A stretch of DNA of 64,000 nt from assembly GCF_000739615.1 (NCBI RefSeq), contig NZ_BATP01000016.1, positions 1 to 64,000 on the forward strand. Direction: 5' to 3'. Source of the stretch: Haloferula sp. BvORR071. Its GTDB lineage: Bacteria; Verrucomicrobiota; Verrucomicrobiia; Verrucomicrobiales; Akkermansiaceae. Below are positions 1 to 64,000 of the stretch, one piece after another. The notes beneath the pieces are model-generated. The model was not told where the DNA came from, did not search any database, and worked only from the letters and a program-made list of their open reading frames with translations. Numbering within the stretch: position 1 is the stretch's first letter; each line of letters starts with the position of its first letter. The position numbers and the translations under genes were made by a program.

Positions 1-51
1 CGGCTAGACCCTGAGGGTCTCGCGCCCGAGCGCACAACTCCTCACGCCCGA

Positions 52-3000
52 ATGAAGCCGACTCCTCTGCTTATCTTGTTCATGACTCCGCTGGCGCTCC
101 GCGCGGCGGTGACGCATTCCGGATTCACGGATCCGAATCCCTCCCCCACCAACCAATTCGGGGCACACGTCGTGCCACTGGCGAATGGCAACGTGGTGGT
201 CACCGCCCCGGGCGACAATGCCGGCGGCCAGAATGCAGGCGCGGTCTATCTCTTCAATGGAGCCACGGCGGACCTGATCAGCACTCTGACCGGCAGCTCG
301 ACCAACGACAGCATCGGCTCGAATGGAGTCGTGGCCTTGCCCAATGGCAACTTCGTGGTGCTCAGCCCGACTTGGGACAATGGCGCGATCCAGAATGCCG
401 GCGCGGTAACTTGGGTCCATGGCGGCACCGGGATTTCGGGCGCGATCAGTGCGGCCAATAGCTTGGTGGGATCTTCCACCGATGACTTGGTAGGCGCGAT
501 CCATTCCGTGAAGGTGCTGGCCAACGGCAACTACGTGGTCTCCAGCACGAGCTGGAACAACGGAGCGGTCGCCGACGCCGGAGCCGCCACCTGGGGCAGC
601 GCCACCAGCGGCGTGAGTGGCACGATCAGCGTCGCGAACAGCCTGATCGGAGATTCCGCCGGCGATGCGGTGGGCGGCGATGTGGTCGCCCTGCCCGGCG
701 GCAATTATGTGGTCGTGAGCTCCTCTTGGGCCAACGGCAGCGATTCCTCCTCCGGAGCGGTAACCTGGGGCAATGGCAGCAGCGGCGTGAAGGGTGTGGT
801 CGCCGCGTCTAACAGCTTGGTCGGAGCCAATGGCAGCGTGGTGGGCAACGGCGGGATCACGATCCTGAGCAATGGCAACTATGTGGTCTCGAGCCCGGAG
901 TGCTGGCGGCAGAATGTAGCCACAGCCGGAGCCGCCACCTGGGGCAGCGCCACCGCGGGCGTGAAGGGCGCGGTCTCCACCAGCAATAGCCTGATGGGGA
1001 CCCGGGTGAATGACCGGGTCTCTTCCCAAGGCATCACGGTCCTGACCAATGGCAACTACGTGGTCAACAGCCCGGAGTGGGACAACGGCAGCAATGAGAA
1101 CGCCGGTGCCGCCACCTGGGGCGATGGTGATACCGGGGTGAAGGGCGCGGTCGCCGCCTCCAACAGCCTCGTCGGCAACAAGCCCGGCGACTATGTCGGG
1201 AATCCCGGTGCCATAGCCTTGACCAACGGCAACTATGTCGTCGGCAGCGTCTATTGGACCTTCAGCGGAGGAGCCGCCACCTGGGGCGACGGCAGCAGCG
1301 GAGTGAAGGGCGTGGTCAGCCTCTCCAACAGCTTCACCGGCACCTTAACGGGTGACGGCGCAGGGTCGCGCATCACCGCCCTCGCCAACGGCCACTATGT
1401 GGTCACCTCCGGCGGCTTCGACAACGGCCCGGTCCAGAATGTCGGCGCGGTTACCTGGGGCAATGGCAACACCGGCTTGATTGGCAGCGTCAACGCTGCC
1501 AACAGCTTGGTCGGCACCAACACGGGTGACTTGGTCGGCGCATCGGATGTCGTCGCGCTCAGCAACGGCAACTTCGTGGTCGCGAGCGAATACTTCCGCA
1601 ATGGCGGTGTGAACGAAGCCGGGGCCGTCACCTGGTGCAATGGCTCGGGTCCGGTGATCGGTGTGGTCAGCGCATCCAACAGCCTGGTAGGCAGCACTGC
1701 GGCGGACTCGATCGGCCGGAGAGGCACGGTGCGCCCGCTCGCGGGCGGGAACTATCTGGTGATCTCCAGCAAGTGGGACCGCAATGGCACCGTCGATGTG
1801 GGTGCGGCCACCTGGGGCAGCGGAACCACGGGCGTGAGCGGCGAGATCACTCCGTCTAACAGCCTCGTCGGTTCCACCCAGCAGGATGAAGTTGGAGAGA
1901 ACGGCGCAGTCATCCTGTCCAACGGCAACTATGTGGTCTCCAGCCGCCGCTGGGGTGACGCCTTGGGTGCCCTCACCTGGGGCAGCGCGGCAAGCGGCCT
2001 CAGCGGCGAGATCAGCGCCGACAACAGTTTGATCGGCACCCGCAGCGGAGATGACATCGGCGACGAATTGCCGGTGCCGCTCTCGAACGGCAACTATGTG
2101 GTGGGCGTCACGAACTGGCACTACTTCTGGGACAGCTTCACGCTGGGTAGCGGCAGCAGTGCTCTAACAGGACAGGTGCACCACCATCCTTCCGGCTTCG
2201 TGCGCGGTGACGGCCAGACCTCGGTGCTGCCGCGGGTGATCCCGGACGACGTGAATGGCGTCTTCTATTGCTCCGTCCCCGACGCTGGCAAAATCATCGT
2301 CGGCTCGCAGACCACCGGCTTCCCGACCACCACCGCAGCCGTCGAACGCCTGGATGGCACGCCGCTGGCCAGCGGCAGCGTCCTTGACTTCGGGCCGGTG
2401 GCCACCAACACCGCGCTGGAGATCCCGGTAAAGATCCGTAATGCCGGGCAAGCGCCACTGGTGCTGCCGAATGTGGCGATGCATCAGGAATCAGGCCCTT
2501 TCTCGGTAAACTACTTGGGGCCCGTGGTCCTCGATCCCGGAGCCAGCATCACCGCCACCGTGAAGCTTCAGAGCACCCAGCTCGGCGACCGCACCGGGCT
2601 GCTGAAGATCACCAGCAACAGCAGCAGTTCTCCCGACTTCTCCCTGAACCTAAAAGGCCGCATCACCACCTTCACCGAGGCCGCATACAGCAGCTTCACC
2701 AGCGCCGCCGGCCTGCAAGGCGATGATGCTGCGGACGATGCAACCCCGCACGATGATGGCGTGGCGAACCTGCTCAAGTTCGCCTTCAACATGGATGCCT
2801 CCAAGCCCGATCACCGCATGCTCGAACCCGGGGGATCTTCCGGATTGCCGCGTTGCTCGGTGGTCGAGGAGTTCGGCCAGACCTGGTTGCAGGTCGAATA
2901 CATCGCCCACTACAGCAACGTGATGCTGACCTACACCCCGAAGTGGTCGGCCTCACTGGCCCCCGGCAGCTTCGTGGCGATGACGGGGCCGGTGTCGCAG

Positions 3001-3102
3001 TATCCCCTGCCGCAGGAAGGCTGGAAGCGCGTGATCGCCCGGCAATCGATCAACCCCGCGATCCACACCCGGCGCTTCGCGATTGTTGAGGTGACGAAGT
3101 GA
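52..3102 (+). CDS. Secreted protein with about 12 NGNYVV-type repeats
   Basis: The 1016-residue product begins with a Sec signal peptide (MKPTPLLILF, then a hydrophobic stretch ending LRAA). Residues about 43-715 hold roughly 12 repeats of about 65 residues. Each contains a variant of LxNGNYVV, then GAATWG, GVKG and SNSLVG. This resembles the repeat family I recall as DUF5650, which has no known function. Residues about 765-870 look like an Ig-like choice-of-anchor D domain (LDFGPVATNTALEIPV). The last ~140 residues match the C-terminal module seen on other secreted Verrucomicrobia proteins (DDGVANLLKFAFNMD). The likely role is a surface or extracellular structural or adhesive protein; that is inferred from architecture alone. 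A 6-bp hairpin (AGACCC-TGA-GGGTCT) at 6-20 lies upstream, and the true 5' context is outside the window. Confidence 0.85.
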   Translation: MKPTPLLILFMTPLALRAAVTHSGFTDPNPSPTNQFGAHVVPLANGNVVVTAPGDNAGGQNAGAVYLFNGATADLISTLTGSSTNDSIGSNGVVALPNGNFVVLSPTWDNGAIQNAGAVTWVHGGTGISGAISAANSLVGSSTDDLVGAIHSVKVLANGNYVVSSTSWNNGAVADAGAATWGSATSGVSGTISVANSLIGDSAGDAVGGDVVALPGGNYVVVSSSWANGSDSSSGAVTWGNGSSGVKGVVAASNSLVGANGSVVGNGGITILSNGNYVVSSPECWRQNVATAGAATWGSATAGVKGAVSTSNSLMGTRVNDRVSSQGITVLTNGNYVVNSPEWDNGSNENAGAATWGDGDTGVKGAVAASNSLVGNKPGDYVGNPGAIALTNGNYVVGSVYWTFSGGAATWGDGSSGVKGVVSLSNSFTGTLTGDGAGSRITALANGHYVVTSGGFDNGPVQNVGAVTWGNGNTGLIGSVNAANSLVGTNTGDLVGASDVVALSNGNFVVASEYFRNGGVNEAGAVTWCNGSGPVIGVVSASNSLVGSTAADSIGRRGTVRPLAGGNYLVISSKWDRNGTVDVGAATWGSGTTGVSGEITPSNSLVGSTQQDEVGENGAVILSNGNYVVSSRRWGDALGALTWGSAASGLSGEISADNSLIGTRSGDDIGDELPVPLSNGNYVVGVTNWHYFWDSFTLGSGSSALTGQVHHHPSGFVRGDGQTSVLPRVIPDDVNGVFYCSVPDAGKIIVGSQTTGFPTTTAAVERLDGTPLASGSVLDFGPVATNTALEIPVKIRNAGQAPLVLPNVAMHQESGPFSVNYLGPVVLDPGASITATVKLQSTQLGDRTGLLKITSNSSSSPDFSLNLKGRITTFTEAAYSSFTSAAGLQGDDAADDATPHDDGVANLLKFAFNMDASKPDHRMLEPGGSSGLPRCSVVEEFGQTWLQVEYIAHYSNVMLTYTPKWSASLAPGSFVAMTGPVSQYPLPQEGWKRVIARQSINPAIHTRRFAIVEVTK

Positions 3103-3338
3103 GGAGGGCGAAGCGCCGCGGCGGGACGATGACGACGCAAGCACTCCATCGGCCTCCCGCTGACTGGCGTGTGCTTCTGCCGGCACCCGGGCACGCCACG
3201 ATGGCCGCGATTGGGCCTGCCGTGATTGGAGCCACAGCTGCGGCTACCAACTATCAGGCAAACCGGAGTAAAGATTCGAACAGATAGGATTGATGGGGAG
3301 AAGCCCGGTGTGTTAGAGGGGACTCAACTCCCCTTGAA

Positions 3339-3932
3339 ATGAGAACCGACGAGGAAAAACGCGCCGCATATGAGCTGGCTCTAAAGCGAATGGAACATGA
3401 GCACTCCCTTGAAAGTGCGCGTCTGAACTGGTTCCTCGCCTTTGAGGCTTTCCTTTTTACCGGAGTCAGCTTTGGGCAGCTCAATTCCAGCGTCGCCATG
3501 GATCCCCGTTTCTTCCGGTGGCTCGTGCCGGGGGTCGGCACCTTGGTGGCGCTGGCGACACTTCTAGGGGTAGCTGCAGCTCAGCAGGCGAGAACGGCGT
3601 TGAAAAGGTGGTACCAAAAATACGTGAAGGAAGAGCCGGAGAATGACCCGGCAAGCTCCACAGATTCTTGGTTTAAGAAGTTCCAAGATAAATACTTCAA
3701 ATCGAAGCTAGATCCGACGATTGAAAACGGAAGCAGTCCCCATCCTCCGTTTAGGCCGTCGCCTCGCGCAGGCGAATGGGGCCGTATTACATCGTGGGCA
3801 CTTCCCCTTATCATCGTTGGTGGATGGATTGCCGTGATGTGCTTTTGTCATCCTGGCACGAAGACTCCGGGCAGTGAGGAAAGAGATACTTCTCCGGGCA
3901 AGGAAGGAGCCGGTACCAAGAAGGAACCGTAG
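3339..3932 (+). CDS. Hypothetical membrane protein
   Basis: The 197-residue product is not recognised. It starts with a charged amphipathic segment (MRTDEEKRAAYELALKRMEHEH), followed by hydrophobic stretches at about residues 30-48 and 58-80, and a third at about 152-170 (ALPLIIVGGWIAVMCF). The loop between helices 2 and 3 is charged and rich in Lys, Trp and Pro. The tail is Gly/Lys/Glu-rich. The helices suggest an inner-membrane protein. The gene is convergent with the oxidoreductase at 4181-5464, with a palindromic tandem repeat between them. Codon use is less GC-rich than in its neighbours. Confidence 0.6.
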   Translation: MRTDEEKRAAYELALKRMEHEHSLESARLNWFLAFEAFLFTGVSFGQLNSSVAMDPRFFRWLVPGVGTLVALATLLGVAAAQQARTALKRWYQKYVKEEPENDPASSTDSWFKKFQDKYFKSKLDPTIENGSSPHPPFRPSPRAGEWGRITSWALPLIIVGGWIAVMCFCHPGTKTPGSEERDTSPGKEGAGTKKEP

Positions 3933-3990
3933 GCGGTGATGGGTAGCCCCAGATCTTGCGCGTCCCATCCGGTGACCGCCCCCTGGGACC

Positions 3991-4173
3991 GCGAGGCCTC
4001 CGCCTCGCTTTGAAGGTCGAGGGGAAGAGAGGGCGTGGCCGGTGGCTTCCCTTCTGTCCAAGCCGGGCTAGAGCCCGGCGCTCCCGGGGGGGCTTTGAAG
4101 GTCGCGGGGAAGAGAGGGCACGACCCGTGGCTTCCCTTCTGTCCAAGCCGGGCTGGAGCCCGGCGCTCCCGGT
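3991..4173. repeat. Palindrome-bearing 85-bp tandem repeat, two copies
   Basis: Two tandem units start at 4008 and 4093 (period 85 bp) and are highly similar. Each runs from CTTTGAAGGTCG through GTGGCTTCCCTTCTGTCC to a perfect or near-perfect palindrome, GCCGGGCT-AG-AGCCCGGC in unit 1 and the same arms around a GG centre in unit 2. A separate 7-bp hairpin (GCGAGGC-CTCC-GCCTCGC) lies at 3991-4008. The block fills the gap between two convergent genes, so it may also stop transcription from both sides, although no T-run follows. It resembles a REP-like family of intergenic repeats; a related string, CCGGCCAAGCCGGGCC, occurs near 24926. Confidence 0.8.
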
Positions 4174-4180
4174 GGCGGGC

Positions 4181-5464
4181 TTAGACCACGGTGCCCACGC
4201 CCGGGATCGGGCAGGGATACATGCCGTCCGATCCTGGCTTCGGGCCCGGGTCGGCATCCCAGGCGAGGCGCTTCGGCATCGTGTCCAGGGTCGAGTTAAG
4301 GGCTTGGTCCCAGGTCACCTCTCCGCCGCTGTAACAGGCCATGCGACCGAGGATCGAAGTGAGCGTGCTCTCTGCGGTGTAGTAGGCGTTGTTGATCGGA
4401 GTGTCGCTGCGGATGTGATCGTAGAGCACTACGTGCTCGGTGTCGTAGGGGTTGTTGTCCTGGCCGTTGAAGCGCCAGATGACCTTGCCCTTGCGGTCCT
4501 TGATCATGCCCGGATAGGCGGTGCCCGCGGTGCCGGCGAAGGTCTCGCTCACCCGCGACCAGACATCGTTCCAATGGCGTGCCTGCGCGTTCATCACCGT
4601 CCCGTCGGCATAACTGTACTCGACGTAAAAGTGGTCGTAGATCTCGCCATACTCCTTGCCCACGCGCTTGGTGCGGCCGCCCATGCCCACGGCCTTCACC
4701 GGATGGTCCTTCTTGAACCAATTGCCGACATCCAGATTGTGGACGTGCTGCTCGGTGATGTGGTCGCCGCAGATCCAGTTGAAGTAGTACCAGTTACGCA
4801 TCTGGTATTCCATCTCGGTCATGCCCGGCTTGCGGTCGCGGACCCAGACGCCGCCGCTGACCCAGTAGACCTGCGAGGACACGTGGTCGCCGATCATTCC
4901 CCCCTCGATCTGCTTGAGCGTTTCGAGGTAGCTCTTCTGGTAGCGGCGCTGGAGGCCGCAGACGACCTTCAGCTTCTTCTGATCGGCGATCTTCGCGGCC
5001 TCGATCACCCGGCGGATGCCCGGGCCATCGACCGCCACCGGCTTCTCCATGAAGATGTGCTTCCCCTGCTGGACCGCATACTCGAAGTGCGCGGGGCGGA
5101 AGCCCGGCGGCGTGCACAGCAGCACCACTTGGGCCGCATCGATCGCCTGCTTATAGGCCTCGAAGCCGGTGAAGCGGCGCTCCTTCGGCACATCCACCCG
5201 CTCGCCGAACTGGGCCTTGAGCTGATCGTGGGCGATGTCGAGATTGTCGCCGAAGGCATCCGCCATCGCGATCAGGCGGGTGCCCGGCACGGCCAGCGAT
5301 TGGGCGGCAGCCCCGCTGCCCCGGCCACCACAGCCGATCAGGGCGATCTTGATTTCATCACTGCCACCGGCCTGGGCATGCAGCACGGAGGGTAGAGCGG
5401 AAGCAGCGGCGGCAATCGTGCCGGCTTTCAGGAAGGAGCGGCGGTCGGAGCTGGGTACAGTCAT
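4181..5464 (-). CDS. Gfo/Idh/MocA family oxidoreductase, Tat-exported
   Basis: This 427-residue NAD(P)-dependent sugar or inositol dehydrogenase-like protein carries a Tat-type signal (DRRSFLKAG, then an Ala-rich stretch ending LPSVLHAQA). The Rossmann motif IALIGCGGRG follows at about residue 40, and the family EKPVA motif at about residue 170. The C-terminal half matches the GFO/IDH/MocA substrate-binding domain. Periplasmic members of this type are very common in Verrucomicrobia and Planctomycetes, where they usually act on sugars, but the substrate cannot be read from sequence. The ATG at 5464 is chosen because it places the twin-arginine motif near the N terminus; an in-frame start at 5548 would add 28 residues with no signal character. 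Confidence 0.88.
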   Translation of the reverse strand: MTVPSSDRRSFLKAGTIAAAASALPSVLHAQAGGSDEIKIALIGCGGRGSGAAAQSLAVPGTRLIAMADAFGDNLDIAHDQLKAQFGERVDVPKERRFTGFEAYKQAIDAAQVVLLCTPPGFRPAHFEYAVQQGKHIFMEKPVAVDGPGIRRVIEAAKIADQKKLKVVCGLQRRYQKSYLETLKQIEGGMIGDHVSSQVYWVSGGVWVRDRKPGMTEMEYQMRNWYYFNWICGDHITEQHVHNLDVGNWFKKDHPVKAVGMGGRTKRVGKEYGEIYDHFYVEYSYADGTVMNAQARHWNDVWSRVSETFAGTAGTAYPGMIKDRKGKVIWRFNGQDNNPYDTEHVVLYDHIRSDTPINNAYYTAESTLTSILGRMACYSGGEVTWDQALNSTLDTMPKRLAWDADPGPKPGSDGMYPCPIPGVGTVV

Positions 5465-5578
5465 GGCGCAAGGAACTACGAAAGCTATGTCGCGTTCTTG
5501 CGAGATGTGACACCGGGTTTTCACCGGCCCCCGGCGGGGACCGGCCAAATCCGCCGGGATCCGCCCGGCCTGCCTGCC

Positions 5579-6250
5579 TCAGGGATTCCCTGCCTTCTCC
5601 GGCTCCACGAATTCATCCACCGCGCGGAAATCCACGCGCTTGGTCTGGGAGTTGTTGAAGAAGAAGATGTAAGAGCGGGTATTCGGCTCCACCGGCCAGC
5701 GGGCGGAACTCAGCGGCTTATCGCCGTCCTTTTCGCGCACGCCGAAGCCGACGTCGTAGAAACGGCCTTCCTTTGCGCCTTCTGGCCGCAGGATCTGGCC
5801 CTTGCCCGGTGCGAGGATGAATTTCGCGGTGCCGACGAAGCCGAGCACGGTCTTGTCGCAGTGATTGTAGAAGTAATTGTCCCCGCGCCGGAAGGCCGGA
5901 TCGTCGGAACGCAGCACCTCAGGCTTGTAGCCACCCTTCGGGTCCGGCAACAGCAGCACAATGAAGGCCTTGCCGGCGTCCGGCAGGGTAACCGCGGCGA
6001 TAGGCAACTTCTTGTCCGCGGTGACGACCTTGAACTGGCGTCCAAGAGCCACTTGCGGTTCGGAGACGTTGTTGGTCGGGAGGGTGAAGGCCGCCGAGAC
6101 CTTGTCTTCACCCGACGCCATCATCACCTCGCCGATTTCCTTCGGTACGCGCTCCGCGAGGAAGCGCACCTTCAGACCTTTGTTATCAGCTTCCTGGCCG
6201 TGCAGGATCGAGGAACAGGCGACTAGTAAGATCAGAGCGAATCGCATCAT
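5579..6250 (-). CDS. Hypothetical secreted protein
   Basis: The 223-residue product has a short Sec signal (MMRFALILLVACSSILHG) and then a soluble domain rich in beta-type sequence, with no motif I can name. Near the C terminus it contains SYIFFFNN. Starts at 6250 or 6247 are equally possible. Only 12 bp separate it from the end of the Verru_Chthon-like gene upstream on the same strand, so the two may be co-transcribed. Its role is unknown; it could be a periplasmic accessory factor for the pilin-like protein, but this rests only on adjacency. Confidence 0.7.
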   Translation of the reverse strand: MMRFALILLVACSSILHGQEADNKGLKVRFLAERVPKEIGEVMMASGEDKVSAAFTLPTNNVSEPQVALGRQFKVVTADKKLPIAAVTLPDAGKAFIVLLLPDPKGGYKPEVLRSDDPAFRRGDNYFYNHCDKTVLGFVGTAKFILAPGKGQILRPEGAKEGRFYDVGFGVREKDGDKPLSSARWPVEPNTRSYIFFFNNSQTKRVDFRAVDEFVEPEKAGNP

Positions 6251-6262
6251 GGCGGGAAGCTA

Positions 6263-9200
6263 TCAGACTTCATCCGGATGTAGCCACCGGAATGCGGCAA
6301 CTTTGTAGCGGCGGCCGAAATTCTTGTTCGACTCGCTTTGCAGGCTCGCGATCGCCACCTCCGGCTTGTCCTGGCTGTCGACAAAGTCCTTGCCGCGTTC
6401 CACAACCGCCTCGCACCAAGCGCGGGCGAGGATCTTGCCGTCCTTGTCCACCGATTCGCCATAGGCGCGGACGATGAAACTGTCCGAGCGGGCCGCGAGC
6501 ACCGGCGCGATCGGGGTGAGGATGTCGCCTTGCTTGACGATCCCCGGCATGCCGTAGCCGGCTGCGCCTTGCTCGGCTTCGGGGAACTTGAAGCGGCCGG
6601 CGACATTGGTGGCGACGGCACGGTCACCGTCGTTGAAGCCGTCGTTGATCTTCACATCCTTGGAGTCGAGCGCGGCCTGGATGGCACCCGCACGGGCCAG
6701 ATCCTTGTCGTTGCCGGGCCGGCGGTTGATGAAGTCGGCAAGGCTGAGGAAAGGACCGCGCAGGCGGACTTGCTTGACGATGGCACGGGCGAGCTGGTCG
6801 ATCTCGTCATCGCTCAGGGTCCGGCGGCCGATCCACTGGGCATCATTCATGACGTCCGTGGTGCCGCTCTTCGCGAGGGTGTTTTGCGGCGTCAGCAAGC
6901 CGGCGACGGGAGTGTCCTTGTCATTGCCACCGACCACCGAGTCGGCACCAGCGGCGCTGTGGACTACCACCGAGCGGCCCTTCACGCTGCCGAGCAGGGT
7001 CTTCCAGGCCTCGATCGAGGTTGAGTTGACGTTGAAGAGGCCATCCACCCGGATCATACTGGCGGTCAGCGTGGTGCCGAGGTCGGTCGGGTTCGCGCCG
7101 GAGAAGAGCTGGGCCAGGGTCTTCTGGACATCCACTCCCGAGGTATCGGGCAGGTAGCGGGTCACGGGCAGCTTGCCGCTGCCATTGAGGAATTCCTCGG
7201 CGACCACCTTCTGCGCGCGCTGCTTGCTGTAGGTCTTGAGCGTCTGCGGCGTGATCCCGGAGAAGAACCAGGTATCCCACAAGGCTTGGTTGGCGAGGTA
7301 GGAATGATCGGCCAGCAGGCGGCCACCGCCGCTCATTGCGCCGTCGGTCTTGTTAGCGGGAATCATCGGCGGAGCGAGGGAGTTTCCGATCGCATGCGAG
7401 ATCTGTGGCAGCAGGGGCTCGCGCGAGTTCAGGATCGCGTAGCCATACTTCGGCCGGATCATCTCAAAGCCATTGGCGAAGGAGTGCTGGAGCGCCGCGA
7501 GAGAAACGATCGGTTCACGCGGGATCGAGTGAGTGATCACGTAGCTCTTGCCGAGCTGGGCATTCATTCCGCCGCCGAAGAATCCATTGCCGGCGCCTGC
7601 GGTCTCCAGGCTGCGGTTCTTCCAACTGGTCAGGGAATCAACCGTGTATTCATAGGGCCACGCGTCGAGTTCCTCCTGTGACAGGTCGAAGAAGTCGACG
7701 AAGTCGGCCTTGGGATTGAGACGGCTCAGGAAGCGCGTCCGCATCGCGGGATCGGTGCCTTGCTCGGTCTTGGCATTGTAGGAGAAGATCACGATCGGGG
7801 CCTTGCCGGCGGAGCCAGCCAATTGCCCGCCCGTAAGCGTCCGGCCGTCCTTCTCGAGGACCGACTTGAAGACCGTGGGCTTGTCCTTGGCAAAGAAACG
7901 ACCCGTGATCTTGGTGCCGTTGACACCGGGTGCGGTCTGGCCGCGGTCTTCGCCATACTTCAAGCGCTTGTTGCCGAAGTCCCAGTCGATGAACATGCCA
8001 CCATAGCCCAGGCTGTTGCTGCCGCGGTCATCGCCCACGTAGACCTCGTGGTGGGTCACCGAGAAGTGGCGGCTGTGAGTGGCGTAGCCGGGCGGCACTT
8101 GGCCGGTGGAGGATTGGCCGGCGGTGTAACCGTTCGGCCGCACCTCATAGGCAATCTTGCTATTGGCGCTGATCGTGACGGGCGTGCCCGCATCGGTCTT
8201 CAACTGGTAAACGATCCCGTTGCCGAGGTTGAAGCCCGCGCTGCCGATCAACTTGTGGTTATCGGTGGTCAGGGCACCCATCGTGTTCATGCCGCCGTTC
8301 TGCGAAATCTTGATGACCTCGCCCGGCTTGAAGACGAGCTGTTGCTGGTTCCCCGCCAAGAGCGACACGAAGTTGCCGTCGGAACTGGAGAGCGACTGGA
8401 TCAAGGGACAGCGCAGCCAGGAGCCGCCGTCCAACTTCACCATGATGTCGTACGGGATCTGCCAGTACTTGATCGACATGTAGGCGCTCGTCGGGATGGC
8501 CACCGGCACATCGAGCGGATTCCACATCGTGATGATCGGATCGGCGACCACGGTCAGGGTGGTCGCGCCGTTGACGGTCTGGCTGCCGAGCGACAAGACC
8601 ATCTGGTAGCTGATGATGGTTGGCTGCTTGAAGTAGAATTCGTCGTCGCTCTGGCAAGCCGTCGCCGACGAATCGACCATCAAATACGGAGCGCCGGAAG
8701 GGATGTTGCCGCCACCGGTGGTGTACTTCGCGCTGCCGGTGGTCTTCAGCTCCTTGTAGAGATTGTAGTAGGACCAGAGCTCGAGAAGGTTGATGCCGTT
8801 CTCGACATTGCTGCCGCTACCGACCTTGTAGAGCGCCGGCGTCCGCGAGACGTTCAAGGTGGCATTCGCGGTTGCCGAGGGGCGCTCCAGTTGCATGGAA
8901 AGATCCTTGCGGAAGCCGCCCGAGCGCACGTTGGTGAGCAAGCCGGTCGACGAAGAGGCGAGATCGTGGAAGAGCTTTTGCGGGGCCTTCGGGGAATTCG
9001 CCACAAACCCGGCCTGCTGCCAGTCGGTCACCTTCGGCATGTTGGGGTTGTCCCCTTTCAGATCATCGAAGGGATACTCGGTGCCCGCTTTGGCGAGTTC
9101 CACCGCATTGCGGGGCGCGGTCTGCAGACCGGCGCGCGTGGCGGCCAGCGAAGTATCGGTGGACACGGTGGGCGTGGACAGGGCCGCCTTGACGCCCTGG

Positions 9201-9820
9201 TCACCGGTCCACCAAGCGATCCGGGGGCTGCCCTTGTCATCACCGCTGGTGCTGCCGCTTTGGCGGATCCGCATCGCGGGAGCGTCGACGCGACCTTCGG
9301 TGCCGGCATCCTTGCCCAAGGTGCCTTCAGCAACGAGATGAATGACATCCTTGTCGCTGCTGCTCTTGGCGGCGTCGACTTGCTTCACGTCGTCAAAATT
9401 GCCCGAGACCAGCCAGGAGCGGAACGAGGGGCCGGGCCGGGTCGTCGCGGTCGAATCCCAGGAATTGTAAACCCCGGTCCAGTGACGACGCTCGGCAGTC
9501 GCGGCGGATTCATCGCCCTTGCTGCCTGAGGCCAACTGGTCCGCGGTGGTAGTAATCCGCTGATCCGGGCCAGTCTGCTTCTGGAGCTGGGCAATCGCCA
9601 TCGCCAAGGCCATCCGGGCATTGGCCCGCGCCTCGGCGAGATTCGATTCCCGCCCTGAAGTGGATAGTGAGACGGTGGATAAGGTTAAGAGCCCCACCGC
9701 CAGGATAGTCAGCAAGACCATCAAGGATAGGGAAATGACCAGGGCGAATCCATTCTTACGAAGGGGGAGGAAACGAAGGCGAAAGACTTGGACGCGGGTC
9801 GGCGAACAAAGGTTTTTCAT
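6263..9820 (-). CDS. Verru_Chthon cassette protein A-like, pilin-type signal
   Basis: This 1185-residue protein has a type IV pilin-like N terminus. A basic segment leads to KNGFALVISLSLMVLLTIL, then the helical extension (ESNLAEARANARMALAMAIAQLQ) that is characteristic of Verru_Chthon cassette protein A (the TIGR02600 family). The rest is a long soluble region with many Gly/Ser/Thr/Asn stretches. Such proteins are thought to be processed by a prepilin peptidase and to form part of a type IV pilus or type II secretion-like surface structure. The other cassette members (B, C, D) are not adjacent, so this is a solitary copy. The ATG at 9820 is preferred because it starts just before the basic segment; 37 further in-frame codons upstream have no signal character. 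Confidence 0.85.
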   Translation of the reverse strand: MKNLCSPTRVQVFRLRFLPLRKNGFALVISLSLMVLLTILAVGLLTLSTVSLSTSGRESNLAEARANARMALAMAIAQLQKQTGPDQRITTTADQLASGSKGDESAATAERRHWTGVYNSWDSTATTRPGPSFRSWLVSGNFDDVKQVDAAKSSSDKDVIHLVAEGTLGKDAGTEGRVDAPAMRIRQSGSTSGDDKGSPRIAWWTGDQGVKAALSTPTVSTDTSLAATRAGLQTAPRNAVELAKAGTEYPFDDLKGDNPNMPKVTDWQQAGFVANSPKAPQKLFHDLASSSTGLLTNVRSGGFRKDLSMQLERPSATANATLNVSRTPALYKVGSGSNVENGINLLELWSYYNLYKELKTTGSAKYTTGGGNIPSGAPYLMVDSSATACQSDDEFYFKQPTIISYQMVLSLGSQTVNGATTLTVVADPIITMWNPLDVPVAIPTSAYMSIKYWQIPYDIMVKLDGGSWLRCPLIQSLSSSDGNFVSLLAGNQQQLVFKPGEVIKISQNGGMNTMGALTTDNHKLIGSAGFNLGNGIVYQLKTDAGTPVTISANSKIAYEVRPNGYTAGQSSTGQVPPGYATHSRHFSVTHHEVYVGDDRGSNSLGYGGMFIDWDFGNKRLKYGEDRGQTAPGVNGTKITGRFFAKDKPTVFKSVLEKDGRTLTGGQLAGSAGKAPIVIFSYNAKTEQGTDPAMRTRFLSRLNPKADFVDFFDLSQEELDAWPYEYTVDSLTSWKNRSLETAGAGNGFFGGGMNAQLGKSYVITHSIPREPIVSLAALQHSFANGFEMIRPKYGYAILNSREPLLPQISHAIGNSLAPPMIPANKTDGAMSGGGRLLADHSYLANQALWDTWFFSGITPQTLKTYSKQRAQKVVAEEFLNGSGKLPVTRYLPDTSGVDVQKTLAQLFSGANPTDLGTTLTASMIRVDGLFNVNSTSIEAWKTLLGSVKGRSVVVHSAAGADSVVGGNDKDTPVAGLLTPQNTLAKSGTTDVMNDAQWIGRRTLSDDEIDQLARAIVKQVRLRGPFLSLADFINRRPGNDKDLARAGAIQAALDSKDVKINDGFNDGDRAVATNVAGRFKFPEAEQGAAGYGMPGIVKQGDILTPIAPVLAARSDSFIVRAYGESVDKDGKILARAWCEAVVERGKDFVDSQDKPEVAIASLQSESNKNFGRRYKVAAFRWLHPDEV

Positions 9821-9847
9821 CAGACAGCAAACGATCGGGTTTAGATG

Positions 9848-9877
9848 TAAATACATCCTCCGGAATCTGTCTGACAA
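9848..9877 (-). promoter_or_regulatory. Possible sigma-70 type promoter of the 6263-9820 gene
   Basis: Read on the minus strand, a TTGTCA box is followed after 18 bases by TATTTA, about 28 bases before the ATG at 9820. The surrounding 90 bases are markedly AT-richer than the coding DNA on either side. The -35 box is good and the -10 box is weak, so this is a suggestion only. Confidence 0.3.
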
Positions 9878-9925
9878 ATCCTTTTTCCGAAAACCGACGA
9901 TTTTTTGTATGACAAGGGGTTCCGA

Positions 9926-9945
9926 CCCCACCCGATGGGGTGGGG
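9926..9945. terminator. GC-rich hairpin between asnS and the pilin-like gene
   Basis: A perfect 8-bp stem, CCCCACCC-GATG-GGGTGGGG, lies 100 bp downstream of the asnS stop and upstream of the next gene's promoter region. Read in the asnS direction it is not followed by a T-run, so it may be a weak terminator or a processing site. Confidence 0.4.
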
Positions 9946-10045
9946 AAAATGGCCAGAAAACACCCTAAGACGCCCCAAAAGCGGGGAGTCAGGCCTCGCG
10001 CGGGTCCTCTTGTGAAGCGCCTCCCGCCTTCGAAAGGGAAGGTGC

Positions 10046-11413
10046 TCAGAATTCGCAGTGCCCCGGCGTCCGCGCGAAGGGGATCACGTCGCGGATATTT
10101 TGCATCCCGGTCACGAACATCAACATGCGCTCGAAACCCATGCCGAAACCCGCATGCGGGACAGTGCCATACTTCCGCGTATCGATATACCAAGAGTAAT
10201 CCTCCGTGCTCAGGCCGTGCCGCGCCATGTTGGCCAAGAGCACGTCGAGCCGCTCCTCACGCTGGCTACCGCCGACGATCTCGCCGATGCCCGGGACCAG
10301 CAAATCCATCGCGGTGACGGTTTTGTCGTCATCGTTCAGGCGCATGTAGAAGGGCTTAATCTCTTTCGGGTAGTTGTAGACCGTGGTCGGCTTCTTGAAG
10401 TGCTCTTCGGTTAGCCAGCGCTCGTGCTCGCTCTGGAGATTCAGGCCATACTCGACTGGATACTCGAAGCTCTTGCCCGACTTCAGGAGGATCTCCACCG
10501 CTTCGGTATAAGACACCCGCTCGAAGAGACTATTCGCCACGAATTCCAGGCGCTCGCGCAGGCCCTTGTCCACGAACTTCTCGAAGATGCTGAGATCGCC
10601 GTCCTGGTGCTCAAGCGCTTCTCTAACAAGATACTTCACCATCGCCTCGGCCAGGTCCATGTCGCCCTGCAAATCGCAGAAGGCCATCTCCGGCTCGATC
10701 ATCCAGAACTCCGCGGCGTGGCGCGAGGTATTGGAATTCTCCGCACGGAAGGTCGGGCCGAAGGTGTAGATATTTCCCAGTGCCGTGGCAAAGAGCTCAC
10801 CCTCAAGCTGGCCGGATACGGTCAGGTGCGAGGCCTTGCCGAAGAAGTCCTCTTCGTAGGACTTGGCCTTGCCCGCCAGTGGATCGAGGGTAGTCACGCG
10901 GAACATCTCCCCTGCCCCTTCGCAGTCGCTGGCGGTGATGATCGGCGTGTGGATGTAGTAGAAGCTGCGCTCCGCGAAGAAGCGGTGCACCGCGTGGCTC
11001 ATGCGGCTGCGCACGCGGAACATCGCGCCGTAGAGATTCGTGCGCGGCCGCAGGTGCGCGATGCTGCGCAGGAACTCCGGCGAGTGTCCCTTTTTCTGCA
11101 AGGGGAAGTCATCCGGCGCTTCGCCTAACAGGCGCACCGAGGTCGCCTGCATTTCCCAAGCCTGGCCACCGCCCTGCGAGGCCACCAGCTTGCCCTCCAC
11201 CGCCACCGAGGCCCCCGTGCTCATCCTGGCCAAATCCTCCGACCCGGGAATCCCGGCATCCGCGATCACCTGCAAGTTCCCCATCGTCGAGCCGTCATTG
11301 AGCTCCAGGAAAGAGAAGGCCTTCGAGTCGCGCCGCGTCCGCACCCAGCCGGCGGCGTGGACGGAATCGGCGGGGGCGGAGGAAGCGAGAAGATCGCGGA
11401 TCAGGCTGCGCAT
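10046..11413 (-). CDS. asnS: Asparagine--tRNA ligase
   Basis: This 455-residue class II aminoacyl-tRNA synthetase charges tRNA-Asn with asparagine in the cytoplasm. The N-terminal OB-fold anticodon-binding domain (about residues 15-110, with [19 protein letters not shown]) is followed by the class II catalytic core: motif 2 ([12 protein letters not shown]) and motif 3 ([15 protein letters not shown]). The C terminus ends in the typical [10 protein letters not shown]. Length and motif order are normal for AsnS rather than AspS, since there is no GAD insertion. It is a single transcription unit with its own leader between it and the histidine kinase. Confidence 0.97.
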
Positions 11414-11468
11414 GACATGGTCTAGACAGCGGCCCGGGGCCGCGCAAGCCCAGCCCGGAGCCTGCGAA

Positions 11469-13625
11469 TCAATCCTCCCTGCGCGGCACTACAATCACCG
11501 CCTCTACCCCCTCCCCCGGAGAACTCCGGATCTCCAGCTTTCCACCCAGCATCCCGATCCGCTCGCGGATCGTGAATAGCCCCATGCCCGTGCCTGCCTG
11601 CCTGCCGGTCAAGATACTCGCCGAGTCGAAGCCTTTCCCGCCGTCCTTGACGATGACCCGCAGATTGACCGCATCCTCCGCGGCCAAAACGACCGTCGCA
11701 ACCTTCACACCCGAGTGCTTCACCACATTGAAGAGCAACTCACGCACGGCGGAGAAGACCAGGCTGCGGATGTCGTGGTTCTCCGCATCGACCTTCCAAT
11801 CGAGCACGAGCTTCACCTGCAATTCATGCTTGTCCTTCATCCACACCCCACCCAGCCAATCGAGCGCGGAAGCGAGGCTCTCGCTCAGCACCGGCGGTGA
11901 AAGCTCCACCGTCAGCGAGCGCAAGCTCACCAGACATTCCCCCAGCAAACCCGCGACCGCGCTCACGTCCTCCTTCAGCTGCTCGTCGCCGCTTCGTCGC
12001 ATGCCTTCGCAGCGCATCTTGGCGGAGACCAACAATTGCTGCACGTGATCATGCAGCAGCTCGGCCATGCGCGTGCGCTCGCGTTGTTCGCTGCGCGTCA
12101 GCTCGGAAGCCAGTTGACGGAGCTGGTCCCTCTGGGCGCTCAACTCCGCGGTCCGCTGCTCGACCCGCTCCTCTAGGCTGTCATGGGCCTGTTGGAGTTG
12201 CTCAATTGACTTCTTCCTTGCGGTGACGTCGGTGAACACCACCGCCACCTGCCGCTCCGCGGGCCCGCCGACGCGGAAGGCGAAGAAATCAAACCAGCGG
12301 TCGCCCAGCTTGCTCGCCGGCCGCTCAAAGCGGACCGCCTCCCCACTCACCGCCACCCGGCCATAGATTTCAAACCAATGCTCCTCATGCTCCGGGGCGA
12401 ATTCCCGCATCGTCTTGCCAACCGCATCGTGTAGCCCGGTCTGGCGTTCGAAAGCGGGATTCACCCTCAGAAAGCGGTAGTCCACCGCCAGGCCGTCTTC
12501 GTCGAAAATCACCTCGATGATGCAAAAGCCTTCATCGATGGAATTGAACAAGGTCTGGTAATCGACCTCTGACTTTTTCAGCTCCGCTTCGCCCCGCTGG
12601 CGCTCGATCAAGTCCGCCGCCTGCCGCGCCACCACATCTAACAGCAGCAACTCCCGCTCCGAGGCTTCGCGGGCCTCCTTCCAGTGAGTGGCAAGCAGGC
12701 CCACGATTTTGCCCCGCCGCGATACCAGCGGTGTGTACTGTACCGCATGGATGCCCACCGCTGCATAGAAGTCCGCCGTGCTCGTGTCGCGCATGAGGCC
12801 GCAAGCGTGGATGTCCGGCGCACTGTAGCGCCGCTCACTGGCGAGCGCCCTCGCCCCGGCGGCACAGGCATCCGCATCCACCAGCGTCCATGCCGCCACC
12901 GCAGCCGCGTCGAAGCCGACGGTTGCCAGCAGCTCCAGCTTCTCATCCTCCTGGCATAGCATCTGCAAGCTGCCGAAGTCCGCACGCGCGAGCCTTACCG
13001 CGGCATTGAGCAGCACCTGATAAAGCACCTTGCCCTCGCCCTCTTCCATCAAGCTGCGACTGATCTCCTGGAGTTCCCGGGCATCCGCCACTTCCTGCTC
13101 CAACCGGGCTTCGCTTTCACGCAAGGCCTTCTCCGCCAGCCGGTGGGCGAGGATTTCCGCCGCCTGCCGCGCGAGCAAATCAAGAAAGCCGAGTTGCTGT
13201 TCATCCAGGCGCGGGTGCTCACGCCAATGAATCGTATAAACGCCGATGACCCGGCCGCTGCGATTGATCAAGGGCGTCGATAGCGCCGAGCGCAGCCCCT
13301 CTTGCAAATGAGCGGCCCGCGAGCCATCCGGATCGGAAGCAAGCGGGTCATCGAAGTCCATGATCACGCGCTCACCTGTAGCGAGGGCGATACTACAAGA
13401 AGTCTGCGAGTCCCGCTCCAGATGGACGAATTTGGAGATGATCCCCGCGCTCAAACCGCGGTGCACGACGATCGACAGCTTTTCGCGCTGTTCATCCAAG
13501 ACCTGCACTGTCCCGGCATCCGCCGCCACGACCTGCATCGCAGCATTCAGCAACTCCGCCGCGACCGCCTCAATGCTGTCGCCGCTCACCATTCGGAGGG
13601 CGAGATCGCGGGGGAGATTGCGCAT
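11469..13625 (-). CDS. Cytosolic GAF-GAF-PAS sensor histidine kinase (HisKA_3 type)
   Basis: The 718-residue protein has no membrane segment. It holds two GAF domains (about 15-160 and 190-340), a PAS domain (about 352-465), a coiled coil (about 470-505), a NarL-type dimerisation/phosphoacceptor segment ([13 protein letters not shown], phospho-His near residue 525) and a HATPase_c domain (about 615-715) with N-box NVVKHSG, G1 DGGKGFD and G2 [12 protein letters not shown]. It should autophosphorylate in response to a small ligand or redox signal sensed by the GAF/PAS modules, then pass phosphate to a LuxR-type response regulator. No response regulator is adjacent, so it is an orphan kinase. 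The ligand is unknown. Confidence 0.9.
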
Positions 13626-13997
13626 GGAGTGGTTTAGCCAAGGGGGTCCGGGCGCGCAAGAGGAAGAAGGAAATGGACAGGATACGGTTCAAGTGATCAC
13701 GCCCCCCCGCCCGAGTCGGGAAGGGACGAAACCCGAGGTTTCGCAGGGCTGCATTCATTCTCACCAAGTTGTGAATTTTAAACACATGTCATTCAAACGG
13801 TCGCGTATCTAATCACCTCAAAAACGGCCAGATAAAATCAGTCTTCGTCCATAATCGGACATTCGCGAATTTACGGTTTCTTTTGTTGAATCGCTCGTTT
13901 GAGCCGCGTAAACGCGTCTGCTTCTCACCACTTCATGAGACATTCTATCTATTGTTAGTTTATCTCAGGAGATGCAAGCCAATACACCCACCCTTAC
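13626..13997. other. Intergenic region upstream of two divergent genes
   Basis: This 372-bp gap separates the start of the histidine kinase (minus strand) from the PEP-CTERM gene (plus strand). The half nearest the PEP-CTERM gene (about 13780-13980) is AT-rich and should hold promoters for one or both genes. A purine-rich AGGAGA at 13968 sits about 25 bases before the ATG, too far for a normal ribosome-binding site. I see no clear -35/-10 pair, operator or RNA structure. Confidence 0.5.
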
Positions 13998-14726
13998 ATG
14001 AACACTACTCCTCGTGTCTATCGGTCCGCGGCGATTGCCTCGGCTGCCATTCTCGCGGCCTGCCTTCCGGCCGGTGCTGCGATCACCTTCGCGAACCCCG
14101 GCCTCGACGGCACCCCCGGCTACGGCAACGCTCCGACCAGTTGGCTCGGAATACCCAACGGGACCCCTTATTCCCAAGCCACCACTGCGGACGGATCCCA
14201 ACCGATCCTCTTGGGGCCTACCGGTTTCAATGTAGCCAATGGATACTTTGGGACTCCTCAGTCAGGAAGTACCTTTGCTGCCGGAATCTACGGCAACATT
14301 GCAGGCGGCATCTACCAGCAAGGAATCCAGCAGACGCTCAGCGGCTTCACCGTTGGCGAGACCTATTCCTTCAGCTTCTTTCAGGCCGTGGTGGGATACA
14401 GCGGTGCACAGGACGATAGCGGCAGCTGGAAGGTATTCGCCAATGGCACGTTGATTGCGACGACTGCACCAAGCACTACCACCGTGGCTTGGAACGCTCC
14501 CGGCAAGCCCCTGATCTGGGAAGAGCGGACTGTCACCTTCACGGCTACTGCGGACACGATCAATATAGCGTTCCTCTCCTACGATCCCGAAGGCATTGGC
14601 ACTGTGACCGAAGACAGGACCCTCATGGGCATCGACTCATTTTCACCCATCTTTGTCCCGGAACCTTCCGCCGCGATGCTGGGTCTGGTAGGCGCACTGG
14701 GCCTCCTCCGTCGCAGGAGGGCTTGA
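13998..14726 (+). CDS. PEP-CTERM sorting domain protein
   Basis: This 242-residue exported protein has a Sec signal (hydrophobic stretch AAIASAAILAACLPAGAA). A beta-rich domain of about 180 residues follows, resembling the secreted jelly-roll-type domains common in PEP-CTERM proteins. The C terminus is a full sorting signal: VPEPS, then a transmembrane stretch (AAMLGLVGALGLL) and RRRRA. PEP-CTERM proteins are sorted by exosortase (XrtA/EpsH type) and are associated with exopolysaccharide and envelope structure. No exosortase gene is in the window. The function of the mature domain is unknown. Confidence 0.9.
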   Translation: MNTTPRVYRSAAIASAAILAACLPAGAAITFANPGLDGTPGYGNAPTSWLGIPNGTPYSQATTADGSQPILLGPTGFNVANGYFGTPQSGSTFAAGIYGNIAGGIYQQGIQQTLSGFTVGETYSFSFFQAVVGYSGAQDDSGSWKVFANGTLIATTAPSTTTVAWNAPGKPLIWEERTVTFTATADTINIAFLSYDPEGIGTVTEDRTLMGIDSFSPIFVPEPSAAMLGLVGALGLLRRRRA

Positions 14727-14778
14727 GTGCCTGGAGGCGGCCCCGTATCCGATGGGACTGGGCCGCCTCCGATTTCGC

Positions 14779-17700
14779 TTACTGCAAGCTCACCCGCACC
14801 CGCCCGAAGCGCTTGAGCGTCGGTGGCAAGGTGGCGTCATCGGTGATGAGATGCTCGCGGCGACCGTTGACCGCATTGCCCACGCTGGTGCTGGCATTAC
14901 CATCCCATGCGGCACCGCCCTTCTGGTTGGAGATCACGGTCCAGTTGACCAAGTCATTCGAGACCTCGACCTCATAGAGGACGTCCGCGGGTATGAACTC
15001 CGGCAGGGTGAAGCGCAGACGCAGCAGGTTCTTGCCATTTACCGCCACCACTTCCGGGTTCACGCGCGAGAGGGCCATATCCGCGGCACCCTCAGTCGGA
15101 TCGCTGCCAAAGGCATACTCGATGAGATTCGCGATGCCATCGCGATCGGGATCCGCATCTTCGCCAACGATCACCGGGTTGCCGAGTTCCTGCTCGCTGA
15201 AGTGATCGGAGAGCCACTGGCTGTAGCCTGCCACCGGCATCCAATTTACCGCATCCACCCAGGCCGCATCGGAGCCGCTGCTGCCGCTGCCATCCTTCAC
15301 ATAGCGCCAGCGCAGGACGTGTGCGCCGGGGTCGACCGCATAGGACTTCAGCACCCAGTCGACATTGCCGCTGATTCGTCCGGCCTTCAGCACGCCATCG
15401 ATGTAGAACTCCAGGTAGTCTCCAACTTGCGAGGAGACCTTCCACCCGAAGCTGATCTCGCCGGGGCCATTTACGGTGGTCTCCATCCAACTCTGCTGGC
15501 CGTGGGTGATAGGTGCGCTCTGCGCCGCATCCACGCCATCCATGCTGGTGACCACCTGGCCCATCCAGATGCCATCGCCGCCGGTATTGAAGGCCAGGCT
15601 GCTGTCCAACGCGACCGGCAAGCTCACACCGAAATTCGCGGTGATGCTCCGGTTTGCCGTGATCGCGAATTGCAGCGGGTTCACCGTGCCAGTCGCGTTG
15701 CCAGTCCAGCCGGTGAAGACCAGCCCCGCATTCGGCGTGGCGGTCAGGGTGACATTGGTGCCGCGGTCATACTTCGGCAGCTCCGGTGACTTGCTCACGC
15801 TGCCGAAGTTGGCATTCACCGCCAGGAAGTACTTCGCGGAGTTGATGTCGTTCGGGATCGTGCCGTCAGTCTGTTCGACCAGATTCGTCACGCCGTCGCC
15901 GTCCGGATCGCCAGTGGCGGTTTGAGCGAGGCTGTTGTTGAAATACTGCCGCTCCCAGGCGTCGAGCAGGCCGTCACCGTCCTCATCCTCGGTGCCCGCG
16001 TTCTTGCCATCGATGGTCACCAGCACATTGGCCGGGGCCGCGCCGCTGTTCACAATCCGCAGGTAGTAGGTCTGCCCCGGTTGCCATGGCCAGCCACTCG
16101 GGCTGAGCGCCTGGTTCAGGCTGCTATTGGCGCCGCTGGTGAGCGCGTGCTGATTGCCGCTCAGGCCCGGCAGGGTCCCCTGCTCCACGCGGAGTTGCAC
16201 CGTGGCGGTATGCGTGGCGGTCCACTTCAGGCGCGTGCCATCCGCCGGTGCCACGATCTTGTAGAGCAGGCTCGCACCCGCCGGCACGCTGGTATCGATC
16301 ACCCCATTGTAGAAGCTCACCGGCGTGGCGAGCGGGGCAGCTCCCGTGGTGCTGCTGGCCAGGCTGAAGGTGGCATCGCTATTCGCGCGGAAGCCCGCGT
16401 AGTAGGTATGGCCGGGACGCAGCGGCGGTGTGTTGAAGGAATACACCGCCGGGGCATCGTGGCCCGCGCTGTCGTAGGGTCCCTGGTTCTTGAGGTCCGC
16501 GGACCAGGACTCGATCGAGCTGGTGCTAGTGCCGTTGTTCTGCCCGGAGGGCACGGTATCGCGCACCCACATCACCACATCGCCCACTTGCTGGGTGAAG
16601 CCGAGGTTCCAGGTCGCAGGGGCATCGCCCGGGACGGTGAAGCGGTAGTAGCGCCAGTCGCGGCCCACCAGGGTCTGATTCGCCACGCTGGCGCTGGCGA
16701 TGTCCAGATCGGTGACCTGGCCGGTGGAAGCGATCAGGCGGTAGCGGGCATTGCTGCCGCTCGCGGCTTTCACGCCCAGCACCCAGCGGCCCGGGCGGAG
16801 CTGGCGCTCGGTGCGCCCGTCAAAGGGAACCCAGTTGCCATACTCGGAGCCGCTGTCCTCCATCTTGCGGTGCACCAGCGAGTCGCCGGTCGATCCCGTG
16901 GTGTTGTGGTCGGTGGTCGGCACGCCGTCCTCACGGATGTAGAGGTTCGGATTGCCGCTGATCGCCTTGAGTTCGGTGCGCAGCAGGCCGGCATTTCCCT
17001 GCGGCACCTCAATGGCGTAGAAGTGCCAGTCATCCTGGCCGATATCCACGCCACGGTCGCCCGGCAGCGGGTTGCCGGCGCTGTCATTGCCGCTGTCGCC
17101 GAATGTGAAGTTGTGGCCCCCGGGCATCTGCCACGCCGGGCGCTCCAGGGTCACCGGCTGGCTGCTCAGTGTGTATTGGGTCAGGCCGCTGGCCGTCACC
17201 TCGATGAACCAGGTCTCGTTGAAGGTGAGGAAGGGAGGCACGAGGAGTGCCGTATTTCCAGTGATGCTGATGCCCGATCCGGGATTTCCCCACTGTTTGT
17301 AGATCCGCAGGGTGGTATCGCCCTGCGCGTGGTTCAGCTTCAGCAGCCAGCCGAGCACCGGCTGGTTCGAGAGCGAGGCAGGGATCGCCACTTCGTAGAA
17401 TTGCTTCTGCCCGTCGGCGAGCTGCTTGGTGTCGCTATTGGAGAAGCCATTGCCATTCTGGCTGGCGGCGAAATTCATCACCGTCCGCGGCTTGGCCACG
17501 ATCACCAGATCCGCGGTGGCATCCGGATAGACGCTGGAGAGATCGTCCGCACGGAGCGTCAGGCTGTAGGTGCCCGCGGGTGGATTCGGCACGGTGATCA
17601 GGTTGTCCGCCAGCACCCGCGCGATTCCGCCGGTGGGCGTGGAAGACTGGCCTCCACTGGTGGCGAAGTCGCTTGAGGAGCCATCCGGATAGGGCAAGCG

Positions 17701-20700
17701 GCTGCCGGAAATCAGCGCCATGCGTGGATTGCCGGTACGGTTGTTGAGCTGAACTTCCAAGCTGACGATGCCATCCGGGACTGTGAACTGGTAGGCTTTC
17801 ACCTGTGCCCCAGCGAGGCTCACCGCGCTCGTCAGTGGATTCAGGCTGGCGGTGCCAAGACTGGGGACCGCGATCGGGCCATTGCTTGCCAAGGTGCCAT
17901 TGCAAGTGCCCGTGCCGATCACATCGCTGGTCGGCGGGTTCACCCCTTCGGCGACCACGGCGATGTAGTAGTCGCCGGCGATAATCTTGTCCTGGTTGTT
18001 CGGCGGCAGCAGCACATAGCGCTCGGCTCCGGCCTTCTGGACCTTGGTCTCGCGGCCGTTGTCGTCCTGCATGTCACCGGCCGTGCCCACGCTGAAGTCG
18101 GGGATGAAGCCGCGGCGCGCGGCCAGCATCGTCTCGCCGGAAGTCGGCGCGAAGGTGAACTCCCAGCTCGGGGTATTATCCGGCACCGTGACCTTGAAGT
18201 AATTCGCCTCGCGCGGCACCAGGTTGCTGATCGGCGCCGTGCTGCCGGCGGCGAAGCCCAGGGTGTCGACCGGGATTGTCTGGCCGTTGCCGATGAAGCG
18301 GCTCTCGATGGTATAGGAACAAGGCTGGCCGGTGGTGCCATTGATCGGATCGCTGCCGTCATTGTAGACGCCGATGTAGTAGGTCCCCGGCTCCAGCGGG
18401 CGGCCCATCGCCAGCACGAGGCGGTCATCCACGCCGCGACGATTCGAGACCGTCGTGTCATAGGTGCGGCCGGTCCAATCCTTGCCCGCGCCGATCTGGT
18501 AGCCTGTCGGCCAAGTGGTCGAGGCCGAGGGCGACCAGCCGCTGCCCCCGCCATTGTGCGTGCCCGAACTGGCGGGCAGCAGATCGCGCCGCACGGTCAT
18601 GCTGGGATTGCCACCCGTGATGCTCTTCAAGCGCAGGTCCCAGCCCGCCGCACCAGCAGGGATGATCACTTGGAAATACTTCCACGCGGTCGAGGCCTGG
18701 TTGCTCACGCTGACGGTGCCGCCGCCCAAGGGCACGTTCTCCGGGGCGTGGGCGATGACTACGAGATTCGCCGTAGCATCCGGATAGCCGCTCACTTCAT
18801 CCGCACGAACCGTAAGGGTGTAAACACCCGCCGGCGGATTCGCGACGTTCACTAGATCGTCGTCAGCCTGGCGAGCGAGTCCACCGCTGATGGTGCTCGT
18901 CTGGCCGCCGCCGGTGCCATAATCGAAGGCTGCGGAATCCGGCTGCGGCACGCGGGTGCCAGACATGAAGGCCATGATCGGATTCCCCGTGCGATTATCC
19001 AAGCGGACCTCGAGGCTCGCCGTGCCCGCAGGGACGGTGAAGCGATAAGCCTTCATCTGCGCACCCAGCAGGCTCACCGGCTCGCTGATGCCCGAGAGGC
19101 TCACGGCACCGAGGTCCTGCACCGCGGGCGAGCCGAGGTGATTGAAGGTGGTGCTGCTGGTGCCGCTGCCCACCACCGTGCTGGATGGAGGATTCACGCC
19201 CTCACCAATGACAGCGACGTAGTAGTCCCCCGCCGCGATGAAGTCCTGGTTGTTCAGCGGTAGCAGCGAGTAGCGCTCCGCTCCGGTGCGCTGCATCTCC
19301 ATCTGCCGGTTGCTGTCGTCCTGCAGGTTGCCGCCCACGGCAGCATTGAAGTCCGGAATCGCCGAGCGGCGCACCGCGATCATCGATTCGCCGACGCTGT
19401 TATTCAGGGTGAAGTCCCAGCGCGGAGTATTCGCCGGGACCGTGATCTTGAAGTAGGCAGCCTCGCGCGGCAGCAGATCGGTGGCGGTGAAGCTCGCACC
19501 CGTGTTGAAGGGCACTTCGGCGATCGCAATCGCTTGGCCCGCGCCTATGCCACGGCTCTCAATGCTGTAGTTCGCCGCGGTATTCGCGCTGCCCGTGATC
19601 GGGTCGGTGCCTTGGTTATAGACCCCCACGAAGTAGGTACCGGGAACCAGCGGCCGGTTCATCGCGGCCACCAAGCGGTCGCCGGCAGCGCGGCGCGGGG
19701 AGGTGGTGCTATCATAAATCCGGCCGGTCCAATCGCTGCCGCCAGCCCATTGATAACCGCTCGGCCACACGTTGTCACCCGAAGGTCCCCAACCGCTGCT
19801 GGCTCCGTTAGTCGTGCCGAGGGTCGCCGGAAGCTGATCGCGGCGCACGACCATCTGCGGGTTGCCGCTGGTGATGTTCGCGAGGCGCAGGTCCCAGCCC
19901 ATCACGCCATCCGGCACGGTCACCTGGAAGTAGCGCCAGGCGGTGGCGGCCTGACCGCTCACAGCCGAGGTGCCGGCATTGAAGGCCAGCGGCATCGGCG
20001 CATTCGCGACGATCGCCAGGTTCGCGCTGGCATTCGGCCAGTTGGGAGAAACTTCATCCGCACGGACGGTGACCGTATAGATGCCTGCGGGTGGGTTCGC
20101 GATGTTGATCAAGTCATCGTCGGTCGTCCGCCCAATGCTGCCGGCGGGCACCGAGGTCTGGCCGCCACCGACACCGTAGTCGTAGGCGCTGCTGTCCGGC
20201 TGCGGAATGCGGTTGCCGGAGATTAGGGTCATCTGCGGATTGCCCACGCGGTTGTCGAGGCGCACTTCGAGACTCGCCGTGCCGACGGGCACCGTGAACT
20301 GATAAGCCTTCACTTGTGCTCCTGCCAGGCTCACCGCCTGGGTGATGCCGGCGGCATTTGCGGCGCCGAGATCCTGCACTGCCACTGGGCCGAGATTGGT
20401 GAAGATCGCACTGCTGGTGCCGGTGCCGACCACATTGCTCGCCGGTGGATTCTGGCCCTCGCTGATGACTCCGAGGTAGTAGTCACCCGCGGCGATGGCG
20501 TTCTGGTTGTTGTCAGGCAGCAGCAGGTAGCGCTCGCCACCGCTGCGCTGGATCTTCGTCTCACGAGCCCCGGTATCCTGGATGCTGCCGCTGGTGGACG
20601 CGAACAGGTCAGGGATGAAGTCGCGGCGTGCGGCCAGCATCACCTCACCCGCGGAAGGAGCGAGGCTGAATTCCCAGCTCGGCGTGTTCGCGGGAATGGT

Positions 20701-23598
20701 GACCTTATAGTAAGCCGCTTCGCGCGGCGCGAGGCTGGAGATGTTAGCAGTGGCACCCGGAGTGAAGGCGAGGTTGTTCACCGGGATGATCCGGCCGGCA
20801 CCGATGCCGCGGCTTTCCAGAGTCAAGCTCGCCGGCTGGTTGGTGGTGCCGTTGATCGGATCATTGCCGTCGTTGTAGATGCCGATGTAGTAGGCTCCCG
20901 CGACCAGCGGACGTCCCTGTGCCGCTATGATGCGGTCATTCATGTCGCGGCGCGGCGCGGCGGGCTGGTCGAAGTTGCGACCGCTCCAGTCAACGCTGCC
21001 GGCCCACTGGTAGCCACTCGGCCAAGCGGTGTCGCCGGTTGGTCCCCAGCCGCTGCCCGCCCCATTGCTGGTGCTGGTGCCATTGGGCAACTGGTCGCGG
21101 CGCACAACCAGGGCACAGTTGCCACCCGTCACGTTTGCCAAGCGCAAGTCCCAGGCCTGCAGGTCGGCGGGAATATCGACGCGGTAGTAGCGCCACTTCA
21201 GTGGATCCACGGTGACTGCCGTACTTGCCTCGGGCGCGACGGCGGGCGGATTGATCGGGCTGACGTTCAGGCTGAAGGCACCCAGCGGCTGCTGCGGGGT
21301 GAAGACACCGACATACCAGACGTCTGCCTGATGGTTCACACGCTGGATGAAGCCGGTAGTGCTGGCATCATCCATGTAGGTGTTGTTGGTATCCGTGACG
21401 CTGGTGCCGCCGTCCGTGCGCTTTTGCCAGCGCCCGGGGACCTTGTTACGGCGCACGGCGAGCTGGGTGCCGGGCACTTGGTTGGCGAGCTGGAGTTCCC
21501 AGCCGAGCGCGCCCACTTGGGAAGGCACATCGGTCAGCGCGTAGAAGCGCCAGCCGGAGCGAGTGTGCTGGTCATTGACCTTGTTGTCGGTGAAGGACAG
21601 CGGGGTGATCACCGGATCGCCATTCTTCAAGCTGAAGGTGTAGGGCGCCGTGCCCCACACGGTGATGTACCAGGTGCCGTCGGTCAGGTAGTTCGGCACC
21701 AGGGTGATGCCCTCGGTGGCACTGCCGGGAGCGTTGGAGAAGGCTTCGTTGTCAAACTCCGCGGGCACGCTGCCCTTACGCACCGCGATGTCGGGATTGC
21801 CGGCCACCGCGGTCGCGTTGATGTCCCAGGCGATCTGGTCCACCGGCACCTGCACGCGATAGACGCGGTAGGGAGCACCGCTCACGGCCACATTGTTGAC
21901 CGTGCCATTGTAGGCCAAGTTGCTGACCTCTTGGATCCGCGAGTCGAGGCCGATGGTTTCTCCCATCGGCGCGGCCACGCTGGCGAACCAAGAGCTGGTC
22001 CCGGCACCGAGAACCGGCGGCACCAGTAGCATCTGCCCGGCTTGTTTGCGGGTGTAGTTCGAGCTCGAGTTCGTGAAAGGCAGCTTGTTCGAGCGCAGAG
22101 CGATCTCACGGATGCTGCCGCCGAGCCACAGGCTCCAGGCCGGCGTGCCGAGGGGAATGGAGGACTTGTAGAAGCGGATGCCTTCCGGCGGCATCGGCGT
22201 GGCGGGCGCATTCTGCGGCGTCACTGCCTCACCGAGGTCATACTGGCCGTTCGAATTCGCATCTGTGAAGGGGAGCGTGCCGAGTTCATGCACGTAGGGC
22301 TTGCCGCTGACGATGCTCCACTGCGCGCCTTCGCTGGCGAAGACCATCAGATTCCACTCTTCGTTCGCTGCGAATTGATCATCGCGCAGCACCAGACCAT
22401 CCGAGCCCACTTGGGCGGAACTGAAGGTGCTGCTCGTAGTGGTAGGCAAAGCGGTCTTCGAGAAGTAGAGCGCCGCCTCGCCGGAGCTGACCGTCAGGCG
22501 CGTGCGCCAGCCGCCGATGTCCGAGCTCTGGCTGGTCACCTTGAAGAAGTGGCGGCCCGCGCGGGTGTTCGTATTCGAGACAATATTTGTCCCGGCCTCT
22601 GCCATGCCCGGATCCCACACCAGGATCGTGACAAGGGGCTGCCAGTCATCCAGCACCACCGCGGTAGCGGTGTAGTTCACGCGGAAGGAGCCGCGGTCAT
22701 TCGGCAGCGTGTAGCGCGAACCATTCGGCAGACCGCTGAAGGTACCGCTGAGGCTGCCGCCCTGAAGGATGGTGAAGCTGTTGCTGGTGGCGATCGTGTC
22801 GTGGAAGTTGTTCACCAGATCCACGTTCAGCGTGCCCGTGACCGTCACCGCGCCGGTGGCGGTGATCTTGTCGTAGCTACTGCCCGCCGAGGTGCCGCCA
22901 ATTTCGATATTCGTCGTAGATCCCGCTTGGAGCGTGAAGGCGCCGTTCACTTGCAGCGAACCAGTGTTGATTCCCGCCGCGGGCGAGACGCTCCCCGCCA
23001 CGCTCAGGACGCCGGACACATTGCCAGTCATCCGCAGGCTCGCCCCGGGAGAAACCGTGAATGCCGAGGTGGTGAGTGTTTGCGAAGTGGTGGAGCGCAG
23101 CAATCCGCTCTGCAGATTGATCGTGGCGGTCCCGGCATTGATGCTCGCACCGAGAACAAACTCATTGGCGGGACTGAGCAACACTGCGCCATTGTTGGTG
23201 GTGATCCCCTGCGTGTTACTGATGTTGCGCCCGGCGTTTAATGTGAGCGGCAAGGGCCCACCGGAAGCACTGATGACGCCACCGATGCTGAGATCGTTAA
23301 CCGCATTCAGCACCAAGCTGCTGGAAGCTCCCGCAGTCTTCGTGATGTTGGCGTTCACCGTGAGGTCACCCAGCGGACCGAAACCGCTGCTAGTATTGAG
23401 GATCACGCCATTGCCGAGGTTCAGCTCGGTCTGGATGGTGTTCACCATCACGTTGGCGCTCGCATTTGTAGGCGAGAAGATCTTCGGATTCGTGCCGCTG
23501 AACGCACCCCCGCTCGAAGCGGCGGTCGAAACGGTTAGATCGCTCGCCGCATGCAGGCATAGCGGCAAGGCGAACAAGGAGGAGACTAGGCGTTTCAT
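14779..23598 (-). CDS. Giant secreted repeat protein, 2939 aa
   Basis: The protein starts with a Sec signal (MKRLVSSLFALPLCLHAAS). An N-terminal filamentous, autotransporter-like repeat region (about 20-320) includes NITKTAG and GRNISNTQG. A long array of bacterial pre-peptidase (PPC)-like beta domains follows. Within it, three consecutive blocks of about 420 residues (about 803-1220, 1221-1640, 1641-2045) are clearly homologous, sharing WDLRLANIT, PSGYQWAG, YYIGVYN, GIGAG, REAAYFKVT and GAQVKAYQFTVP. The tail has a Ca-binding type DEDGDGLLDAWE segment (about 2545), an InlB-like repeat (GLVFTGWTG), a second DPDRDGIANLIEYAFGSDPTEG segment and a terminal beta domain. It is probably a cell-surface or released adhesin or matrix protein; no catalytic site is visible. 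Confidence 0.9.
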   Translation of the reverse strand: MKRLVSSLFALPLCLHAASDLTVSTAASSGGAFSGTNPKIFSPTNASANVMVNTIQTELNLGNGVILNTSSGFGPLGDLTVNANITKTAGASSSLVLNAVNDLSIGGVISASGGPLPLTLNAGRNISNTQGITTNNGAVLLSPANEFVLGASINAGTATINLQSGLLRSTTSQTLTTSAFTVSPGASLRMTGNVSGVLSVAGSVSPAAGINTGSLQVNGAFTLQAGSTTNIEIGGTSAGSSYDKITATGAVTVTGTLNVDLVNNFHDTIATSNSFTILQGGSLSGTFSGLPNGSRYTLPNDRGSFRVNYTATAVVLDDWQPLVTILVWDPGMAEAGTNIVSNTNTRAGRHFFKVTSQSSDIGGWRTRLTVSSGEAALYFSKTALPTTTSSTFSSAQVGSDGLVLRDDQFAANEEWNLMVFASEGAQWSIVSGKPYVHELGTLPFTDANSNGQYDLGEAVTPQNAPATPMPPEGIRFYKSSIPLGTPAWSLWLGGSIREIALRSNKLPFTNSSSNYTRKQAGQMLLVPPVLGAGTSSWFASVAAPMGETIGLDSRIQEVSNLAYNGTVNNVAVSGAPYRVYRVQVPVDQIAWDINATAVAGNPDIAVRKGSVPAEFDNEAFSNAPGSATEGITLVPNYLTDGTWYITVWGTAPYTFSLKNGDPVITPLSFTDNKVNDQHTRSGWRFYALTDVPSQVGALGWELQLANQVPGTQLAVRRNKVPGRWQKRTDGGTSVTDTNNTYMDDASTTGFIQRVNHQADVWYVGVFTPQQPLGAFSLNVSPINPPAVAPEASTAVTVDPLKWRYYRVDIPADLQAWDLRLANVTGGNCALVVRRDQLPNGTSTSNGAGSGWGPTGDTAWPSGYQWAGSVDWSGRNFDQPAAPRRDMNDRIIAAQGRPLVAGAYYIGIYNDGNDPINGTTNQPASLTLESRGIGAGRIIPVNNLAFTPGATANISSLAPREAAYYKVTIPANTPSWEFSLAPSAGEVMLAARRDFIPDLFASTSGSIQDTGARETKIQRSGGERYLLLPDNNQNAIAAGDYYLGVISEGQNPPASNVVGTGTSSAIFTNLGPVAVQDLGAANAAGITQAVSLAGAQVKAYQFTVPVGTASLEVRLDNRVGNPQMTLISGNRIPQPDSSAYDYGVGGGQTSVPAGSIGRTTDDDLINIANPPAGIYTVTVRADEVSPNWPNASANLAIVANAPMPLAFNAGTSAVSGQAATAWRYFQVTVPDGVMGWDLRLANITSGNPQMVVRRDQLPATLGTTNGASSGWGPSGDNVWPSGYQWAGGSDWTGRIYDSTTSPRRAAGDRLVAAMNRPLVPGTYFVGVYNQGTDPITGSANTAANYSIESRGIGAGQAIAIAEVPFNTGASFTATDLLPREAAYFKITVPANTPRWDFTLNNSVGESMIAVRRSAIPDFNAAVGGNLQDDSNRQMEMQRTGAERYSLLPLNNQDFIAAGDYYVAVIGEGVNPPSSTVVGSGTSSTTFNHLGSPAVQDLGAVSLSGISEPVSLLGAQMKAYRFTVPAGTASLEVRLDNRTGNPIMAFMSGTRVPQPDSAAFDYGTGGGQTSTISGGLARQADDDLVNVANPPAGVYTLTVRADEVSGYPDATANLVVIAHAPENVPLGGGTVSVSNQASTAWKYFQVIIPAGAAGWDLRLKSITGGNPSMTVRRDLLPASSGTHNGGGSGWSPSASTTWPTGYQIGAGKDWTGRTYDTTVSNRRGVDDRLVLAMGRPLEPGTYYIGVYNDGSDPINGTTGQPCSYTIESRFIGNGQTIPVDTLGFAAGSTAPISNLVPREANYFKVTVPDNTPSWEFTFAPTSGETMLAARRGFIPDFSVGTAGDMQDDNGRETKVQKAGAERYVLLPPNNQDKIIAGDYYIAVVAEGVNPPTSDVIGTGTCNGTLASNGPIAVPSLGTASLNPLTSAVSLAGAQVKAYQFTVPDGIVSLEVQLNNRTGNPRMALISGSRLPYPDGSSSDFATSGGQSSTPTGGIARVLADNLITVPNPPAGTYSLTLRADDLSSVYPDATADLVIVAKPRTVMNFAASQNGNGFSNSDTKQLADGQKQFYEVAIPASLSNQPVLGWLLKLNHAQGDTTLRIYKQWGNPGSGISITGNTALLVPPFLTFNETWFIEVTASGLTQYTLSSQPVTLERPAWQMPGGHNFTFGDSGNDSAGNPLPGDRGVDIGQDDWHFYAIEVPQGNAGLLRTELKAISGNPNLYIREDGVPTTDHNTTGSTGDSLVHRKMEDSGSEYGNWVPFDGRTERQLRPGRWVLGVKAASGSNARYRLIASTGQVTDLDIASASVANQTLVGRDWRYYRFTVPGDAPATWNLGFTQQVGDVVMWVRDTVPSGQNNGTSTSSIESWSADLKNQGPYDSAGHDAPAVYSFNTPPLRPGHTYYAGFRANSDATFSLASSTTGAAPLATPVSFYNGVIDTSVPAGASLLYKIVAPADGTRLKWTATHTATVQLRVEQGTLPGLSGNQHALTSGANSSLNQALSPSGWPWQPGQTYYLRIVNSGAAPANVLVTIDGKNAGTEDEDGDGLLDAWERQYFNNSLAQTATGDPDGDGVTNLVEQTDGTIPNDINSAKYFLAVNANFGSVSKSPELPKYDRGTNVTLTATPNAGLVFTGWTGNATGTVNPLQFAITANRSITANFGVSLPVALDSSLAFNTGGDGIWMGQVVTSMDGVDAAQSAPITHGQQSWMETTVNGPGEISFGWKVSSQVGDYLEFYIDGVLKAGRISGNVDWVLKSYAVDPGAHVLRWRYVKDGSGSSGSDAAWVDAVNWMPVAGYSQWLSDHFSEQELGNPVIVGEDADPDRDGIANLIEYAFGSDPTEGAADMALSRVNPEVVAVNGKNLLRLRFTLPEFIPADVLYEVEVSNDLVNWTVISNQKGGAAWDGNASTSVGNAVNGRREHLITDDATLPPTLKRFGRVRVSLQ

Positions 23599-23636
23599 AA
23601 ATCAGGAGGAGACGGGACGGGCCGCGGCCCGACTTG

Positions 23637-23846
23637 TTAGGTGAACCGGCGTCTTTGGGTTCCGCCGGGTTCTGCTTTCACCTCGCATGTCGGACAGGGT
23701 GCGGATTTCTTGGCGAAATAGTTCCCAAGATCCTCCAAAGGCCACCAATCTGTGCCTGATACCACCCAAAGTGGTAACGCCACTGCTCGCTTTTGCGGAT
23801 CTAACCGATGGACCAACTCTGTACTTGTTAGAGTGACCCGCCGCAT
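23637..23846 (-). CDS. Possible small hypothetical protein with a CPTC motif
   Basis: A 69-residue frame within the leader region of the giant protein reads like real protein rather than a shadow: ALPLWVVSG, WWPLEDLGNYF, and a Cys pair in PCPTC near the C terminus. Its codon use is AT-richer than the neighbours (TTA, GTA, TCA, AAA). No clear ribosome-binding site precedes the ATG. It could be a small metal- or nucleic-acid-binding protein, a leftover of an acquired gene, or chance. Confidence 0.3.
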   Translation of the reverse strand: MRRVTLTSTELVHRLDPQKRAVALPLWVVSGTDWWPLEDLGNYFAKKSAPCPTCEVKAEPGGTQRRRFT

Positions 23847-23970
23847 CGATCGGAGAAGCGCCTACTACTTTAGGTGAAGCCCAGCGAAACCCGCTTGACC
23901 GCTCTTCGCATCCGGCTCTCGCCGTCCCCCTTTGATCCACCGGACCGTCTTGCCAACCCAGGTTACAATG

Positions 23971-24012
23971 AAAAGCCCCGGCCGGCATTCACTGCCGGTC
24001 CGGGGCTTTTTA
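23971..24012 (-). terminator. Intrinsic terminator of the aquaporin gene
   Basis: A strong 17-bp inverted repeat (AAAAGCCCCGG/CCGGCA against TGCCGG/TCCGGGGCTTTT, one bulged base) lies 20 bp downstream of the aquaporin stop. Both sides end in A/T runs, so it can act in both directions, although only the minus-strand gene reads into it. Confidence 0.85.
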
Positions 24013-24031
24013 TTCGTTCTCCTTGGACGGG

Positions 24032-24724
<693 letters not shown>

Positions 24725-24974
24725 GATGTCTTCTTGTGTTGATTTTGTGAGGGAGGGCAGCAACGGCGGCGGAGACATTCCGACCCGGGGAATCCCCCGG
24801 CCTTGCAAGTCTCGCCACCATTGGGGGCAATAACATCCCAAAAAAATGCGGACAAGGAGAATCGGGGAGGACTCCCGTTAGGAAATCGTCACGGCAGAGA
24901 GGCGTCTGATAGAGGCTTGTCTTCCGGCCAAGCCGGGCCCGGGGGATTGCAAATTGCTTCACGACGGTAAGGCA

Positions 24975-24995
24975 GCCTGCCTGAAAGCGGCAGGC
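24975..24995. terminator. Hairpin downstream of lpxI
   Basis: A perfect 7-bp stem, GCCTGCC-TGAAAGC-GGCAGGC, lies 30 bp past the lpxI stop. No T-run follows on the minus strand, so its strength as a terminator is uncertain. Confidence 0.4.
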
Positions 24996-25024
24996 CCCAC
25001 GCAACCCATTCCCGATGCGCGCCG

Positions 25025-25855
25025 TCAGGCGCCTTTCTCCTCGAGCGCGTGGATACTGACGGCGTGCTCTTGGCAGAGCTTGAAGATCTGATCACGCTCT
25101 AACAGCAGGGTCTTGCGGGCCTCAACGGCGATGGCCTTCACACCGGCGTCAACACAGGCCTGAATGGTGTGAGGGCCGATGACAGGGACGTCAAAACGGA
25201 AGTCCTGATCGGGCTTGGAGACCTTGACGAGCATGACGTCCTTGCCCTTGCCGAGCTCGCCCCCGCGCTTGATGCAGGAGTTCGTACCTTCGAAGGCTTC
25301 GACGGCGAGGACGGTGCCGTGGCGGACGACAACGGTCTGGCCAATGTCGAGGCGACTGGTCTCCTTGGCGATGCGGAAGCCGAATTCGGCGTCCTCGATC
25401 TGGCGCTTCTTCATCGGCGGACCGCAGACGGTGCCGGGATTGGGCAACAGATCTTCGAGGAAAGTCGTGGCGGGTAGCAGGCGGATGTCGTCCTTGCCCA
25501 GTTCATCGGCGATGCCGCCGAAAAGCGACTCGGCGTTGCGCTCCTTGAGACGGGCAAGGAGCATGAGGGTGCGGAGATCGGGACGGAGATCGAAGAGATT
25601 CTTCGGCGCGATCTGGCCGACCATGATCGCCTCCGAGGCCTTCTGGGCCTTGAAGAATTTGATCATCTTGCCGAGCTGGCCGACGCGGAACCAGGCAGAG
25701 GCATCGACGAGCTCGAGGAAATCCGGCGAGGTCTCGCCCTCGAAGGCGGCGGCGACGAGTTTCACATCGGGACACTTCGAGCGTGCAGCACGGGCAAAGG
25801 TCTCCGGGTAAACGCCGTTGCCCGCGATGATTCCGATGGTCCGTTGTTCCGCCAT
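25025..25855 (-). CDS. lpxI: UDP-2,3-diacylglucosamine pyrophosphatase LpxI
   Basis: The 276-residue protein belongs to the LpxI (DUF1009) family, which hydrolyses UDP-2,3-diacylglucosamine to lipid X in lipid A synthesis and replaces LpxH in many phyla. The N-terminal domain has IGIIAGNGVYP; the C-terminal catalytic domain includes RLDIGQTVVVRHG, AVEAFEGTNSCIKRGG and KPDQDFRFDVPVIGPHTI. The ATG at 25855 gives the typical start MAEQRTIGIIAGNG. Its presence implies the organism makes a lipid A-based outer membrane. No other lpx genes are adjacent. Confidence 0.92.
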   Translation of the reverse strand: MAEQRTIGIIAGNGVYPETFARAARSKCPDVKLVAAAFEGETSPDFLELVDASAWFRVGQLGKMIKFFKAQKASEAIMVGQIAPKNLFDLRPDLRTLMLLARLKERNAESLFGGIADELGKDDIRLLPATTFLEDLLPNPGTVCGPPMKKRQIEDAEFGFRIAKETSRLDIGQTVVVRHGTVLAVEAFEGTNSCIKRGGELGKGKDVMLVKVSKPDQDFRFDVPVIGPHTIQACVDAGVKAIAVEARKTLLLERDQIFKLCQEHAVSIHALEEKGA

Positions 25856-26169
25856 GCCTTGCCTCTCAATCGATTCCGGAGGGCCGGAGCCGGATTCTTC
25901 TGCCGCCCTGCCTCGCCGTTGGGGAATCCTTGCGGGCACCGTGGGACCCGGCTAGCGCAAAAACGGCTATAACATGGGAAATCCTGTGCCCTCGACGAGA
26001 GATACCGTCGATCCGCCATCAAAGGTTTCTCTCTCCTTGTCCTTCTCCTGCTCAAATCCTGACTTTCAAGCCGGGCCAGCCAATCTGATTGGTTTGGAAC
26101 AGAGGGAAGGCAAGAGAAAGACGGGAGGGAGGAAAGTCAGGTTGAGCCTATTGGTGCGCCGCCATTCAT
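25856..26169. other. Intergenic gap between lpxI and a secreted protein gene
   Basis: This 314-bp region lies upstream of lpxI and downstream of the gene at 26170-26952, both on the minus strand. It is a little AT-richer than its surroundings, with runs such as TTTCTCTCTCCTTGTCC, and should contain the lpxI promoter. No long inverted repeat, RNA gene or convincing reading frame was found. Confidence 0.5.
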
Positions 26170-26952
26170 TCACTTGGCAGCACGGACGACGAAGTCCGCG
26201 TAAACCTTTTGATTGCCGTCGAGGATGCGGACGCGGAATTCGTCGGGAAGTTCGTCCACGTCCAGGGACTGGCCATTGGTATACTCCCCTTCCCCCAGCT
26301 GTTTGGGTGAGCGGTATTCGAGGCCGGTGCGGAACTTCACCTTACCCTCCCCATCGCTGACGATCACCATGAAGTGCTCGGTGGCGGCGCTCTCGTAGTC
26401 CGGCCGGATCCAGGTGACCAAGAGGCGGCCCTGCGGAGCGGGTCCGGCGAGTTTCTTTTTGATTTCAGCCTCGCTATAGAGTTCCAGACGCCAGCGCTCG
26501 GCCTGGGCCACTTGGAATTGGGCGCGGGACAGCATCTTGACAGTGATCCCCTGCGCGGACTCCGGACTGACCACGTAGGCGTCCGGTAGCTTGGGCTTCG
26601 GTGGCGGGGCGGTTTCCCGTTCCTTGGAGGCTTTCAGCATCGCGTCGAGTTCGGCGCGGCGCTTCTCTTTGAGGTAGGCGTCGGCCTTCTCGGGATCGTA
26701 GCCGTGCAGCCTGCGGACCTCCTCGGGAAGCTTGGTGAAGGGCACCTTGGCAGTGCCTTCCTCATGGGAAATGGACAGACCGTCGGGCTCGACCTTGGTG
26801 ACGGTGACCGCCTTGTAGGTCTTGCCATCGGTAGTGGTGAGGTCTTCGGCACGGGCGGCCGCCAAGCCGAGGAGAACGAGGGTGCCGCAGATCGCCCTGC
26901 GGAAGAGTCGGCCCGAACGGGTCGGGAATGCCGGAAATGGCTGTGCATCCAT
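26170..26952 (-). CDS. Hypothetical secreted protein
   Basis: The 260-residue product has a Sec signal (about residues 15-35, GTLVLLGLAAARAED). The next segment, TDGKTYKAVTVTKVEPDG followed by HEEGTAKVPFTKLPEEVR, is a short N-terminal motif found on many secreted Verrucomicrobia proteins of unknown role. A charged helical linker (KADAYLKEKRRAELDAMLKA) and a Pro/Lys-rich spacer follow, then a C-terminal beta-rich domain of about 130 residues. No enzyme motif is visible. tRNA-Leu lies 68 bp upstream on the same strand. Confidence 0.7.
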   Translation of the reverse strand: MDAQPFPAFPTRSGRLFRRAICGTLVLLGLAAARAEDLTTTDGKTYKAVTVTKVEPDGLSISHEEGTAKVPFTKLPEEVRRLHGYDPEKADAYLKEKRRAELDAMLKASKERETAPPPKPKLPDAYVVSPESAQGITVKMLSRAQFQVAQAERWRLELYSEAEIKKKLAGPAPQGRLLVTWIRPDYESAATEHFMVIVSDGEGKVKFRTGLEYRSPKQLGEGEYTNGQSLDVDELPDEFRVRILDGNQKVYADFVVRAAK

Positions 26953-27020
26953 GCGGGATGAGAGTTATTCCAAGAGAGATCTATTCACCCGAAAATTGCG
27001 CGGTGGCGCGAAGGTGAAAG

Positions 27021-27100
27021 TACCGGCAGTGGGACTCGAACCCACACTCGTTAGAACTCGATTTTGAGTCGAGCGCGTCTACCAATTCCGCCATGCCGGC
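27021..27100 (-). tRNA. tRNA-Leu (anticodon CAA)
   Basis: An 80-nt cloverleaf can be folded on the minus strand: acceptor GCCGGCA/TGCCGGT with discriminator A, D arm containing AATTGGTAGAC, anticodon stem CTCGA/TCGAG around CTCAAAA (anticodon CAA, reading UUG), a short variable arm containing CTAACGAG, and T arm GTGGG-TTCGAGT-CCCAC. The first acceptor pair is G-U. No CCA is encoded. The variable arm is short for tRNA-Leu but forms a small stem. Confidence 0.95.
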
Positions 27101-27228
27101 TTGGAATGTGGCGGCGATCTAAGGGGGTCACCGGGCCGGAGGCAAGGGGGAAAACGCGCCCCCGCCGATAGAAAGTTCCAGGCACCGCGCCACGCGGGTG
27201 ACTCGGCGGCGAAAATCCATTTGCGGTG

Positions 27229-29115
27229 CTACTCGCCGTCATGCGCCTCGCCCCCATGCGTCTCGCTGTCACGCTCCACCGGACGCTGATACTGCACCTT
27301 GCGGGCAAATTCCGCACGCTCGGCGAATACCTTCCTGATCTCCGGATTATTGATGCGCGCCCCGAGCTTGAGGGCCTCATCCGGATGGCTCCAGAGCAGG
27401 CGGTCCGCGACCGTGAAGCCAGCGGCATCAAAATAGGGTCCGGGCGGAAAGCGGTTGGCCCACGCCAGTTCCTCTTCCACGCTGGAATTCGTCGATTCAC
27501 TACGGATCCGCTGGAAAAGTGAGAACTCGCAACGATCCCGGTGGGCCATCACGTAGTCCGCGGCGGCCTCCGGGTCGCGCTCGCCCCAGACGCGGAATAG
27601 CTCGCTTCGCGCCCAGTCCTGCGGCTGAAATTTCATGACATCGGTCTCGCCGCTCGGTGGCGGGAACATGGCCTCCAGCTTCGCGAAGTCGGTGTCCTCC
27701 GGAAGCCTCGTATCGCGCATGAAGAGGCGCTTGAGGTGATCGCCTTTGTCGAGGGAAGGCAAATCCGCCTTCAAGATCTCCAGCACCATGGCCACAGCCG
27801 CCTCGGGGTCCGACTCCGATACCACCACGGACCAACCGAGCATGGCTTCCTGGGCACAGGCGGGATTGCTGATCGCGGCGTGGAATGCCTCGAAGTCCCC
27901 TGGCTCGGCCGGGGCGCATTTGCCGGCACGGTAGCACCACTCCTCCAGCCGGGAGTCCTGCTTGCCCGCCGCGGCCAACTTGGTCAGCTCCGCCAGGGCC
28001 ATGCGGGCTTGGTGGCCCTGCGGTGATTTGAAGAGGGTATCCAACTCCGATTCGATCTTCGCCAAGCCATAGCGGGCCTTGTCCTCGATGACGGCGGCGA
28101 GGTCGTAGAGATCACGACTGCAGGACAGGGCCGCCACGGTTTCCTTGGCGAGCGCGTCCTGCTCGTCGATGCGGCCGTTATCTTCGCCGATCTCGAGCCA
28201 GCGGCGTTTGAAGGAAGCGAGCAAGGGGTTTTGCGACTGGCCCGTGGAATTGGAGTTGCCCTTCGCGGTCACTCCCGCGGATGGCCGGGACCTCGCCGTG
28301 ATTGCTGTGGCCGGAACCGCGGAGCCTGCCGAGGCCGATGCGGGAGATGGATCACGCAGTGCGAGAGAGAGACAGCTTCCCGCTAGGATAATGATGGCCG
28401 CGGCCAAGGCGGATTTCTGGGCAATGGTCATGGCTAGAGTGGTGGTGGCGCTTGTCGCAGTGGCGGAGCCGGCCATCACGGCAAGCGAGCGCTCTGTGAC
28501 GACTGCGGCCAAACCCAATGGTGCGGGCGGTGCGGCGTGGGCGGCGATGACTCCGGCCAAGCCGGCCGCACCGGCGGCGACCCCGCGCTTGGCGAAGAGC
28601 AGGCGCATGCGCTCCACGGCGCGGTTCACGCGTTTCTGCGCGGCCTCGCTGCTGATGCCGAGCACGGCGGCCATTTCGTGCGCAGGCTTCCTTTCAAAGT
28701 AGCGCAGCAGGATGGCCTCGCGATCGGAGGGCGCGAGTTCGCCGATGACGGCATCCAGTTGGGGTGAAACTACTTCCCATCCCGGGCCGGATTCGGCGCT
28801 GGTATTCATGGCGGCGGCAGCTTGTTCGCGGGCTTGGCGGCGACGCTCCCCACGCACTGCCTGCGCCGCAATGTGGCGCGCGGTGGAATGCAGCCAAGCG
28901 GCGAGAGATTGTTGTTTGGCCAGACTCCCCGCGCTGCGGGCCAAGGCGAGAAAGACGCCCTGGGTCACATCCTTGGCCAAATGCGAATCCTGGACCGTGC
29001 GCTGCGCGACCGCGTGCACCAGATCGATGTGCCGGCGCACCAATTCCTCAAAGGCGGCATCCGAGCGGCGCTCGATGTATTCGCGGAGGAGCTGGGTGTC
29101 GGGAAGCGTCTTCAC
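27229..29115 (-). CDS. ECF sigma factor fused to a membrane-anchored C-terminal domain
   Basis: Residues 1-185 are a complete ECF sigma factor: region 2 (DAAFEELVRRHIDLVHAVAQ through the DVTQGVFLALAR segment) and region 4 (LAPSDREAILLRYFERKP, then the helix-turn-helix AAVLGISSEAAQKRVNRAVERM). A Gly/Ala-rich stretch (about 185-215), a transmembrane helix (about 232-256, AAAIIILAGSCLSLAL), a Ser/Thr/Pro linker and about 330 residues of helical sequence follow. That domain would lie outside the cytoplasm and contains no motif I recognise. The layout suggests the sigma factor is held at the membrane by its own sensor-like tail instead of a separate anti-sigma protein. Related sigma-TM fusions are known in Verrucomicrobia and Planctomycetes. 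No partner gene is adjacent. Confidence 0.88.
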   Translation of the reverse strand: MKTLPDTQLLREYIERRSDAAFEELVRRHIDLVHAVAQRTVQDSHLAKDVTQGVFLALARSAGSLAKQQSLAAWLHSTARHIAAQAVRGERRRQAREQAAAAMNTSAESGPGWEVVSPQLDAVIGELAPSDREAILLRYFERKPAHEMAAVLGISSEAAQKRVNRAVERMRLLFAKRGVAAGAAGLAGVIAAHAAPPAPLGLAAVVTERSLAVMAGSATATSATTTLAMTIAQKSALAAAIIILAGSCLSLALRDPSPASASAGSAVPATAITARSRPSAGVTAKGNSNSTGQSQNPLLASFKRRWLEIGEDNGRIDEQDALAKETVAALSCSRDLYDLAAVIEDKARYGLAKIESELDTLFKSPQGHQARMALAELTKLAAAGKQDSRLEEWCYRAGKCAPAEPGDFEAFHAAISNPACAQEAMLGWSVVVSESDPEAAVAMVLEILKADLPSLDKGDHLKRLFMRDTRLPEDTDFAKLEAMFPPPSGETDVMKFQPQDWARSELFRVWGERDPEAAADYVMAHRDRCEFSLFQRIRSESTNSSVEEELAWANRFPPGPYFDAAGFTVADRLLWSHPDEALKLGARINNPEIRKVFAERAEFARKVQYQRPVERDSETHGGEAHDGE

Positions 29116-29387
29116 TCACACTAGAGTAGCCACTGGCGCGAAAAGCGGACAAGAGAAGTCGAGTGAGGTGATTTCCCCGGTAGTGGCGGCGCTTCTGGAA
29201 ATAGCGTCCTCGAGAAATAACGCCCGGAGAGTGACTCGCCATCCGCGGAGTGTGGGGATGCACGGGATCACATCAGCTCGTCCGGGTATTTTTTCGCTGG
29301 TCGGACGGCGGGAGTGAGCCTCAAGGTGTGAACGGGCTTCACGCTAGCCCTTTTTCATTCAGCACTCTCCACCCCACCCGCGCCCCC

Positions 29388-30980
29388 ATGAAGCACCATC
29401 TTTGCTTCGGGCGTAGCTGCGAAACAGGCGTCCATCGAAATTGGTGCCGGGTCTGCGGGAGCCTGATTCTTCCAATGATCTTCTTGGAGGGCCTTTCAGC
29501 CGCCCCTCGGGTAAGTCCGGATGCATCCAAAGGGACGCCGGAAGTGGGCCACGAGGTGAGTTCGGCTGACGAGTTCCGATATGGAGAACTCACCCGGAGA
29601 ATCTTCAGTCTATCGCAACCTCGCCCCCGCGCTAATCCCAGCGGCAATCTCGAGGCACTCTTGAAGGCCCGCGAGGCGATGATCGCCCTGCCCGGACATG
29701 CGGCGTATCTGAAGAATGAGATCGAGCGGGCCCTACGGAACGAGATCGACGGCAAACAGCCTGACTTCATGCACGAGCGACGCGTCACCTTCGCGGTCCT
29801 GGGCGAACTGCGTTCTCCCGACTGTGTCGCATTGCTGGGGAAGTATCTCGAAGATCAGCGCGATCCATGGAAGGATGTCCCGCGAGGAGAGTGGCCTCGT
29901 TCGGCCCCCAACCGAACCTACGCGCAGGAAGCCTTGGAGAAGATGGAGATCGAGGGAATCTACCCGCCGAGGACCGGGCTCCCTTGGGAGCAATCAGCGC
30001 GCGCCGATCTGTGGAAAATCTGGATGGCACAAGTGAGATCCGGCGTCCGGACCTACCGGTTCAAGGGTGGTCATGAGGACTATGGCATCGACGGTCCAGT
30101 TGACGCGGAACGGATTCCGCCACTGGAGATAAGCCAGCCATTTTTGCCAGCACCCCATCCGGACGAGGTCGCGTGGATCGAGAAGCGGCAGTTGGAGAAG
30201 GCAGTTGAAGACTGGCGGGAGTTTGTGAAGGACACGGCGCGGAATCCGACCCGGCAAGCGGTCATGAAACTCGCGCGAGGTTTCTACGACAAGAGGCTGG
30301 AAAAAGAGCTGCTGGAAGAACTCTGGGCTGAATCCAGCGACGCATTTCGCGCCATCCCAAATCACGCTGACTTCGTCGAAGCCGAGATCCGGAGCGTATT
30401 TGAAGCCGAGATGATCGCAGCAGCCGAGTTCCACACCTTGGGAACCATCGGTGGGCGCGAGCTAAACCCATCAGGAATGTATAGCATGCGCAGCCGCCTC
30501 AATGATGTGCTGGCTTCACAGCACACTCCGGACTGCGTCAGGATGGTTTGTAAGTTCCTGGATGATGACCGCAATCCTTGGGGCTATAAGGAGAAGACTC
30601 GCGATACGAATATTGAACTGTTGCCACCATTCTCGATGTGGGCAGGAAACGCACTCGCCTGCATGCTTGTGGAGCCCTTGCCCCCGACAACGGAGCGAGT
30701 GAAGGGAGATCAAAAGCTTTGGTTGCGGAACTGGAGGAAGTGGCGCGATCAGCTCAAAAGCGGCGTGCGGACCTATCATTTCAAAGGGGAGACGCAGCGG
30801 TATGATCTGAATGGGCCGGTGTCGCCTTTTGTTGCTGTGCTTCCTCCATCAGTGCCGGATTCATGGAAGCCCACGGGATGGTGGATTGCTTTGGCCGGGG
30901 TGGAGCTTGGGGCAGTGCTGGCGTTGGTGGGCCTGAAGAGGCGGAAGCGGATTTTGGGAGAAGAGAGTCCTCGCGTCTGA
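29388..30980 (+). CDS. Membrane protein with an internal duplication
   Basis: The 530-residue product has a probable N-terminal signal (SLILPMIFLEGLSAAPR), two related halves (about residues 75-245 and 310-490) and a C-terminal transmembrane helix (ALAGVELGAVLALVGL) followed by KRRKR. The halves share RSPDCVALLGKYLEDQRDPW against HTPDCVRMVCKFLDDDRNPW, and end in GVRTYRFKG against GVRTYHFKG. The C-terminal helix plus basic tail would leave most of the protein in the periplasm, anchored to the inner membrane. I do not recognise the family. The ATG at 29388 is chosen because the signal-like segment follows; upstream in-frame sequence to 29250 looks non-coding. Confidence 0.7.
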   Translation: MKHHLCFGRSCETGVHRNWCRVCGSLILPMIFLEGLSAAPRVSPDASKGTPEVGHEVSSADEFRYGELTRRIFSLSQPRPRANPSGNLEALLKAREAMIALPGHAAYLKNEIERALRNEIDGKQPDFMHERRVTFAVLGELRSPDCVALLGKYLEDQRDPWKDVPRGEWPRSAPNRTYAQEALEKMEIEGIYPPRTGLPWEQSARADLWKIWMAQVRSGVRTYRFKGGHEDYGIDGPVDAERIPPLEISQPFLPAPHPDEVAWIEKRQLEKAVEDWREFVKDTARNPTRQAVMKLARGFYDKRLEKELLEELWAESSDAFRAIPNHADFVEAEIRSVFEAEMIAAAEFHTLGTIGGRELNPSGMYSMRSRLNDVLASQHTPDCVRMVCKFLDDDRNPWGYKEKTRDTNIELLPPFSMWAGNALACMLVEPLPPTTERVKGDQKLWLRNWRKWRDQLKSGVRTYHFKGETQRYDLNGPVSPFVAVLPPSVPDSWKPTGWWIALAGVELGAVLALVGLKRRKRILGEESPRV

Positions 30981-31064
30981 AAGAAGCGTCTCCGAGACAT
31001 GACGCACGGAGAGCGACATTCCATGAGCTTGGGACGAAGCTCCACAAGTGCGGGGATTCACCCA

Positions 31065-31089
31065 GCCGGAATGGCTGCACCATTCCGGC
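31065..31089. terminator. Hairpin between convergent genes
   Basis: A perfect 9-bp stem, GCCGGAATG-GCTGCAC-CATTCCGGC, sits in the 190-bp gap between the duplicated membrane protein gene and the 3' end of putA. It has no T-run on either side but is the only strong structure in the gap, so it may end transcription from both directions. Confidence 0.5.
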
Positions 31090-31170
31090 ACGATGGGAGT
31101 GCCTCGCCCCGGTGAGCCCGGATTCTCCCCCCAGATCACCCAAGCTCTGGCCCGGGACGAAGCAGATGAA

Positions 31171-34100
31171 CTATCGCAAGTCCTCCGGGCGGGGCAATAC
31201 CGATCCATGGCGATGGCGAGTTTCGGAGATTGCTTGTTCGCGGAGGAAGGCTGGAAGTTCGATCTTTCCAGACCATACAGGAGCGTGGCTGACCATGCGG
31301 ACTCCGGCGTCAATCGCCGCTGCTGCAAGCTCTGGATCGCAGCCAATGGTGCGAAGCACGCCGTAGCTGGAGGTGGCGAGGCGACGATTCAGAGTATCGG
31401 CGCTTTCGTGCCAGAGCGGGATACAGGGTAAGGAAAATTCGCGACCGGGAGTCAGTGAGAGCTCGGGCTTCACACCAGCAGCGGTGGCAGCAAGGAGCAA
31501 CCGGGCGATGTCGCTTTCCTGCACGGACTCGGTCGCGCGGATCAGGCAGCGGTCGAAGGGGCGATAGCGGAAGAGGTTCGTCTCGCAATCGAGCGCGGAA
31601 GGATCGTGGCCGATGCCGAACTCGTGGGCCATCCACCAGGCATCGCTGCCCGCGGCGGCGGAGAGTGTGTCCGCGGAGTCCGGTGCGAGGGCGAGGAGTG
31701 ACTTGAGAAGGGCTGCGACTTCCGGCGAGAGAGGCGCGCTGAGTTGCGGTGGAGCGGCATTTCGCCAGATGGCGAATTGGGCAACGTAGTTCGGACCGCC
31801 GGCCTTCGCCCCGGGGCCGAAGCAAGAGCGCTTCCAGCCGCCGAAGGGCTGGCGCTGGACGATGGCACCCGTGATGGGACGATTGATGTAGGCATTGCCG
31901 ACTTCGACGCGTTCGCGCCATTCATCGACCTCGGCGGGATCGAGCGAATGGATGCCGCCGGTGAGGCCGAAGTCGGAATCGTTCTGGATCCGGATCGCGT
32001 GATCGAGGTTCTCCGCGCGGACGAGACCGAGGACGGGGCCAAAGCACTCGGTGCGGCGGAACCAACTCTCCGGGGTGATGCCGAGCTTGATGCCGGGCGA
32101 CCAGAGGCAGGGATTGCCATTGAGCATGGCGGGTTCGAGCAGCCATTCCTCGCCGGAATCGAGGGTGGTCTGGGCGCGGGCGAGGGCTTCGCCGGGCTCG
32201 CTGATGACGGGAGTAGCGATCGAGTCGAATTCCCAGGAGGAACCGGCCTTGAGCGAAGCGGCGGCATCGCGGAGGCGGCGGCGGAAGCCGGGGTCATCGT
32301 AGAGTTCGGCTTCAACGATGGCGAGGGAAGCGGCGGAACACTTCTGGCCGGAGTGGCCGAAGGCGCTCTTCACTAGATCCTTCACCGCGAGGTCGGGATC
32401 GGCGGCGGCGGTGATGACGAGGGCGTTCTTGCCGGAGGTCTCCGCGAAGAGCTTCAGTTCCGGCTTCCAAGAGAGGAACATGCGCGCAGTCTCATAAGCA
32501 CCGGTGAGGATGACCGCGCCGATACGGGAATCGGTGACCAGCGAGCGGCCGATTTCATTGTCCGGGCAGGGCAGGAATTGCAGGACTTCGCGCGGCACGC
32601 CACCATCCCAGAGGGCATTCACCATGACCCATGCGGTGAGCACGGTTTCCGGTGCGGGCTTGAGGATCACGGTGTTCCCCGCGACGAGGGCGGCGAGAAT
32701 GCCGCCGCAAGGGATGGCGTAGGGGAAATTCCAGGGAGGGGTAACCAGCACGGTGCCGAGCGGCTCATAACTGAGGCCATCCTCCGCATTCGGCGCGGTC
32801 ATACTGCGCGCATAGTAATCGGCGAAGTCGATGGCCTCGCTGAGCTCGGCATCGGCTTCCATCACCGACTTGCCGGCGTCCATGACCATGGTGGCGATGG
32901 CTTCACCGCGCTGGGCGGCGATGGCGGCGGCGACCTCGCAGAGGATCCGGGCGCGACCCTGGACCCCGAGGGATTGCCAAGGGGCGCGAGCCTTCACGGC
33001 GATTTCCAGGGCGCGCTCGATCTCGGCAGGCCCCGCCAAGGCGTGGCGATAGGCCGAGATGCCGGGGCGCGAGGGATCGGCGGCATCGACTTCGGAGCAG
33101 CCATTGCTGAACTCGCCGCCGATCTGCAGCGGCACGAAGGTCGAGGTGGCCATGCGGCGCGTCTTCACGTGATCCCGGACCCAGGAGACGTTTTGCGGCA
33201 GCGACCAATCGGTATCGGCTTCGTTGTGGAAAGCTTGATCGAGGGAATGCGCGGAGCGCTTTTCCTGACTGCGGTCTTGGATGCGCTTCGGACCAGCGGG
33301 TGTGCTGTCGATGGCCGCGCAGGCATTCAGGAAGCGCTCCTTCTGACGGCCCCAGGCATCATCACCGGGACGCATGCCGAAGAGATCGTGAAGGAAGTTC
33401 TCGGGCGAGGTATTCTCATCGAGACGACGGACGAGGTAGGCGATGGCGCTGTGGAAGTCCTCGCGCTTCACCACCGGGGCATAGAGCAGCAGGCCCTGGG
33501 CAGCATCGCGGACCGTGCGGGCCTGGTGGTTGGCCATCCCTTCGAGCATCTCGAACTCGACGCTGTCTTCCACACCTTCGCGGGCGCGGAGCAAGAGGCC
33601 GTAGGCGATGTCGAAGAGATTGTGGCTGGCGACGCCGAGGCGCACGGCCTTTGCGTTCTCCGGCTTGCAGCCTTCATGGAGCATACGCTTGAAGTTAGCA
33701 TCCACCGCGACCTTCGAATCGTAGGGGGCGAGCGGCCAATCGTGGATCTCGGCGTCCACCTTCTCCATCGCGAGGTTCGCGCCCTTGACGATCCGGATCT
33801 TGATGCCGGCCTTGCCCGCATCCACCCGCTTGAGCGCCCAGGCATTCAGCTCCTTTTGCACCGGCCAAGCGTCGGGAAGGTAGGCCTGGAGGACGATGCC
33901 CGCTTCAAGACCATGGAACTCCGGCTCATCTAGTACTTCGCGGAAGGCTGCGCAGGTCAGGCGCAAGTCGCGGTATTCCTCCATGTCGAGGTTCACGAAC
34001 TTGTAACCGCCGTCTGCGCGCCGATGCTGCATGGCGGCGCGGTAGAGCAGGCGCAAGCGGGCCTTGATCTCAGTGAGGGTTTCCTCCAGTGCCACGAGGT

Positions 34101-34707
34101 GGATCTGGCTGAAGATCGCCGAGATTTTCACCGAGATGTAGTCGGTATCGGGATCGGCGAGTCGGGCGAGATTCGACTCCAGGCGGTGGTTCGCTTCCTC
34201 CTCACCGAGCACGGCCTCGCCGAGTTGGTTGAGGTTCATGCGCATGCCGGCGCGGCGGCGGCGCTGAAGGTGGCGACGGAGCTTGTTCTCCTCCGCGGGC
34301 AGGATCACCGAAGAGCTCTCCTGGCGCATCTTCTCAGCCACCAGTGGCATCACGACTTCCGGTGCCGCGGCGGAGGCCATCTCGCCAGCGCGCATGGCCA
34401 CACGGGCGGGGAGCGGCAGATACTCCGGCACACCATAGTCATCGATGAGGTCGCGGAAGCGCTTTGCCTCGCGCGATGGCGTGGGTGGGCGGAAAACTTG
34501 GTCGGCCATCGCGAAAGTGAAGGCCTTGCCCGCGGCGTCGTGCATCATCGCGGCCATTTGCTTGGCTTGCATGCGCTCGCCCCACTTCAGCCCGCGGGTT
34601 GCTTCCTCCAGCAACTCAGCCGCCAGATCGATCGCCAGTTCCGGCAGCTCAGCGTCGGAAGGTCGAAATTGGCGGCACTGATCGATGAGGTCCCGGACGC
34701 GAGTCAT
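31171..34707 (-). CDS. putA: Bifunctional proline dehydrogenase / P5C dehydrogenase
   Basis: This 1178-residue enzyme oxidises proline to glutamate in two steps. The N-terminal helical domain is followed by the FAD-dependent PRODH barrel (about 130-470, with YISVKISAIFSQIH, GIKIRIVKGAN and VASHNLFDIAYG), then the NAD-dependent P5C dehydrogenase (about 520-1010, with TPPWNFPYAIPCGG, FAETSGKNA and catalytic Cys790 in SGQKCSAAS), and a C-terminal domain of about 150 residues typical of long PutA proteins that seal the substrate tunnel. No DNA-binding domain precedes residue 60, so it should not autoregulate as E. coli PutA does. The ATG at 34707 is preferred. It is a monocistronic unit, divergent from the cytochrome-type gene at 34975. 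Confidence 0.96.
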   Translation of the reverse strand: MTRVRDLIDQCRQFRPSDAELPELAIDLAAELLEEATRGLKWGERMQAKQMAAMMHDAAGKAFTFAMADQVFRPPTPSREAKRFRDLIDDYGVPEYLPLPARVAMRAGEMASAAAPEVVMPLVAEKMRQESSSVILPAEENKLRRHLQRRRRAGMRMNLNQLGEAVLGEEEANHRLESNLARLADPDTDYISVKISAIFSQIHLVALEETLTEIKARLRLLYRAAMQHRRADGGYKFVNLDMEEYRDLRLTCAAFREVLDEPEFHGLEAGIVLQAYLPDAWPVQKELNAWALKRVDAGKAGIKIRIVKGANLAMEKVDAEIHDWPLAPYDSKVAVDANFKRMLHEGCKPENAKAVRLGVASHNLFDIAYGLLLRAREGVEDSVEFEMLEGMANHQARTVRDAAQGLLLYAPVVKREDFHSAIAYLVRRLDENTSPENFLHDLFGMRPGDDAWGRQKERFLNACAAIDSTPAGPKRIQDRSQEKRSAHSLDQAFHNEADTDWSLPQNVSWVRDHVKTRRMATSTFVPLQIGGEFSNGCSEVDAADPSRPGISAYRHALAGPAEIERALEIAVKARAPWQSLGVQGRARILCEVAAAIAAQRGEAIATMVMDAGKSVMEADAELSEAIDFADYYARSMTAPNAEDGLSYEPLGTVLVTPPWNFPYAIPCGGILAALVAGNTVILKPAPETVLTAWVMVNALWDGGVPREVLQFLPCPDNEIGRSLVTDSRIGAVILTGAYETARMFLSWKPELKLFAETSGKNALVITAAADPDLAVKDLVKSAFGHSGQKCSAASLAIVEAELYDDPGFRRRLRDAAASLKAGSSWEFDSIATPVISEPGEALARAQTTLDSGEEWLLEPAMLNGNPCLWSPGIKLGITPESWFRRTECFGPVLGLVRAENLDHAIRIQNDSDFGLTGGIHSLDPAEVDEWRERVEVGNAYINRPITGAIVQRQPFGGWKRSCFGPGAKAGGPNYVAQFAIWRNAAPPQLSAPLSPEVAALLKSLLALAPDSADTLSAAAGSDAWWMAHEFGIGHDPSALDCETNLFRYRPFDRCLIRATESVQESDIARLLLAATAAGVKPELSLTPGREFSLPCIPLWHESADTLNRRLATSSYGVLRTIGCDPELAAAAIDAGVRMVSHAPVWSGKIELPAFLREQAISETRHRHGSVLPRPEDLR

Positions 34708-34936
34708 ACTAGTCACTTTAACCCACGCGTCTTGACCGGAACTGCCATGAGTGCCGAGACAGGGGGCCAATTTGGGATGAAGTGCCGAGTGATCGGTGCG
34801 CGGTGATCAGTGGAAGAATTTGAGACTTGAGCGGGGGTAATTGCGCGATTTTCAAACGCGATTTAGGCGTCAATAAGCTGGGGAACTGGGACAATTGAGA
34901 GGTAGTCCGAATGGCAGTTCCGTGGAATATTCCTCC

Positions 34937-34965
34937 GTGGTCCACGTAAGTGGGGACCGCTTTTT
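34937..34965 (+). promoter_or_regulatory. Terminator-like hairpin in the 5' leader
   Basis: GTGGTCCAC-GTAA-GTGGGGACCGC folds into a 7-bp stem plus two pairs beyond a bulge, and is followed at once by TTTTT, ten bases before the ATG at 34975. The upstream neighbour (putA) points the other way, so the only transcript this could stop is the leader of the downstream gene itself. A 10-bp palindrome, GGAATATTCC, lies just before it (34924-34933). Confidence 0.4.
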
Positions 34966-34974
34966 CCCGTCACG

Positions 34975-37900
34975 ATGCGTCTTGCCCTGATCCAAACTGC
35001 CTGGCTGCTCGCTCCGGCTGCGATTGCCGCTGAAGCGCCGCTGTCCTTCAACGAATCGATTCAGCCCCTGCTCTCCGACGCGTGCTATCACTGCCACGGA
35101 CCGGACAGCGGGACGCGTGAACCGAGGACGATCCTTTGCGGCTTGATCGGAAGGACTATGCCTTCAGGCCGCGCAAGGATGGCAAGGCGCTGCTGGTGCC
35201 GGGCAAGCCGGAGGAGTCCGCGCTGATCAAGATCATCCACGAGACCGATCCGGAGAAGCGCATGCCGCCGCCAAAGGCGCACCGCCAGCTCAAGCCGGAA
35301 GAGGTCGCGCTGCTGGAACGCTGGGTGAAGGAAGGTGCGAAATATGAAGAGCACTGGTCCTTCATCGCGCCGGTGAAGAAGGTAACGCCTGAGATCGCGG
35401 GCGATACCTGGTCGCGCAATGGGATCGATAAGATCGTCCTAGCGAAGCTGAAGGAGAAGGGGCTCTCTCCTGCCCCGGCGGAAGATCCGCACACGCTGAT
35501 CCGCCGCGTGGCGCTGGATGTGACCGGCTTGCTGCCGGATCCCGCGGATGTGGAAGCTTTTGCCGCGAACCCGAGTGATGCGGCATATGAGGCCTACATC
35601 GACAAGCTGCTGGCCTCGCCGCGCTACGCGGAGCACCGCGCGCGCTACTGGCTGGACTACGTGCGCTACTCGGACACGCACGGGCTGCACTTCGACAATC
35701 TGCGCTCGATCTGGCCTTACCGTGACTACCTGATCCGCTCCTTCCAGAACAACAAGCCCTTCGATCGTTTCCTGACCGAGCAGCTTGCGGGTGATCTACT
35801 GCCGGCGGCGAACATTGATGAGATGGTGGCGACGGGCTATATCCGCGCGAATGTCTCGACCAACGAGGGCGGGACGATTCCGGAGGAAGTGCAGGTCAAC
35901 AATACGCGTGACCGCACGGAGGCCTTCGGTGCGGCATTCCTGGGACTCACGGTGGGCTGCTCGGCTTGCCATGACCACAAGTTCGACCCTACATCACAGA
36001 AGGATTTCTACAGTCTCTCCGCGTTCTTCAACAACACCGCGGAGAAATCCTGGGACGAGAACGTCCAGGATCCGCAGCCGGTGCTGAGAATCCCGGCAGC
36101 AGACAAGCTGCCCGAACTGGAGAAGGCGATCGCGGCGCGGCATGAGCCGGCGGCGAAATACGAAGAACTCAACAATCACGCCGAGGCCGACTTCCGCCAG
36201 GCCGTGGCCAGCGGACTGAAGGCGACCCCGGTCTCCACCGACGATTTAAAGGTCCGCCTGCGTTTCGACGAGGGCCAAGGCGACGTGGTGAAGAACAGCG
36301 CGCCAGGGGCAGATCCTGCCAGCTACAAGGTGGAAACCAATCCGCTGGTGTGGGGCGAGGACGCCTGGTTGTGGCCATCGATGCGGATGGACATCGCCAG
36401 CCGACTTGCCTTGCCGGAGGAGGGCGACTTCGAGTCCGATCAGCCGTTCAGCGCTTCCTTCTGGACGATGGCGCGACTGAAGACCGCGAACATTGACACC
36501 GGCACGGGCTCAATGCTTTCGCGCATGGGCGATAGCTCGCGCAACTCAAACCGCGGCTGGGATCTTTTCTACGAGGGCGGGAAGTTCATTTTCCACATGG
36601 TCCACCAGTGGCCGCAGAATGCGATCCGGGTGGAGAGCGCCCCCTTCGCGCGCGGTGAGTGGAAGCACGTGGGATTTACCTATGATGGTTCCGCGAAGGC
36701 AGCGGGCGTGAAGCTCTACGTGGATGGCCGCGAGGTGCCGCTGAAGGTGACGAACGACACGCTGCAGCCGGGCCAAACGATCCGCACGGATGTGCCGCTG
36801 CACGTCGGCCGGCGCGAGGACACGCAGCCGCTGCGTGAGACGCGGTATCAGGACCTGCGGCTCTATACCCGGACGCTGTCTCCCGAGGAATTCGCGCGCC
36901 TGCCTTATGAGGATGTGGCATCGGAGATTCTGGCGAAGCAGCCCGATCCGGCGAAGTGGTCGCAGGATGAGCGCTTTGTGGTCCTCAATCGCTGGTTCTT
37001 GGGCAGCGTGAATCAGGAAGCGGCGCGTCTGCGCGGTGAACTAGCCCAGGCGGATGCCGCGATCAACGAGATCACCAAGGGCGGCACGCCGACCTTGATC
37101 GCGCGTGAAAAGGCGACACCGGCGACGGCATCGGTCCTGAACCGCGGTGTCTATAGTGCGCGCAAGGAGCGGGTATATGCGCGGACGCCAGAATTCCTGC
37201 CGCCGATGGCTGCCGGGGAGACGCATGACCGCTTGGGACTTGCCCGCTGGCTCTTGCAGGCGGATCAACCACTGCTGGGCCGGGTGACGGTGAACCGGAT
37301 GTGGCAGGAGATCTTCGGCACCGGCATTGTGGAAACGACCGATGACTTCGGGATCATGGGGATGCGGCCGAGCAATCAGGATTTGCTGGACTGGCTGGCG
37401 ATCGAGTTCCGCGAGACCGGCTGGGACATGCGGAAGATGTACAAGCTGATGCTGATGTCCGCCGCCTATCGCCAAAGCAATGCGGCGACGCCGGACAAGA
37501 TAGCGAAGGACGACAAGAACCGGCTGCTCTCACGCGGACCGCGCTTCCGCATGGATGCCGAGGTGCTGCGCGACAGCGCCTTGCAAGCCGCTGGATTGCT
37601 AGTCGAGAAAACCGGTGGGCCGCCGGTGAAGCCGTATCAGCCGCCCGGCGTGTGGGAAGCGGTGTCGATGCCGGAGTCGAACACCAAGGCTTACACCGCC
37701 GACACCGGGGAGAACCTGTATCGGCGCTCGATGTATTCCTTCTGGAAGCGCTTCGCTCCCCCGCCCTCGCTGGAGACCTTCGACGCGCAGGCGCGTGAAG
37801 TAGTTTGCACGCGTCGGGCACGGACGAATACGCCGCTGCAGGCGCTGGTGACGATGAATGACCCGCAGTTCGTGGAGGCGGCAAGAAAGCTGGCGGAGCG

Positions 37901-38171
37901 GGCGATCAAAGCCGCGCCGGATGATGCGGCTCGGATCCAGTTCATGGCGGAGGCGACGATTTCGCGGAAGTTGTCCGAGAAGGAAGTGCCCGCCTTTGCG
38001 AAGAGCCTCGAGAAGTTCCGCAGTTACTTCACAAGCAAAGCGGATGATGCCGCGGCACTGCTTACCACCGGTGATTCGCCCGCCGATGCTTCCATTCCTG
38101 CCGCGGAGACCGCGACTTGGACGATGGTGGCGAACCAATTCCTGAACCTCGACGAGTACGTCAACAAATGA
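34975..38171 (+). pseudogene. Diheme PSCyt1/DUF1549/DUF1553 protein, frameshifted near the start
   Basis: The reading frame begins with a Sec signal (MRLALIQTAWLLAPAAIAAE) and a PSCyt1 heme site (CYHCH, about residue 42). After GTREP, at about 35122-35130, it leaves frame and would stop early; the family sequence resumes one base off as PLRLDRKDYAFRPR and stays open for another ~1000 residues. The loss of one base (CCGAAGGAC read as CCGAGGAC) explains it exactly. The rest holds DUF1549 with a second heme motif (GCSACHDHKFDP), a LamG-like insert (about 460-580) and DUF1553 (NRMWQEIFGTGIVETTDDFG). Intact members are exported c-type cytochrome-like proteins of unknown reaction. It overlaps the DUF1501 gene by 4 bp. 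It may be a true pseudogene, a programmed shift or a sequencing error. Confidence 0.85.
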
Positions 38172-39688
38172 AGCCTTTCCATCCATGCTCCGATTTTTCG
38201 GGCGAAGGACCCTCGGTTCTCGATCTTCCGGTGCCACATGCTGTGAAGCAGCGCTGGCTGGAGCTTGCCACGCGGCGCCAGTTTTTCGGCCGCTCGGGCA
38301 AAGCTTTGGCTTGGGCAGGCTTGGCCAAGCTGATGGGTAGCGGCCAAGCGCTGGCGTCGGGCGGTGAGCCCAGCGTGATGCTGCCGAACTTCGCGCCGAA
38401 GGCGAAGCGGGCGATCTACCTGTTCATGGCGGGCGCGCCGTCGCAGTTCGAGACTTGGGATTACAAGCCGGAGCTGGTGAAGCGCTTCGACCAGGATCTG
38501 CCGGAGTCGGTGCGCGGCGGGCAGGTGCTGACGGGGATGACGGCGTCGCAGTCGCGTTTCCCGATTGCGCCGAGTGTCTTCAATTTCCAGCAGCATGGTC
38601 AGGCTGGGCATTGGTGCAGTGAACTCTTCCCGCACACGGCGAAGGTTTCGGATGAGTTCGCGGTGCTGAAATCGCTGCATACGGAAGCGATCAACCACGA
38701 GCCGGCGATCCTGCTGGCGACCTCCGGCAACATGATCCAAGGCAAGCCTTCGATAGGAGCGTGGCTGTCCTACGGCCTTGGCTCGATGAACGAGGACCTG
38801 CCGACCTTTGTGGTGCTGACCTCGAAGCTGCCGCTGACGGTGAATATCCAGGCGCTGTCGTCGCGGCTCTGGTCTTCCGGCTTCCTCTCGCCAGAGCACG
38901 CGGGCGTGGCCTTGCGCTCCGGTGGTGATCCGGTGATTCACCTTTCGAATCCGAAGGGTGTGAGCCGTGAGTTGCGCCGCGCGATGATCGATGGCGTGAA
39001 CGACATGAACCGCCAGATCGAAGAGCGTCTGGGCGATCCGGAGACCAACGTGCGGATTTCGCAATACGAGATGGCCTTCCGCATGCAGGCCTCAGTGCCG
39101 GAGCTGACCGATCTCTCCGGCGAGCCGGAGTCGGTGTGGGAAATGTATGGGCCGAAGGCCAAGGAGCCGGGCACCTATGCCTACAACTGCCTGATGGCGC
39201 GCCGCATGGCGGAGCGCGGAGTGCGTTTCACCCAGATCTTCCACCGCGGCTGGGATACCCACGGCGATCTTCCGAACCGCATGCGCATCCTTTGCGAGGA
39301 CGTCGATCGTCCGACCGCGGCGCTGATCGCCGACCTCAAGCAGCGCGGTCTGTTAGAAGACACGCTGGTAGTTTGGGGCGGCGAGTTCGGCCGCACGGTT
39401 TACTCGCAGGGCGGCTTGTCCAAGGACAACTACGGCCGCGACCACCACCCGCGCTGCTTCTCGATGTGGATGGCTGGCGGCGGCGTCAAGCCCGGTGCCA
39501 CCTATGGCGAGACCGACGAGTTCTCCTACAACATCGTGAAGGATCCGATGCACATCCGGGATCTGAATGCGACGATCCTGCATTTACTCGGCGTCGACCA
39601 CGAGAAGCTCACCTTCAAGTTCCAAGGGCTGGAGCAGAAGCTGACCGGGGTGGAACCAGCGAAGGTGGTGAAGGAGATCTTGAGCTAA
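38168..39688 (+). CDS. DUF1501 family exported protein
   Basis: The 506-residue product has a Tat-type segment ([21 protein letters not shown] at about 36-56) and the DUF1501 core, which belongs to the alkaline phosphatase/sulfatase-like fold. Family motifs include [21 protein letters not shown], a conserved Trp-Asp-Thr-His (GWDTHGD), [11 protein letters not shown] and [17 protein letters not shown], and the C terminus ends [20 protein letters not shown]. Its ATG overlaps the stop of the preceding gene (ATGA), so its translation is probably coupled to that frameshifted gene. DUF1501 and PSCyt1/DUF1549/DUF1553 genes are nearly always paired in Planctomycetes and Verrucomicrobia. The joint function is unknown. 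Confidence 0.9.
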
Positions 39689-39712
39689 GCCGCGCCATTC
39701 CCACTGTCTCAA

Positions 39713-39737
39713 TGCCCCGTCATGCTACGGCGGGGCA
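39713..39737 (+). terminator. Possible terminator after the DUF1501 gene
   Basis: An imperfect hairpin, TGCCCCGT-CATGCT-ACGGCGGGGCA (one bulged C), lies 25 bp past the stop codon. It is not followed by a T-run. Confidence 0.4.
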
Positions 39738-39845
39738 ATGAGGCGGCCGATGGCGTCGATTTACGCGCTCGGTTTGGCCGGAGCGACAGAGAAGGTGCGC
39801 GTGAAAGAGCTGGCTTGCGCCGCTTAGGCCTCCCGGCATCTCTTC

Positions 39846-40367
39846 TCATCCCTCGACGAGCCCTTGTCTCAAGCTGTAGAATTCAGTGACTCCAGCCAGC
39901 TTCTCGGCCGTGAATGGGTCACCCCAAGCGTCGTCCCCTCTTTTCCCGCTGCGATTGTCAAACTCCAAGGGGCTCGTCGGGGGCGCTGCTATGCTCATGG
40001 CCAGAAGAAGTCGCAGGCACTCTCCGGCATACTTTCGTGGATCTCCCGTGTCTGCGCCATACATGTCGCAATAGCCCACTTCGGAACAGTTCTCCACCAT
40101 TTGCCGGAAGACCTCGCGCACACCCACTGGAATCGAATGCATCAGGGATATTGGAAAATCATCCCCCAAGCCTGTAAGCTCAAGCGCCATGCCCTCTTCC
40201 CCCCAGTCTGGCAAGAACTCGCTGGAGGCCAGCCTGACCCGATGGGCGATGAATCGGTCGATCGATTCATGACGTATCGCCATTTCCTCGCAAAAGATTT
40301 TCAAGCAGACGGCTGCATAGACCTGCAACTGCCTGTTTGTGAATGAATCCAAGACCTTTGGCATCAT
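39846..40367 (-). CDS. Hypothetical protein
   Basis: The 173-residue cytoplasmic protein is not recognised. It begins MMPKVLDSFTNRQLQVYAAVCLKIFC, which reads as a helical start, and has acidic and aromatic stretches such as EFLPDWGEEGMALELTGLGDDF. There is no signal or membrane segment. Codon use is somewhat less GC-biased than nearby genes. It is divergent from the zinc-ribbon gene at 40475. Such short acidic helical proteins are sometimes immunity factors, but no toxin gene is next to it. Confidence 0.5.
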   Translation of the reverse strand: MMPKVLDSFTNRQLQVYAAVCLKIFCEEMAIRHESIDRFIAHRVRLASSEFLPDWGEEGMALELTGLGDDFPISLMHSIPVGVREVFRQMVENCSEVGYCDMYGADTGDPRKYAGECLRLLLAMSIAAPPTSPLEFDNRSGKRGDDAWGDPFTAEKLAGVTEFYSLRQGLVEG

Positions 40368-40474
40368 CGTTAGAATACCGGTGAGACCTTATCACCACAT
40401 TCGAGCTTTCCTCAATTTTCTTGCGAGGCGAGCGCGGATCGTAAAGAGGAAAGGAAAACCCTATCTCCTCTATC

Positions 40475-41230
40475 ATGAGCCGAATCCCCTGCACGAAGTG
40501 TGGAGCAATGATTCTCCCCGCGACCGCCAATGCCAACGGCGGCCTCTGCATGCCGTGCTCCCAAGGCCGTGGCAAGTGCGAGCGCTGCGGCATCTCGATG
40601 TCCAGCGCCCGCGGGGACGGCCGTTTCATCTGCTACGAGTGCAGCACCACGGAGAAGATCGCGGCCCTGCCCTTCCTCGACGCGGACTGGAAGAAGGTTG
40701 AAGACGTCGACTGGAGCCGTATTGCCTCGAACTATGAGTTGTTCGGCCGTGACTTGCTCCGCCTCCATGCCGCCCGGCAAGGCGCGGATCCCGCGTATGG
40801 GATGGTCTTCCAGCTTTCCCAGAACGGGGTTCTGGATATCCACATCAATACGCAGGAGGGCATCGCCGGGATCCCTGCGAAGATGCGGAGCATCGCCAAC
40901 TGGGGGAAGGAACTCACGGATGAGGGCTGGCTGGAGAAGATGGGGCTGTGGTACACGCCCTCATGGAGATACGACTCCATCGGCTGCACGCTTAAGTCGG
41001 AGTTCGCCCCGATCGAAGATTTCCACTACCGGCTTCACGAGGTTTTGAGCGGGGCTGATGATGACCAGGAGCTGGTGAGCAAAAAGTTCGACGAAGCCCG
41101 TCTGGCAGCCGTCGCTGCGATTAAGGCCTCTCCGCAATACGCCGCCATCCCGAAGACCGCGGACTTCCGCTGCCAAACAGCCGACGATGACGGGCTTGAT
41201 TACGATACCAAGCAACAGCTTGGAGCCTGA
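40475..41230 (+). CDS. Zinc-ribbon-type hypothetical protein
   Basis: The 251-residue protein opens with Cys pairs typical of a double zinc ribbon: CTKC (about residue 6), CMPC (about 25), CERC (about 35) and CYEC (about 53). A soluble domain of about 190 residues follows with no known motif (WSRIASNYELFGRDLLRLH; WRYDSIGCTLKSEFAPIEDF). There is no signal peptide, so it is probably cytosolic and may bind nucleic acid or a protein partner. It stands alone between unrelated genes. Similar ribbon-plus-unknown proteins occur in Verrucomicrobia and Planctomycetes. Confidence 0.65.
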   Translation: MSRIPCTKCGAMILPATANANGGLCMPCSQGRGKCERCGISMSSARGDGRFICYECSTTEKIAALPFLDADWKKVEDVDWSRIASNYELFGRDLLRLHAARQGADPAYGMVFQLSQNGVLDIHINTQEGIAGIPAKMRSIANWGKELTDEGWLEKMGLWYTPSWRYDSIGCTLKSEFAPIEDFHYRLHEVLSGADDDQELVSKKFDEARLAAVAAIKASPQYAAIPKTADFRCQTADDDGLDYDTKQQLGA

Positions 41231-41334
41231 GGGGAGTATCCGTGCTGCTTGCGAATCGACGGCAGCATATAAAGGGGGGAGTGCTCCGAAACTTCTTCCT
41301 TCACGGCTTCCCGTTTCCATCGAAGCTTACCCGA

Positions 41335-42084
41335 ATGAATCTCCGTGCATCTCTTCTCTTCGCCTCGCTCGCGGGGTGCTTTCCGCTGCATGCGGAGGAA
41401 CCCCTGGCTGACCTCATCGCGCGGCTCGGAACCACCGCCGACGAGGGCAAGGGGATCAACGAAGCAGAACAAGAACTGGCCAAGGCCATCGCCCCCCACA
41501 ATACCGCCGCCGCTGATCTTCTGCTTCCCCTGCTGAAGTCGGACAACAAGGACGTCAGGCAGCTTGCCGCCTACTGCCTGTTTGAGCTTCCCGCGGGCAG
41601 TCTGCTTGAGCGGCACCTGCCCGCCTTGACGAAGGCCTGCCGCGAGGAACGCGGATGGCTGCCGCATGCGATCGCGGACATCGGTTCAGACGCCGCCCTC
41701 GCCTTCCTCGCAGCGGAGTTCCGGCGGGAACCACAGACCCACGCCCAGATCGACCATGCCTTGATCCACACCGCGCCCCGCTCCGTGCCTCACTTGTTGC
41801 ACGAGTTAGCGGTGGCAGAGGAAGGAGACACCAAGTTCCTCGAAACGCTGCCGGCCCTGTGGCCTGAGATGGCCGCGAATGCCGCTGCGGCAGTGGAGCC
41901 CTTGCTCGCCATGGCGCGCGACGACGCCGCTCCGCTCTTCCGCAGACAATGTGCCATCGCCTCCCTGGGAGCCATCGGGCCCGCCGCAAAGGCAGCCCTT
42001 CCCCCGCTGAAAGCTTTGGCGGAAGCCAACCCGGCGCTAGCGGATGCAGTCCAGCAGGCCATTCAAAAACTCAGGGACAGATGA
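41335..42084 (+). CDS. Secreted HEAT-repeat protein
   Basis: The 249-residue product has a Sec signal (MNLRASLLFASLAGCFPLHAEE) and alternating helical pairs of the HEAT/PBS-lyase type through the rest (DVRQLAAYCLFELPAG; AAPLFRRQCAIASLGAIGPAAKAAL). HEAT solenoids serve as protein-binding scaffolds; being exported, it probably acts in the periplasm. The ATG at 41335 fits the signal peptide; upstream in-frame sequence does not. The next gene starts 121 bp downstream on the same strand. Confidence 0.8.
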   Translation: MNLRASLLFASLAGCFPLHAEEPLADLIARLGTTADEGKGINEAEQELAKAIAPHNTAAADLLLPLLKSDNKDVRQLAAYCLFELPAGSLLERHLPALTKACREERGWLPHAIADIGSDAALAFLAAEFRREPQTHAQIDHALIHTAPRSVPHLLHELAVAEEGDTKFLETLPALWPEMAANAAAAVEPLLAMARDDAAPLFRRQCAIASLGAIGPAAKAALPPLKALAEANPALADAVQQAIQKLRDR

Positions 42085-42205
42085 TGCGGCGGCACTCCTC
42101 TTGCCCGCCAGCTATCTGGACAGCGGCGGCGATCCGGTGGAGAAAAAAGAAATGACAGGCTTCCGCGACGACTCCCGGCCAGCCGCTGCGTAGGAAGATG
42201 GCATC

Positions 42206-43168
42206 ATGAAATCCCTGCGTCTCCTTCTCTTCCTTCTCCCCGCCCTCGCCTCGGCCCAAGAAACGATTGAGAAGCTGGACCCGGCGCTGGATGATATCCT
42301 CGCGCCGGACACCAAGGTGGAGACGCTGTGCAGCGGCTTCGATTGGGCGGAGGGACCGGTGTGGGACGAGAAGGAGCATCGCCTGCTATTCTCCGATGTG
42401 CCGCGCAATACGATCTACCAGTGGAAGGAGGGCGACAAGGAAGCCTCCGTCTACATGAAGCCGTCGGGCTTCACCGGCGTGGGCAAATACTGCGACGAGC
42501 CGGGCTCGAACGGCTTGGCGATCGACGAGAAGGGCGTGCTCTTCTGCGCCGAGCACGGTGACCGGCGGATCTCCTACCTGACGCCGGGCGGGGGCAAGCG
42601 GACCTTGGCGGACAACTTCAACGGCAAGCGCTTCAACTCGCCGAATGACCTGGTGATCGCGAAGGACGGCAGCGTTTTCTTCACCGATCCTCCCTACGGC
42701 CTGCCCGGGCGGGAGAATGACACCCAATTCAAGGAGCTGCCCTTCAATGGCGTCTTCATGAGCACGCCACAGGGAGTGGTGTCACTGGTGACCCGTGACC
42801 TCGACCGTCCAAATGGAGTGGCGCTGTCGCCGGATGAGAAGATTCTCTACGTGGCGCAGTCGCATGGCCCCGCACCGATCATCATGGCCTACACCTTGGC
42901 CGCGGATAAGAGCGTCGCGGGCAGCAAGATCTTCTTCAATTGCAAGGAGCTGAAGGGACCGGGCGCGCCGGATGGGATCAAGGTGGATTCCAAGGGGAAT
43001 GTGTTTTCGACGGGCCCCGGGGGATGCCTGATTCTGAATCCGGAGGGGAAGCTGTTAGGGCGGATCCTGTGCGGGCGGCCGACGGCAAACGTGGCCTTCG
43101 GCGAGAGCGGGACGAAGCTCTACCTGACTTCCGATGACCGGATTTTGAGAGTGGCGCTGAAGCGGTGA
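42206..43168 (+). CDS. SMP-30/gluconolactonase family protein, secreted
   Basis: The 320-residue six-bladed propeller has a Sec signal (MKSLRLLLFLLPALASAQ). Family features are FDWAEGPVWD (metal-ligand Glu), SNGLAIDEKGVLFCAEHGDRRI, RFNSPNDLVIAKDGSVFFTDPPYG and LDRPNGVALSPDEKILYV. Members hydrolyse sugar lactones such as gluconolactone with a bound Ca or Zn. The exported form suggests use of external aldonic lactones and would fit the nearby glucanase. The start follows a poor ribosome-binding site. It is convergent with the PhoD-like gene, 16 bp away. Confidence 0.9.
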   Translation: MKSLRLLLFLLPALASAQETIEKLDPALDDILAPDTKVETLCSGFDWAEGPVWDEKEHRLLFSDVPRNTIYQWKEGDKEASVYMKPSGFTGVGKYCDEPGSNGLAIDEKGVLFCAEHGDRRISYLTPGGGKRTLADNFNGKRFNSPNDLVIAKDGSVFFTDPPYGLPGRENDTQFKELPFNGVFMSTPQGVVSLVTRDLDRPNGVALSPDEKILYVAQSHGPAPIIMAYTLAADKSVAGSKIFFNCKELKGPGAPDGIKVDSKGNVFSTGPGGCLILNPEGKLLGRILCGRPTANVAFGESGTKLYLTSDDRILRVALKR

Positions 43169-43184
43169 GCGCAGCCTCCCCCGA

Positions 43185-45113
43185 TCAGGGTGACTCGGTC
43201 ACGATGACTCGATAGTAACGACAGCCGCCCGGGGCAAAGCCAGTGTCTTGCCACTGCTTCACGGAGCCGTCTCCCGTGATCTGTGGCGAAGTGATGGGCC
43301 AGGTTTTCAAATCGTCGCTGGCTTCGACACGATAGCTCCGGCCCGTGCTGGTGGCGAAATTCACGTCCGCTCCCGATCCATTCGTCACCACATCCCACGC
43401 GTAGCGGTCCTGCTGGAGTGGGTTCTTGTCGAAAAGATACTCCTCCATGGTGTTCATGCCGTCGAGGTCGTCATTGGCGTCGTCCGCCACGTCGGCACTT
43501 CCGAAGTGAAGGACCTTCCAGTCGTGGTAGCCGTTCGAAGCGGCGGCACTCGCCGTTGCGGAGGGGGTGGACTGTTCACTGCCGTTGAGAGTGATGGCGC
43601 GGTACTCGTAGGTGGTTCCCGTGGCCGCCGTCGTGTCGTTGAAATCGAGGACCGCGGCACCTGTGGTCCCTAACAGAGCCCAGGTCCCGGCTCCGATCCG
43701 ACGCTCAACGCGATACCCCGTCTCCACCGTGGAATTGTCACTCCAGTGGAGGTGGATCGCATTCAGAGAGGGCGATGCTGTCAGGCCGAGCGGCGGCCGC
43801 GGCTTCACTGGGCCGGCGTTGTGCCTGTAGGTCTTCCACGTGGTGGCATTGCTCGCCGAAGTGGCGATGCGTCCGGTGTAGGTGGCCGAGACATTGGTTC
43901 CATCGTCCGCGATGTCCATGATGCCGTAACGCTGGGGGCCCTCGCTCACGCCACCGGAATAGGGCCCTCCCTTCTCTGAGCCGTCACGCGTGAGCGCGGC
44001 GGCATGGAAGACCGGAATCCGCACGCCCGCCACATAGCTATCCGTTGCGCGGCCATCGTCGTAGGCCAGTGCATGCATGTCTCCGGAAATGATCACCACA
44101 TTGCGGATGTCCTGATCGCGGATGAATTCCAGCAGCTCCTTGCGCTCGACGCTATAGGAGCCCCAGTTGTCGCGCACCGAGCCGACCTGGATGAATGGCA
44201 CGCCGCTCATCCACACGATCAGTGGTACCTCAGCATCGCGTGCCGCCACGAGCTGATCCTTGAACCACTGCTTCTGCACCGGGCCCATCATCGACTTGTT
44301 GGCATTGTCGGTGTCCGAGTCGCGGTTGCGGTCGGAGCGCAGATCGGAGAGAAGGAAACGGACCCGCCCGCAGGTGAAGGCCTGATAGATCGCTTCATTC
44401 GGCCCACCCGCCGGCAGCGGGTAGTGCGGGACCAGCTCGCGATAGACCGCGCGGCTCGCGCGGCGGCCGTTGCTGGTCTTGTCGGAGGTGTTGCCGGAGA
44501 AATCGTGGTCGTCCCAGATGTAGGCAGTCGGCAGCTTGCGCACCATCTCGCCCATTTCCGGGCTCAGGGTGATCGAGTTGATGATGTTCTCGCGATAGGG
44601 TTGCTCGTTGTCCTCGTCGGTGTCCTCATAGTTGAAGTCGCCCATGTGGATGAAGAAGCGCGGGTTTTCCGTGAGGATCTTCTGGTGCACATATTGTCCG
44701 TTCTCGTGCCAATCCCCGCAGGAGGCGAAGCAGAAGCGGAACGAAGTCGGCCCGGGGAGCGGAAAGGTGCGAAAGGTTCCCGTCTTGTCCGCCGCCGTCT
44801 CCAGCACCCCGCCGACCTCAAGCGCGTAGTAGTACTGGGTATCCGCCGTCAGGCCGCTGAGATCGACCCGCACATTGTTTCCCGTAACGGCCGCAGAGGT
44901 GACCGGAGCCGAAAACAGCGGATTGCTGAAATCGGGGACAGTCGAAACCGCCAGCCGCGCCTGCAAGCCGGGGCCCGTGAGATGGGCGGTAGCCGCGATC
45001 GATTGGTGCGTAACTGCACCGCACCAAGGTCCGGCGGCAACAGGGGAAACCGCCTGCGAAGGCGAGATAGCGGCAGCGAAGAGCGCCACCGCGGTGGGGA
45101 ACCGGGATCTCAT
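43185..45113 (-). CDS. PhoD-like alkaline phosphatase with FN3 and C-terminal Asp-rich module
   Basis: The 642-residue product has a Sec signal (MRSRFPTAVALFAAAISPSQA), an N-terminal fibronectin-like domain, a PhoD-type metallophosphatase core (about 115-400) with metal-ligand motifs ASCGDWHEN, IHMGDFNYED, IWDDHDFSGN and ISGDMHALAYD, then an FN3 domain (about 435-520) and a tail with DANDDLDGMNTMEEYLFDKNPL. The core is expected to be a Ca/Fe-dependent phosphodiesterase or monoesterase that releases phosphate outside the cell. The C-terminal module recurs on other secreted proteins in the window. The ATG at 45113 gives the signal peptide; 23 in-frame codons upstream do not look like coding sequence. 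Confidence 0.9.
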   Translation of the reverse strand: MRSRFPTAVALFAAAISPSQAVSPVAAGPWCGAVTHQSIAATAHLTGPGLQARLAVSTVPDFSNPLFSAPVTSAAVTGNNVRVDLSGLTADTQYYYALEVGGVLETAADKTGTFRTFPLPGPTSFRFCFASCGDWHENGQYVHQKILTENPRFFIHMGDFNYEDTDEDNEQPYRENIINSITLSPEMGEMVRKLPTAYIWDDHDFSGNTSDKTSNGRRASRAVYRELVPHYPLPAGGPNEAIYQAFTCGRVRFLLSDLRSDRNRDSDTDNANKSMMGPVQKQWFKDQLVAARDAEVPLIVWMSGVPFIQVGSVRDNWGSYSVERKELLEFIRDQDIRNVVIISGDMHALAYDDGRATDSYVAGVRIPVFHAAALTRDGSEKGGPYSGGVSEGPQRYGIMDIADDGTNVSATYTGRIATSASNATTWKTYRHNAGPVKPRPPLGLTASPSLNAIHLHWSDNSTVETGYRVERRIGAGTWALLGTTGAAVLDFNDTTAATGTTYEYRAITLNGSEQSTPSATASAAASNGYHDWKVLHFGSADVADDANDDLDGMNTMEEYLFDKNPLQQDRYAWDVVTNGSGADVNFATSTGRSYRVEASDDLKTWPITSPQITGDGSVKQWQDTGFAPGGCRYYRVIVTESP

Positions 45114-45224
45114 GAATACGGGATGGGGGGATGGCTCGGGGGGGACCATCCACCGGCAGAAGAACCGGTGTGAGGCTTTCACAATGGCGCTTTGCCGCTC
45201 TCAATCAAGCGCCGATCGCCCGGG

Positions 45225-46073
45225 CTACTCCTCCCGTGCTTTTTGCAGCGCAGCGCGGATCTGGTCCGGCGCCACGTCCTGGAGAGTATTGTGCCGGCCG
45301 CCGGGGATCTCCGTGTAGCGCACCACCGAGGGTGTCTTCTCCGCCAGCTCCCGCGACATCCGCACCGGAATCGCTTCGTCGTCGGCCCCGTGGAGGATGA
45401 AGACCCCTGCCCCACCCTTCTCCGCCATTTCCTGGAGCCGCGCCCGGTTGTCGAAGCGGTGCCAGACGAGCCAGCCCAAGTTTACATTAAACATCGCCTC
45501 GGTCATGTCCATGGTGCTGGTGAAGGGCGCGAGCAGCACGCCGCGACGAATGTCGTATTCCTTCGCGCCCTCCAGGCAGACGGCAGCACCCAGGCTGTGG
45601 CCGAAGAAGCGCAGTCTCTTTTGATCGGCGGGGAGCGACCAGCCCAAGGCCTCCATCCCGGCGGGCACCACGGCCTTGAGGTTATTCCGGATCGTCCCGG
45701 GACTCGGCTTGCCCGCGCAGCCACCGTAGCCCGGCATGTCCATCAGCAGCCAGGCATCCTGCTCCGGGCCGTGCTCGCGGAGCCAATCCGACCATTCGAG
45801 GGCCAAGGTGCCGTTGCCTCCACAGACCAGCCAGAGGTGCTCCGGTTTCGCCGTCTTCGAGAGCAGGTAGGCCTGCTGCTTCCCTTGGGCGGTGGTGTAG
45901 TCGATCACCCGGGTCCCCGGCTCTGCATCCCAGTTCGCCACGTCGCCCGCGCCGTAGGGCCGGGGAAAGTAGATCAGCTTGCTCTGGCAGCCGGCAAGCA
46001 GGCCTAAGGTACCTACGGTAGGGACGACGGTCCAAAGGAACATATGGCGAAGAAAGCGGCGGACCAGCGACAT
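45225..46073 (-). CDS. Alpha/beta hydrolase lipoprotein
   Basis: The 282-residue hydrolase has a lipoprotein-type signal (GTLGLLAGC, probable lipidated Cys29) and a typical fold: an oxyanion segment near LWLVCGGNGT, nucleophile elbow GHSLGAA, catalytic Asp in HGADDEAIP, and a late His in GGRHNT. It resembles the YqiA/FrsA/DUF818-like lipases and esterases, but no specific substrate can be assigned. The lipid anchor would hold it on the periplasmic face of a membrane. It is divergent from the DUF3500 gene at 46246. Confidence 0.85.
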   Translation of the reverse strand: MSLVRRFLRHMFLWTVVPTVGTLGLLAGCQSKLIYFPRPYGAGDVANWDAEPGTRVIDYTTAQGKQQAYLLSKTAKPEHLWLVCGGNGTLALEWSDWLREHGPEQDAWLLMDMPGYGGCAGKPSPGTIRNNLKAVVPAGMEALGWSLPADQKRLRFFGHSLGAAVCLEGAKEYDIRRGVLLAPFTSTMDMTEAMFNVNLGWLVWHRFDNRARLQEMAEKGGAGVFILHGADDEAIPVRMSRELAEKTPSVVRYTEIPGGRHNTLQDVAPDQIRAALQKAREE

Positions 46074-46245
46074 GGCAGGAGAAGAAGAAGAACCAAGAGA
46101 GTGAGGGATCAGGCGCGGCACCGAAAATCGAAAATCCGATGGCAAACATCGTTTCTCTGAATGGAGAGCCTACCTTTTCGGAGGCGGAGGAATGCTGACA
46201 CTCCTGCTTGCGAGAATGCCCGCGGCCCGCTTGTATCCTTTTTGC

Positions 46246-47265
46246 ATGAAAATTCCGCTCCTTTCCCTCCTCCTGACCTTGCCGCTCGCCGCGGATGAAA
46301 TTGCCGCCGTCGCAGACATGAAGGCCGCCGCGGATGCCTTCCTCGGCTCGCTGGATGAATCGAAGAAGGCCAAAGCCCTCTTCCCCTTCGACTCCGACCA
46401 GCGCGAGAATTTCAAGTTCACCCCGCAAGTCCGCACCGGCCTGCCCTTCAAGGAAATGGACGAAAAGCAGACGGCCGCAGCCAAGAAGCTGCTCGATACC
46501 GCCCTGAGTGATAAGGGCAAGCTCAAGGCCAGCCAGATCATGATCCTGGAAAGCGTGCTGGCGGGGATCGAGCAGAAGCCGGAATATCGGGATAACACCA
46601 AGTACTACATCTCGGTCTTCGGCACGCCCGGTGACGAGAAGGGCTGGGGCTGGAAGTACGAGGGCCACCACTGCGCGCTGAACTACACCGTCGTGGGTGG
46701 CAAGGAGATCGCGGTCACACCGTCCTTCTTCGGCGCCAATCCCGGCGAGGTGATGGAGGGCGAGCACAAGGGCCTGCGGGTCCTCAAGGCCGAGGAAGAA
46801 CTTGGCATGTCACTGGCCAATGCCCTGCTCGAAAGCGGCAAGAGCGCCGTAAAATTCAGCGACAAGGCGCCGAACGAAATCCTGACCGCCGAGAACCGCA
46901 AGGCCACCGCGCTGGAACCAGTCGGCGTCCTCGCCTCCGAAATGACCGATGAGCAGAAGAAGGCCCTGCGCACCTTGATCGCCGAATACACCGGCCGCCA
47001 TCGCGAAGCCCTTGCGGAGGACGACATGAAGAAGATCGACGACGCGGGCTTCGACAAGATCCGCTTCGGCTGGGCTGGCGGCACCAAGCGCGGCGAAGCT
47101 TGGTACTATCGCGTGCAAGGCCCGAACTTCCTGATGGAAGCGGCGAACACGCAGAACAACGCGAATCACATCCACGCCACATGGCGGACCTTCGAAGGAG
47201 ACTTCGCCCGCGACTTCATGGCGGAACACTACAAGCAGCACGAGAAAGACGGGGGCGAGCACTGA
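46246..47265 (+). CDS. DUF3500 family secreted protein
   Basis: The 339-residue product has a short Sec signal (MKIPLLSLLLTLPLAAD). The family pattern is clear: FPFDSDQRENFKFTP, MDEKQTAAAKKLLDTALS, YYISVFGTPG, WGWKYEGHHCALNYTVVGG and GEAWYYRVQGPNFLMEAANTQNNANHIH. The clustered His residues (EGHHC, NHIH) suggest metal binding. DUF3500 proteins are exported and have no known reaction. The PTP-like phosphatase follows after only 6 bp, so both probably share a transcript. The ATG at 46246 is chosen for the signal peptide. Confidence 0.88.
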   Translation: MKIPLLSLLLTLPLAADEIAAVADMKAAADAFLGSLDESKKAKALFPFDSDQRENFKFTPQVRTGLPFKEMDEKQTAAAKKLLDTALSDKGKLKASQIMILESVLAGIEQKPEYRDNTKYYISVFGTPGDEKGWGWKYEGHHCALNYTVVGGKEIAVTPSFFGANPGEVMEGEHKGLRVLKAEEELGMSLANALLESGKSAVKFSDKAPNEILTAENRKATALEPVGVLASEMTDEQKKALRTLIAEYTGRHREALAEDDMKKIDDAGFDKIRFGWAGGTKRGEAWYYRVQGPNFLMEAANTQNNANHIHATWRTFEGDFARDFMAEHYKQHEKDGGEH

Positions 47266-47271
47266 ACCGCC

Positions 47272-47958
47272 GTGCGCTACTCGCTGCTGCTTTCCATTCT
47301 AGGCGTCCTGCTTGCGCTTCTGGGCCTGCAGGCAGGATGGCCATGGAGCATTCCACTCGTGTGGTTGGCGCTGAATTTCGTGGCCCTTGGCGTTGCCCAT
47401 TCCCGCGGCGGCCACGGTATCTTCGGCAAGCGGCCGGATGGCACCCTTCGGTGGTGGAGCTGGGTGCTGTTCCTGCCGCTGCTGCTTTACACGGCGGCGG
47501 TGTGGCATCTTATCCGGCTGATCAGCCGCGAGGCGGCGGTCAACCGCCTAACAGAGCGGATCGCGATCGGCCGTCGTCTCCTGCCCGGGGAATTGAAGGA
47601 GAGCTTCTCCAACCATGTCGACCTCACCGCGGAGTTTCAGGAGCCCGACGCCTACCGCAGCAGTGCGGGCTATTTTGCCTTTCCAATTCTTGATGCGGCT
47701 GCGCCGAACCCCGAGCACTTGGCGCAGGCGATTGAAAGCCTGAAGGAGGGGCCGGTCTTTATCCATTGCGCCCAAGGCCATGGCAGGACCGGACTCTTTG
47801 CCTTGGCCTTGCTGCTCTCCTCCCGCGCGGTGGGATCGCTCGATGAGGGACTCGATCTTCTCGCCAAGGCCCGCCCGGCGGTACGCCTGAATCGTTCGCA
47901 ACTTGCATGTGCCCGCGCTTTCGCAGCACTACACAAGGAGCCCGATCCCTCGTCATGA
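47272..47958 (+). CDS. Membrane protein-tyrosine/dual-specificity phosphatase-like
   Basis: The 228-residue product starts with GTG. Helices at about residues 4-22, 25-43 and 63-82 lead to a cytosolic phosphatase domain with the PTP signature HCAQGHGRTG (Cys-x5-Arg) near residue 165. The general-acid loop is harder to place. Membrane-linked small PTPs of this kind can act on phosphoproteins or on phospholipid head groups, as PTPMT1 does on phosphatidylglycerol phosphate. Its stop overlaps the start of the GH8 gene (ATGA), implying translational coupling. Confidence 0.8.
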   Translation: MRYSLLLSILGVLLALLGLQAGWPWSIPLVWLALNFVALGVAHSRGGHGIFGKRPDGTLRWWSWVLFLPLLLYTAAVWHLIRLISREAAVNRLTERIAIGRRLLPGELKESFSNHVDLTAEFQEPDAYRSSAGYFAFPILDAAAPNPEHLAQAIESLKEGPVFIHCAQGHGRTGLFALALLLSSRAVGSLDEGLDLLAKARPAVRLNRSQLACARAFAALHKEPDPSS

Positions 47959-49511
47959 AGCTTCGCTGCATCCGATGCTCTCTACCGCTGTTAGCTTTCC
48001 TGCTAACGGTGGCCGGTGCTTCCGCGCAGCAGTATCCCTTCCCCCAGCACATCCTCTACACACCGGGGACGATCCTGCCTTCGAACTACACGCAGGCCCA
48101 GCTCGATGGAGATGTGCGCGCCTTCTACGACTACTGGAAGCAGAGCTACCTGAAGACCGCTGGAACCACAACGGACGGCCGCACGATGTATCGGATCGCC
48201 TTCGGGAAGTCCGGGGCTGGCGCAAATGCCACGGTTTCCGAAGGCCAAGGCTACGGCATGCTGATCCTGCCGCTGATGGCCGGGCATGACCCGGCAGCGC
48301 GGACGATCTTCGACGGGCTCTATGAGTTCGCCCACGCGCACCCCAGCCCGGGCGACGGGCGATTGATGGATTGGAAGATCCCGCGCGATGCGAGCGCGGG
48401 TGGCAGCAGCGCCTTCGATGGCGATGCGGACATCGCGCACGGGCTCATCCTCGCCCACGCGCAATGGGGCAGCGGCGGGACCGTGAACTACGCGGCTGCG
48501 TCTAACACTTGGCTGGCGGGAATCCTCGCTTCGACCATCGGGCAGACGAGCCGCTTGCCCACGCTGGGCGACTGGGCCTCACCGACGAGCGGCAAGCAGT
48601 ATGAACCGCGTTCCTCCGACCTGATGCCCGGTCACTTCCGTGCCTGGGCGCGGTATTCGGGGAATCCGGTGTGGAATACCGTGACCGCGAATTGCTCCGC
48701 GGTGGCGACGGCGATCCAGGCGAATCACAGCGCGGCGACCGGCTTGCTGCCGGACTTCATGATCAACGCTAACCCGCTCAGCGCGGTGAAGCCCGCTGGG
48801 CCGAACTTTCTGGAGAGCGAGAACGATGGCTCCTACTACTACAATGCCGGGCGAGTGCCGTGGCGCCTCGGCGTGGACGCGCTTTTGAATGCCGAAGCGA
48901 CGGCGTCCAAAACGCAGGCCGCAAAGATCGCCGCGTGGATGAAGACGAAGGCTGGCGGCAATGCGGCGAACATCCGCGCGGGCTACAAGCTGGATGGTAG
49001 CAATATCTCCGGCAACGACTACGAGACGACCTTCTTCATCGCGCCGATGGGCGTGGCTGCCATGCTCGATTCTGCCAACCAGGCATGGCTGAACTCGATC
49101 TACGCGAAGGTCCGCACCACGCATGAGGATTACTTCGAGGACACGGTGAACCTGCTGTGCCTGATCGCGATGAGCGGCAACTACTGGGACCCGACCACCG
49201 TTGACCAGCAGCCCGGGTTGATCCGCCGTCACGTCTTGCCACCTGATGGCCGGATGCAACTCGAGAGCGCCCGGCCGGAGCAAGTCGTGGTCTTCACGGT
49301 GAATCCCGCGGCGGGCCGCTATGGCCTGGTGCTGGAGCGGACCAGTGACTTTGGCGCGTGGACGACCTTGGCGACGCGGGCGGCCGGGGCTGCGAACTTC
49401 CAAGCCGCGGCTGACGTGACGGTGCTAAGCCAGACCAGCCCGGTGCGGATCCGGGATGGCTCGGCCGGGGCCGGGGCGAGCCACTTCTACCGGGTGAGGA
49501 TTGGGAATTGA
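47955..49511 (+). CDS. Glycoside hydrolase family 8 glucanase, secreted
   Basis: The 518-residue product has a Sec signal (CSLPLLAFLLTVAGASAQ) and the GH8 (alpha/alpha)6 barrel: catalytic acid region TVSEGQGYGMLILPL, conserved Asp region AFDGDADIAHGLILAHAQWG, and YNAGRVPWRLGVDALLN. GH8 enzymes are inverting endo-beta-1,4-glucanases, chitosanases or xylanases, and BcsZ-like members trim bacterial cellulose. After about residue 415 there is a beta-type tail similar to those on other secreted proteins here. No cellulose synthase genes are in the window, so either a degradative or a matrix-processing role is possible. It overlaps the upstream PTP-like gene by 4 bp. Confidence 0.92.
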   Translation: MKLRCIRCSLPLLAFLLTVAGASAQQYPFPQHILYTPGTILPSNYTQAQLDGDVRAFYDYWKQSYLKTAGTTTDGRTMYRIAFGKSGAGANATVSEGQGYGMLILPLMAGHDPAARTIFDGLYEFAHAHPSPGDGRLMDWKIPRDASAGGSSAFDGDADIAHGLILAHAQWGSGGTVNYAAASNTWLAGILASTIGQTSRLPTLGDWASPTSGKQYEPRSSDLMPGHFRAWARYSGNPVWNTVTANCSAVATAIQANHSAATGLLPDFMINANPLSAVKPAGPNFLESENDGSYYYNAGRVPWRLGVDALLNAEATASKTQAAKIAAWMKTKAGGNAANIRAGYKLDGSNISGNDYETTFFIAPMGVAAMLDSANQAWLNSIYAKVRTTHEDYFEDTVNLLCLIAMSGNYWDPTTVDQQPGLIRRHVLPPDGRMQLESARPEQVVVFTVNPAAGRYGLVLERTSDFGAWTTLATRAAGAANFQAAADVTVLSQTSPVRIRDGSAGAGASHFYRVRIGN

Positions 49512-49525
49512 GAGGAAGGCAGGCC

Positions 49526-49756
49526 ATGAACAATCAAGCCGAGGATGGTCCTGGACAAATCGATGACGCCGAAGTCCTGCGGCGCGAGATCCAGATGGAT
49601 TCGGGTGCGGTGCATACCATCTCAGAAGAAGAGTTTCTGGCTCGGGTCGGTCGTGCACGCCCGAGGGAGAAGTCCAGCCCAGCCCCTCACTGCGGGCCCT
49701 CTGACCAAGGGAGTGGGGTGAACTCACCTAGAACTTGGACGGCGGGATCCGGGTGA
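49526..49756 (+). CDS. Small protein resembling the C-terminal half of addiction-module antitoxins
   Basis: The 76-residue frame starts with ATG 12 bp after an AGGAAGG-type purine run. Its middle, LRREIQMDSGAVHTISEEEF followed by LARV, resembles the ExxRRxxxxxSGxxxxxxxxE pattern at the end of CHP02574-type addiction-module proteins, but the usual N-terminal helices are missing. The C-terminal 30 residues look low-complexity and may not be conserved. It may be a decayed antitoxin; no toxin (RelE/ParE-like) frame is adjacent. Nothing else is visible from 49757 to 49904. Confidence 0.4.
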   Translation: MNNQAEDGPGQIDDAEVLRREIQMDSGAVHTISEEEFLARVGRARPREKSSPAPHCGPSDQGSGVNSPRTWTAGSG

Positions 49757-49904
49757 CACCGCCCAAAAAGCGGCGATTCTCGCGCGCACTCCAAAAGCGG
49801 CTGCGCCGCTAAGGGGAGCACGGTTCTTGATCGGGGCGGGCGGGGCAAACTCCCCCGAAATTTCCGCGAAAGATTCCCCCGATTCTTGGTAAGACTGGGT
49901 GGAG

Positions 49905-50429
49905 ATGTCCGCCGAACCGCACAATGCCGAGGAAAGAATCGTGGGCCTGATCGCCCGGCACCAGCCGGAGATCCACCGCTACATCCTCTCCCTGCTGCCG
50001 GACCGGATGCTGGCGGACGATGTAGTGCAGGAGACGAATCTGGTCCTGTGGCGCAAGGCGGCGGATTATGATCCGTCCCAGCCCTTCCTGCCTTGGGCCT
50101 TCACGATCGCCCTTTACCAAGTGAAAGCGGCCCGCCGGGACGCCGGCCGCGACCGCCATGTTTTCGATGATTCGCTGGTCGAGATTCTAGCCGCCGAGGG
50201 CCGCGAGGCCGAGTCCCACGGCGGAGACCTGGAAAAGGCACTGGAGAGCTGTCTGCAAGAGCTTCCGGAAAAGCAGCGCCAGCTGATCCTCGCCCGCTAC
50301 GCCCCCGGCAACTCGGTGCAGGCCTTGGCCGCCGAGCGCAGCCAGACGCCCACCGCCCTGTCCCTGACCCTCATGCGCATCCGCAAGGCGCTGGAAACCT
50401 GCATCGAGCGCAAGCTCGCCCTGCCATGA
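49905..50429 (+). CDS. ECF sigma factor (Rhodopirellula/Verrucomicrobium type)
   Basis: The 174-residue RNA polymerase sigma factor has region 2 (AEERIVGLIARHQPEIHRYIL, then LADDVVQETNLVLWRKAADYDP and the WAFTIALYQVKAARRD segment) and region 4 (LQELPEKQRQLILARYAPGNS, then an HTH ending TALSLTLMRIRKALETC). It matches the phylum-restricted ECF family (TIGR02989). The ATG at 49905 is chosen over a GTG two codons earlier. It overlaps the following FecR gene by 4 bp. This head-of-operon position, with a membrane FecR-like partner next, is the usual arrangement for cell-surface signalling. Confidence 0.92.
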   Translation: MSAEPHNAEERIVGLIARHQPEIHRYILSLLPDRMLADDVVQETNLVLWRKAADYDPSQPFLPWAFTIALYQVKAARRDAGRDRHVFDDSLVEILAAEGREAESHGGDLEKALESCLQELPEKQRQLILARYAPGNSVQALAAERSQTPTALSLTLMRIRKALETCIERKLALP

Positions 50430-51748
50430 CCGAGGACCGCTTGGAATTGCTGCTGCACGCGCTCTTCGAGGAAGCCCTCGATGAGGCGGGGCGGGCGGAG
50501 TTGAACGAGCTGCTGCTTGCCAGTGCGGACGCGCGGGCTCGTTACCGCCGCGCGACCGCCCTTCACTCCGCGCTTTTGAGGAAGGCAGCCCATCCCTCCT
50601 ATTTTGGAGCCCCGGTGGAGGCCTCTGCCGAGGCCAGGCTTGTCCCCTTCCGGAGAGGCCGTTGGCTCGCAGCCGCAGCGGGGGTCGCCTTGCTTGGCTC
50701 TGCGGCCGCAATTTTCATGACCCGCCCGCGCGGCCCAGTGGCAAATGTGCTGGAAGCCCAGGATGTCGCATGGACGGAAGGCTCCCCCTCCCCGGCTTCC
50801 GGCCGCGTGCCGGTGGCCACGCCGCTGGAGTTCACCCGCGGCTTCGTGAAGCTCGGCTTTCCCAGTGGTGCCAGCGTCGTGCTGGAAGGCCCCTGCCGCT
50901 TCCGCCTCGATGAGAAGGAAGCGCTCTCCGTGATCCATGGCCGCGCCTCGATCCACACCCCGAAGGGTGCCCAAGGCTTCCGGATCGATACCCCCGGTGG
51001 TCGCTTCGTCGATCTTGGAACGGAGTTCGGCCTCGCGGTCGGCAATGATGGCGCGGATCCGGTGGTGCTCACCGAGGTCTTCAAGGGCGAGGTGGAGATC
51101 CAGGCCACGCCGCGGGATAGCACCCGGCTCACTGTCGGCGAAAGCCGCGCGCTGGTCCGCGAGTCGGGCAAGCCAAAGCTGCTCGCTGATCTCGACGAAT
51201 CGCCGGTGGCCCTCGTCAACCACGCCCACGATTTGCCGCAATCGAATGGCGAGGAAGGCAACCTCGCCCTCGGCAAGCCGGTCTTCAGTCCCGGTTACTG
51301 CACCCGGCCGCACGGCTCGGTCTTCCCGCCTGACAATCTAACCGATGGCCGGCTGAACGACAGCGGCGTGCCCGGCGACTGGTCCTTCTGGCTCGCTCCG
51401 GATGGTGAGGATGGCGAGTTCACCGTCGATCTTCTGGCATTACAGACGGTTGGCCGGATCGAGCTGCAAAATACCAACAACCGCGGCATCGACGACCGCG
51501 GGACGGCGGCCTTCGAGCTCTTGGGTTCGCTCGACAACAAGAACTTCTTCCCGCTCGTCACGGCGGAGCTATCCCGCGTCACTGCGGCCAAGGGTGAGGC
51601 CTATCCCTTCCAGCCCTTCAGCTTCGATCCGGTGGAGCTCCGCTATGTGAAGATGGTGGTGAGTGCGCACTACCGCAATGAGAAGCGTCCCTCCAATCAT
51701 CCCTGCCAAGGTGGAGGCCTGAACGAAATCCGCATCTTTTCGAAATGA
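50426..51748 (+). CDS. FecR-domain membrane protein with F5/8 (discoidin)-like tail
   Basis: The 440-residue single-pass protein has a cytosolic N-terminal segment of about 75 residues that should bind the sigma factor (EEALDEAGRAELNELLLASADARARY), a transmembrane helix (about 80-98, AAAAGVALLGSAAAIFM), then a FecR domain (about 150-230, with FRIDTPGGRFVDLGTEFGL, GEVEIQ and SRALV). Residues about 275-440 look like a galactose-binding/discoidin fold (GYCTRPHGSVFPPDNLTDGR; LNEIRIFSK at the end). The FecR part would control sigma activity and the tail could sense a carbohydrate ligand in the periplasm. It overlaps the genes on both sides by 4 bp. Confidence 0.88.
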   Translation: MTEDRLELLLHALFEEALDEAGRAELNELLLASADARARYRRATALHSALLRKAAHPSYFGAPVEASAEARLVPFRRGRWLAAAAGVALLGSAAAIFMTRPRGPVANVLEAQDVAWTEGSPSPASGRVPVATPLEFTRGFVKLGFPSGASVVLEGPCRFRLDEKEALSVIHGRASIHTPKGAQGFRIDTPGGRFVDLGTEFGLAVGNDGADPVVLTEVFKGEVEIQATPRDSTRLTVGESRALVRESGKPKLLADLDESPVALVNHAHDLPQSNGEEGNLALGKPVFSPGYCTRPHGSVFPPDNLTDGRLNDSGVPGDWSFWLAPDGEDGEFTVDLLALQTVGRIELQNTNNRGIDDRGTAAFELLGSLDNKNFFPLVTAELSRVTAAKGEAYPFQPFSFDPVELRYVKMVVSAHYRNEKRPSNHPCQGGGLNEIRIFSK

Positions 51749-54642
51749 CCCGGCTGCTCCCAAGTCACGGCCCCGCTCTTGCGGCGATCCTCCCCTGCCT
51801 CGCCATCGTGCCCGCGCGGGGGGCGATCGACTTCGCGCATGAGATCCGCCCGATCTTCAATGCCCACTGCACCGCCTGCCACGGTGGAGTGAAGGAGGCA
51901 GGTGATGTCTCCTTCATCTATCACGACAAGGCGCTCGGCAAAGGCGAATCCGGCAAGCCGATCATCGTGCCCGGAGATCCGGATGCCTCGGAGGTGATGC
52001 TGCGTGTCACCTCCGCCGATCCGGACGAGGTGATGCCGAAGCCCGAGCACGGCCCGCCCTTGGCAAAGAAGGAGATCGATACCCTGCGCCAATGGATCAA
52101 GGAAGGCGCTGTGTGGGGCGAGCACTGGTCCTTCGTCGAGCCCAAGGCCTCGCCCGCACCCGCCGTGAAGGATGCGACCTGGCCGCACAATGATATCGAC
52201 CGTTTCCTGCTCGCGCGCATGGAGCGCGAGGGCCTGCACCCCTCCAAGCCGGCCGACAAGGCCGCCCTGCTGCGCCGCGTCTCGCTCGACCTGACAGGCC
52301 TGCCACCCTCGCTCGAAGAGCTCGATGCCTTCCTCAAGGACAACTCCGCGGACGCCTATGACAAGCAGGTGAACCGCCTGCTCGCCTCGCCGCGCTTCGG
52401 GGAGCGTTGGGCCAGCGTCTGGATGGACCTCGCCCGCTATGCCGACTCCGAAGGCTTGGGCATCGATAGCCGCCGCGACGTCTGGAAGTACCGCGACTGG
52501 GTCATCTCCGCTTTCAACCGCGACCTGCCCTACGACCAATTCACCGTCGAGCAACTTGCCGGCGACCTAATCCCGAATGCGACGATCGACCAGCGGATCG
52601 CCACCACCTTCAGCCGCCTCAGCCAGGCCAACAATGAAGGCGGCACCGATGATGAAGAGTTCCGCGTGATTGCCACCATGGACCGGGTCAATACCACCTG
52701 GGAGGTCTTCCAAGGGACGACCATGGGCTGCGTGCAATGTCACAGCCACCCTTACGATCCGATCCAGCACAAGGATTACTACCGCTTCCTGGCCTTCTAC
52801 AATCAGAGCGTGGATGCCGATGTGCCGGAAAACCATCCGGTGATCAAGGTACCGCTGGACCCGGCAAAGTATGCGGAAGCCGGAGCGCTGGAAGAAAAGA
52901 TCAGCAGCTTGGAGGAACAGATTTTCCAGACCCGCAAGTCACTGGATTCCCGCACCCGCTGGCTCACGCCGCGGGAAATGAAGGGCAGCAGCGAGAAGGC
53001 GGTGCTCGAGATCGTGAAGCAAGACGGTTTGGCGGAGTTCCGCACCGTCGGCAATGTCGCCGCAGGGGCGGTGCACACGCTGGATATTCCGATTCCCGGC
53101 GGGCTCACGCATTTCAATGCGTTGAAGGTGGAGGTCCGTCCGGTGGATGAGGCCAAGGCGATTCACACACCGGAGTGGGGCGCGATGATCCGCAAGTTTG
53201 AGCTGCAGGTGATCGCCGCGGACGGCACGGCGACGCCGGTCCCACTGGCAGAAATCGTGGCGGATGAAGCGCACCCGATCTTCGATCCCAATCTCTCGAT
53301 CAAGGGTTCCAATGAAGGCTGGGGCCAATACACCAAGATCTTCAAGCCACGCCATGCCGTGCTCGTTCCCGCGGCTCAGGTCGATCTGCCACCCGGCTCG
53401 ACCTTGCGGGTCGTCCTCGCGCATTCCACCAGCTCGGCGGGCGGTGCCTATCCCCTGATCGCCAAGCGCGGCCGCATCGCCATCAGCGATGACACGGCTT
53501 GGACCACTCCGGACAACGCGGTCGACCGGCTGAAGGCAGATCTCTCCGCCGCCCGCAAGGCCCTCAAGGCAATCCCCTCCACCACCACCCCGGTGATGGA
53601 GGACCTCCCGCCGGAGCTTGCCCGCGAGACCCGCCGCTTCATCCGCGGCAATTGGATCGACAAGGGCGAGGTGATCGACAAGCCCGGCACGCCCGCGGTC
53701 TTCCCGCCGATGGACCCGAAGGCCAAGCCGGACCGTCTGGCTATGGCGCGCTGGATCGCTTCGCAGAAGAATCCGCTAACCGCCCGCGTAGCGGTGAACC
53801 GCTTCTGGCTGGAGCTGTTTGGCGTGGGCATCGTGCCGACTCCGGAGGACTTCGGCTCCGCCGGGGAAAGGCCGACTCATCCGGAGCTGCTGGACACCCT
53901 CGCGGTACGCTTCGAGACGGACATGAAGTGGAGTGTGAAGTCCCTGCTCCACGAGCTGGTGAGCACTGCCGCCTATCAGCAGGACTCTGCCATCCCGACC
54001 ACGCTGGCCGAGCGCGATGCGGACAACCGTCTGCTTGCCCGCGGCCCGCGCCAGCGCCTGACCGGCGAGATGGCCCGCGACAACTCGCTGGCGGTCGCCG
54101 GCCTGATCCAGCAGCGCGACGGTGGAGCGCCGGTGAATCCGCCGATCCCCGATGGCGTGTGGCGCCCCTTCGACTCGGGCGACAAGTGGATGACTCCGGA
54201 GCCCGGCAGCCCCGACCGCTACCGCCGCGCCGTCTACACCTACTGGAAGCGCAGTATTCCCTACCCGACCTTCGCGACCTTCGATGCGCCCTCGCGCGAG
54301 CTGTGTTCGAAGCGCCGCATCCTCTCGAACACGCCTCTGCAAGCTCTCGCCGTGCTCAATGACCCCGCCTTCAACGAATGCGCCAAGGGCTTGGCCCGCC
54401 GCATGAAGTATGAAGCGCAGGGTGACGTGAAAGAGCGCCTCGCCTTGGGCTATCGCCTCGCCACCTCCAGACCGGCAACGCCGGACCGGATCGAGGATCT
54501 GAACGCCCTCTACACCAAACTGGAGAAGTCCTACGCCGCGGATCCGGCCTCGATGCAAGGCATGGCCGGCACCCCGGATGGCGCGGCCTATACCGTGGTC
54601 GCGTCCGTCCTGCTGAACCTTGATGAAGCGCTGATCCGATAG
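51745..54642 (+). CDS. Diheme PSCyt1/DUF1549/DUF1553 exported protein
   Basis: The 965-residue product has a Sec signal (about 10-26), a PSCyt1 cytochrome c-like domain with heme motif C42TACH, DUF1549 (about 130-370) with a second heme motif in GCVQCHSHPYDP, a beta-rich middle region with a coiled-coil start (EKISSLEEQIFQTRKSLD), and DUF1553 (about 640-940, NRFWLELFGVGIVPTPEDFG; YTYWKRSIPYPTFATFDAPSREL). Two covalent hemes point to extracytoplasmic electron transfer. The reaction is not known. Compared with its frameshifted paralogue at 34975-38171, it is in frame and lacks the LamG-like insert. It overlaps fecR by 4 bp; the DUF1501 gene follows after 35 bp. Confidence 0.92.
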   Translation: MTRLLPSHGPALAAILPCLAIVPARGAIDFAHEIRPIFNAHCTACHGGVKEAGDVSFIYHDKALGKGESGKPIIVPGDPDASEVMLRVTSADPDEVMPKPEHGPPLAKKEIDTLRQWIKEGAVWGEHWSFVEPKASPAPAVKDATWPHNDIDRFLLARMEREGLHPSKPADKAALLRRVSLDLTGLPPSLEELDAFLKDNSADAYDKQVNRLLASPRFGERWASVWMDLARYADSEGLGIDSRRDVWKYRDWVISAFNRDLPYDQFTVEQLAGDLIPNATIDQRIATTFSRLSQANNEGGTDDEEFRVIATMDRVNTTWEVFQGTTMGCVQCHSHPYDPIQHKDYYRFLAFYNQSVDADVPENHPVIKVPLDPAKYAEAGALEEKISSLEEQIFQTRKSLDSRTRWLTPREMKGSSEKAVLEIVKQDGLAEFRTVGNVAAGAVHTLDIPIPGGLTHFNALKVEVRPVDEAKAIHTPEWGAMIRKFELQVIAADGTATPVPLAEIVADEAHPIFDPNLSIKGSNEGWGQYTKIFKPRHAVLVPAAQVDLPPGSTLRVVLAHSTSSAGGAYPLIAKRGRIAISDDTAWTTPDNAVDRLKADLSAARKALKAIPSTTTPVMEDLPPELARETRRFIRGNWIDKGEVIDKPGTPAVFPPMDPKAKPDRLAMARWIASQKNPLTARVAVNRFWLELFGVGIVPTPEDFGSAGERPTHPELLDTLAVRFETDMKWSVKSLLHELVSTAAYQQDSAIPTTLAERDADNRLLARGPRQRLTGEMARDNSLAVAGLIQQRDGGAPVNPPIPDGVWRPFDSGDKWMTPEPGSPDRYRRAVYTYWKRSIPYPTFATFDAPSRELCSKRRILSNTPLQALAVLNDPAFNECAKGLARRMKYEAQGDVKERLALGYRLATSRPATPDRIEDLNALYTKLEKSYAADPASMQGMAGTPDGAAYTVVASVLLNLDEALIR

Positions 54643-54677
54643 GACCGGCATCTGAACATTCACTTTTCTCTCCCGCC

Positions 54678-56153
54678 ATGTTCCAGCAACTCCAGACCGA
54701 GAAGCTCCAACACATCACGCGCCGCCGCTTTCTACGCGATTGCCCCGCTGGCATTGGTGCCTTGTGGATGGCGACCCAAGGGCTGTCCTCGGGTGCGGGC
54801 CGCCTGAAGATCTCGCACGATCCCTCCGCGCCGCTCGCGCCCTTGCTGCCCTCCTTCGCGCCCAAGGCGAAGCGGGTGATCTACTTGCACATGGATGGCG
54901 CGCCGAGCCAGCTTGAGCTCTTCGACTACAAGCCGCAGCTCGTCCGCTACAATGGCAAGGAGTGCCCGAAGGAATACCTCGAAGGCCAGCGCTTCGCTTT
55001 CATCCAAGGCGTGCCGAAGATGCTCGGACCGCAATTTGAGTTCAAGCAACACGGTCAGAGCGGGGCCTGGGTCTCCGACCGCTTGCCGGAATTTTCGAAG
55101 CACGTGGACAAGGTCTGCTTCATCAAGACGATGCAGACCGACCAGTTCAACCACGGCCCGGCCCAGCTACTCCTGCACACCGGCAACCAAAACCTCGGCT
55201 ACCCCGCGATGGGCTCCTGGCTGACTTGGGGTCTTGGCACGGATAACCAGAACCTGCCTGGCTTCATGGTGCTGATCTCCGGCGGACGTTTCCCGCGAGC
55301 CGGTGCCTCCCTCTGGGGTAGCGGCTTCCTGCCCTCCGTCTATCAGGGCGTGCAGTGCCGCTCGATGGGCGACCCTATCCTCAACACGGCCAATCCACCC
55401 GGAGTCAGCCGCGACATCCGCCGCGCCGCGCTCGACACCCTCTCCAAACTCAACACCAAGGCCCACGAGGACTTCGGCGATCCGGAGACGATCACCCGCA
55501 TCGCCCAATACGAGATGGCCTACCGCATGCAGGTCTCGGTGCCGGATGTCATGAGCATCAAGGATGAGCCCGCGCACATTCACGAGATGTACGGCACGCA
55601 GCCGGGGAAGGATTCCTTCGCAAACAACTGCCTGCTCGCCCGCCGCCTCGCGGAGTCCGGCGTGCGCTTCATCCAGCTCTTCGACTGGGGCTGGGATTCC
55701 CACGGGTCGAATGCCGGCGAATCTCTCACCGATGGCTTCGTAAAGAAGTGCAAGGACATCGACAAGGCGATCGCCGCCCTGCTGACCGACCTCGATCAAC
55801 GCGGGATGTTAGAAGACACCCTGGTCGTCTGGGGCGGTGAGTTCGGCCGCACTCCGATGCAGGAAAACCGCGGCGGCGGTGATGGCAACAAGTTCACCGG
55901 CCGCGACCACAACCCGAATGCCTTTACCATCTGGATGGCCGGTGCCGGCGTGAAGCCAGGCTTCACCTACGGCGAAACCGATGAAATGGGCTACCACGTC
56001 GCCCGTGATCCGGTCCACCTCCGCGACCTGCACGCAACCATGCTGAACCTCTTCGGCTTCGACCACCAGCGGCTGTCCTATCCCTTCCAAGGGTTGGAGC
56101 AGAAGCTCACCGGGGTGAAGCCGGCGAAGGTGGTGAAAGGGATCTTGGCCTGA
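54678..56153 (+). CDS. DUF1501 family exported protein
   Basis: The 491-residue product has a Tat-like start (ITRRRFLRDCPAGIGALWMA at about 13-32) and the DUF1501 core: RVIYLHMDGAPSQLELFDYKP, the metal-site-like [21 protein letters not shown] and GRDHNPNAFTIWMAGAG, ending [20 protein letters not shown]. It lies in the alkaline phosphatase-like superfamily. It pairs with the diheme protein immediately upstream, as its paralogue at 38168 does. It is probably transferred folded through Tat, which fits a cofactor- or metal-bound partner. Specific activity unknown. Confidence 0.92.
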   Translation: MFQQLQTEKLQHITRRRFLRDCPAGIGALWMATQGLSSGAGRLKISHDPSAPLAPLLPSFAPKAKRVIYLHMDGAPSQLELFDYKPQLVRYNGKECPKEYLEGQRFAFIQGVPKMLGPQFEFKQHGQSGAWVSDRLPEFSKHVDKVCFIKTMQTDQFNHGPAQLLLHTGNQNLGYPAMGSWLTWGLGTDNQNLPGFMVLISGGRFPRAGASLWGSGFLPSVYQGVQCRSMGDPILNTANPPGVSRDIRRAALDTLSKLNTKAHEDFGDPETITRIAQYEMAYRMQVSVPDVMSIKDEPAHIHEMYGTQPGKDSFANNCLLARRLAESGVRFIQLFDWGWDSHGSNAGESLTDGFVKKCKDIDKAIAALLTDLDQRGMLEDTLVVWGGEFGRTPMQENRGGGDGNKFTGRDHNPNAFTIWMAGAGVKPGFTYGETDEMGYHVARDPVHLRDLHATMLNLFGFDHQRLSYPFQGLEQKLTGVKPAKVVKGILA

Positions 56154-56252
56154 CCGGTGTCCCCCTTTTCTGCCAGGCAGCAAAGGGCCACATCGCAAAA
56201 AAATCTCGTTCCCCGCGAGGGGTAACGCCTCCTCCAGGCGTTGCTTCCATGA

Positions 56253-56993
56253 ATGGCACACGTCTTCATCGCTCGCCCCCTCCGCGTCCTGGCTGCTACC
56301 GCAGCCACGTTTTCCTTGTCCGCGTGCCAAGCGAAGAAGGAGGCGACGGTCACCGCCACGCCCCCGCAGATTCCTTCGCCCCCACCCACCGCAGCACCAT
56401 CTACAAGCACCCCGCTGCCCCCCTTCGCGTCTCCCACCCTCAAGATCGCCACGGTGGATATGAAGCAAGTCTTCAGGGAATACCATCGGACCATCGCGGC
56501 GGACAAGGACCAGCGGGCCGCGATCGTAAAGGTCAATCAGGAGAATCAAGAGCGGCTTGAGAGCATTCGGAAGCTCCAGCAGCAAGTCGAAGAACTGGGC
56601 AAGGCCATCACCGATCCCGCGATCTCCGATTCCAAGCGGCAGACCCTGGCCAAGGAGCGCCAGGCCAAGTTTGAGGAAGGCGTTGCCCTCGACAAGGAAC
56701 GCCAGACCTTTCTCCAGCACCGCGAACAAGCACTTCGTGAGAAGACCATGGAACGTCGCGGCGCTCTCTTCGAGGACATCCGCCGCGTGGTTGTCGATAC
56801 CGGCAAGGCCGAGGCCTGTGACTACGTCTTCGACAAGTCGGCCATCGACTCCTTGCAGCTGCCCTTCTTTCTGCTCACTCCTGATAGCGCCGACCTAACC
56901 GGAGAAATCCTCGCCCAACTGAATCGCGATGCACCAACGCCGGAAGAAGAAAGCAGTGCTCGCACCGAGCCCGATATCCCGCTAGGCAAATGA
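56253..56993 (+). CDS. OmpH/Skp-like lipoprotein
   Basis: The 246-residue product has a lipoprotein signal (TFSLSAC, lipidated Cys25), a Pro/Ser/Thr-rich spacer (about 30-60) and an OmpH-type domain: KIATVDMKQVFREYHRT, then a long coiled coil (about 85-165) and a final beta segment (CDYVFDKSAIDSL). Skp/OmpH proteins hold unfolded outer-membrane proteins, but those are usually soluble; the lipid anchor and spacer suggest a membrane-tethered variant or a different role. The next gene, an ECF sigma factor, starts 4 bp after its stop, so they are probably one operon. Confidence 0.85.
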   Translation: MAHVFIARPLRVLAATAATFSLSACQAKKEATVTATPPQIPSPPPTAAPSTSTPLPPFASPTLKIATVDMKQVFREYHRTIAADKDQRAAIVKVNQENQERLESIRKLQQQVEELGKAITDPAISDSKRQTLAKERQAKFEEGVALDKERQTFLQHREQALREKTMERRGALFEDIRRVVVDTGKAEACDYVFDKSAIDSLQLPFFLLTPDSADLTGEILAQLNRDAPTPEEESSARTEPDIPLGK

Positions 56994-56997
56994 TGAG

Positions 56998-57543
56998 ATG
57001 AGTGGAGACCCGGTCAGATTGACCGTCGGCCTGACACGCTGCGATGAAGCCGCGTGGCGGGAGTTCCATGCCCGCTACTTTGAAATCCTGAAATCGATGG
57101 CGCTCGCGCGCGGGGTAGCCCCCTGCGAGGCTCCGGAGATTGTCCAGCGCGTCTATCTCCGCGTGCTGCGCCATGCCAAGGTCTTCCAGAGCGACCACGA
57201 CTTCGAGGCTTGGCTTGCCTGCCTGACGCGTTGCGAAGTCATCGACTCCTCGCGCCGGAGCCGCCGCCGGACCTGGCTGGGTGAGCGCTTCCAGCAGTGG
57301 CAGGAAGAACGCCGCGAAGAAGCCCCGCCAGCCAGCGACGAACGTCTCGCCGACGCCTTGCATTCCCTGACTGAGGAGGAACGCCACCTGCTCACCCGCC
57401 ATTATGTCGATGGCTGGAGCCAAGATGAACTCGCCGCCGCCCAAGCCACTTCCACCAAGGCGATCGAGTCCCGCCTCGCCCGCCTGCGCCGCCGCGTCCG
57501 CAGCCTGATGATGGACCATCCCGATACGCCCGTAGAACCATGA
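56998..57543 (+). CDS. ECF sigma factor
   Basis: The 181-residue sigma factor has region 2 (CDEAAWREFHARYFEILKSMA, EIVQRVYLRVLRHAKVFQSD, FEAWLACLTRCEVIDSSRR) and region 4 (LHSLTEEERHLLTRHYVDGWS, then an HTH, ELAAAQATSTKAIESRLARLRRRV). It differs clearly from the sigma factor at 49905. The 118-residue membrane protein that overlaps its stop by 4 bp is the likely anti-sigma factor, and the OmpH-like lipoprotein sits just upstream. Confidence 0.88.
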   Translation: MSGDPVRLTVGLTRCDEAAWREFHARYFEILKSMALARGVAPCEAPEIVQRVYLRVLRHAKVFQSDHDFEAWLACLTRCEVIDSSRRSRRRTWLGERFQQWQEERREEAPPASDERLADALHSLTEEERHLLTRHYVDGWSQDELAAAQATSTKAIESRLARLRRRVRSLMMDHPDTPVEP

Positions 57544-57896
57544 ACCCGTCCGACCCGATTCTCGACAGTTTGCTCGACGCCGTGAAGGCGACCAAGCGCC
57601 GCCGCCAGAACCGGCGCACGCTGGTGGCAACCTGTCTCGCCTGCACGGTCGCGGCTAGCATCCCCTTTCTGCTCCCGGATGAGGAGGACCTGCCACCAAT
57701 GGCGGCGGTCCCACCACCACCGGCAGCCCCGGGGCCTGTCGTGGAGGCCAGCACCCTGGCCATGGTGGTCTGGCAGAATGGCGTGCCCTGCTTGGAGGAA
57801 TTGCCGGCGGAGGAGCTGGGACTGGTGCAGCTCAATTTCGGACTCCAGCCGGTGATCGCCTATCCGGACACCCTGTGGAAGGATCCTTGGAATTGA
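57540..57896 (+). CDS. Small single-helix membrane protein, candidate anti-sigma factor
   Basis: The 118-residue product has a cytosolic N-terminal segment of 25 residues (ILDSLLDAVKATKRRRQNRR), one transmembrane helix (about 28-46, VATCLACTVAASIPFLL), a Pro/Ala-rich spacer (PPPPAAPGPV) and a short periplasmic domain of about 45 residues. It overlaps the ECF sigma gene by 4 bp. It has no zinc-binding HxxxCxxC motif or FecR domain, so it would be a minimal type of anti-sigma factor. The assignment rests on position and topology only. Confidence 0.7.
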   Translation: MNPSDPILDSLLDAVKATKRRRQNRRTLVATCLACTVAASIPFLLPDEEDLPPMAAVPPPPAAPGPVVEASTLAMVVWQNGVPCLEELPAEELGLVQLNFGLQPVIAYPDTLWKDPWN

Positions 57897-58048
57897 GCCG
57901 CAGCTGGGGATTCCGCGGATCCGCCCGCCCTTTAGAGGGATTGCCATGAATCGAGCTTGGTCCCTGCGGGGCGCTTTGGGTTAACCTGTCACGGTTACCG
58001 GAAAGACTCACAATCCGGGGCACGTTCCAGAATTCCATTCACAACCCG

Positions 58049-58912
58049 ATGAAACGCCGTTCCCTTTTTGCCATGGTGCCCGCCACCTCCGCCCTGCTTG
58101 CCCTGCGTTCGCAAGGCAAGCCGATCGATCAAGGTGCAGTGACCGCCGCTGGATTCGCCATCTCCGTGCAAGCCTGGACCTTCAAGCAATTCCCGCTGTG
58201 GGAGGCTATCAAGATGGCCGCAGCCGCCGGTGCCAGCGCGATCGAAATGTTCCCCGGCCAAAAGATCGGCGGGCCGCTGAATGACACCCCGCTCGATCAG
58301 GATCTCTCCGACGAGAACATTGCCACGCTGCTGGCCCACGCCAAGGAGAACAAGATTACCCCTGTCAACTTCGGGGTGACCGGCATCTCTAACAAGGAGG
58401 CCGATGCCCGCAAGGTCTTCGAATTTGCCAAGAAGATGGGTCTCTACGGGGTGACCACCGAGTCGCTCGACGCCATCGATTTGCTGGAGAAGCTCTCGCA
58501 GGAGTACGACATCAAGGTTTGCTTTCACAACCACCCGAAGCCTAGCCCCTTGTGGGATCCCGAGAAGACCTGGAACGCGGTCAAGGATCGCCACGCCAAC
58601 ATCGGCTTCTGCGCGGATGTGGGTCACTGGACACGCTCCGGTCTCGATGCTCTGGAAGTGATCAAGAAGATCGCGCCGCGCGTGCGCTCCTTCCACATGA
58701 AGGACCGCGAGGCGATCGGCAAAAAGGACGACCACGATCAACCTTTCGGCACCGGCGTGATTGATATCATCGCTATCCTCGACGAAGTCCGGAAGCACGG
58801 CTTCGCCGGCAACGTGAGCATCGAGTACGAGTACAACTGGGACAAGTCCTTGGCAGAAGTGGCGCAATGCGTTGGCTACCTGCGCGCTTATAGCAAGTTC
58901 GCGAAGGCCTGA
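58049..58912 (+). CDS. Sugar phosphate isomerase/epimerase family protein (TIM barrel)
   Basis: The 287-residue protein belongs to the xylose isomerase-like TIM-barrel family. A short leader (MKRRSLFAMVPATSALLAL) may be an export signal. Metal-binding positions are suggested by SAIEMFPG, FHNHPKPSPLWDP, IGFCADVGHWTRSG, RSFHMKD and VSIEYEYNWDKS. Such proteins often isomerise or epimerise sugars and are frequently paired with Gfo/Idh/MocA enzymes in this phylum; here the pairing is not local. A terminator follows at 58932. It has 152 bp upstream free of genes. Confidence 0.85.
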   Translation: MKRRSLFAMVPATSALLALRSQGKPIDQGAVTAAGFAISVQAWTFKQFPLWEAIKMAAAAGASAIEMFPGQKIGGPLNDTPLDQDLSDENIATLLAHAKENKITPVNFGVTGISNKEADARKVFEFAKKMGLYGVTTESLDAIDLLEKLSQEYDIKVCFHNHPKPSPLWDPEKTWNAVKDRHANIGFCADVGHWTRSGLDALEVIKKIAPRVRSFHMKDREAIGKKDDHDQPFGTGVIDIIAILDEVRKHGFAGNVSIEYEYNWDKSLAEVAQCVGYLRAYSKFAKA

Positions 58913-58931
58913 AGCGTCCTGACTTTCAATC

Positions 58932-58966
58932 AGCCCGGCTCTACTGTGGTGGGGCCGGGCTTTTTT
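58932..58966 (+). terminator. Intrinsic terminator after the sugar isomerase-like gene
   Basis: AGCCCGGC pairs with GCCGGGCT (58932-58939 with 58954-58961) across a 14-base loop, and the stem runs straight into TTTTTT. It lies 20 bp past the stop and also separates the unit from the convergent rnc gene. Confidence 0.9.
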
Positions 58967-58995
58967 ACGCTCGAGGAGGTGACACGGAAGCAGGC

Positions 58996-59706
58996 TCAGG
59001 AAGCCTTCTCGGTCTTATCCTTGTCCTTCTCCCAGACGCGGGCGCGCAGGGCCTCCCCCGCAGCGCGGGCTTCGGCCTCCTTCTTGCTCTTGCCCTTGCC
59101 GATGGCGAGGATCAGGCCCTTCCAGGATACTTCCGCTTGGAAGACCTTGCGGTGGTCGGGGCCAGTCTCACCGAGAATCCGGTAGTTCGGCGCCTGCGGG
59201 GAAATCGCCTGCAGGCATTCCTGCAATTCGCCCTTCGGGTTGCGCTCTTCAGGGCTACCAGCCAGCGCCTCGATCTCGGACTGGAACAGGCGCAATACCA
59301 GATCGCGCGCACCGGGATAGCCAGTGTCCAGATAGACCGCGCCGATCAGCGCCTCGAAACCATCGGCCAGCGTCGACATCCGGCGGCGGCCGCCGGTCGC
59401 TTCCTCACCCTTGCCTAACAGCACGTAGCTGCCGAGATCGATGGTAAGGGCGAAGCGGGCCAAGGCACGGCGAGAAACGAGTTGCGAGCGCAGCTTCGTG
59501 AGACGGCCTTCCGGGAAATCCGGAAACATCTTGAAGAGATCCTCCGTGAGGATGAGTTGCAGCACGGCGTCCCCCAAAAACTCCAAGCGCTGGTTGTCGA
59601 AATGAGGGCGCTGGGACTCGTAGGCGAGGCTCGGATGGGTCATCGCTTCTGCAAGGAGAAGCGAATTGCGAAATTTGTATCCGAGGCGGCTCTCGAGACT
59701 TTCCAT
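58996..59706 (-). CDS. rnc: Ribonuclease III
   Basis: This 236-residue endonuclease cleaves double-stranded RNA in rRNA and mRNA processing. The catalytic domain (about 1-150) has the signature QRLEFLGDAVLQLILTE, and the second acidic site is in LADGFEALIGAVYLDTG. The double-stranded RNA-binding domain (about 160-230) has GKSKKEAEARAAGEALR. The ATG at 59706 is chosen because the longer frame runs back across the neighbouring tRNA-His gene. The length is normal for RNase III. It is a single gene between a terminator and tRNA-His. Confidence 0.96.
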   Translation of the reverse strand: MESLESRLGYKFRNSLLLAEAMTHPSLAYESQRPHFDNQRLEFLGDAVLQLILTEDLFKMFPDFPEGRLTKLRSQLVSRRALARFALTIDLGSYVLLGKGEEATGGRRRMSTLADGFEALIGAVYLDTGYPGARDLVLRLFQSEIEALAGSPEERNPKGELQECLQAISPQAPNYRILGETGPDHRKVFQAEVSWKGLILAIGKGKSKKEAEARAAGEALRARVWEKDKDKTEKAS

Positions 59707-59769
59707 GGCACACGTGCCGTGCAGATCCGCCTCTTCAGACCGGAACGCCCGCGTTCCCGAAAAAAGAGG

Positions 59770-59845
59770 TGGGGTGACCGACGGGACTCGAACCCGCAAC
59801 AACCAGAATCACAATCTGGGGCTCTACCATTGAACTACGGCCACC
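59770..59845 (-). tRNA. tRNA-His (anticodon GTG)
   Basis: The cloverleaf on the minus strand has acceptor GTGGCCG/CGGTCAC (one G-U pair), D arm around AGTTCAATGGTAGAGC, anticodon stem CCAGA/TCTGG around TTGTGAT (anticodon GTG), and T arm GCGGG-TTCGAGT-CCCGT. The extra G at position -1 opposite C73, the mark of tRNA-His, is present, and CCA appears to be encoded. It lies 64 bp upstream of rnc on the same strand. Confidence 0.96.
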
Positions 59846-59952
59846 ATTTTAACGGCGGGCGGGAGAACTAAGCGAACGATCCCCACTTGCAAAGCCCAAA
59901 ATGCAAGGCAAGTGGAAGACCTCATTCTGCGGAACCGGCGAGGCTAACACCC

Positions 59953-60258
59953 ATGAGCGAAGAACCCCACCGAACCCCCATCACTCCGGAGCTGGATCTG
60001 CACACCTTCCGCCCTTCCGAAATCGGGGAATTACTGCCGGAATACTTCGCAGAATGCCTCCGTGAGGGCATCCGCGGGGTGCGGGTCATCCATGGCAAGG
60101 GCACGGGGACCCTGCGGGAGGGTGTCCATGCCCTGCTCAAGCGCCTGCCTGAGGTTCAGGAATTCCACTACCCCGCGGCAGAAGGCGGCTGGGGCGCGAC
60201 TTGGGTGGTGCTCAGGCCGCTCGAGCCAGAATCCACAGCAGATCCGACAGGCGATTGA
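59953..60258 (+). CDS. Smr-domain protein
   Basis: The 101-residue protein is essentially one Smr domain: LDLHTFRPSEI (the LDLHG-like start), then VRVIHGKGTGTLREGVHALLKRL (the HGKGxGxL loop). Standalone Smr proteins are thought to act as nucleases or RNA-binding factors, and some related domains cleave mRNA at stalled ribosomes. The last 47 bp overlap the end of the adenosyltransferase gene on the other strand. The ATG at 59953 is the first good start; sequence before it is not coding-like. Confidence 0.88.
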   Translation: MSEEPHRTPITPELDLHTFRPSEIGELLPEYFAECLREGIRGVRVIHGKGTGTLREGVHALLKRLPEVQEFHYPAAEGGWGATWVVLRPLEPESTADPTGD

Positions 60259-60736
60259 AGAACAACCGCAGGTGCTGGGGAACCTCCTCCCCGCTCTCGT
60301 GAAGCACCAGCACCGCCCGCTCCCCCCGCCGGGCCACCGACCGGGCGAAATCCAGCCCGGCCCTAGCCAAGGAATGGTCGGCACCGGGCCTCGCCCAGTC
60401 CTTGAAAACGATGCCCCGGGCCTCGAAATCCTTGGCCCTGGCTACAATCCATTCGAGATCCCCCTCCCCCACGGCCGCAAAGCCGGCCTTCGCATAGCGA
60501 TCCTCATCCCCCGGCAGGCAAGCGAACTGACCCATCAGCCCGATCAGAAGCTCCTGTACCCGGGCAATAATCTCCTCGACTTCCGGCATCGCGCCGGCGG
60601 CGCGGGCCAAGCCGAGGGCAGAATTCAGTTCATCCACGGCCCCTAGCACTTCCATCCGAAGGGAGGTCTTTGCAATACGGCGGCCGAAGAGGAGATCGGT
60701 TTCGCCGTCGTCGCCGCGGCCGGTGATAATGCTCAT
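60212..60736 (-). CDS. ATP:cob(I)alamin adenosyltransferase, PduO type
   Basis: This 174-residue enzyme transfers the adenosyl group from ATP to cobalamin to make coenzyme B12. PduO-family features include the N-terminal TGRGDDGETDLLFGRR loop that binds ATP, EVLGAVDELNSALGLAR, FARSVARRGERAV and the C-terminal FFNRLSDLLWILAR. Length is normal. It implies cobalamin uptake or synthesis elsewhere in the genome. Its 3' end overlaps the convergent Smr gene by 47 bp. Confidence 0.92.
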   Translation of the reverse strand: MSIITGRGDDGETDLLFGRRIAKTSLRMEVLGAVDELNSALGLARAAGAMPEVEEIIARVQELLIGLMGQFACLPGDEDRYAKAGFAAVGEGDLEWIVARAKDFEARGIVFKDWARPGADHSLARAGLDFARSVARRGERAVLVLHESGEEVPQHLRLFFNRLSDLLWILARAA

Positions 60737-60776
60737 GGGCGGAGGAAATCACCGAACCGCCGGGATCCAATCCCAA

Positions 60777-61199
60777 TCAATCCCTCCGGGTATCCAGAAG
60801 CTCCCAGCCCTCGTGGGTCCACACCCGACGGTAGCCCGGACAAAACGGTATGGCACCCACTTGCTTGGCCAGAATCCAGTTTCGGTCCTTCAGAAAAAGC
60901 AGGTAGGCCGCCACCGCTCCATCGTGGAGCCCCGCCGCAGGTGGCTCACGGAGAGGCACCGCCAGGCCAGGGACCCGGTCCTTTCCGATGCCTCGAACCT
61001 CCCAGCCGCTTTGGCCGATGCCAGCATTGACCAAAATCTTCTCCGCACTTGGTCGACACCCTTGAAACACCGCCTCCATTGCCTGGAAGTCAAACTGCTC
61101 CGGCCGGTAATTGGGATCGGTAGGAAAGAAGGAGAAGCAGGCCTTGAACAGAAATGCCCAGCCCAAAAGGGCAGGGATCCAGAGCCAGCGGTGCTTTAT
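60777..61199 (-). CDS. Hypothetical protein, probably with a non-standard start
   Basis: The 140-residue reading is not recognised. It has one N-terminal hydrophobic segment (RWLWIPALLGWAFLF) and a soluble domain (DPNYRPEQFDFQAMEAVFQG, then VRGIGKDRVPGLAV, ending HEGWELLDTRRD). The frame is open upstream of 61166 but has no ATG or GTG. The only in-frame conventional start is a TTG at 61166 that would cut the helix in half; an ATA at 61199 gives a natural N terminus (xKHRWLWIPALL). The ATG may have mutated to ATA, or a rare start is used. The domain looks periplasmic. Confidence 0.5.
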   Translation of the reverse strand: MKHRWLWIPALLGWAFLFKACFSFFPTDPNYRPEQFDFQAMEAVFQGCRPSAEKILVNAGIGQSGWEVRGIGKDRVPGLAVPLREPPAAGLHDGAVAAYLLFLKDRNWILAKQVGAIPFCPGYRRVWTHEGWELLDTRRD

Positions 61200-61283
61200 T
61201 CGATTCAGGTCCGCCGATTCGACAGAACTACCGCTCCAAGGTCAAACCAGCGACGATGAATTCCGCGCAGAGCACTTGGATTG

Positions 61284-62075
61284 ATGATTGGAAGATTGCC
61301 GATTGGTGAGTTCTCTTCCGGCGTGCTCCTGTCCCGCCTGAACGACGGCCCGGAAATCTTCTTCACCCTGCAGGGCGAAGGGGTTTCCGCGGGGCTGCCC
61401 GCGGTCTTCGTGCGATCCGCGCTCTGCAACCTCCACTGCCGCTGGTGCGATACCGACCACACTTGGAACTTCGAGGGCACGCCCTGGAAGCACGACAAGG
61501 ACGCCGATCCGGCCTACCGGAAGCACAAGAAGGCCGAGGTGACGATTGAGGTGCCGCCGCAGGAAATCGTCGCCCGGGTGGCCGCCCATCCCTGTCGGCG
61601 GGTGGTGCTCACCGGCGGGGAGCCGCTGCTCCAACAGGAGGCGTGGCTGGAGGTGATTTCCGGTCTGCGGGCGATCGATCCGGCCTACGTTTTCGAGGTC
61701 GAGACCAACGGGACCCGGATGCCCAGCCCTGAATTCCGGGCGGCGGTGAACCAGTTCAATGTGTCGCCCAAGCTGGCGAATTCGGGGATGGAGGCGAAGC
61801 TGAGGATCGTGCCGGGGGTGCTGGAATTCATAGTATCGGATCCAAAGGCGTGGTTTAAGTTCGTGGCCGTCAATGAGTCAGATATCGTTGAAATTGAGTC
61901 ACTTTGCCGTGAATTCAAGATCCCGTCGGAGCGGGTGCTGCTGATGCCGGAGGGGCGCACCGCGGCGGAGCTGGATCGGCACGCCCAGAGCATCGTGGCC
62001 CACTGCCTGCTGCATGGCTGGCGCTTCTGCGACCGCCTGCACGTCCGCCTGTGGGGGGACAAGCGTGGAGTTTGA
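61284..62075 (+). CDS. queE: 7-carboxy-7-deazaguanine synthase
   Basis: This 263-residue radical SAM enzyme converts 6-carboxytetrahydropterin to 7-carboxy-7-deazaguanine in queuosine synthesis. The iron-sulfur cluster motif is C48-x3-C52-x2-C55 in CNLHCRWCDT, and nearby are FFTLQGEG and VVLTGGEPLLQQ, with VETNGT in the core. The ATG at 61284 is preferred over a TTG one codon earlier. No other queuosine gene is adjacent. A 208-bp gap separates it from the inverted gene before it. Confidence 0.94.
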   Translation: MIGRLPIGEFSSGVLLSRLNDGPEIFFTLQGEGVSAGLPAVFVRSALCNLHCRWCDTDHTWNFEGTPWKHDKDADPAYRKHKKAEVTIEVPPQEIVARVAAHPCRRVVLTGGEPLLQQEAWLEVISGLRAIDPAYVFEVETNGTRMPSPEFRAAVNQFNVSPKLANSGMEAKLRIVPGVLEFIVSDPKAWFKFVAVNESDIVEIESLCREFKIPSERVLLMPEGRTAAELDRHAQSIVAHCLLHGWRFCDRLHVRLWGDKRGV

Positions 62076-62147
62076 TCATCAAGCCGCAACTTTTCACTCG
62101 CTCCCCGGTTTCTCACAACGGAAACTGGCCCCTGACCACCCTCCACC

Positions 62148-62549
62148 ATGAAGCGCGACAACCATTCCGATTTTGAGAAGGACCCCGTGTGGGAACTCCT
62201 GCGGGAAAGCGCGGCCAAGCGACCCAGCCCGAACTTCGCCTCGAACGTCCTGCGGGCCGCCCGCTTGGAAGGCCAAGAACAGGTGAAGCCGTGGTGGAAG
62301 AGCTTCCTGATTCCGCTCTCCGCTGGCACGGCTTTGGCCGGTGCCGCCGCGTTGGTGGCGGTGGTGATGAGCATGCAGAGCGCTGCTCCGCAAGGTCGTG
62401 GCCCGGACAGAACCGCCGAGGCTCCCATCCCCAAGGAATCTTCCTTGGCTGCCTTGGAGGACACCGCCCAGACCGAAGTTTTCCTGACCGCTTGTGAGAA
62501 CCTCGGTGCTTACAAGGACGAGGAGCTGGTCTCGATGATCGGCTTCTGA
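62148..62549 (+). CDS. Anti-sigma-like membrane protein without a sigma factor
   Basis: The 133-residue product has an N-terminal cytosolic segment (DPVWELLRESAAKRPSPNFASNVLRAARL) of a kind that, in this phylum, often lies next to ECF sigma genes and suggests sigma binding. A transmembrane helix (about 52-74, PLSAGTALAGAAALVAVVM) and a short Ala/Glu-rich periplasmic tail follow. No sigma gene is adjacent here, so it is either an orphan regulator or works with a distant sigma factor. Confidence 0.65.
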   Translation: MKRDNHSDFEKDPVWELLRESAAKRPSPNFASNVLRAARLEGQEQVKPWWKSFLIPLSAGTALAGAAALVAVVMSMQSAAPQGRGPDRTAEAPIPKESSLAALEDTAQTEVFLTACENLGAYKDEELVSMIGF

Positions 62550-62560
62550 GAACCCAGCAC

Positions 62561-64000
62561 CTAATGGGTGCGGGTTACTACGAGTCTCGCGAAGCGGGGG
62601 CCGTTCCATGGGAGCGTGATCCGTTCGCGGGTGAGCTTGCCTTGGGTGCCGACGATGGTGGCGGCTGGGCCGGGGAGCCAGGTTTTAAGGTCGTAGGAGA
62701 CCTGCCAGGAGGCGTCGATCGGGGCTACTCCGGCGAGGCCTGATAGAGCGGTGCGGTCGAGGAGGGCCTCTACCTGGAAGCCTTGGGGGGTAATGGTTTG
62801 GGTGATCGGGAAGAGGGTTCCGGCGAGCGGATTGCTGCCGAGAGCGAGTTCCATGAGATTGCTGACGCCGTCGTTGTCCGGGTCGGCGGTGTCGAGGGCG
62901 TTTGGACCGCTGAGTGTGGGGTTGGCGGCGAGCCAGCGCTGCCAGGGATCGGCGATGGGAGCGGTGCTGGATAGATTGATGCGGGCGATGCCGCTGACAC
63001 TTGTATCCCCTGCTGCCCGGGTGAGGCGGAACCAGTAGGTCTGTGCCGCCACCGGCTTGAAGGCGACCAGGCTGGCTCCGGCGCCGGGAAGCGTGGAGGC
63101 ATTGTCGTTCTCTGTGAGGATCGCGGGGATGGTCGGTGGATCGGTGGTGAAGACCGTGAGGACGGTGTCGTATTCGCTGCCGAGGGTATCGACCCAGACG
63201 CCATTGCTGTTAGGTGCGGTCCACTTCCACCAGAGGCTGGCCTTGGAGGGGTTTAGGCTGGTGGCATAGCCGGGCTCGCCGGTTTCGATGCTGGCGCCGG
63301 TGCTTTCCACGCTGTCGGTGGCGCTGCTGCCGTTGAGGGTGCTGGCATTGGCGAAGAGATCATTCGCCGGGCCGCCGAGAGAGAGCGCGAAGCTCGAGGT
63401 GGTCTCGTTGTAGGGCCGGGTGGCGACCGCGATGTGGTAGGTCTGGCCAGCTACGACGTTTGCCGTAAATGATGGGGCGCCCGGCGCGAGGAAGCCCGAG
63501 GTGAGCCACTGCTGGCGGGTATTGCCGCGATAGAGCTGCAGGGCGAGCGAAGCGGTCGATTGCAAGCGCAGGCTGACCGGGCCGGTGGTGGATGGGGTCC
63601 AGTCATACCAGACCGAGCGGCCGGGCGGGAACTGGGTGGCGCTGCCGGTGCCATTCGAGTTCGAGTGGTCGGGTTCGAAGGGCTGGCAGGAGGCATTGGT
63701 GATGTCGCCATTGATCGTGCCGAAGGCCGCGGCGAGAACCTGGGCGTTTTCCCAATTGTCATTCGCCGGCGCTGCTCCCGGCGCGGGAGCGAGCAGTGAA
63801 AGTGTGGCGGCACGGGTTCGCTGCAGACTCGATTGGGAAACGAAGACCCACTGCTGCCCGACGGTGCTTTTGAGGCGCAGCGTCGGTGCACCGCCATTGG
63901 TGCGACTGGCTCCTGCGGTCATTGTGCTGGTTTCGCCATCGGCAAAGGCGAGCAGGGCATCCGACTCGGCCAAGGCACCCGAAAGCTTCAGCTCCGCGAT
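62561..64000 (-). CDS. Secreted PPC-domain protein, N terminus outside the window
   Basis: At least 480 C-terminal residues are visible, and the frame stays open to the right edge, so the start lies beyond it. Two pre-peptidase-like beta domains are readable (ANDNWENAQVLAAAFGTINGD and PANDLFANASTLNGSSATDS), each with VWYDWTPSTTGPVSLRL or LWWKWTAPNSNGVW cores. Near the end an Asp-rich DPDNDGVSNLMELALGSNPL module appears, shared with the giant protein at 14779. It probably belongs to a surface or extracellular protein; the catalytic part, if any, is not in view. Confidence 0.85.
   Translation of the reverse strand: MAELKLSGALAESDALLAFADGETSTMTAGASRTNGGAPTLRLKSTVGQQWVFVSQSSLQRTRAATLSLLAPAPGAAPANDNWENAQVLAAAFGTINGDITNASCQPFEPDHSNSNGTGSATQFPPGRSVWYDWTPSTTGPVSLRLQSTASLALQLYRGNTRQQWLTSGFLAPGAPSFTANVVAGQTYHIAVATRPYNETTSSFALSLGGPANDLFANASTLNGSSATDSVESTGASIETGEPGYATSLNPSKASLWWKWTAPNSNGVWVDTLGSEYDTVLTVFTTDPPTIPAILTENDNASTLPGAGASLVAFKPVAAQTYWFRLTRAAGDTSVSGIARINLSSTAPIADPWQRWLAANPTLSGPNALDTADPDNDGVSNLMELALGSNPLAGTLFPITQTITPQGFQVEALLDRTALSGLAGVAPIDASWQVSYDLKTWLPGPAATIVGTQGKLTRERITLPWNGPRFARLVVTRTH

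Follow-up and report, generated by a model that had tools for sequence, protein, structure and literature searches.

What controls a compact cluster of Haloferula sp. BvORR071 in which a sigma factor and a membrane regulator are joined to a heme protein and a DUF1501 protein, and to what might it respond? Within the window, by which we mean the whole 64,000-nucleotide stretch of DNA that was analysed, the cluster comprises four open reading frames, all on the + strand and spanning 49905-56153:

49905..50429, + strand, ECF sigma factor of the Rhodopirellula/Verrucomicrobium subfamily (TIGR02989, 165.4 bits)
50426..51748, + strand, FecR-type single-pass membrane sensor and predicted anti-sigma factor (PF04773, PF00754, one hydrophobic window)
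51745..54642, + strand, diheme-type protein PSCyt1-PSCyt2-PSD1 (domain matches, two CXXCH motifs)
54678..56153, + strand, DUF1501 protein (PF07394, 510 bits)

These coordinates bear out the tight packing noted in a preliminary description of the locus, namely four same-strand genes with 4-bp ATGA overlaps at the sigma/FecR and FecR/heme-protein junctions and a 35-bp gap between the heme-protein and DUF1501 genes. The sigma gene begins with an ATG at 49905, and an in-frame GTG is present at 49899. Extension of the operon beyond DUF1501 was considered and rejected: the next gene, 99 bp downstream, is of a different kind (OmpH-like, followed by another ECF sigma gene). Terminators did not exceed chance (6 vs 5.5 expected). 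Upstream of the operon, the window also holds a gene of glycoside hydrolase family 8.

That the gene order is non-random is evident from relatives. The order sigma, FecR-discoidin, PSCyt1-PSCyt2-PSD1, DUF1501 was kept in 17 of the 20 relatives' loci with the strongest FecR matches, and was likewise found in named Luteolibacter, Rubritalea and Pelagicoccus genomes, ruling out an oddity specific to the window. The FecR gene overlaps the heme-protein gene by the same 4 bp at 12 of the 17 order-keeping loci, whose heme proteins share 33-77% identity with the one in the window. In a wider scan, 8 of whose 19 loci lie on contigs of the 20-locus set, the heme-protein gene directly followed FecR at 16 loci, and DUF1501 was present as well at 14; at the 2 loci lacking a visible DUF1501 gene, the contigs end inside or just after the heme-protein gene. 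Together with the promoter-like motif described below, this kept gene order supports the prediction that the four genes form one unit.

The sigma factor exceeds the curated cut-off of TIGR02989 (Sig-70_gvs1; 124.55 bits) and is the top-scoring of 57 matches to this family in its own genome. Since the subfamily is named for both Rhodopirellula and Verrucomicrobium, it is not confined to one phylum, and the earlier label 'phylum-specific' was too narrow. Does this regulator govern the genes behind it at all? One could picture a stable neighbourhood with read-through transcription and no control by a ligand, in which FecR plays a structural part in the membrane and the enzyme pair is produced constitutively. 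Among 18 adjacent heme-protein/DUF1501 pairs in the window and the fetched stretches of the same genome, 16 have no such regulator directly beside them and so must be expressed otherwise, as this picture would predict. However, a sigma gene adjoins a FecR-type gene at 12 of the best 15 sigma loci, the usual sigma/anti-sigma layout, and we regard constitutive read-through as very improbable.

A more specific link between the sigma factor and the operon is suggested by a conserved element upstream of the sigma gene:

49867..49892, + strand, CGAAAG-N15-GGTAA, a candidate promoter of the ECF type situated 12 bp upstream of the sigma ATG

In 24 of 29 loci the core of the motif, AAAGATT-N12-GGTAA at 49869-49892, recurs with the 12-bp spacer and at most one mismatch in its 12 positions, and shuffled controls did equally well in 0-1 of 300 cases; a good match was lacking at the remaining five (L060, L063, L064, L095 and L109). 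Eight of the loci lay outside the set in which the motif was first noticed, and 6 of these carry it. In the 7.8-Mb genome of the window the exact pattern occurs twice (reversed control, 0), once at this operon and once inside an open frame at L065; a larger regulon was therefore rejected for this genome as far as the exact pattern goes. Across the genomes of 19 relatives the exact pattern was counted 28 times. The sigma gene accounts for 13 of these sites; against the remaining 15, the reversed control gave 11. Four of these genomes have no exact site; the others have 1-3 copies of the motif each, and in 13 of those 15 relatives one copy is at the operon. Where the sigma factor is more distant, in Rubritalea and Pelagicoccus, CATATT-N12-GGTAT occupies the same position, an alternative noticed after the fact at two loci (a third by eye); its counts are 3 and 2 in these genomes (control, 1 and 0) and 0 in the genome of the third. 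This conserved promoter-like motif 12 bp before the sigma start is new here.

The simplest reading of these sequence comparisons is that the motif would be a private promoter, self-activated by the operon's own sigma factor. Alternatively, the motif might be a site for another regulator or the promoter of another sigma factor, with the operon sigma controlling distant genes instead. The position of the -10-like part, 12 bp before the ATG, lends itself to this alternative since it would yield an almost leaderless message. Nevertheless, the motif is scarce where it occurs and sits at the operon, it differs beside the more distant sigma, and the sequences upstream of the genome's other sigma genes of this type are different (by eye). 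Sigma-70-like promoters were sought as well and did not exceed chance (1 vs 0.8 expected). We consider control of the site by another factor to be quite unlikely.

What, then, might be sensed? The second gene product bears the FecR domain and the galactose-binding-like tail that had been described for it:

50912..51097, + strand, FecR domain of the sensor, residues 163-224 (PF04773, 25.9 bits; cut-off, 24)
51248..51745, + strand, discoidin (F5/8 type C, galactose-binding-like) tail, residues 275-440 (PF00754, 39.6 bits at residues 300-414)

The protein has one hydrophobic window, at residues 81-99, and a single membrane helix was found in 22 of 24 aligned FecR sequences. It shows the features expected of a FecR-type anti-sigma factor, namely a FecR domain, one membrane helix and a gene placed directly after that of an ECF sigma factor. 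Pfam gave no match in the first 78 residues, a sequence search against solved structures gave none for FecR, and NCBIfam returned nothing above cut-off for FecR or either of the two proteins encoded after it. The discoidin domain is the best-conserved part of FecR, with a mean identity to 23 relatives of 59% compared to 39% for the cytoplasmic part, making it plausible that this domain is the sensing part. Sensing of a carbohydrate by the operon is likewise plausible; the carbohydrate ligand and the redox reaction of the preliminary description are both putative. Discoidin domains bind proteins and lipids too. Instead of a carbohydrate from outside, the sensor might monitor the envelope of the cell itself or proteins that the operon encodes, its discoidin domain binding a self glycan, lipid or protein partner, with the switch adjusting enzyme dose. 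Consistent with this account, two five-gene operons carry a second discoidin copy on a predicted membrane cytochrome (a PSCyt1 protein), placing the same discoidin type on sensor and cytochrome within one operon, and the domain is conserved rather than varied, as would suit a fixed self ligand. RB10049 of Rhodopirellula, the ECF gene of a similar unit, was moreover up under all three stresses in the published account (PMC2754498). Set against this are neighbours suggestive of sugar use: an AraC/XylR-type regulator at L063 and a similar one at L064 (by eye), genes of the sulfatase and GH2-like kinds adjoining the L095 operon (by eye), and the glycoside hydrolase family 8 gene of the window. We hold a self ligand to be possible, if somewhat unlikely.

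The protein encoded third had been described as a diheme PSCyt1 protein. The two heme motifs stand, at residues 42 and 329, but the protein is more than PSCyt1, with PSCyt2 and PSD1 following in order:

51868..52047, + strand, PSCyt1 cytochrome c domain, CTACH at residue 42 (Pfam; profile match to FoxE cytochrome, E 3.7e-9)
52195..52809, + strand, PSCyt2 (DUF1549), second heme motif CVQCH at residue 329 (Pfam)
52930..53514, + strand, predicted CBM32/discoidin-like beta-sandwich, residues about 396-590, between PSCyt2 and PSD1 (no Pfam match in the window protein)
53731..54510, + strand, PSD1 (DUF1553) (Pfam)

Both CXXCH motifs are present in 31 of 32 aligned heme proteins and the second in all 32. 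A CBM32-like domain may be present in the protein, a structural prediction that is borderline against the background of chance matches. The partner of the heme protein, DUF1501, has an alkaline-phosphatase-superfamily fold, with metal ligands that appear altered. Compared to the phosphatases, NPP enzymes and sulfatases of that superfamily, the first Asp is unconserved (D at position 73 in 10 of 35 sequences, the window protein included, the canonical position being inferred from motif order) and E-F aligns, weakly, to the sulfatase D-Q; the [CS]xPxR sulfatase signature is absent from the window protein and matched in any form in 1 of the 35. Because of the first Asp and the E-F substitution, hydrolase chemistry may have been lost. 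The term 'surface' system went too far, as there are export signals only, namely the Tat motif TRRRFL of DUF1501 and a signal-like N terminus of the heme protein (by eye), and PSCyt proteins were predicted to be periplasmic or cytoplasmic in the account of He et al. 2017 (PMC5615132). That the chemistry of the pair is not established, as stated earlier, agrees with the same source.

Our main reading, to which we assign a probability of about 45%, is that the locus encodes an ECF switch that amplifies itself within one operon and governs a periplasmic redox/hydrolase pair. The short N-terminal cytoplasmic part of FecR would hold the sigma factor, and the periplasmic discoidin domain would bind a conserved ligand, with a glycan or sugar as the likeliest candidate. 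Binding would free or activate sigma, leading to transcription at CGAAAG-N15-GGTAA, a start site suggested because the motif is conserved and differs beside the more distant sigma. From one message, more of all four proteins would then be made. The heme protein would probably be exported unfolded and receive its hemes outside, and DUF1501 would cross folded through Tat; judging from their conserved pairing, the two may act together on the sensed compound, the heme protein by one-electron oxidation and DUF1501 by means of a single metal site in its modified fold of the phosphatase/sulfatase type. In the five-gene versions, the electrons would pass to the membrane cytochrome that bears the same type of discoidin module. 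Heme-protein/DUF1501 pairs are abundant, and in this one the sensor and the promoter-like site offer a way in to their function, since the ligand of the discoidin domain would point to a substrate candidate and the motif rule makes the sigma-promoter pairing testable.

How does this operon compare to known systems? E. coli FecI-FecR is an ECF sigma factor with a FecR regulator. Like it and the reported Leptospira pair LIC_12757/LIC_12756, the operon pairs an ECF sigma with a FecR-like regulator; unlike FecI-FecR, it lacks a TonB-dependent transporter gene, has a C-terminal discoidin domain instead, and continues with the heme protein and DUF1501. By Pfam, an outer-membrane transporter with a signalling domain was absent among the four genes and five scanned neighbours. 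RsiV of Bacillus (RsiV-SigV), described as a lysozyme receptor, resembles the proposed sensor: it is an anti-sigma factor to which the signal itself binds. The RsiV-SigV pair differs from the present one in sigma group and fold. For Rhodopirellula baltica, RB10049 was proposed as regulator of RB10051 (PSC2-PSD1) (PMC2754498, citing Studholme et al.), so the link from an ECF sigma to PSCyt/PSD genes is not new here; compared by description only, the passages on that pair make no mention of a discoidin sensor, DUF1501 or a promoter (PMC2754498). In freshwater Verrucomicrobia, PSCyt and PSD domains were reported in many combinations of unknown function, their genes usually adjoining two families of unknown genes, some with carbohydrate-binding domains (PMC5615132); the words 'sigma' and 'FecR' do not occur in the main text of that paper. 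We found no description of the four-gene unit in the titles and abstract openings listed for DUF1501, PSCyt or DUF1549/1553 with ECF or FecR, for ECF/FecR in these phyla and for discoidin with FecR (20 of 87 papers), and a printed description may exist.

The regulator may be separable from its targets. Loci L061, L062 and L064 (3 of 20) keep sigma and FecR but lack the enzyme pair, so the sensor is not tied to the heme/DUF1501 enzyme, and in two genomes a FAD oxidoreductase replaces the enzyme pair. NCBIfam gave nothing above cut-off for genes 2 and 3 of L001 or gene 5 of L063. A bolder and doubtful extension, which we would not bet on, is that sigma, FecR-discoidin and the private promoter form a constant unit joined repeatedly to differing heme/DUF1501 lineages or the FAD oxidoreductase, all acting on one conserved ligand that the five-gene membrane cytochrome would also grip. 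Discoidin would then be a reader common to sensor and effector, and DUF1501 the phosphatase-fold metal partner of a diheme oxidase, the two making up a periplasmic redox enzyme of a novel two-protein type; were this true, sensor domains could predict the substrates of other such operons. A single enzyme lineage inherited with the regulator was rejected, as AU tests disallowed one clade of operon sequences both for DUF1501 (p 4.4e-5; 20 operon sequences vs 11 paralogs, after exclusion of 4 long-branch paralogs of 15) and for the heme protein (p 7e-35; 16 of 21 operon sequences vs 9 of 16 paralogs). This non-monophyly may mean that enzymes were recruited on more than one occasion, or that some paralogs lost the regulator next to them. 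The nearest paralogs match between the heme-protein and DUF1501 trees.

The four-gene unit in the window is real, and its parts are ordinary. Its features are as follows.

49869-49892: promoter-like motif AAAGATT-N12-GGTAA, ending 12 bp 5' of the sigma ATG
49905-50429, + strand: ECF sigma factor gene (NCBIfam TIGR02989, 165.4 bits)
50426-51748, + strand: FecR gene with an F5/8 type C (discoidin) domain (Pfam)
51745-54642, + strand: heme-protein gene, PSCyt1-PSCyt2-PSD1 (Pfam)
54678-56153, + strand: DUF1501 gene (Pfam)

The genes are joined by two ATGA overlaps and then a 35-bp gap, and the heme protein bears CXXCH at residues 42 and 329. What is new is the promoter-like site, a conserved putative discoidin reader domain that recurs on a cytochrome, and a changing pairing of the regulator (sigma plus FecR-discoidin) with the enzyme pair (the adjacent heme-protein and DUF1501 genes). 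A carbohydrate is a candidate ligand of the discoidin domain. A glycoside hydrolase family 8 gene (47907-49511) lies on the same strand ~390 bp upstream of the sigma gene. Three genes occupy 56253-57896, 3' of the operon: one OmpH-like, one encoding a further ECF sigma factor, and one small; a trio resembling these was seen by eye downstream in locus L045.

A Rhodopirellula array paper (PMC2754498) cites a proposal that the ECF factor RB10049 regulates RB10051 (PSD1, PSC2) and reports that RB10049 rises under three stresses, and He et al. 2017 (PMC5615132) describe the PSCyt families and their usual neighbour genes, with function not known. In the part of the literature covered, mostly titles and the opening lines of abstracts, we found no description of this unit with its discoidin sensor and promoter.

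Some FecR match was present in 87 of 145 genomes of the same family; among the matches listed, most spanned only residues up to ~262. At the 20 strongest FecR places besides that of the window, drawn from 19 genomes, the order sigma, FecR-discoidin, heme protein, DUF1501 was found in 17. Loci L061 and L062 retained sigma and FecR-discoidin, followed by an FAD oxidoreductase gene where the heme-protein gene would be expected (PF12831, 337 bits, L061:6780-9806; a similar gene identified by eye in L062), and both regulators were preceded by the same promoter motif as the window operon. The stretch examined at L064 held sigma and FecR, and the enzyme pair was not found in it. When the discoidin alignment was used to search the genomes of 84,980 species, 19 loci emerged, 8 of them already within the set of 20; 18 were from Verrucomicrobiota, including Luteolibacter marinus, Rubritalea marina and Pelagicoccus mobilis, and one from Phycisphaerales. 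FecR-discoidin was present in 18 of these loci, sigma lay upstream in 17 (the contig of L110 begins too late to show it), and the heme-protein gene came next after FecR in 16. DUF1501 was present in 14 of those 16; in the remaining two (L101 and L103) the contig stops immediately past the heme-protein gene or within it. That gene is split across two overlapping frames at L104:10852-13414. Across the phylum, 6 of 288 sampled genomes had a discoidin match, strong (at least 115 bits) in five, own genome included, and weak (21 bits) in the sixth; a further weak match lies elsewhere in one of the five.

Taken as -35 and -10 elements, CGAAAG-N15-GGTAA resembles known ECF promoters, such as the Bacillus TGAAAC-N16-CGTA. 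With A or T accepted at the first position and start codons assigned by us, the motif was present at 11 or 12 of 12 positions in 24 of 29 related, non-independent loci, 6-34 bp 5' of the start codon, and for these 24 no more than 1 in 300 shuffles was as good. The other five scored 10 (L064), 9 (L060, L063, L109) and 7 (L095). The motif was first noticed on 21 of the 29 loci and recurred in 6 of the 8 added thereafter. The own genome has two exact sites, the second inside an open frame; the 19 relatives' genomes have 28, of which 13 are at the sigma gene and 15 away from it, versus 11 for the reversed control, and the exact motif was absent from 4 of the 19. In both Rubritalea and Pelagicoccus the equivalent place carries CATATT-N12-GGTAT instead, with 3 (control 1) and 2 (control 0) exact sites genome-wide, respectively, operon site included. 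No exact copy was found in G335, the genome holding L095, where TCATAA...GGTAT was seen by eye at equal distance. This second motif was recognised post hoc; the shuffle comparison covers the first motif. The simplest reading is that the operon would be autoregulated by its sigma factor; a message from the putative promoter would start just a few bases 5' of the ATG.

The 7.8-Mb own assembly contains matches to PSCyt1 (24), TIGR02989 (57, 8 above cut-off), DUF1501 (24) and FecR (11). Among its 15 top-scoring sigma loci, the window's included, a FecR-type gene adjoined sigma in 12, and an enzyme pair directly followed the regulator in 2: the window and L001:4957-10942, the genome's second sigma-headed pair, in which the FecR position is taken by a 334-residue protein with one helix and no Pfam match. 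Adjacent pairs in the fetched own-genome stretches and the window, a subset of the genome's PSCyt1/DUF1501 matches, numbered 18, and 16 had no directly adjoining regulator of this type; these include the pair at L009, ~6.5 kb further on the same strand, beyond opposite-strand genes. This search of pair surroundings, run at E 1e-8 with relatives of the window proteins, did not pick up the FecR genes of L004 and L006; other kinds of FecR could escape it. Two pairs have a weaker sigma match (53 bits; contigs C33:9117-9545 and C63:136662-137120) no more than 2 kb away.

A lectin-like Laminin_G_3 domain ended 5 (L003, L004, L005, L008, L009) of the nine other FecR proteins scanned (L002-L006, L008-L011), indicating that a sugar-binding-like FecR tail is common. 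The FecR proteins of L007 and L012 had the FecR domain alone, and only the window's sensor had a discoidin tail among the own-genome FecR proteins scanned. Verru_Chthon cassette protein A matches, weak at 27-28 bits and far below cut-off, lie at L005:2832-6476 and L010:8622-12056, near sigma-FecR pairs. The window itself holds a second enzyme pair at 34975-39688, with a close relative in Luteolibacter marinus (L099:58-4682); its heme-protein gene may be frameshifted, since the first heme motif (34975-35226) is in a different frame from the remainder (35136-38171).

The operon heme proteins formed three groups interrupted by own-genome paralogs, a grouping matched by the DUF1501 tree. Both are quick trees with long-branch warnings; L071 fell beside the window group, a set that reached support of 100 in each tree, and L073 beside the Rubritalea group with 100 in the first and 81 in the second. 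A single clade of operon enzymes was rejected by AU tests for heme protein and for DUF1501. In the midpoint-rooted FecR tree, the sensors of L060, L107 and L108 lay on the window's side alongside L061; the enzymes of these three belong to another lineage, and L061 is without such enzymes. Support for separating this side from the Rubritalea group was 100/100, with finer placing below the support mark. Most simply read, these sequences suggest that the enzyme pair moves as one and the regulator forms a module of its own.

Discoidin was the best-conserved part of FecR, with mean identity of 23 relatives to the window of 59%, compared to 49% for the FecR region, 39% for the cytoplasmic part and 35% for the helix. 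A fifth gene follows the operon in L063 (Rubritalea marina, the same as L111) and in L095, from another family (L063:4297-6315 and L095:5907-8177). Its protein combines a DUF2231-like membrane part (20.8 and 16.5 bits, respectively, both below the cut-off of 26.4), PSCyt1 (45 and 46.9 bits), leucine-rich-like repeats (27.1 bits at a cut-off of 27 in L063, below cut-off in L095) and a discoidin domain that shares 41% identity with that of the window.
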